A program made the position numbers and the translations under genes. A DNA stretch of 20,217 nt, taken from positions 1 through 20,217 of IMG/VR virus record IMGVR_UViG_3300046804_005082; one strand, 5' to 3'. Shown here in pieces: positions 1 through 20,217 of this stretch; the first letter of the stretch is position 1, and each line of letters opens with the position of its first letter. The stretch comes from a virus. The notes beneath the pieces were generated by a model that did not search any database, was not told the origin of the DNA, and worked only from the letters and a program-made list of their open reading frames with translations.

Positions 1-521
1 TTGAGTTCCTTAACGTTGAGGTATTTAAGACAATTCTGAAGCATGCCAATTTGTCTGCGACAATCTTCCAGCGCATGATGAGTGGTGGGAGGAATGGGTT
101 GCTCGGGCCACAAACTGAACACAGTTCTTGAATCCCGCACCATGTAGTACTGCCAAGGCAATGGTTTGTTGTAACTCTTGTAGGCATGTTCAAGAATGTT
201 CATGTCGTATGTGGGACCTTGAGCCCAGATTCGCTTGGAGTGCCAAATCAACTTGGCCAGTCCGTCCAGTGCTTGGTCCAGCGGGATACGGTCTTCTTCT
301 GCAAACGCTTCTTCCCTAACCACAGCAGGTTGAGTGGCCCACCAGTCAATGGTGCCTTGTTGAATACTGCGATTTTCTTGACTTTCCAGGGTGACCCTAG
401 CATAGTAACATTGCTCATAGTAGCCCGATCCAAACGGATCAAACGCTTGGGCGGCTATGGTAAGAATAGTAGTATCGGGGCCTGTGCCCAGGCCCTCTAA
501 GTCAATCATTAAGTCTGCCAT
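1..521 (-). CDS. dexA: DexA-like 3'-5' exonuclease, DEDDh type (partial, 3' end outside window)
   Basis: The 173 visible residues begin at the ATG at 521; no stop occurs before the window edge, so the C-terminus is missing. All three motifs of a DEDDh exonuclease are visible: ExoI MIDLEG (Asp7, Glu9), ExoII in WAQGPTYDMNIL (Asp106), and ExoIII HHALED (His148, Asp153). This layout fits the Rv2179c/T4 DexA family of two-metal-ion exonucleases that degrade single-stranded nucleic acid 3' to 5'; T4 DexA is about 227 residues. A consensus sigma-70 promoter ends 5 nt before the ATG and no Shine-Dalgarno is present, so a leaderless early transcript is likely. It sits directly downstream of the gp13-like gene, but the promoter suggests separate control. 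Whether the substrate is DNA or RNA cannot be told from the sequence. Confidence 0.85.
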   Translation of the reverse strand, partial: MADLMIDLEGLGTGPDTTILTIAAQAFDPFGSGYYEQCYYARVTLESQENRSIQQGTIDWWATQPAVVREEAFAEEDRIPLDQALDGLAKLIWHSKRIWAQGPTYDMNILEHAYKSYNKPLPWQYYMVRDSRTVFSLWPEQPIPPTTHHALEDCRRQIGMLQNCLKYLNVKEL

Positions 522-526
522 GCTGT

Positions 527-555
527 ATTATAGCAAGACTTCGGTGTTGTGTCAA
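527..555 (-). promoter_or_regulatory. Sigma-70 promoter of the exonuclease gene
   Basis: On the minus strand, TTGACA (555-550) and TATAAT (532-527) are separated by 17 bp, and TGC directly before the -10 makes it an extended -10. Both hexamers are perfect consensus. The -35 begins immediately after the TAA stop of the gp13-like gene. The -10 ends 5 nt before the ATG at 521, so the predicted start of transcription is at or next to the A of ATG. Confidence 0.85.
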
Positions 556-1320
556 TTAGCCAATTACCCAAGTGAGTGGCTGACTTGCATCCACATACAT
601 TTTGAGTTCTTCAATTTTGGCATCCATAATGGCCTGCCCTTCGGACTTCATAGCGGCACCATTGAGTGAGCCGCCACCTTGTGGTCCAGCAATGGTTGAA
701 AACTTTTCACGTGCTTCGCCAATGATCATTTTGCAAGCACCAACCATGTAGTCTCTGATCCACTGTGAAATTTGATAGTCACTGAGCAGTTGGATTTCAG
801 GTTTGGTTTGATATACCCAAAGTAGCACATTTTCGCCAGTGCCTTTGGGATCACGAATCAGTTGCAGTTTCTTTGTGACAGGATTCCAAGTGTAGTTCAT
901 GTAAGCACCAAACATGCGTCCGGCCAATTCCACGTACTGGCTGTAAAAGTCATAGGTAGCAAGGCCACCGGCCACGTTGAAGTTCATGAGATACACATTG
1001 ATCGAAGCCTGAGCAAACGGGTCAAAGTTTGACGCAAAAGGTCCAGTTGAGTCTCCAAAAGTTCTGCGGAATATTTGACGCACACTTTGCACTTCTTGCG
1101 GCAAAGTGTAGATGTTTAGGTCCCGTATCAACTCCATGAAGATATAGGCTTCTTCATAGGCATTGTTGGCTCGTTGGCGATACACGCCCAGGGTACGCTG
1201 ATAAGCGGCTTCGTAGTGCGCAGGATCTAGTTCAAGGTCAATAATTTGATCGCCCAGAGTTAGTTTGCAATATTCAATAAGATTTTGCTTCAACTCCGGT
1301 AAGGTATTTTGCTCAGCCAT
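556..1320 (-). CDS. 13: Neck protein, T4 gp13-like (head completion)
   Basis: This 254-residue protein opens with a segment (residues 8-90) of the form LPELKQNLIEYC..LGDQIIDLELDPAHYEAAYQRTL. That form matches the start of gp13-type neck proteins of environmental T4-like phages, which help seal the filled head and form the head-tail neck with gp14. The size is near that of T4 gp13 (309 residues). No membrane segment or signal peptide is visible. The ATG at 1320 is preceded by GGAG 7 nt upstream, inside a perfect hairpin (1322-1338), and by a late-type GGTAAATA box (1341-1348) that overlaps the stop of the preceding gene. The gene is separated from the gp14/gp15 pair by two unknown genes and lies on the opposite strand, unlike in T4. 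The assignment rests on sequence character and on the presence of 14 and 15 nearby; a generic head-tail connector is the alternative. Confidence 0.65.
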   Translation of the reverse strand: MAEQNTLPELKQNLIEYCKLTLGDQIIDLELDPAHYEAAYQRTLGVYRQRANNAYEEAYIFMELIRDLNIYTLPQEVQSVRQIFRRTFGDSTGPFASNFDPFAQASINVYLMNFNVAGGLATYDFYSQYVELAGRMFGAYMNYTWNPVTKKLQLIRDPKGTGENVLLWVYQTKPEIQLLSDYQISQWIRDYMVGACKMIIGEAREKFSTIAGPQGGGSLNGAAMKSEGQAIMDAKIEELKMYVDASQPLTWVIG

Positions 1321-1321
1321 T

Positions 1322-1338
1322 GGGGAACTCCGTTCCCC
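1322..1338 (-). promoter_or_regulatory. Hairpin presenting the Shine-Dalgarno of the gp13-like gene
   Basis: Read on the minus strand this is GGGGAAC-GGA-GTTCCCC, a perfect 7-bp stem with a 3-nt loop. It ends 1 nt before the ATG at 1320. The Shine-Dalgarno GGAG consists of the loop plus the first stem base, so folding would place it at the apex and pair the sequence between it and the start codon. No U-tract follows, so it is not a terminator. Confidence 0.6.
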
Positions 1339-1340
1339 CT

Positions 1341-1348
1341 TATTTACC
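1341..1348 (-). promoter_or_regulatory. Late-type promoter box GGTAAATA before the gp13-like gene
   Basis: The minus strand reads GGTAAATA, one of the NNTAAATA boxes that precede several virion genes here and resemble the T4 late -10 TATAAATA. It lies 20 nt before the ATG, and its TAA is the stop codon of the preceding gene. There is no -35, as expected for gp55/gp33/gp45-dependent late transcription. Confidence 0.5.
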
Positions 1349-2471
1349 AGGCTTTGAGCACAAGCAAGTTCTCAGTACCCCGAGCATTCCAGGGTGTTTC
1401 TGTGGTAGTGAGATCCTTGAATATCTTTCTAGCGGCTGGTTTGCCTGCGGCCTGGATGGCTCGCACAACATCTGCTGGTTTGCGCACAGTTTTCTGTTGT
1501 GTTTCCACAGTTGAATAACCAATCACGCTGTTGTTCTTGACAGTGAATGCTTGGGTATGGCTGTCAGCCACTAGGTGAATAAGTTTGCGTTTCTTGGTAT
1601 CATACAGCCAGGCTTCACTCTTGTCTACCAAGTTTGCGGCTGGCAAACCCTTGAGTTTGAGTTCCGCAAATTCCAAGGCACACTTGAACTTGGCCGCACG
1701 TTTTTCTGGTGGCACTGCCTTGACCTTGCGTGGTTTGCGTTCCACTTTCTTGATCTGCACGTAAGCGCCACAGTCGTTGATCACTGTTTCACAAAACTTC
1801 ACACAATTACGCAATTGAACCTTGGTCAAGTAACTGTATGCTTCAACCAACAGTGGATCTCGACCTTCCACTGTTTCTTCAAATTCTGCCAACTTGCGCT
1901 TCCAGCGATTGGCAATTTCATTGATCATTTGTGGTGCCACGTTCATGCCACGAATTACCATGATGGGCTTGAAGTCTGCTGACATCTTGGCACCGGACGT
2001 GACAAACTCGTCAAACATAGCATCCAGTTCGGCCGCGCACTCGCCCACTTTTTCTCTCAAGCGATCTTGAATGTTGGGACGAGCAGGGGCGTCCGGCGCT
2101 GGCTCAGATTCCACTTTGACTTCTTGTTTGCTGGTCAAAATTTCTTTCAATGAGTTATCCAGTTTGATTTGTTCATGCTCGTCCAACTGCAAGCCCACCA
2201 TTTTCATGCGGCACAGCCAACCGGTGGTCAAACGTATGGCCGAATCTGGAATGCTTTTAAGAGCGCGAACATCTGCCTTACGGTCCTGGCTTTCCAAATA
2301 GTTCACAATCATTTCTCTGGCGTCTTTTTTGCCGTAGAAATAGTTGTACCAACTGAATGCCTTGCTCAAGGCACTGGTCCTATACTCAGTGGGTTGGGCA
2401 CGCCAAGCAGGTTCGCCGCCCATGACATTGGTGTCTGAACTACGAGGGTTGAGTAATTTGACCGTTTTCAT
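1344..2471 (-). CDS. Conserved T4-like phage protein of unknown function (375 aa)
   Basis: I chose the ATG at 2471 (MKTVKLLNPRSS) because AAGGAG lies 5 nt upstream; an in-frame ATG at 2513 would lie upstream of the promoter -10. Residues 15-115 are a mixed, partly helical region rich in Trp/Tyr near 23-46. An Ala/Pro-rich linker spans about 121-133, a helical region about 134-240, and a Lys/Pro-rich linker about 241-256. The C-terminal part (about 257-375) has the motif SEAWLYDTKKRKLIHLVAD followed by VKNNSVIGYS and a basic stretch ending in RKIFKDL. I recall this C-terminal pattern from uncharacterised proteins of aquatic T4-like phages, but no function is known to me. It has its own sigma-70 promoter (2497-2525), which suggests early expression, and follows a small unknown gene with the same promoter type. 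Confidence 0.75.
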   Translation of the reverse strand: MKTVKLLNPRSSDTNVMGGEPAWRAQPTEYRTSALSKAFSWYNYFYGKKDAREMIVNYLESQDRKADVRALKSIPDSAIRLTTGWLCRMKMVGLQLDEHEQIKLDNSLKEILTSKQEVKVESEPAPDAPARPNIQDRLREKVGECAAELDAMFDEFVTSGAKMSADFKPIMVIRGMNVAPQMINEIANRWKRKLAEFEETVEGRDPLLVEAYSYLTKVQLRNCVKFCETVINDCGAYVQIKKVERKPRKVKAVPPEKRAAKFKCALEFAELKLKGLPAANLVDKSEAWLYDTKKRKLIHLVADSHTQAFTVKNNSVIGYSTVETQQKTVRKPADVVRAIQAAGKPAARKIFKDLTTTETPWNARGTENLLVLKAW

Positions 2472-2496
2472 GCAGGCTCCTTGAAGATTATGTGTA

Positions 2497-2525
2497 ATTA
2501 TAGCAGTTCGCAATTATTTGGTCAA
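2497..2525 (-). promoter_or_regulatory. Sigma-70 promoter of the 375-aa unknown gene
   Basis: The minus strand has TTGACC (2525-2520), a 17-bp spacer and TATAAT (2502-2497) preceded by TGC. The -35 lies inside the last codons of the upstream small gene (Leu-Thr-Lys-stop). A leader of roughly 20 nt with AAGGAG follows, so unlike its two sister promoters this one makes a normal ribosome binding site. Confidence 0.85.
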
Positions 2526-2780
2526 GTCAGCACAAAGTAATACTAAAGTAAGATCTGACTCGCGGCGAAATGTAATCCAGTAAGGACGTACATCGTTACT
2601 GCCTGAGCGAGTTCCGAAATGACTTGACCAACTGAAGTTTTTGTATTCACTGCCCAGTCGCGCTCGACACGCCTTTTCATAGGGTGCTATCATTTTGCTC
2701 CAGCCGTCGAAGCGCAGGGCCACGGTGTGCCCGTGTTCCCGGAACATCTTGAATCTGCGGTTTAATTTAACTACTTTCAT
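2514..2780 (-). CDS. Small conserved phage protein of unknown function (88 aa)
   Basis: The protein starts MKVVKLNRRFKMFREHGH at the ATG at 2780. A TTG two codons upstream (2786) is in frame but abuts the promoter -10 and is unlikely to be used. It is basic at the N-terminus and rich in aromatic residues, with VRPYWITFRRESDLTLVLL near the C-terminus. There is no signal peptide, membrane segment or known catalytic motif. I recall similar small proteins from environmental T4-like phages, where they are uncharacterised. A strong sigma-70 promoter ends 6 nt before the ATG and no Shine-Dalgarno exists, which predicts a leaderless early transcript. Its last codons contain the -35 of the next gene's promoter. 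Confidence 0.7.
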   Translation of the reverse strand: MKVVKLNRRFKMFREHGHTVALRFDGWSKMIAPYEKACRARLGSEYKNFSWSSHFGTRSGSNDVRPYWITFRRESDLTLVLLCADLTK

Positions 2781-2786
2781 AGCCAA

Positions 2787-2815
2787 ATTATAGCAGTTTG
2801 GGATTTATCGGTCAA
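2787..2815 (-). promoter_or_regulatory. Sigma-70 promoter of the 88-aa unknown gene
   Basis: The minus strand carries TTGACC (2815-2810), a 17-bp spacer and TATAAT (2792-2787), again with TGC before the -10. The last seven spacer bases plus the -10 are identical to the promoter at 2497-2525 (AAC TGC TATAAT core). It lies back to back with the late box of the plus-strand gp14-like gene. Confidence 0.85.
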
Positions 2816-2820
2816 CCGTC

Positions 2821-2828
2821 CATAAATA
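2821..2828 (+). promoter_or_regulatory. Late-type promoter box CATAAATA before the gp14-like gene
   Basis: CATAAATA differs from the T4 late -10 TATAAATA at one base. It ends 7 nt before the ATG at 2836, with no Shine-Dalgarno between, so transcription should start at or within a base of the start codon. Confidence 0.6.
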
Positions 2829-2835
2829 CTGCACT

Positions 2836-4209
2836 ATGCCACGTTTGTCACTTTACCGCCCAAATCGAACCCGCGATTACCAGTTTTTGGATCGCACTAT
2901 CTCTGAAATGTACACTGTTGGTGGCATGGATATTTTCCTGCACAAGTACATGGGACCACAAACAGGCGGTGAGGATTCTGCATTTTCTGGCAACGGTGAT
3001 GCTACCCAGCCCATATATGACACACTGGATCCACTGAACATTCAGGATTTGCTGTTGCTGGAAAACCGTGACAGAATTTATGACCAGGACGTTTATGTCA
3101 TGCGTGGTGTTTACAACCATCAAGATATTGACTTTGATCTAACACAGTTTGGCCTGTTTCTCAACAACGATACATTGTTTATTACATTTCACTTCAACGA
3201 CATGATTGACAGTTTGGGACGCAAGATCATGAACGGTGATGTGCTGGAAGTGCCCAACTTGAAAGATTATTATCCGCTGAATCAGGCCATTCCGCAGCCG
3301 CTGCCACGTTACTATGTGGTGCAGGATGCTGACTATGCCACAGAAGGCATGAGCCAAACTTGGTTGCCGCACACCTGGCGTGTGAAGGCCACCCCCATGA
3401 CCAACAATCAAGAGTTTAAAGACATACTTAAGAAACCTGTTGTGTCTGAAAATATCTGGGACAATGGCAACTTCTATCCCACAGGTTGGGTTACAAATTA
3501 TGGCGATGTGTACTATCAAGCCCGACAAAACGTACCTGCCGGCACAGACATCAACAACACTGACTATTGGCAATTGTATACTCCACCCACACAAAGCGAT
3601 GTGTTTAGTGCCAGAACCAAAGACAATCAAATCAACGATGCCATACTCACACAAGCAGACGTGGAAGTGCCTGCGTCAGGTTACGATGTCAAACCACTGT
3701 ATGTGGTTCCTACATTGGACAACGGACAACCAGCCAACCCCATTGGTTTGACCAACTTGAGCGGAGATACAGTGGATGGCACCGAGGGCGGTATGAATGT
3801 GACCCCAAGAGCCGATGGCTACACAGTGGGCTATCTCACAGGCGATGGTGTGCCGCCAAATGGTTTGCCAGTTACTTCGGGCGTACAGTTCCCGCTGAAC
3901 CCTGTGGCCGGCGACTACTGCTTGCGAGTGGACTACTTCCCCAATAGACTGTTCCGTTATGACAGCCGGCGTTGGGTCAAAATTGAGGACAAGGTACGTA
4001 CCAATCTCAACAACGGACCCACCAACGATACTTTACGGTCAGGCTTTGTCAACAATACATACACTACGCCCACAACAGATCTTGGTAATATCCCGCAACG
4101 TCAGAGTCTCAGCCAGATACTGCGGCCACGTGCGGACAATGGAGACCAAAAAGGTTTCTTGGATCCCAAGCCGCCACCAAATACACAACCGGGCCAGAAA
4201 TCGAGTTAA
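2836..4209 (+). CDS. 14: Neck protein, T4 gp14-like, with C-terminal extension and inserted CBM-like module
   Basis: This 457-residue protein begins MPRLSLYRPNRT and keeps the typical gp14 features of environmental T4-like phages. These are VGGMDIFLHKYMGPQ (28-42), a central beta-rich part with FNDMIDSLGRKIMNGDVLEVP (120-140), and WRVKATPMTNNQEFKDIL (181-198). gp14 joins gp13 to form the neck that closes the head and docks the tail. T4 gp14 is only 256 residues. The extra length includes a segment at about 203-248 with W..G..Y..GDVYYQAR...PAGT.INNTDYWQ spacing, reminiscent of CBM5/12-type carbohydrate-binding modules, and a further C-terminal region to 457 with a Pro-rich end. The late box ends 7 nt before the ATG and there is no Shine-Dalgarno. 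The gp15-like gene follows after 3 nt, so the two probably share a transcript. Confidence 0.75.
   Translation: MPRLSLYRPNRTRDYQFLDRTISEMYTVGGMDIFLHKYMGPQTGGEDSAFSGNGDATQPIYDTLDPLNIQDLLLLENRDRIYDQDVYVMRGVYNHQDIDFDLTQFGLFLNNDTLFITFHFNDMIDSLGRKIMNGDVLEVPNLKDYYPLNQAIPQPLPRYYVVQDADYATEGMSQTWLPHTWRVKATPMTNNQEFKDILKKPVVSENIWDNGNFYPTGWVTNYGDVYYQARQNVPAGTDINNTDYWQLYTPPTQSDVFSARTKDNQINDAILTQADVEVPASGYDVKPLYVVPTLDNGQPANPIGLTNLSGDTVDGTEGGMNVTPRADGYTVGYLTGDGVPPNGLPVTSGVQFPLNPVAGDYCLRVDYFPNRLFRYDSRRWVKIEDKVRTNLNNGPTNDTLRSGFVNNTYTTPTTDLGNIPQRQSLSQILRPRADNGDQKGFLDPKPPPNTQPGQKSS
3442..3579 (+). other. CBM5/12-like module inserted in the gp14-like protein
   Basis: Residues 203-248 show the aromatic and Gly spacing of small chitin-binding-like modules: Trp208, Tyr214, Trp218, GDVYYQA at 223-229 and the ending NNTDYWQ. 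They interrupt the gp14-type sequence between DILKKP and the later TKDNQINDAI segment. The assignment is by pattern only. Confidence 0.4.
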
Positions 4210-4212
4210 ACA

Positions 4213-5787
4213 ATGCAACAATTTTTTTACGATGCTCAAATCCGACGGTTCCTACTACAGTTCACCCGGATCATCAGCAACTTTCAAATTGAGTATGGCA
4301 ACGAGTCAGATGGTGTCAACAATGCCGCATTGATAAGAGTGCCTGTTCGCTACGGAGATGCCAGTCGCAATGCGCAGGTTATTATCCAAGAAAACAGCCG
4401 CAACTCAATGCCAGCATCGCCACTTATGACTTTCTACGTGTCTAGCCTGGATTATGATCGTCCTAGAATGCAGGAACCATATCATGTGAGCAAACTCAAT
4501 GTGCGTCAACGTACCTATGACACCGAAACTGACAGTTTTGAAACCACTCAAGGAAACGCATTCACTATTGAACGCTTGATGCCTGTGCCTTATAAACTAG
4601 GCATTACACTGGATATTTGGACGTCAAATACCAATCAAAAGATGCAGTTGTTGGAACAGATACTGACCTTGTTCAATCCCAGTTTGGAAGTGCAAAGCAC
4701 AGACAACTTCATTGACTGGACCAGTTTGAGTGTTGTTGACTTGGAATCAGTTACCTGGACTTCAAGAACTGTGCCAATTGGTACTGAAAATCCCATTGAC
4801 ATGGCCACTATAAAATTCAGTCTGCCAATTTGGATCTCTTCGCCGGCCAAGGTCAAGAAACTGGGTGTGGTCGAACGAGTGATCATGAGCATGTATGATG
4901 CGCAGGGCGATTTGAACAATGCCGTAACCGACAATGATCTACTGCTGGGCACTAGAGTCATTGTCACACCTTGGAATTATGAAGTTGTAGTGATTGGCAA
5001 TCAAATACAGTGCTTGCAAGGACGTACAATTGTGCCCAACGGTGCCAATGATGACTTGACACCTACGTCAGTGGTGGCTGGCAGCAGTTTGTTATGGCCC
5101 GCTGTGATCAGTGCATATGGCGTGCTACGTCCTGGCATAAGTCAAATACGCTTGGATCAAGAAAACGGTTCAACCATAGTAGGCACAGTTGTGGTCAATC
5201 CCAACGACGATAGATTTTTGATCTATGACATTGATCCAGACACAGCGCCACAAAACACCTTGGATCCTATCACTGCCATTATTGATCCTTTGGTGTCAGG
5301 GCCAGGTTATGGACTGCCCGATCCTGCTGTGGGTCAACGCTATCTGCTGACAGAACCCACTGGCAGCAACAATGTGGCCTATACAGCCACTGCTGGCACC
5401 TTTGTGACTGGCACTCGCTATACCATATCATACGTGGGCACCACAAACTTTGTGGCCATTGGTGCTACATCAAACACCGTGGGAATCAGTTTTTACGCTA
5501 CCGGTCCTGGATCAGGAACCGGAGCTGCCACCTACGCAGGACCAAATCTATATCCACCCGAGGCCTGGCTTGGTTCTGTTGGTCAACCCTTGGTAGCATC
5601 AGCCAACGACATCATTGAGTGGACAGGCACATATTGGCGAATTGTGTTCAACAGTGTATCACAGTCCCAAACGGTTCAGTACGTTACCAACATCACCACA
5701 GGTGTGCAATACGAATGGACTGGCGCAGAGTGGATCAAGAGTTATCAAGGTGTGTATCCTGGAGGCACATGGAGTCTGGTGCTTTGA
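4213..5787 (+). CDS. 15: Tail terminator / sheath-stabilising protein, T4 gp15-like, with C-terminal extension
   Basis: Residues 1-245 parallel T4 gp15. The start MQQFFYDAQIRRFLLQ corresponds to T4 MFGYFYNSSFRRYATL, ALIRVPVRYGD (39-49) to FIRVPITY, and MQLLEQILTLFNPSLE (144-159) to QIVEQILPYFQPHF. gp15 caps the sheath and tube and connects the tail to the neck. The protein is 524 residues against 272 in T4. The extension (about 250-524) contains a beta-rich unit starting GQRYLLTEPTG (374-384) and resuming AWLG...ANDIIEWTGTYWRI (451-477). Between them lies a Gly/Thr-rich module (393-442). It ends with YVTNITTGVQYEWTGAEW...GGTWSLVL. The start is 3 nt after the gp14 stop with only a weak ribosome binding site, so translation is probably coupled. 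The last 19 nt overlap the Nudix gene. Confidence 0.82.
   Translation: MQQFFYDAQIRRFLLQFTRIISNFQIEYGNESDGVNNAALIRVPVRYGDASRNAQVIIQENSRNSMPASPLMTFYVSSLDYDRPRMQEPYHVSKLNVRQRTYDTETDSFETTQGNAFTIERLMPVPYKLGITLDIWTSNTNQKMQLLEQILTLFNPSLEVQSTDNFIDWTSLSVVDLESVTWTSRTVPIGTENPIDMATIKFSLPIWISSPAKVKKLGVVERVIMSMYDAQGDLNNAVTDNDLLLGTRVIVTPWNYEVVVIGNQIQCLQGRTIVPNGANDDLTPTSVVAGSSLLWPAVISAYGVLRPGISQIRLDQENGSTIVGTVVVNPNDDRFLIYDIDPDTAPQNTLDPITAIIDPLVSGPGYGLPDPAVGQRYLLTEPTGSNNVAYTATAGTFVTGTRYTISYVGTTNFVAIGATSNTVGISFYATGPGSGTGAATYAGPNLYPPEAWLGSVGQPLVASANDIIEWTGTYWRIVFNSVSQSQTVQYVTNITTGVQYEWTGAEWIKSYQGVYPGGTWSLVL
5389..5538 (+). other. GTTNF module inserted in the gp15-like protein
   Basis: Residues 393-442 have the pattern YTISYVGTTNF..IGA....G..F.ATG.GSGTGAA. 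The same pattern recurs in the 280-residue virion protein (15564-15707). The flanks (RYLLTEPTG and AWLG) read as two halves of one domain, so the module looks inserted. Confidence 0.6.
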
Positions 5788-6197
5788 AGGCAGTGGGTGT
5801 GTGGTTCCGCAGTAAGGACACTGGACGCTATCTTTATCTATTACGCAATGATGCCAAGCATCCAGGTGCATGGGGACTGCCAGGCGGCAAGATTGAAACT
5901 GGCGAAACCTTGTTGGGTGGCATGGAACGTGAGTGCGTAGAAGAACTGGGATTCTTTCCCACATACTTACGACTTATTCCATTGGAAAAATTTACCTCAG
6001 CCGATTCGGCGTTTGAATATCACACGTGGATTTGCGTAGTAGACACAGAGTTTACACCTCGGCTCAACTATGAACACATGGGATATGCGTGGATTGATGC
6101 TGGCTCTTGGCCTCGACCCATGCATCCTGGCTTGTGGAATACCATGAACATTGATGCTGTGCAACAAAAGATTCAACAGGTAGAACAGACTTTATAA
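5769..6197 (+). CDS. Nudix hydrolase (MutT-like)
   Basis: The 142-residue protein has a complete Nudix box at residues 40-62: G-x5-E, x7, then RECVEELGF, which supplies the metal-binding Glu residues. The preceding AWGLPGG and following beta strands fit a single-domain Nudix fold. Such enzymes hydrolyse nucleoside diphosphates linked to another moiety (8-oxo-dGTP, nucleotide sugars, dinucleoside polyphosphates, NAD). The substrate cannot be read from the sequence. I chose the ATG at 5769 because GGAGG lies just upstream and the homology-like region starts at about residue 6; TTG 5784, overlapping the gp15 stop, is an alternative. A longer frame back to 5619 would overlap gp15 by 169 nt and is not credible. 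The gene ends tail to tail with a fibre gene, the two stop codons lying in one TTATAA. Confidence 0.88.
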   Translation: MESGALKAVGVWFRSKDTGRYLYLLRNDAKHPGAWGLPGGKIETGETLLGGMERECVEELGFFPTYLRLIPLEKFTSADSAFEYHTWICVVDTEFTPRLNYEHMGYAWIDAGSWPRPMHPGLWNTMNIDAVQQKIQQVEQTL

Positions 6198-7106
6198 TCT
6201 GCCAACCACAACTTCAATTGTACCCGATGCTCCGGTAAAATTTTCCAAGGCTTTACCAATCACGGTGCCCATGGCAGGGGTAGCACAGGCCTGTGCCATG
6301 CCATTGCCGGCTGTGACCATCATGTCACCTTTGCGCACAGTGCCTGTGACTGATGTTGGCACACGACCTGTCAGTGCCACTGCCACAGTGTTTTCACTTT
6401 CTAACACACTGTTCATCAAATGCGCAGGATTGGTAGACACCACGCCGGCCACTCGTGCATCGGCTGAAACAGTTGATATAGTAACTTCATTGTTGCCGCC
6501 AAATACCAACACAGTGCCCGGCTGGTATTTGGCATCGGCTGAATAAAGTTCGGCCAAGTCAGCGTATTGTGCAGTGGTTGCTTTGCCAAATATGGTATTG
6601 AAATATGCACTGGCACTGCCAATATTGCCCACAGCATTGCCGTTGGCATTTACAATGTTGCCTAGTGTAACTGTGCCTGTTGATACTGTCAAATTGCCGT
6701 GAATGGCATTGCCCGTTGAGCTCATAATACCAGCGGTTAGTATGTTACCGCCAGTGACATTGCCGCTGGCACTGAATGCCCCGTTGTTTTGTGTAATGCC
6801 TGTGCCAGTTGGGGTTAAAACAATGTTTGCATTAGCGGCAGTGCTGGTAATAAGATGATCACCAGTGTCGTAAAAAGCGCCAGTTACAACAACATTGCCA
6901 GCAAGAATATTACCAGTGGCACTGATCAAGCCTGCTGTGAGCAAGTTGCCCACTGTGGCGTTTCCTGAAACAGTAATTGCCGCTGGAGCAATAGTACCAA
7001 TGATGTTTCCACCATAAATGTTACCTGTGGCAGAGATAACGCCGCCGCTGGATATGATGCTTCCTGTTGCTGATATGCCTGTTGTGCCGTCTAGTGATAG
7101 TGCCAT
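6192..7106 (-). CDS. Fibre-like virion protein with C-terminal chaperone-like domain
   Basis: The 304-residue protein starts MALSLDGTTGISATG. Residues 10-155 are built from degenerate SATGNI.GGN.. repeats like the neighbouring fibre genes. Residues 67-126 are a module (YDTGDHLITSTAANAN then LTPTGTG) also found in the 1222-residue fibre. Residues 165-304 form a separate domain: FGKATTAQYADLAELYSAD, PGTVLVFGG, RVAGVVSTNPAHLMN, VALTGRVP, KGDMMVTAGNG, IGKALENF and EVVVGRL. This layout resembles Peptidase_G2-type or related C-terminal intramolecular chaperone domains that trimerise phage fibres and may cleave themselves off. I cannot identify the cleavage residues. A CATAAATA late box lies 16 nt upstream, and a weak AAGGAT ribosome site precedes the ATG. 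It is the last of four adjacent fibre genes. Confidence 0.75.
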   Translation of the reverse strand: MALSLDGTTGISATGSIISSGGVISATGNIYGGNIIGTIAPAAITVSGNATVGNLLTAGLISATGNILAGNVVVTGAFYDTGDHLITSTAANANIVLTPTGTGITQNNGAFSASGNVTGGNILTAGIMSSTGNAIHGNLTVSTGTVTLGNIVNANGNAVGNIGSASAYFNTIFGKATTAQYADLAELYSADAKYQPGTVLVFGGNNEVTISTVSADARVAGVVSTNPAHLMNSVLESENTVAVALTGRVPTSVTGTVRKGDMMVTAGNGMAQACATPAMGTVIGKALENFTGASGTIEVVVGRL

Positions 7107-7122
7107 TTCTTAATCCTTGCCT

Positions 7123-7130
7123 TATTTATG
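7123..7130 (-). promoter_or_regulatory. Late-type promoter box CATAAATA before the 304-aa fibre gene
   Basis: The minus strand reads CATAAATA, and its TAA is the stop codon of the 790-residue fibre gene. It lies 16 nt before the ATG at 7106, giving a short leader with AAGGAT. The box is identical to the one before the gp14-like gene. Confidence 0.55.
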
Positions 7131-9498
7131 GAGTGTAAACATACAGCGTTGACGTAGAGGGCACTGTGATATTATAGGCATTTCCAATGGTTACTGGGCC
7201 TACTAGCAACGCATTTACACTATCTGCCACAGTAACGTTGGCATTCAGTGTTTTTGGCCCTGCAAATGTGCCATACATGGTAAAACTGCCCAGGTTAATA
7301 ACCACAGTGTTTGACTGCCCGGCCACGCTCATGGCAATATTACCCGAAGAAACAGGTATGCTGATATTGGTGGCTCCATTGCTGATACCGTTGCTTGAAC
7401 CAGCACTGAGTCCTGTTAAAAATGCCCCGTTACCAACAAAATAATTACCAGTTACGTTGCCGGTTGCTGAAATTTGCCCTGCAGTTAGGATGTTTCCGCC
7501 AGTGATGTTGGCCGCTGAGGTAATTGTTGAAGTGGCCGAGATCAGCCCACCTGTCAACAGGTTACCACCAGTGATGTTGGCCGTAACTGATACAACCGAT
7601 CCTAGATGACTTGATCCAGTAACCGTGCCAGTTGCACTGACCAAACCACCTGTGAGTATGTTGCCACCTGTGACATTGGCAGTGGCACTAACTAAACCAC
7701 CTGTGAGTATGTTGCCACCAGTGACGTTGGCAGTGGCACTAACTAAACCACCAGTTAAAATGTTGCCACCAGTTACGTTGCCACTTGCTGATACCACAGA
7801 TCCCAGCAAACTAGTGCCAGTCACAGTGCCAGTTGCGCTGACATTGCCGTTGTTGTCCACTGTCACTCGAAGAGTGCCGTTGGTTGTGATACCAATATTG
7901 CCGTCGCTGATCCAATAAAAACCAGTGTCCTGACTGGTGTCTGCGGCAAATGTGATTCCTGGAGCAGATGCATTGCCACTGGCTGCAAATATTCTACCTG
8001 TGGCTGAAATAATGCCACCTGTGAGCAAGTTGCCACCTGTTACGTTGGCTGTGACTGATACAACCGAACCCAAATGACTTGAGCCGGTTACAGTTCCAGT
8101 GGCCGACACTAGGCCACCTGTGAGTAGGTTACCACCAGTGATGTTAGCCGCTGAGGTGATGGTTGAAGTAGCACTGATTAATCCGGCAGTGAGCAAATTA
8201 CCACCAGTGACATTGCCAGTGGCCGAGAATGCTCCACCATATGTAAGTGGGCCCGAACCGGCTCTACCCAATTGGGTACCGTCGGCGTTGCCAAACACAA
8301 TGTAAGCGTTGGCGGCATTTTGCTGGCCACGAATGCTCATGGTATCAGCAACGTTGATGTCACCAATCCAGACGTCGTCGCCTACTCTGAAGTTGGTACC
8401 ATTGCCGTTGTTGTTGGCCCAGATCTGGTTGGCCAAAATCCCTGAAGATATAAATTGTGCAGACCAGGCACCTGCCACATTGGCCACAATGTTGCCACTG
8501 GCGGCCACAACCACATTACTTGTGCCGTTGACAATACTAGCGCCGGCTGAGGCCACAATACCTGTGAGTTGCGATCCGTTGCCAATGAAGTAGTTGCCAG
8601 TAACGTTGCCAGTGGCACTGATACCAGCACTTTGTGGAAATGATACAATGTTACTAGTGGGACTGGCTTGCCACAGCACCCCAGAAGCGCCCGCGGCGTT
8701 CTGATAAAATGCTCTCAAGTTGTTGCTGCCATCAACATCCAAGTTCCAGGTTGAGTTTGCTTGACTGCTCAATCCGTTGACGTTGGTCCAGGCCAAGACC
8801 ATTTGTCCACCTTCACCAGTACTGGATGTTGAGTTGATTACTACAAAATCGTTGGCTATTACTGCTTTGCCAGAAATAACATTGCCAGCATTGACGTTGC
8901 CCGTGGCACTCACTGCCAATGAAGTGTTTATGCCTGATGAATTTATGTTTGCAAATTGTCTATATGCATTGCTGGATCTAAACTGGAATGCGCCGTTGGC
9001 ACTGCCACCAATACCAACATCAAAATACATGGACGAGTACACATTGGAATAATCACGAATAGCATATTCACCTGGTGTACCTGCGGTTGGGAACATTCCC
9101 AGTGCCACATTTGAAACAGCACCGTTGCCCACAGCAAATGCTGTACCATTGGTGCTGCCAGCACTGGTGATAGTGCCTGTGGCACTCATTTGTCCAACTG
9201 TTAATAAGTTGCCACCTGTTATGTTGGCTGTAACTGATACAACTGAACCCAAGAAACTGGATCCTGTAACTGTGCCAGTGGCTGATACCAAGCCACTTGT
9301 GAGTATGTTGCCGCCTGTGACATTGCCCGATACACTGACAAACTGATTGCTGGCAATAACAGTTACAACATTACTGGAATTTTTATAAAATAAGTTGCCA
9401 TCTGTGTAGTTCAAGGCCAATTCGCCTGCTTGCAGATTGCCAGCCGCTGGAATTGAATTTGCTGTACTTGAACGCTTGATTAATACAGTATTGGTCAT
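7126..9498 (-). CDS. Repeat-built tail-fibre-like protein (790 aa)
   Basis: Residues 1-50 (MTNTVLIKRSSTANSIP, then LQAGELALNYTDGNLFYKN) match the N-terminus of the 1222-residue neighbour and of many aquatic phage fibre proteins, and probably form the attachment end. The rest alternates about ten copies of a 17-residue repeat (xNxTGGNxLTGGLxSAT) with unique islands. One island contains YAIRDYSNVYSSMYFDVGIGG (about 143-165) and another AWTNVNGLSSQANSTWNLDVDG (about 235-255). Two GNG..LTG modules also occur, and the C-terminus is GPVTIGNAYNITVPSTSTLYVYTP. The composition is rich in Gly, Thr, Ser and Asn, with no Cys in the repeats that I noticed. A long trimeric beta-structured shaft with small globular domains is likely by analogy. 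It starts 21 nt after the end of the 1222-residue gene, with AGGATGAG upstream of the ATG. Confidence 0.75.
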   Translation of the reverse strand: MTNTVLIKRSSTANSIPAAGNLQAGELALNYTDGNLFYKNSSNVVTVIASNQFVSVSGNVTGGNILTSGLVSATGTVTGSSFLGSVVSVTANITGGNLLTVGQMSATGTITSAGSTNGTAFAVGNGAVSNVALGMFPTAGTPGEYAIRDYSNVYSSMYFDVGIGGSANGAFQFRSSNAYRQFANINSSGINTSLAVSATGNVNAGNVISGKAVIANDFVVINSTSSTGEGGQMVLAWTNVNGLSSQANSTWNLDVDGSNNLRAFYQNAAGASGVLWQASPTSNIVSFPQSAGISATGNVTGNYFIGNGSQLTGIVASAGASIVNGTSNVVVAASGNIVANVAGAWSAQFISSGILANQIWANNNGNGTNFRVGDDVWIGDINVADTMSIRGQQNAANAYIVFGNADGTQLGRAGSGPLTYGGAFSATGNVTGGNLLTAGLISATSTITSAANITGGNLLTGGLVSATGTVTGSSHLGSVVSVTANVTGGNLLTGGIISATGRIFAASGNASAPGITFAADTSQDTGFYWISDGNIGITTNGTLRVTVDNNGNVSATGTVTGTSLLGSVVSASGNVTGGNILTGGLVSATANVTGGNILTGGLVSATANVTGGNILTGGLVSATGTVTGSSHLGSVVSVTANITGGNLLTGGLISATSTITSAANITGGNILTAGQISATGNVTGNYFVGNGAFLTGLSAGSSNGISNGATNISIPVSSGNIAMSVAGQSNTVVINLGSFTMYGTFAGPKTLNANVTVADSVNALLVGPVTIGNAYNITVPSTSTLYVYTP
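7646..7747 (-). repeat. Two tandem 51-bp units in the 790-aa fibre gene
   Basis: Units 7646-7696 and 7697-7747 differ at only two positions and each encodes one 17-residue repeat. Other copies of the repeat in the gene differ at many silent positions, so this pair looks like a recent duplication. Confidence 0.85.
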
Positions 9499-9519
9499 GT
9501 AAAACTCATCCTGTATTAA

Positions 9520-12500
9520 TTAGTAAGTTCCGCCATCAACTGTTGAATTAATTGTTAAGACACTTGCTCCACCAACATACATAGCATTTGTGGCCAATAC
9601 GTTGCCCCCCGAAATATTACCTGCTGATGTTATATTACCAGTTGCACTCATCAGTCCACCTGTAAGCACGTTACCACCAGTAATATTGGCTGCTGAAGTG
9701 ATTGTTGATGTTGCTGATATCAAACCACCTGTCAACAAATTTCCACCAGTGGTGTTACCTGTAGCACTGATTAATCCGCCTGTGAGTATGTTGCCACCAG
9801 TGATGTTGGCAGCACTTGTTATAGTACTAGTGGCTGAAATCAATCCACCTGTCAATAAGTTACCACCTGTGACGTTGCCACTGAGTGATGCCACAGTACC
9901 CAATAAACTTGAACCTGTAACAGTACCAGTGGCACTAACCAAACCAGCAGTGGTTAGATTACCACCAATCACGTTGGCTGCTGAAGTGATGGTTGAAGTT
10001 GCTGAGATCAAACCACCTGTTAATATGTTACCACCAGTTACGTTGGCAGTTACACTGACCACTGAACCCAAATGACTTGAACCTGTGACAGTGCCAGTGG
10101 CACTAACCAAACCAGCGGTAGTGATATTACCACCAATTACGTTGGCAGCAGAAGTGATGGTCGAAGTTGCTGAGATCAGACCACCTGTCAGCAGATTACC
10201 ACCAGTGATGTTGGCTGCTGAAGTGATGGTTGAAGTGGCTGATATCAATCCACCAGTGAGTATGTTTCCACCTGTTACGTTGCCAGTGGCTGTGACCACG
10301 CCGGCAGTGCGTAAGTTGCCGCCGTCAACGTTGCCGGTTACACTTAGGCTTGTGCCAGTTGCGGCACCAATGTTGGGTGTAGTTAGGTTTGCACTGGCCT
10401 TGACACTGATATTACCTGAACCATCAAATGCTGTGGTTACTCCATCAACTTTGGCGTTGATCACAGTGCCTGCTAGACTGATACCAGCAGAACCGTTGGC
10501 AGTGTAAGTTTGGCTTGAACTGAACTGAGCAAACGAAATGTTTGATGTGCCAAATGTGATTGTGCCTGTGGGTGCGTCAACAATCCAGGCTGATCCTGCG
10601 TTGACGTTACCACTGGTAACAAAGAAGTAGTCGTTGATGCTAAGGTCTGTTGTACTGTTTGGACCATATGAGTCTGCGTCAGTGGAACGAGTAATCACTG
10701 TGGCATTGGACCAAATATAAACACCGTTGAGTACAGCATTGCCTTCGTTCTTGACCAAGATACGTGTGTTGGCTGTCTGCACGTTGGCCGTGTCAATCAA
10801 GTTGAACGAACCAGTTGTGGTGATTGTAGCACCAATGCCATTGCCAGCACCATTGGGCTGGTTGTAGGTTATTGTACCACCTGTAGTGGTGGCCAGGTTG
10901 GCAGTGGTTGCAGCCACAACACTTTGGTGATATGCCAACTGTGTTGACGCCATGTTGTCAACATATTCTTTGGTTGCCGCGTCCGATGACTGTACAGGAC
11001 TGTTGACGTTGTTGATATAGGTGTTGGCTGTGAGAACAATGTTACCACTGGCTGGTTGCAAATTAATTGCACCAGAACCAGTGCTGATTGTCAGCGCACC
11101 ACTGGCATTACGTAATGCCGCTGAATTTATATTAGCGCCTGTGATATTGCCAGTGGCCGAAATCACGCCACCTGTGAGTAAGTTGCCACCTGTGATGTTG
11201 GCTGCTGAGGTGATGGTTGAAGTAGCACTTACTAGACCAGAAGTCAGTAGGTTACCACCAGTGATGTTGGCTGTGGCTGATACAATACCACCTGTCAATA
11301 GGTTGCCGCCTGTGACGTTGCCACTGAGCGATGCCACGGTACCCAACAAACTTGAACCTGTCACAGTACCAGTTGCTGATACTAGGCCACCTGTCAGTAG
11401 GTTACCGCCTGTGATGTTGGCTGCTGAAGTAATTGTGGATGTGGCAGATATCAAACCACCTGTTAATATGTTACCACCAATTACGTTGGCAGTGGCTGAT
11501 ACTAAACCACCCGTCAGTACATTACCGCCAGTTACGTTACCAGTTACCGAAACCACCGCACCCAAATGACTTGAACCTGTCACAGTACCAGTTGCTGATA
11601 TCAAACCGCCTGTGAGTAGGTTACCACCAGTGATGTTGGCCGCTGAGGTAATTGTTGAAGTGGCAGAGACAAGCCCACCTGTCAACAAGTTGCCACCTGT
11701 GACGTTGGCTGTTACACTCACAACTGAACCCAGCAGACTTGAACCTGTGACTGTTCCTGTGGCACTGACCAAGCCGCCTGTGAGTAGGTTACCACCAGTG
11801 ATGTTGGCCGCTGAGGTAATTGTTGAAGTGGCAGATATCAACCCGCCTGTTAGTATGTTGGCGCCTGTGACGTTGCCGCTGGCACTGACTGCACCATTGA
11901 GTTGTACAATGCCTGTTCCTGTAGGAGTCAATGCCACGTTGGCATTGGCAGCAGTACTTGAAACCAGCGCATCGCTAGTATCAAGATAAGCGCCCGAAAT
12001 TACAAGATTACCTGCTGACAAAATGTTACCAGTGGCTGAAATAATGCCACCTGTGAGCAAGTTGCCACCAGTGACGTTACCAGTTACCGAAACCACTGCA
12101 CCCAAATGACTTGAACCTGTGACTGTGCCAGTTGCACTGACCAAGCCACCTGTGAGTATATTTCCACCAGTGATGTTTCCTGTTGCTGTTACCAAACCAG
12201 CAGTGGTTACGTTTCCACCTATGACATTGCCACTGGCGCTCAAGGTTGTAGATGCAATTACGTTGGCGCCAGTAATATTGCCACTGGAACCAGCCGTAGT
12301 AATATTGCCAAAAGTAGCATTACCGGTTGCTGATACTACTCCTCCTGTCAACAAGTTGCCACCAGTGATATTGGCCGCTGAGGTTATAGTCGAGGTGGCT
12401 GATATTAAGCCACCTGTGAGGATGTTACCACCAGTTACGTTACCACTGAGCGATGCCACTGTGCCCAGTAAGCTTGATCCTGTCACAGTGCCAGTGGCTG

Positions 12501-13188
12501 ATACCAATCCACCTGTTAGAACGTTACCACCGGTGATGTTACCACCGGCACTCAGCACACCAGTTATGTACTCGCCAGTTGAAGCAAACACTGCCACATT
12601 GGCTGTGCCGTTTACACCAACAGTGACGTTGGCATTTGCACTGCCAATACTGACATTTGATGTACCGTTATTGATATTGGCAACCGATGTTATAACACCA
12701 GTTAAAAATGCACCATTACCAAGAATGTAGTTGCCTGTGATATTGCCTGTGGCACTGACCACGCCTGCTGTCAATAGGTTGCCGCCTGTGACATTACCAG
12801 TTGCGCTGAATAATCCACCTGTCAGTAGGTTACCACCAGTGATGTTGGCTGCTGAGGTGATGGTTGATGTGGCCGAAATCAAACCACCTGTTAGAACGTT
12901 ACCACCAGTTACATTGCCAGTGACTGAAACCACTGAACCCAAAAAACTGGATCCTGTTACTGTGCCAGTGGCCGATACCAATCCACCTGTCAGTAGGTTA
13001 CCACCAGTGACGTTGCCAACCACAGTGAGCACTTGATTACTGGCAATCAGTTTAACAGTGCCGCCTGAGTCTTTGTAGAACAAATTACCATCGGCGTAGT
13101 TGATTGCTAATTCGCCCAATGATAAATTTGCACTCAAAGGCACTGAATTTGCTGTGCCTGATCTTTTCAATAATAGTGTGTTTGACAT
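9520..13188 (-). CDS. Giant repeat-built tail-fibre-like protein (1222 aa)
   Basis: Residues 1-52 (MSNTLLLKRSGTANSVP, LGELAINYADGNLFYKD) are the same N-terminal domain as in the 790-residue fibre. I count about 30 copies of a 17-residue repeat, xNxTGGNxLTGGLxSAT. They are joined directly, by STITSAA, or by a 16-residue GTVTGSSxLGxVxSxx block, giving a frequent higher-order unit of 56 residues (168 bp). Near residues 733-890 a non-repeat domain interrupts them: SSDAATKEYVDNMA, then TTGGTITYNQ, RILVKNEGNAVLNGVYIW, RSTDADSYG and AWIVDAPTGTITFGTSNISF. This domain is common in phage fibres. The C-terminus is short (MYVGGASVLTINSTVDGG) with no chaperone or knob. It probably forms an elongated adhesive shaft on the virion. 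The gene starts 9 nt after the end of the 454-residue fibre gene, with AAGGG upstream, so the two are probably co-transcribed. Confidence 0.78.
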   Translation of the reverse strand: MSNTLLLKRSGTANSVPLSANLSLGELAINYADGNLFYKDSGGTVKLIASNQVLTVVGNVTGGNLLTGGLVSATGTVTGSSFLGSVVSVTGNVTGGNVLTGGLISATSTITSAANITGGNLLTGGLFSATGNVTGGNLLTAGVVSATGNITGNYILGNGAFLTGVITSVANINNGTSNVSIGSANANVTVGVNGTANVAVFASTGEYITGVLSAGGNITGGNVLTGGLVSATGTVTGSSLLGTVASLSGNVTGGNILTGGLISATSTITSAANITGGNLLTGGVVSATGNATFGNITTAGSSGNITGANVIASTTLSASGNVIGGNVTTAGLVTATGNITGGNILTGGLVSATGTVTGSSHLGAVVSVTGNVTGGNLLTGGIISATGNILSAGNLVISGAYLDTSDALVSSTAANANVALTPTGTGIVQLNGAVSASGNVTGANILTGGLISATSTITSAANITGGNLLTGGLVSATGTVTGSSLLGSVVSVTANVTGGNLLTGGLVSATSTITSAANITGGNLLTGGLISATGTVTGSSHLGAVVSVTGNVTGGNVLTGGLVSATANVIGGNILTGGLISATSTITSAANITGGNLLTGGLVSATGTVTGSSLLGTVASLSGNVTGGNLLTGGIVSATANITGGNLLTSGLVSATSTITSAANITGGNLLTGGVISATGNITGANINSAALRNASGALTISTGSGAINLQPASGNIVLTANTYINNVNSPVQSSDAATKEYVDNMASTQLAYHQSVVAATTANLATTTGGTITYNQPNGAGNGIGATITTTGSFNLIDTANVQTANTRILVKNEGNAVLNGVYIWSNATVITRSTDADSYGPNSTTDLSINDYFFVTSGNVNAGSAWIVDAPTGTITFGTSNISFAQFSSSQTYTANGSAGISLAGTVINAKVDGVTTAFDGSGNISVKASANLTTPNIGAATGTSLSVTGNVDGGNLRTAGVVTATGNVTGGNILTGGLISATSTITSAANITGGNLLTGGLISATSTITSAANVIGGNITTAGLVSATGTVTGSSHLGSVVSVTANVTGGNILTGGLISATSTITSAANVIGGNLTTAGLVSATGTVTGSSLLGTVASLSGNVTGGNLLTGGLISATSTITSAANITGGNILTGGLISATGNTTGGNLLTGGLISATSTITSAANITGGNVLTGGLMSATGNITSAGNISGGNVLATNAMYVGGASVLTINSTVDGGTY
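9640..10345 (-). repeat. C-terminal block of 17-residue coding repeats
   Basis: About ten copies of the 51-bp fibre repeat and its spacers lie between the central unique domain and the C-terminus of the 1222-residue fibre. Copies are strongly conserved in protein but vary at third positions, including different Leu codons. Confidence 0.8.
11140..13020 (-). repeat. N-terminal block of 17-residue coding repeats
   Basis: About twenty copies of the 51-bp repeat are arranged singly or in 168-bp composite units. They are broken by islands near 12560-12700 (GNG..LTG module) and near 11880-12010 (a TAANAN/LTPTGTG module shared with the 304-residue fibre gene). Confidence 0.8.
11606..11835 (-). repeat. 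Exact 62-bp direct repeat, offset 168 bp
   Basis: Positions 11606-11667 and 11774-11835 are identical over 62 bp and begin 168 bp apart, which is one 56-residue composite unit. Bases flanking both copies differ. This is the longest exact repeat I noticed in the window. Confidence 0.85.
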
Positions 13189-13197
13189 CTTTTACCC

Positions 13198-14562
13198 TTA
13201 AAATTCCCCGCCGCTGATCAATTGCCCATCATTTGTCATTTTGATCCAAGGAGTCCATGCATTGTTCCAATAATTTCTATTCCATTGAATCTTCACATCT
13301 GACAGATTCACCGTCCCAGGATAAAAGATTTGTGTTGTTGCTTGCGATTGACTGGTTTGTACCTGCAACAATCCAACAAAAACCTGACTATCAAGGGGCG
13401 TACCTTGAGTACCACTCCAACTTGCTCTATTTACCAAATATACACCCATTTCAGTCAGGGTGTCCCAATTATTGGTATCGCTGCCTCTATCTGCCAGTAC
13501 TCCTGTTAACCCTGTGCCGTTGCCGCTGAAAAAATCAGCAGTGAGGTTGCCAGAGACATCAAGTCCGTTGGTGCTAAACACTGCAACATTGGAAACTCCG
13601 CCAACAGAAATATTGGCATTTCCGCTGGCGGTTTGAATGTCAATGGAAGTGTTGCCGTTCTGTATCCTGTCACCAAGAATATTGCCTGTCAAAGTTGCAT
13701 TGCCAGTGACTGTTAGATTGCCTGTTATTGTGACATCTTGACTAGACACCACCATGACATTGCTGACACCATTGGATGAAAACGCAATATCACTGTTAGC
13801 GTAAACCTGAACATTACTGTTGCCGTTTGTTAAATTTGAAGATGAAACATTGATACCAGTTAGTTGTGAACCATTACCAAAAAAGTAACCGGCAGTGATG
13901 TTAGCAGTAGTGACAATAGGCACATTGCTGTTATTGCTCAAAATTTCTTGGCCGTTGATTGTGAGCACGTTACTGGCATTCAAACTCAACGGCACATTAT
14001 TCAAGTAAATGGAAGCGTTTGACACATACAAATCGCTCCACTGGTTTGTAGAATTACCCAAGGAATATGAGTTACCCGAAACTGGGATAATATTACCGTC
14101 TAAGAGTATTCCATTTGGGGTAAACGTGGCAACATTGCTAACACCCGAGACGCTGACTGTAACATTACTGTTTGCAAGAACTTTTACATTGCTGTTACCA
14201 TTGGATATAATATTGCCACCCGATACTGCAACGCCAGTCAACAAAGAACCGTTGCCTACAAAATAGCCACCATAAACGTACTGAAATGGATTGTTTGTAT
14301 CACCAAGATTATAAACACCTGGTGTGCCTGGCACAATTGAACTGTTGGCTTGAATATTACCAATGCCATTGCCGGCCAGCGTCAACCCCAGATTTGTCAC
14401 TGTGGTTGTGACTATGTTGCCAGTGATCTGTACCTGGCTACCAACAGGTCCAGCAGTCCAAATCTGCGTAAAATTGTCATTTACTGCATTAAAGGCATCG
14501 CGTAAGGGCTCACCTGTGCCATCATTGGCTGCGGCCCCAACGTCTATTATCTGTTGTGTCAT
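13198..14562 (-). CDS. Tail-fibre protein with pyocin-knob-like C-terminus (454 aa)
   Basis: The N-terminus IDVGAAANDGTGEPLRDAFNAVNDNFTQIW (residues 6-35) is a motif widespread at the start of T4-like baseplate-attached fibres and probably the anchor. Three related modules follow (about 102-156, 228-283 and 302-355), each with forms of GNGxxLTG and/or NGNSNVxVxANSxxxxSxxGVSNV. Residues about 361-454 are a knob-like domain: WDTLTEMGVYLVNRASW, GTQGTPLDS, GLLQVQTS, QIFYPG, KIQWNRNYWNNAWTPWIKM and the terminal GGEF. This resembles pyocin-knob domains that bind surface glycans or assist trimer formation. It is the first and most complete fibre of the cluster, with a GGTAAATA late box 22 nt upstream. 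The knob is absent from the next two genes, so the proteins may assemble in series or serve different receptors. Confidence 0.8.
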   Translation of the reverse strand: MTQQIIDVGAAANDGTGEPLRDAFNAVNDNFTQIWTAGPVGSQVQITGNIVTTTVTNLGLTLAGNGIGNIQANSSIVPGTPGVYNLGDTNNPFQYVYGGYFVGNGSLLTGVAVSGGNIISNGNSNVKVLANSNVTVSVSGVSNVATFTPNGILLDGNIIPVSGNSYSLGNSTNQWSDLYVSNASIYLNNVPLSLNASNVLTINGQEILSNNSNVPIVTTANITAGYFFGNGSQLTGINVSSSNLTNGNSNVQVYANSDIAFSSNGVSNVMVVSSQDVTITGNLTVTGNATLTGNILGDRIQNGNTSIDIQTASGNANISVGGVSNVAVFSTNGLDVSGNLTADFFSGNGTGLTGVLADRGSDTNNWDTLTEMGVYLVNRASWSGTQGTPLDSQVFVGLLQVQTSQSQATTQIFYPGTVNLSDVKIQWNRNYWNNAWTPWIKMTNDGQLISGGEF

Positions 14563-14584
14563 AGGTAAATCATATCCTCTGGGG

Positions 14585-14592
14585 TATTTACC
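14585..14592 (-). promoter_or_regulatory. Late-type promoter box GGTAAATA before the fibre cluster
   Basis: The minus strand reads GGTAAATA 22 nt before the ATG at 14562, in the 55-nt gap after the preceding gene. It could drive the three fibre genes down to 7126, which are separated by 9-21 nt. Confidence 0.5.
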
Positions 14593-14617
14593 TAAACAGT
14601 GGGGTCTAAGTTTTTGG

Positions 14618-15202
14618 TTAAACTTCTTTGGTCACCAGACGATTTTGAAATTCTGCCATGGTCATGTGTGTGAGATTGGCCACACCCAGCAGGTCACGTA
14701 TTTCTGCGGTGGTATCTCCAGTGATTCTAAAGAAACTGGTCTTGGGAAAGTCTCGAGCAACTGTTTTTAACTGGTTGACCCAGTTACCCGAAAACGTGGG
14801 ATTGGCTGAACTTTTTTTGTAGAATTCTGTGTCTGCGTACACATTGTTGAATCTGCCGTTGCGTGTTGGGCCCATGTCAAATCCTATCATGTACACAGCA
14901 ATTGCACCATCTATGGCAGCCTGTGCCACTGCCACAGGACCTGAACTGTAGCCAAAATATTTTTGTGCTATGCGCCTTGCACCCGAATCAGGCAAGGGCT
15001 TTCTGGTATAGTGAACATGTGAGTGGCTGTAACCTTCTTGTTGAATACGTTCGCTGATAGGGGTATCTGTGCTGATCAACACATCAGGTTCAAATTCTCT
15101 ATAGATTGCGTTGCAGCCATAAACCTGTCCCAGTGGTTTTAACTGATAGAGATCTAGTGCTTGTCTGCTGATACCATTGCCCAATACAAATGCCGCGGTC
15201 AT
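14618..15202 (-). CDS. Conserved phage protein with Rossmann-like, sialyltransferase (GT42)- or DUF115-like layout
   Basis: The 194-residue protein has AFVLGNGISR at 4-13, then GCNAIYREFEPDVLISTD at 29-46, SSGPVAVAQAAIDGAIAVYMIGFDMG at 86-111, and NPTFSGNW at 134-141. The order GNG-S, CN..Y, SG....A...G...IY..G.D is that of GT42 sialyltransferases (Campylobacter CstII) and of DUF115/MptE-like proteins, which bind nucleotides at the Gly-rich loop. At 194 residues it is shorter than CstII, and I see no clear equivalent of the catalytic His, so the activity is uncertain. I recall similar proteins in aquatic T4-like phages, unnamed. Translation should start at 15202 from GGGAGG, which is buried in the 3' arm of the preceding terminator. 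The nearby GT9-like gene suggests a shared glycan role, which is inference. Confidence 0.55.
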   Translation of the reverse strand: MTAAFVLGNGISRQALDLYQLKPLGQVYGCNAIYREFEPDVLISTDTPISERIQQEGYSHSHVHYTRKPLPDSGARRIAQKYFGYSSGPVAVAQAAIDGAIAVYMIGFDMGPTRNGRFNNVYADTEFYKKSSANPTFSGNWVNQLKTVARDFPKTSFFRITGDTTAEIRDLLGVANLTHMTMAEFQNRLVTKEV

Positions 15203-15236
15203 AAAAAAATCCTCCCAGTATGTATCCAGGAGGATT
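15203..15236 (-). terminator. Intrinsic terminator after the 280-aa virion gene, containing the next gene's Shine-Dalgarno
   Basis: On the minus strand an 11-bp stem (15236-15226 with 15218-15208, two G-T pairs) closes a 7-nt loop and runs into seven Ts, two of them in the stem. The 3' arm contains GGGAGG (15216-15211), 8 nt before the ATG at 15202. Folding would therefore both stop transcription and hide the ribosome site. Confidence 0.8.
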
Positions 15237-15251
15237 CTGAAGGGTTACAAA

Positions 15252-16094
15252 TTAACTGGTTACACTGTTGATTTGTGCCAGTTGCAATGTACCGTTTTGT
15301 GCTTGTGCGCTGGAAATAACTTCGGCACCAGACCATGTGACATTGCCTTCATCAGTGAAGAAGTTGGTTGGGTAGAAATTTTCACCACTTTGAACGTTGG
15401 TACCATAGTTGCTGTTGCTGTAGTTACCATAGGTCATGCCGTTCCAATCACGTACCCACTTATTGGTGATATAACTGGCATACACAGCACTGGAGTCGCC
15501 AACAGAGAAACCAATGGACATGTAACCAGCGGCAGGAGTGGCTGTGTTGCTCAACACACACTGTCCAACTGCGTAAACTGTACCTGTTCCTGCGCCAGCA
15601 TCTGCTGTGCAAGTAAACACATCACCAACTGCGGCACCAATGGGGGCACCACATGCTTGCCAGTTTGTTGTGCCAAGAGCGGCAATTTGGTATGCCTGAC
15701 CAACCAACATATCTTCGTCAGCAATAGTTGCACCTGTTGCGGCTACCAGGAACTTGTGTGCGCCTTTCTGGCGAATAATGCGACCGGTATATGAACTGGT
15801 GGCTGTGTAACTGTCGGTTCCGTCGGCCAACAAAATGTTGACCAATGCTGAAATTTCTGGATTGGTTGCACTGGCTGTGCCAGTGGCAGGTGATCCACCT
15901 ACCACGCCCAAATACTGTGTGCTGTCTAAGGTCTGAACTGGTGTGTTATACACTGGATTTGTAAGTGATCCAAAGTTAGGATATCCGGCGTCAGTCAAGA
16001 CGTTTTGGTTGTAGGTTGTAACTACTGGATCAGAACCAGATACAGAAGTACCTGCACCGATGTTGGTTTTTTGAATTTTAAGAGCTCTTCCCAT
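15252..16094 (-). CDS. Virion structural protein (280 aa), probably capsid or tail decoration
   Basis: The protein starts MGRALKIQKTNIGAG and is rich in Gly, Thr, Ala, Asn and Ser, as in secreted or virion beta-proteins; no signal peptide is visible. Residues 105-117 (RIIRQKGAHKFLV) and 177-183 (GQCVLSN) look like parts of one domain split by a module at about 130-177. That module contains AYQIAALGTTNWQACGA and ends GAGTGTVYA. A related module sits in the gp15-like protein. The C-terminal part has YITNKWVRDWNGMTYGNYSNSNYG and a Gln/Asn-rich tail. AAGGAG precedes the ATG, and a GCTAAATA box lies 85 nt upstream, so a late leader of about 80 nt with a small hairpin is expected. A terminator follows. 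I recall related proteins beside capsid genes in aquatic T4-like phages, but the exact role is unknown. Confidence 0.6.
   Translation of the reverse strand: MGRALKIQKTNIGAGTSVSGSDPVVTTYNQNVLTDAGYPNFGSLTNPVYNTPVQTLDSTQYLGVVGGSPATGTASATNPEISALVNILLADGTDSYTATSSYTGRIIRQKGAHKFLVAATGATIADEDMLVGQAYQIAALGTTNWQACGAPIGAAVGDVFTCTADAGAGTGTVYAVGQCVLSNTATPAAGYMSIGFSVGDSSAVYASYITNKWVRDWNGMTYGNYSNSNYGTNVQSGENFYPTNFFTDEGNVTWSGAEVISSAQAQNGTLQLAQINSVTS
15564..15707 (-). other. GTTNW module in the 280-aa virion protein
   Basis: Residues 130-177 follow the pattern YxIxxxGTTNxxxxGA.....GxxFxxxxxxGxGTGxx, shared with the gp15-like protein at 5389-5538. Two Cys residues (148 and 162) occur here but not in the gp15 copy. 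Confidence 0.6.
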
Positions 16095-16108
16095 TTGATT
16101 TCTCCTTA

Positions 16109-16130
16109 TAGAAGCCCAATGCGGGTTCTA
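16109..16130 (-). promoter_or_regulatory. Possible leader hairpin upstream of the 280-aa virion gene
   Basis: The minus strand reads TAGAACCC-GCATT-GGG(C)TTCTA, an 8-bp stem with one bulged base. It lies just upstream of the AAGGAG of the virion gene. No U-tract follows, so it is more likely a leader or stability element than a terminator. Confidence 0.35.
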
Positions 16131-16171
16131 GCCGCTACGCAGTGGTTACCTGCATAAAACACAGAATTGTG

Positions 16172-16200
16172 TTGACCAGTATTTAGCAGAAATGTAAAAT
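16172..16200 (+). promoter_or_regulatory. Possible sigma-70 promoter of the TPR-glycosyltransferase gene
   Basis: TTGACC (16172-16177), a 17-bp spacer and TAAAAT (16195-16200) lie on the plus strand, 28 nt before the ATG at 16229. The -10 has one mismatch to consensus. No Shine-Dalgarno follows. It overlaps the minus-strand late box at 16180-16187. Confidence 0.45.
16180..16187 (-). promoter_or_regulatory. Late-type promoter box GCTAAATA before the 280-aa virion gene
   Basis: The minus strand reads GCTAAATA in the 134-bp divergent gap, 85 nt before the ATG at 16094. It is the only late box in the window with a long leader. Confidence 0.4.
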
Positions 16201-16215
16201 AAGGTGTTAGCATGG

Positions 16216-16223
16216 CGTAAATA
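16216..16223 (+). promoter_or_regulatory. Late-type promoter box CGTAAATA before the TPR-glycosyltransferase gene
   Basis: CGTAAATA ends 5 nt before the ATG at 16229 and no ribosome site lies between, so a late transcript would begin at the start codon, as at the gp14-like gene. Confidence 0.45.
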
Positions 16224-16228
16224 TCCCT

Positions 16229-17383
16229 ATGAATCAATCTCAAATAGATTTAATCGAACAAGGCAACCAGTATCGTGCCGATCACGAACCTGAAAAATCA
16301 CTACGATGTTATGCACAGGTCTTGGTAGAAGATCCTGACAATGCTGCCGCCTTTTGCAACTATGGCAATGTCATGCGCGAACTGGGTTATCCACAACGTG
16401 CCATACCTTTTTTACAACATTCTATCCTACTGGATCCCACCAATACAATTGCTCAATTCAATCTTGCAGTGGCATATTTGCTCATGGGCGACTATCAGCG
16501 TGGCTGGGCGCAGTACGAAACACGGTGGCAATTTGAACACCTGCAAGGCACTGAACCCCAATTCACCCAGCCACGTTGGAAGGGAGAAGATATAAAAGAT
16601 AAAACTATCCTGGTAGTGGGCGAACAAGGACACGGTGACTGCATTCAGTTCGTACGATTTATTCATAATCTGCACGCCATGGGTGCCCGGGTAAAACTAC
16701 AAGTCACAGATGGTCTTATTCCCTTGTTGAGTCAAAGCAACATTATCGAACGCACAGGCAGATACGGTGAAGACATGGGTGAGTTTGATTATTGGGTTCC
16801 CATCATGAGTATTCCAGGCATCTTGGGCATTACCTTGGACAACTTACCAAGACTACAAAATTATTTGACTGCTACTCCTGCCCTGACGCGATCTTGGCAA
16901 GATAGATTAGGGCCCAAAAAACGCATGCGAGTGGGTGTGAGTTGGAGCGGTCGCAAGGATTCATGGATACATCAACACAAGAGTGTGCCATTCCCAATCA
17001 TACTTGAAATGATTCGGGCCAATCCACAGTACGAATGGATCAACCTGCAGGTGGATGCTGACCCTGAGGAAGAACACCAATTAACTGAGGCCGGAGTAAC
17101 TGCCTACCCTGGTACCATTGCCAGTTTTGCTGATACTGCGGCCTTGCTCATGCACATGGATGTGGTGGTTTCTGTAGATACTGCTGTGAGTCACCTAGCA
17201 GGAGCACTGGGTAGGCCCACATGGATCATGCTGAATCAATATGGCCAAGATTGGCGTTGGTTGTTGGACCGCAACAATTGCCCTTGGTATCCCACTGCCA
17301 CACTGTTTAGACAACCCAGTAGAGGTGACTGGACCACGGTAACCGACAAGATTGGCAAATTCCTAAGTTGGTACAAAGTTTAA
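16229..17383 (+). CDS. TPR-containing glycosyltransferase-like protein (GT9/heptosyltransferase-like, GT-B)
   Basis: The 384-residue protein has an N-terminal TPR region (about 5-105, three repeats with NAAAFCNYGNVMRELG and NTIAQFNLAVAYLLMGDY). A linker with PRWKGEDIKDKTILVV leads to EQGHGDCIQFVRFI (132-145). The C-terminal half has MRVGVSWSGR (233-242), FADTAALLMHMDVVVSVDTAVSHLAGALGRPTWIML (300-335) and DWRWLLDRNNCPWYPTATLFRQ (341-362). This is the architecture of bacterial TPR-GT proteins, whose C-terminal SVDTxxxHLAGALG motif is the nucleotide-sugar-binding part of GT9 heptosyltransferases. It may add a sugar to virion proteins or host surface glycan; donor and acceptor are unknown. It is the only plus-strand gene in the right half. 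Its leader has both a sigma-70-like and a late-type box, no Shine-Dalgarno, and a bidirectional terminator follows. Confidence 0.78.
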   Translation: MNQSQIDLIEQGNQYRADHEPEKSLRCYAQVLVEDPDNAAAFCNYGNVMRELGYPQRAIPFLQHSILLDPTNTIAQFNLAVAYLLMGDYQRGWAQYETRWQFEHLQGTEPQFTQPRWKGEDIKDKTILVVGEQGHGDCIQFVRFIHNLHAMGARVKLQVTDGLIPLLSQSNIIERTGRYGEDMGEFDYWVPIMSIPGILGITLDNLPRLQNYLTATPALTRSWQDRLGPKKRMRVGVSWSGRKDSWIHQHKSVPFPIILEMIRANPQYEWINLQVDADPEEEHQLTEAGVTAYPGTIASFADTAALLMHMDVVVSVDTAVSHLAGALGRPTWIMLNQYGQDWRWLLDRNNCPWYPTATLFRQPSRGDWTTVTDKIGKFLSWYKV

Positions 17384-17390
17384 GTCAAAG

Positions 17391-17414
17391 AAAAAGCCCC
17401 TTCCGGGGCTTTTT
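17391..17414. terminator. Bidirectional intrinsic terminator
   Basis: AAAAAGCCCC-TTCC-GGGGCTTTTT forms a perfect 10-bp stem with a 4-nt loop and gives a U-tract on both strands. It lies between the convergent ends of the glycosyltransferase (17383) and the major capsid gene (17453). Confidence 0.92.
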
Positions 17415-17452
17415 CGTTCCTTCCCATCCCTGAGAAAGTTTGCGTTCTCTGA

Positions 17453-18649
17453 TTAGGAGAATGACAAGTTAGATACAGCGATCTCACCAACATAGTCACC
17501 AGCATTGCCGAAGCTAGATGCGGTGTTTGTCAATTCGATGTAACCATAACGTGTCATGAATGACACCACTGGTTCGAATGTTGTTGGATCCAACACAACG
17601 CCTGAAGACATCAATGGGATGTATGGGCAGTAGAATGCTGGAGCGTCTGCTTCGCTAGAACCCTTGTAACCAACCAACACAGGAGTTGTGTCGCTTGCAT
17701 AAGAGTCAACGAACACACGCATTGCGCCGTTCAATGTACCAACAAACTTGGTGTTTGTAGGTGCTTCGAATGTGCCTTCTGTGGTACGTGCAAATGCGCT
17801 AGTTGTAGCAGATTGCAACACTGTCAAAGCGGCTGAAGAAACAACAGCATAGTTACCTGCGCCACGACGTGTACGTTGGGCGATCAAGTTAGCAACACGG
17901 TTGATCAAAACTGCCAATGCGGCATGTTCGTCACCAACGAATGTAGCAGTACCTGAAACGGTTGCTTGGTTGTATGTGAACTCAGTTGCTGCCAATGAAC
18001 GCAGAGACAATAGAATCTCTTGGTCAATTTCAGCAGTGATTTCTTGAGCCAAAGCAGCCATGATTTCTGCTTCAACGTCAATACCGTGCATGGCTTGTGC
18101 ATCTTGTGCAGATTCAAAAGTCCAACGTGCTTGCAACTTACGTGTGCGTGCTTCAACGGCTTGTTTCAAGATTTGCACAGAAATTTGCTTACCGCCTGTA
18201 CCTTCCATGGTAGCTGTGTTGTTACCAGTGTAGTTGGTAGCAGTGCTAGTACCTTGGGGCACAGTAGAGTATGCTTGTGCAATTGTGAATGGGCTCAATG
18301 CTTCCTGACCTGCTGTTACAGAAGTAGCGGCAGCAGAAGTGTCAGTCAAGCTCTGTGCATAACGAACACGCAGAGTGTGGATTTGACCAACTGGGCCTGT
18401 CATGGGCTGAACACCAACCAACTCGTTAGCGATAACAGTTGGCATAACACGACGAATCACTGGCAGAATCACACGGTTAAGTGTGGCGATGTTGCCAGAT
18501 GCTGTGGAACCAGCAGTTGCGTTTTCTTTCAAATACTTGCGTGTATTTTCAAGGATAACGCCCATGCTGTTGCGCTTTGAGCCGTTAAGACCTTCGAGCA
18601 ATGCTTCTTTGGTCTCGCCCCAGCGGCTTTCTAATAGTTCTTGTGACAT
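17453..18649 (-). CDS. 23: Major capsid protein, T4 gp23-like
   Basis: The 398-residue protein carries clear gp23 segments. MPTVIANELVGVQPMTGPVGQIHTLRVRY (69-97) corresponds to T4 PNLIAFDICGVQPMSGPTGQ. QARWTFESAQDAQAMHGIDVEAEIMAALAQEI corresponds to T4 YSIELAQDLRAVHGMDADAEL. It forms the hexameric shell of the head (HK97 fold). It is shorter than T4 gp23 (521), as in distant environmental T4-like groups, so much of the T4 insertion domain is probably absent. The N-terminal 42 residues contain several LxE/IxE sites for gp21 protease (LLE at 6 and 19, ILE at 34, YLKE at 42), the last being the likeliest maturation cut. TAGGAG precedes the ATG, and a TTATAAAA stretch overlapping the gp22 stop may be a late promoter (weak). 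The 23-22-21 order is as in T4, and a strong terminator follows. Confidence 0.95.
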   Translation of the reverse strand: MSQELLESRWGETKEALLEGLNGSKRNSMGVILENTRKYLKENATAGSTASGNIATLNRVILPVIRRVMPTVIANELVGVQPMTGPVGQIHTLRVRYAQSLTDTSAAATSVTAGQEALSPFTIAQAYSTVPQGTSTATNYTGNNTATMEGTGGKQISVQILKQAVEARTRKLQARWTFESAQDAQAMHGIDVEAEIMAALAQEITAEIDQEILLSLRSLAATEFTYNQATVSGTATFVGDEHAALAVLINRVANLIAQRTRRGAGNYAVVSSAALTVLQSATTSAFARTTEGTFEAPTNTKFVGTLNGAMRVFVDSYASDTTPVLVGYKGSSEADAPAFYCPYIPLMSSGVVLDPTTFEPVVSFMTRYGYIELTNTASSFGNAGDYVGEIAVSNLSFS

Positions 18650-18670
18650 TTAAGTCTCCTATAAAAAATT

Positions 18671-19759
18671 TTATAACCCTGCCAGGCGTTTGAGATCAAT
18701 CACATTGCTGCGATCTTCCTCTTGACCACTTGGAACAGATTTATCCCCAGTTGCTACTGACACTGTTTCTGTAATCACTTTGGTGGCTTTTACAGAGCGG
18801 TCTTCCAGTACGGCTGGTAGATACTTTTCGAATGCGTTCTTCAAACGGGATGTTTGTACGCTTTCAAGTAAATTACGCATGACTTCTTGCTTCTCTTTGT
18901 TAAGAGGTGCAAGCAACATTTCCATGGTGCTTTCGCGCTCATTGGATTCTTTGATAATGCGTATTTCACGTTCTTTACTCTCAACAACGACTTTGGCTCG
19001 TTGTGCGAGTTTGATGGCTTCCGCCAATTGCTTGTCTTTGTTGGCCAAGGCCGCATACAACTTGCGAACTTCTGCTTTCTCATTTAGGTGAGTAGCACCA
19101 AATTCACTGGCGTATGCTTCAAAGATACGACGACCAAAATTGTTCTCGCGAGCAATTCGGATGTCTTCTTGCAACTGTGAAAGTTCTGTCTTTAGATGAC
19201 GGCTCACAGCCTGACTCATTTTCTCTGCACTTTCTTTTACGAAACGTGCTTTGAGACCTTCAAGTTTGCTACGTGCTTCACGTACCAGGCGGACTTTTGT
19301 TTCCACCACGTCACGTTTGTCTGCGGCAAATTCTTGAATTTCACGAGCCAATGCATGCACCATGAAGTTTTCTAGTTTGGCTAGTCCTTCTGTGTGCATC
19401 TTACGGTCTTTGCGCAGTTCGCCAATTTCTTCTGCAAGTTTTGTCACCAAGAAGCCGTTGAACTTCTGTGCTGACTCTTTGATCTTGTGTTGGAAACGGA
19501 CGCGGTCTTCGGCAAGTGCTTGCTTTTCGGCCTGTACTTGTGCGATTTCTGCGGCTAAACCTTCTGTTACCATTTTATCCAAAGCCTCTACCATCACTGT
19601 CTTGTCATGTTCATAGCGTTGTGCGAACTCTTCACGTAGTTCTGCACGAGCCTGTTCACGAGCCTCACTGAGCTTGGCTTCCCAGGCTTCATTGATCTCT
19701 TGACGAGTTTCCTCGGTGATCAGGTTGCTATCTAACAATGGTTTGATTGCATCTAACAT
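18671..19759 (-). CDS. 22: Prohead core scaffolding protein, T4 gp22-like
   Basis: The 362-residue protein is highly charged and almost entirely alpha-helical, with long heptad-like stretches rich in Glu, Lys, Arg and Ala (about 15-215 and 235-300). Residues 208-220 (FGRRIFEAYASEF) match the conserved FGRKIF.. segment of T4 gp22. It forms the inner core on which the gp23 shell assembles and is later degraded by gp21 protease. T4 gp22 is 269 residues; longer forms are usual in environmental T4-like phages. The C-terminal 40 residues are a low-complexity tail ending NVIDLKRLAGL. AAGGAG overlaps the gp21 stop (TAAGGAG) 13 nt before the ATG, so translation of 21 and 22 is probably coupled. Confidence 0.9.
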   Translation of the reverse strand: MLDAIKPLLDSNLITEETRQEINEAWEAKLSEAREQARAELREEFAQRYEHDKTVMVEALDKMVTEGLAAEIAQVQAEKQALAEDRVRFQHKIKESAQKFNGFLVTKLAEEIGELRKDRKMHTEGLAKLENFMVHALAREIQEFAADKRDVVETKVRLVREARSKLEGLKARFVKESAEKMSQAVSRHLKTELSQLQEDIRIARENNFGRRIFEAYASEFGATHLNEKAEVRKLYAALANKDKQLAEAIKLAQRAKVVVESKEREIRIIKESNERESTMEMLLAPLNKEKQEVMRNLLESVQTSRLKNAFEKYLPAVLEDRSVKATKVITETVSVATGDKSVPSGQEEDRSNVIDLKRLAGL

Positions 19760-19772
19760 TAGTAGATTCTCC

Positions 19773-20217
19773 TTAGATCTTGAGTTCTCTGATGAGTTTT
19801 ACAACTTCATTCTTGAGATACTTCTGCACTTTGTTGTCTTCGCCCGCTTCCTTGGCTACCTCTAACAATCTGTGACCGTACTTCATGTTCATGAGACTTT
19901 CATAAATTGCCTTGGGGTAAGCATTGGGTGCGCTGGGTTGAGCAACCACATCTATAGTGACAATTTCAAAGTCACTAACATGTCCTGTTCTGTCGTCAAC
20001 GTTGCCGCTGCCACGACTTGAAACTCCTAGTTTGACACCAGATGTCAGCAAAGTCTTGATCAACTCACCCATGGGGGTTGGTAAAATCTTTAACTTGCCA
20101 CATCCAGCATCGCCATCCATCCACATGCCTTCAACACTATGACACACCCGATCAAGATTTATTTTCAAATCATCTGGATGATCCACTTCACCTAGCACTG
20201 AGTTACCGCTTTTAATC
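19773..20217 (-). CDS. 21: Prohead maturation protease, T4 gp21-like (partial, 5' end outside window)
   Basis: The open frame runs to the window edge, so the N-terminus is missing; a GTG at 20198 is internal (the frame reads IKSGNSVLGEVDHP). LGEVDHPDDLKINLDRVCHSV matches the T4 gp21 region LGELEHPPNMNVNMERVSH with its likely catalytic His, and LGVSSRGSG (residues about 64-72 of the visible part) carries the likely nucleophile Ser. Both fit the herpesvirus-like serine protease fold (MEROPS S80). gp21 cleaves gp22, gp23 and itself during head maturation. The C-terminal 50 residues are charged and helical, ending VKLIRELKI, and are probably removed by self-cleavage. The stop overlaps the gp22 ribosome site. 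Confidence 0.93.
   Translation of the reverse strand, partial: IKSGNSVLGEVDHPDDLKINLDRVCHSVEGMWMDGDAGCGKLKILPTPMGELIKTLLTSGVKLGVSSRGSGNVDDRTGHVSDFEIVTIDVVAQPSAPNAYPKAIYESLMNMKYGHRLLEVAKEAGEDNKVQKYLKNEVVKLIRELKI

Follow-up and report, generated by a model that had tools for sequence, protein, structure and literature searches.

Phage-encoded virion glycosylation and protein O-glycosylation by TPR-GT enzymes are both already known from other systems. In mycobacteriophages, phage-encoded glycosyltransferases are described as modifying the capsid and the tail tube (Freeman 2023, as cited in PMC12619734 and PMC10877033). OGT and FlmG use their TPR domains to choose protein acceptors (FlmG, PMC7591256), and TibC, which has been described as WaaC-like, modifies solenoid, Ser-rich passengers (PMC4358343). 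Maf enzymes are reported to be Ser/Thr nonulosonate transferases, and their PF01973 domain is reported to be CstII-like (PMC11339370).

Here we compare with these systems a block of three genes from a window of 20,217 nucleotides, the whole stretch of viral DNA that was analyzed. We postulate that these genes form a virion-glycosylation cassette of the phage that is expressed late, acts in the cytoplasm, draws on host nucleotide sugars, and targets an MGRP-type protein and/or repeat fibers; we hold the chances for and against this reading to be about even.

Gene content and conservation of the block

A sequence-only reading of this DNA had placed two transferase-like genes on either side of a 280-aa gene, between capsid and fiber genes. 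The open reading frames (ORFs) and the gp23 match agree with that layout. Three ORFs, encoding 194, 280, and 384 aa, are bounded by the gp23 major capsid gene on one side and by repeat-rich, fiber-like genes on the other:

7126..9498, minus strand: 790-aa repeat fiber-like protein; 10 repeat hits
9520..13188, minus strand: 1222-aa repeat fiber-like protein, candidate acceptor; 30 GGNxLTxG-type repeat hits, 28% Ser+Thr
13198..14562, minus strand: 454-aa fiber-like protein, downstream of the 194-aa gene
14618..15202, minus strand: 194-aa GT42/Maf-superfamily protein, minimal Rossmann domain (profile, HHalign, fold, and motif evidence)
15252..16094, minus strand: V280, the 280-aa MGRP-type protein, presumably of the virion, directly upstream of the 194-aa gene
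16180..16185, minus strand: late-promoter-like TAAATA ahead of V280 and the 194-aa gene, serving both; kept in 109/110 relatives
16218..16223, plus strand: late-promoter-like TAAATA, separated from the ATG of TPR-GT9 by 5 nt; TAAATA-N4/5-ATG in 100/110 relatives
16229..17383, plus strand: 384-aa protein (TPR-GT9), TPR (about residues 1 to 105, ~3 repeats) plus GT9-type GT-B glycosyltransferase (Pfam, motifs, and model)
17390..17415, both strands: bidirectional hairpin resembling an intrinsic terminator, in the gap between gp23 and TPR-GT9, which converge; seen in this sequence
17453..18649, minus strand: major capsid protein gp23, flanking the block and a candidate acceptor; Pfam Gp23 E 1.4e-96

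The gene order gp23, TPR-GT9 (on the strand opposite to the MGRP and 194-aa genes), 280-aa MGRP, 194-aa, and fiber genes is common to ~100 distinct uncultivated relatives. The opposite orientation of TPR-GT9 is an addition to the sequence-only reading. Purifying selection acts on each of the three genes (median dN/dS 0.07 to 0.19), with medians of 0.07 and 0.12 for the two enzymes, the lower value being that of TPR-GT9. Conservation of the block on this scale is well beyond chance.

Its position and a beta module in common with gp15 (Smith-Waterman score of 93; shuffled maximum, 71) lead us to presume that the 280-aa product belongs to the virion. The sequence-only reading had called it a virion protein outright; position and the gp15-like module favor that assignment, while no family model matched the protein. 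In divergent relatives, the MGRP protein occurs in short versions of 119 to 129 aa.

A TPR domain joined to a GT9-type transferase

The 384-aa product had been read as a TPR-GT9-like transferase, and this held up. Its Pfam matches pass the curated cutoffs for TPR_2 (40.8 bits versus 27) and Glyco_transf_9 (PF01075; 27.5 versus 22), the latter covering residues 299 to 331 only (~33 residues), and PF01075 is above the cutoff in 8/9 large relative records as well. Residues G136, D137, K251, D317, H322, and G328 are invariant in 34 TPR-GT9 sequences. We take G136 and D137 to represent the N-terminal GxGD catalytic Asp, and D317, H322, and G328 the C-terminal DTxxxHLAGALGxP nucleotide motif, as in WaaC-type enzymes.

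In the predicted model (pLDDT 80.7), the protein has a two-Rossmann GT-B fold, with TPR and GT-B in one chain. The top Foldseek matches of the model are SPINDLY and OGT, which are TPR-GT-B protein glycosyltransferases (E 6.7e-11); against GT9 structures, it gave TMq values of 0.48 (1psw) and 0.50 (3tov), at only moderate model confidence. Cellular relatives were found in Ramlibacter (37%) and Paraburkholderia (29 to 32%), the genome neighborhoods of which held nothing informative.

Distribution of the two enzymes

The two enzymes had been proposed as a pair. Every TPR-GT9 locus (110/110) also has the 194-aa gene, so the two are not independently distributed. TPR-GT9 itself is present at 83 of the 107 complete 194-aa loci and missing from 24, and its slot is sometimes filled by a different GT-like gene. 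The MGRP stop lies ≤150 bp from the 194-aa start in 125 of the 147 loci with enough upstream sequence. The tight pair is the MGRP protein and the 194-aa enzyme, and TPR-GT9 is accessory; the proposed linkage to a virion-like gene is conserved.

Because the presence of TPR-GT9 changes only ~6 times on the tree (3 changes being forced), its nesting within the 194-aa distribution may simply be phylogeny. This bears on the explanation that the enzymes have no functional relation and that TPR-GT9 is one cargo gene among several in a hot spot beside gp23. The few changes on the tree would fit such a history, and so would the varied cargo of the gp23-proximal slot in relatives, which includes a third GT-like protein (with a nonsignificant match to fucosyltransferase, E 0.064), GIY-YIG, radical SAM, desaturase, and TANGO2 genes. 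However, none of the other cargo is nearly as constant as TPR-GT9, the low dN/dS of which indicates strong purifying selection. We regard a lack of functional relation as somewhat unlikely. Repeat fibers were associated with TPR-GT9 (26/38 versus 2/15; p 1.4e-4 before phylogenetic correction, after which 3 independent pairs give no power).

Late-promoter-like elements

TAAATA is enriched about 15-fold upstream of ORFs, and these elements offer a way of reading late genes in these uncultivated phages. From the spacing of the element ahead of its ATG, the TPR-GT9 mRNA is probably near-leaderless. A sigma70-like site was also seen before TPR-GT9; we dropped it as an early promoter because it is kept in 72/110 relatives, compared with 100/110 for TAAATA.

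These signals also bear on host-surface remodeling, in which the enzymes would change host LPS or capsule and block adsorption of sibling or rival phages, with TPR-GT9 as a moron-like insertion carrying a promoter and a terminator of its own. In favor of this, TPR-GT9 forms a unit by itself that runs in the opposite direction and ends in a hairpin terminator, the sigma70-like site precedes it in those 72 relatives, and LPS/LOS is the target of the GT9 and GT42 founders. Against this, the TAAATA elements vary far less among relatives (kept in 100 and 109 of 110), sigma70-like matches in the region are no more numerous than in shuffles, and the 194-aa gene sits inside the structural operon, after the virion-like MGRP gene. 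Hydropathy gave no transmembrane-like segment in either enzyme, and resistance would bring little gain late in the lytic cycle. We therefore consider remodeling of the host surface improbable.

A minimal GT42/Maf-superfamily protein

The lone 194-aa sequence had no Pfam match, and nothing was found when it was searched against PDB, where a family profile was needed for matches; it does match PHROG 4603, annotated as alpha-2,3-sialyltransferase (E 1.3e-4). With the family profile, GT42 sialyltransferases were the only PDB family returned (E 2.5e-4 to 7e-4). Among 53 family members, 13 matched CST-I (PF06002) and 19 matched MptE-like/DUF115 (PF01973; best, 4.8e-4), and HHalign aligned the family profile with the Maf domain (PF01973) at 94% probability (E 1.4e-7 in one comparison; control, 8.6%). 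PF06002 matches numbered 0 in 369 genomes of one class and 0 in controls. The profile results place the 194-aa family in the GT42/Maf (PF01973) superfamily.

The motifs of the protein are GNGxSR (residues 8 to 13), CN (30 and 31), D46, SSG (86 to 88), GFD (107 to 109), and NNxY (119 to 122), and G8, N9, G10, S12, R13, C30, N31, R35, D46, G88, G107, D109, N119, N120, Y122, and Y128 are invariant in 53 sequences. The GT42/DUF115-like motif order noticed in the sequence-only reading was recovered, with GNG, CN, SG, and GxD kept alongside the CST-I and MptE-like matches. A comparison with CstII and MptE structures had been suggested as a check; in Foldseek, the predicted model (93 pLDDT) has GT29 and GT42 sialyltransferases at ranks 1 to 3, above MptE 8sd5 (probability 0.93). 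Profiles and predicted structures together support the nucleotide-sugar-transferase fold expected for both enzymes.

The catalytic histidine of CstII is His188. No invariant His column exists across the 194-aa family; His is frequent only at residues 62 (57%) and 179 (72%), neither of which is at the equivalent position. Because this histidine is not conserved, the 194-aa protein is, as judged from its sequence, not a canonical GT42 enzyme, and we do not claim the label "sialyltransferase." No phage record similar to CstII itself was found, so a GT42 alignment could not be built. The protein has one domain, compared with the three-domain architecture of Maf.

The missing GT42 histidine would suit another reading, in which the 194-aa protein is an MptE-like nucleotide/pterin pyrophosphokinase, or a noncatalytic morphogenesis factor of that fold, and TPR-GT9 alone glycosylates. 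The 19 MptE-like Pfam matches, the alignment of D46 with the conserved Asp of PF01973, and the presence of 8sd5 in the Foldseek list point the same way. However, sialyltransferases rank above MptE by both profile and fold, and no folate or pterin genes were seen beside the 194-aa gene; we think this reading quite unlikely.

In other phages, members of the 194-aa family have other positions, either following the portal gene or in the vicinity of gp32 and gp59. This placement, the lack of an invariant His, and the 24/107 loci without TPR-GT9 were counted against a glycosylation cassette.

Glycosylation of phage DNA, in which the enzymes would put sugars on hypermodified bases, has precedent in that phage glycosyltransferases often act on DNA (T4-type; discussed in PMC12619734), but it is very improbable here, since both genes lie in the head/fiber block with late-promoter-like elements, away from nucleotide metabolism, and TPR-GT9 resembles protein O-glycosyltransferases and LPS enzymes.

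Proposed function

In the virion-glycosylation cassette that we postulate, TPR-GT9 would be expressed late, and its TPR domain would bind a virion protein, onto which the enzyme would move sugar from a host nucleotide sugar, much as OGT and FlmG select acceptors through TPR. The 194-aa GT42/Maf-like enzyme would modify the adjacent MGRP protein with a host CMP-type donor or, alternatively, would lengthen a glycan on that protein or on the repeat fibers. No NeuB or CMP-sugar synthetase exceeded the family cutoff in 9 large relatives, the records of which are incomplete. The sequences establish the folds and motifs, the linkage of the genes, the purifying selection, and a TAAATA element for each unit; for the cassette we infer catalysis, the donor, the acceptor, and any gain in shielding or adsorption.

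A more specific version is rather unlikely in our estimation: a widespread, minimal 190-aa GT42/Maf-like enzyme from the structural operon of T4-like phages would put a sialic-acid-like sugar on the neighboring MGRP head protein in the host cytoplasm, and in one clade TPR-GT9 would add a second, different sugar on the solenoid repeats of the fibers, giving a glycan coat made from host donors.

Judging from the genes, phages of this T4-like aquatic group may sugar-coat their own particles. If so, genes beside that for the capsid equip a large group of aquatic, uncultivated T4-like phages to glycosylate their own virions. The group would also be a source of a GT42/Maf-type enzyme that is very small and has a probable acceptor next to it, which would be easy to test and of possible use in glyco-engineering.

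Comparison with described systems

Like the TPR-GT-B O-glycosyltransferases (Caulobacter FlmG, PMC7591256; GT41 OGT; SPINDLY), TPR-GT9 has an N-terminal TPR and a C-terminal GT-B in one soluble protein. It differs from them in that its catalytic domain bears GT9 motifs and its TPR is short (~3 repeats); the likeness to FlmG drawn here is one of architecture. With the GT9 heptosyltransferases, including the BAHT TibC (PMC4358343), it shares the GT9 Pfam match and fold similarity to 1psw and 3tov, and the TibC passengers are comparable in kind to the repeat fibers found here. In contrast to TibC, it has TPR where BAHT enzymes have their accessory and iron-finger parts, and sequence identity is weak.

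The 194-aa family has the motif order GNG, CN, SG, and GxD in common with GT42 CstI and CstII, whereas the protein is ~43 aa shorter than CstII over the aligned region and has no invariant catalytic histidine. It aligns with the PF01973 domain of the Maf flagellin glycosyltransferases (HHalign, 94%), but it is a single-domain protein beside Maf enzymes of 800-plus aa, and no flagellin adjoins its gene. The mycobacteriophages of Freeman 2023 are different phages, likened to the present case by their phage-encoded glycosyltransferases for capsid and tail tube. If our reading is true, virion glycosylation extends beyond mycobacteriophages, which prompts the question of what such a coat shields the virion from.

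Conservation of the three-gene locus

The 20,217-base fragment comes from a T4-like phage and encodes gp23, the gp15 sheath stabilizer, a neck protein, and large repeat proteins, together with gp21-like and gp22-like ORFs, both named from position only. Its gp23 is about 65% identical to gp23 of isolated jumbo phages (e.g., PA5oct and Vibrio phage 2.275), and contigs related to this phage reach 330 to 345 kb. Between gp23 and the fiber-like genes lie three ORFs, at exactly the coordinates of the sequence-only reading:

16229-17383, plus strand, 384-aa predicted TPR and GT9-type glycosyltransferase (TPR-GT9)
15252-16094, minus strand, 280-aa MGRP-type presumed virion protein
14618-15202, minus strand, 194-aa GT42/Maf-superfamily protein

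A beta module (YxIxxxGTTNxxAxGA...GxGTG) is common to the 280-aa protein and gp15 (gene at 4213-5787), where it lies in the C-terminal extension. At the search sensitivity applied, we found no carrier of the 280-aa gene among the phage records of the collection.

The sequence-only reading had proposed that two enzymes flanking a virion gene form a glycan-modification set. The arrangement is real and conserved, but its structure is different: the core consists of the MGRP gene and the putative 194-aa enzyme, and TPR-GT9 is an extra confined to one clade. We examined 164 distinct 194-aa genes, duplicates removed. In loci with at least 1.3 kb upstream, an MGRP-type gene was present in 132 of 147, and in 125 its stop was no more than 150 bp from the start of the 194-aa gene; in the remaining 15 of the 147, the enzyme followed the portal gene or the phages belonged to more distant groups. 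Of 107 contigs having gp23 together with both core genes, 83 also encoded TPR-GT9. In fragmentary contigs gene absence counts less than gene presence. Checked from the TPR-GT9 side, the co-occurrence was complete, with the 194-aa gene in all 110 loci with room for it. A gp22-like-anchored set, which was not chosen by the three genes and was counted where 5 kb or more of sequence follows gp23, had all three in 12 of 13 loci and none in L184, a relative on a 331-kb contig in which GIY-YIG-like and unrelated fiber-like genes follow gp23 instead (L184:9118-17092). Relatedness accounts for much of the co-occurrence of the two enzymes, because TPR-GT9 presence needs only about six changes (three forced) on the tree of 194-aa proteins.

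The interval between TPR-GT9 and gp23 ranges from 66 to 2,542 bp in relatives, the longer ones holding a third glycosyltransferase (GT)-like protein, GIY-YIG endonucleases, a radical SAM protein, a desaturase, and others. The third GT-like protein, with an SEKxxKP motif and a weak fucosyltransferase hint (E 0.064), occupies this gp23-proximal slot in many relatives (L109:8018-9067; L092:7752-8738; L042:3056-3496). L283, L296, L299, and L311 have it but lack TPR-GT9, and in L042 and L044 it is reduced to fragments.

The two predicted enzymes

The folds read from sequence for both enzymes proved correct. A profile of 53 relatives of the 194-aa protein, searched against PDB (E up to 10), retrieved nine sequences, all GT42 sialyltransferases (E 2.5e-4 to 7.4e-4), while Pfam matches among family members were to MptE-like (19) and CST-I (13). 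HHalign of the family against Maf-type domains, drawn from genomes of one bacterial class, gave 94% (E 1.4e-7) versus 8.6% for an unrelated control. In the proposed structure comparison with CstII and MptE, the predicted model (pLDDT 93.2) had CstII among its top three PDB matches, alongside human ST6GALNAC2 twice (E 3e-3 to 6e-3, none below 1e-3), and MptE (8sd5) ranked 18th; among viral models it matched phage proteins that are uncharacterized and several with an MptE-like or DUF115 annotation. The PF01973 domain of Maf is described as CstII-like (PMC11339370), so this double similarity is expected of a GT42/Maf-superfamily enzyme. The CstII histidine is not conserved in the family, and we therefore regard the protein as a putative enzyme of this superfamily.

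In pelagiphage-type members (L001:4180-4983; L002:9001-9846; L075:5992-6822), a long insert separates the D46 region from the SG motif, at a place where extra sequence is also found in CstII. HTVC008M (L001) encodes a further copy at 752-1306, and a carbamoyltransferase lies between its two copies; in a distant group the family occurs in a cassette with sulfotransferase-like and asparagine-synthase-like genes (L068:1676-6550).

TPR-GT9 matched Pfam TPR_2 (40.8 bits; cut-off 27) and Glyco_transf_9 (27.5; cut-off 22), the latter match confined to residues 299-331. Invariant in 34 relatives are D137 in a GEQGHGD motif, K251, and D317 and H322 within VDTAxSHLAGALG. The predicted model (pLDDT 80.7) best matched SPINDLY and OGT, followed by the GT9 structures 1psw and 3tov; since TM-scores were low, the OGT-type scores are probably due in part to the TPR half.

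Late-promoter-like elements

Conservation is unusually high in the 134 bp that lie between TPR-GT9 and the 280-aa gene, and between TPR-GT9 and gp23 there is a hairpin terminator. In T4, the late promoter (TATAAATA) has TAAATA as its core, and the motif seems to play this part in these phages as well. Six of its eight copies in the window lie just upstream of ORF starts:

2823 and 16218, plus strand, TAAATA
16185, 14590, 7128, and 1346, minus strand, TAAATA

Across 19 relatives, 80 of 133 copies had an ORF start no more than 100 nt downstream, versus an expectation of 5.4; with three hexamers of similar composition as controls, the counts were 7 to 10 of 80 to 93, and hexamers overlapping TAAATA gave more. 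The motif lies 4 or 5 nt 5' of the TPR-GT9 ATG in 100 of 110 relatives, and in 109 of 110 a copy has the orientation of the 280-aa gene. The former spacing matches a T4 late promoter that starts transcription at the ATG, from which we infer that the TPR-GT9 message would be leaderless; near-leaderless late messages may be made for both TPR-GT9 and the gene at 2836.

Function and candidate acceptors

Median dN/dS values of 0.07 (TPR-GT9), 0.12 (194-aa), and 0.19 (280-aa) indicate that all three genes are maintained. Because of the late-promoter-like elements, the apparently soluble proteins, and the placement among virion genes, we favor virion-protein modification over modification of the host surface or of DNA. 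One candidate acceptor is the MGRP protein, which is encoded next to the 194-aa gene. The repeat fibers are another; the largest is 28% Ser+Thr, with 30 GGNxLTxG-like repeats. The association between repeat fibers and TPR-GT9 (26 of 38 versus 2 of 15) is not independent of phylogeny. No sugar-donor gene exceeded the cut-off in nine incomplete relatives, and we therefore assume that the host supplies the donors.

The repeat fibers of this phage resemble in kind the solenoid passengers that are heptosylated by TibC (PMC4358343). Mycobacteriophages are known to have their virions glycosylated by phage enzymes, as cited in PMC12619734 and PMC10877033; thus the kind of system is known, and within the open-licence literature this variant of it appears new.
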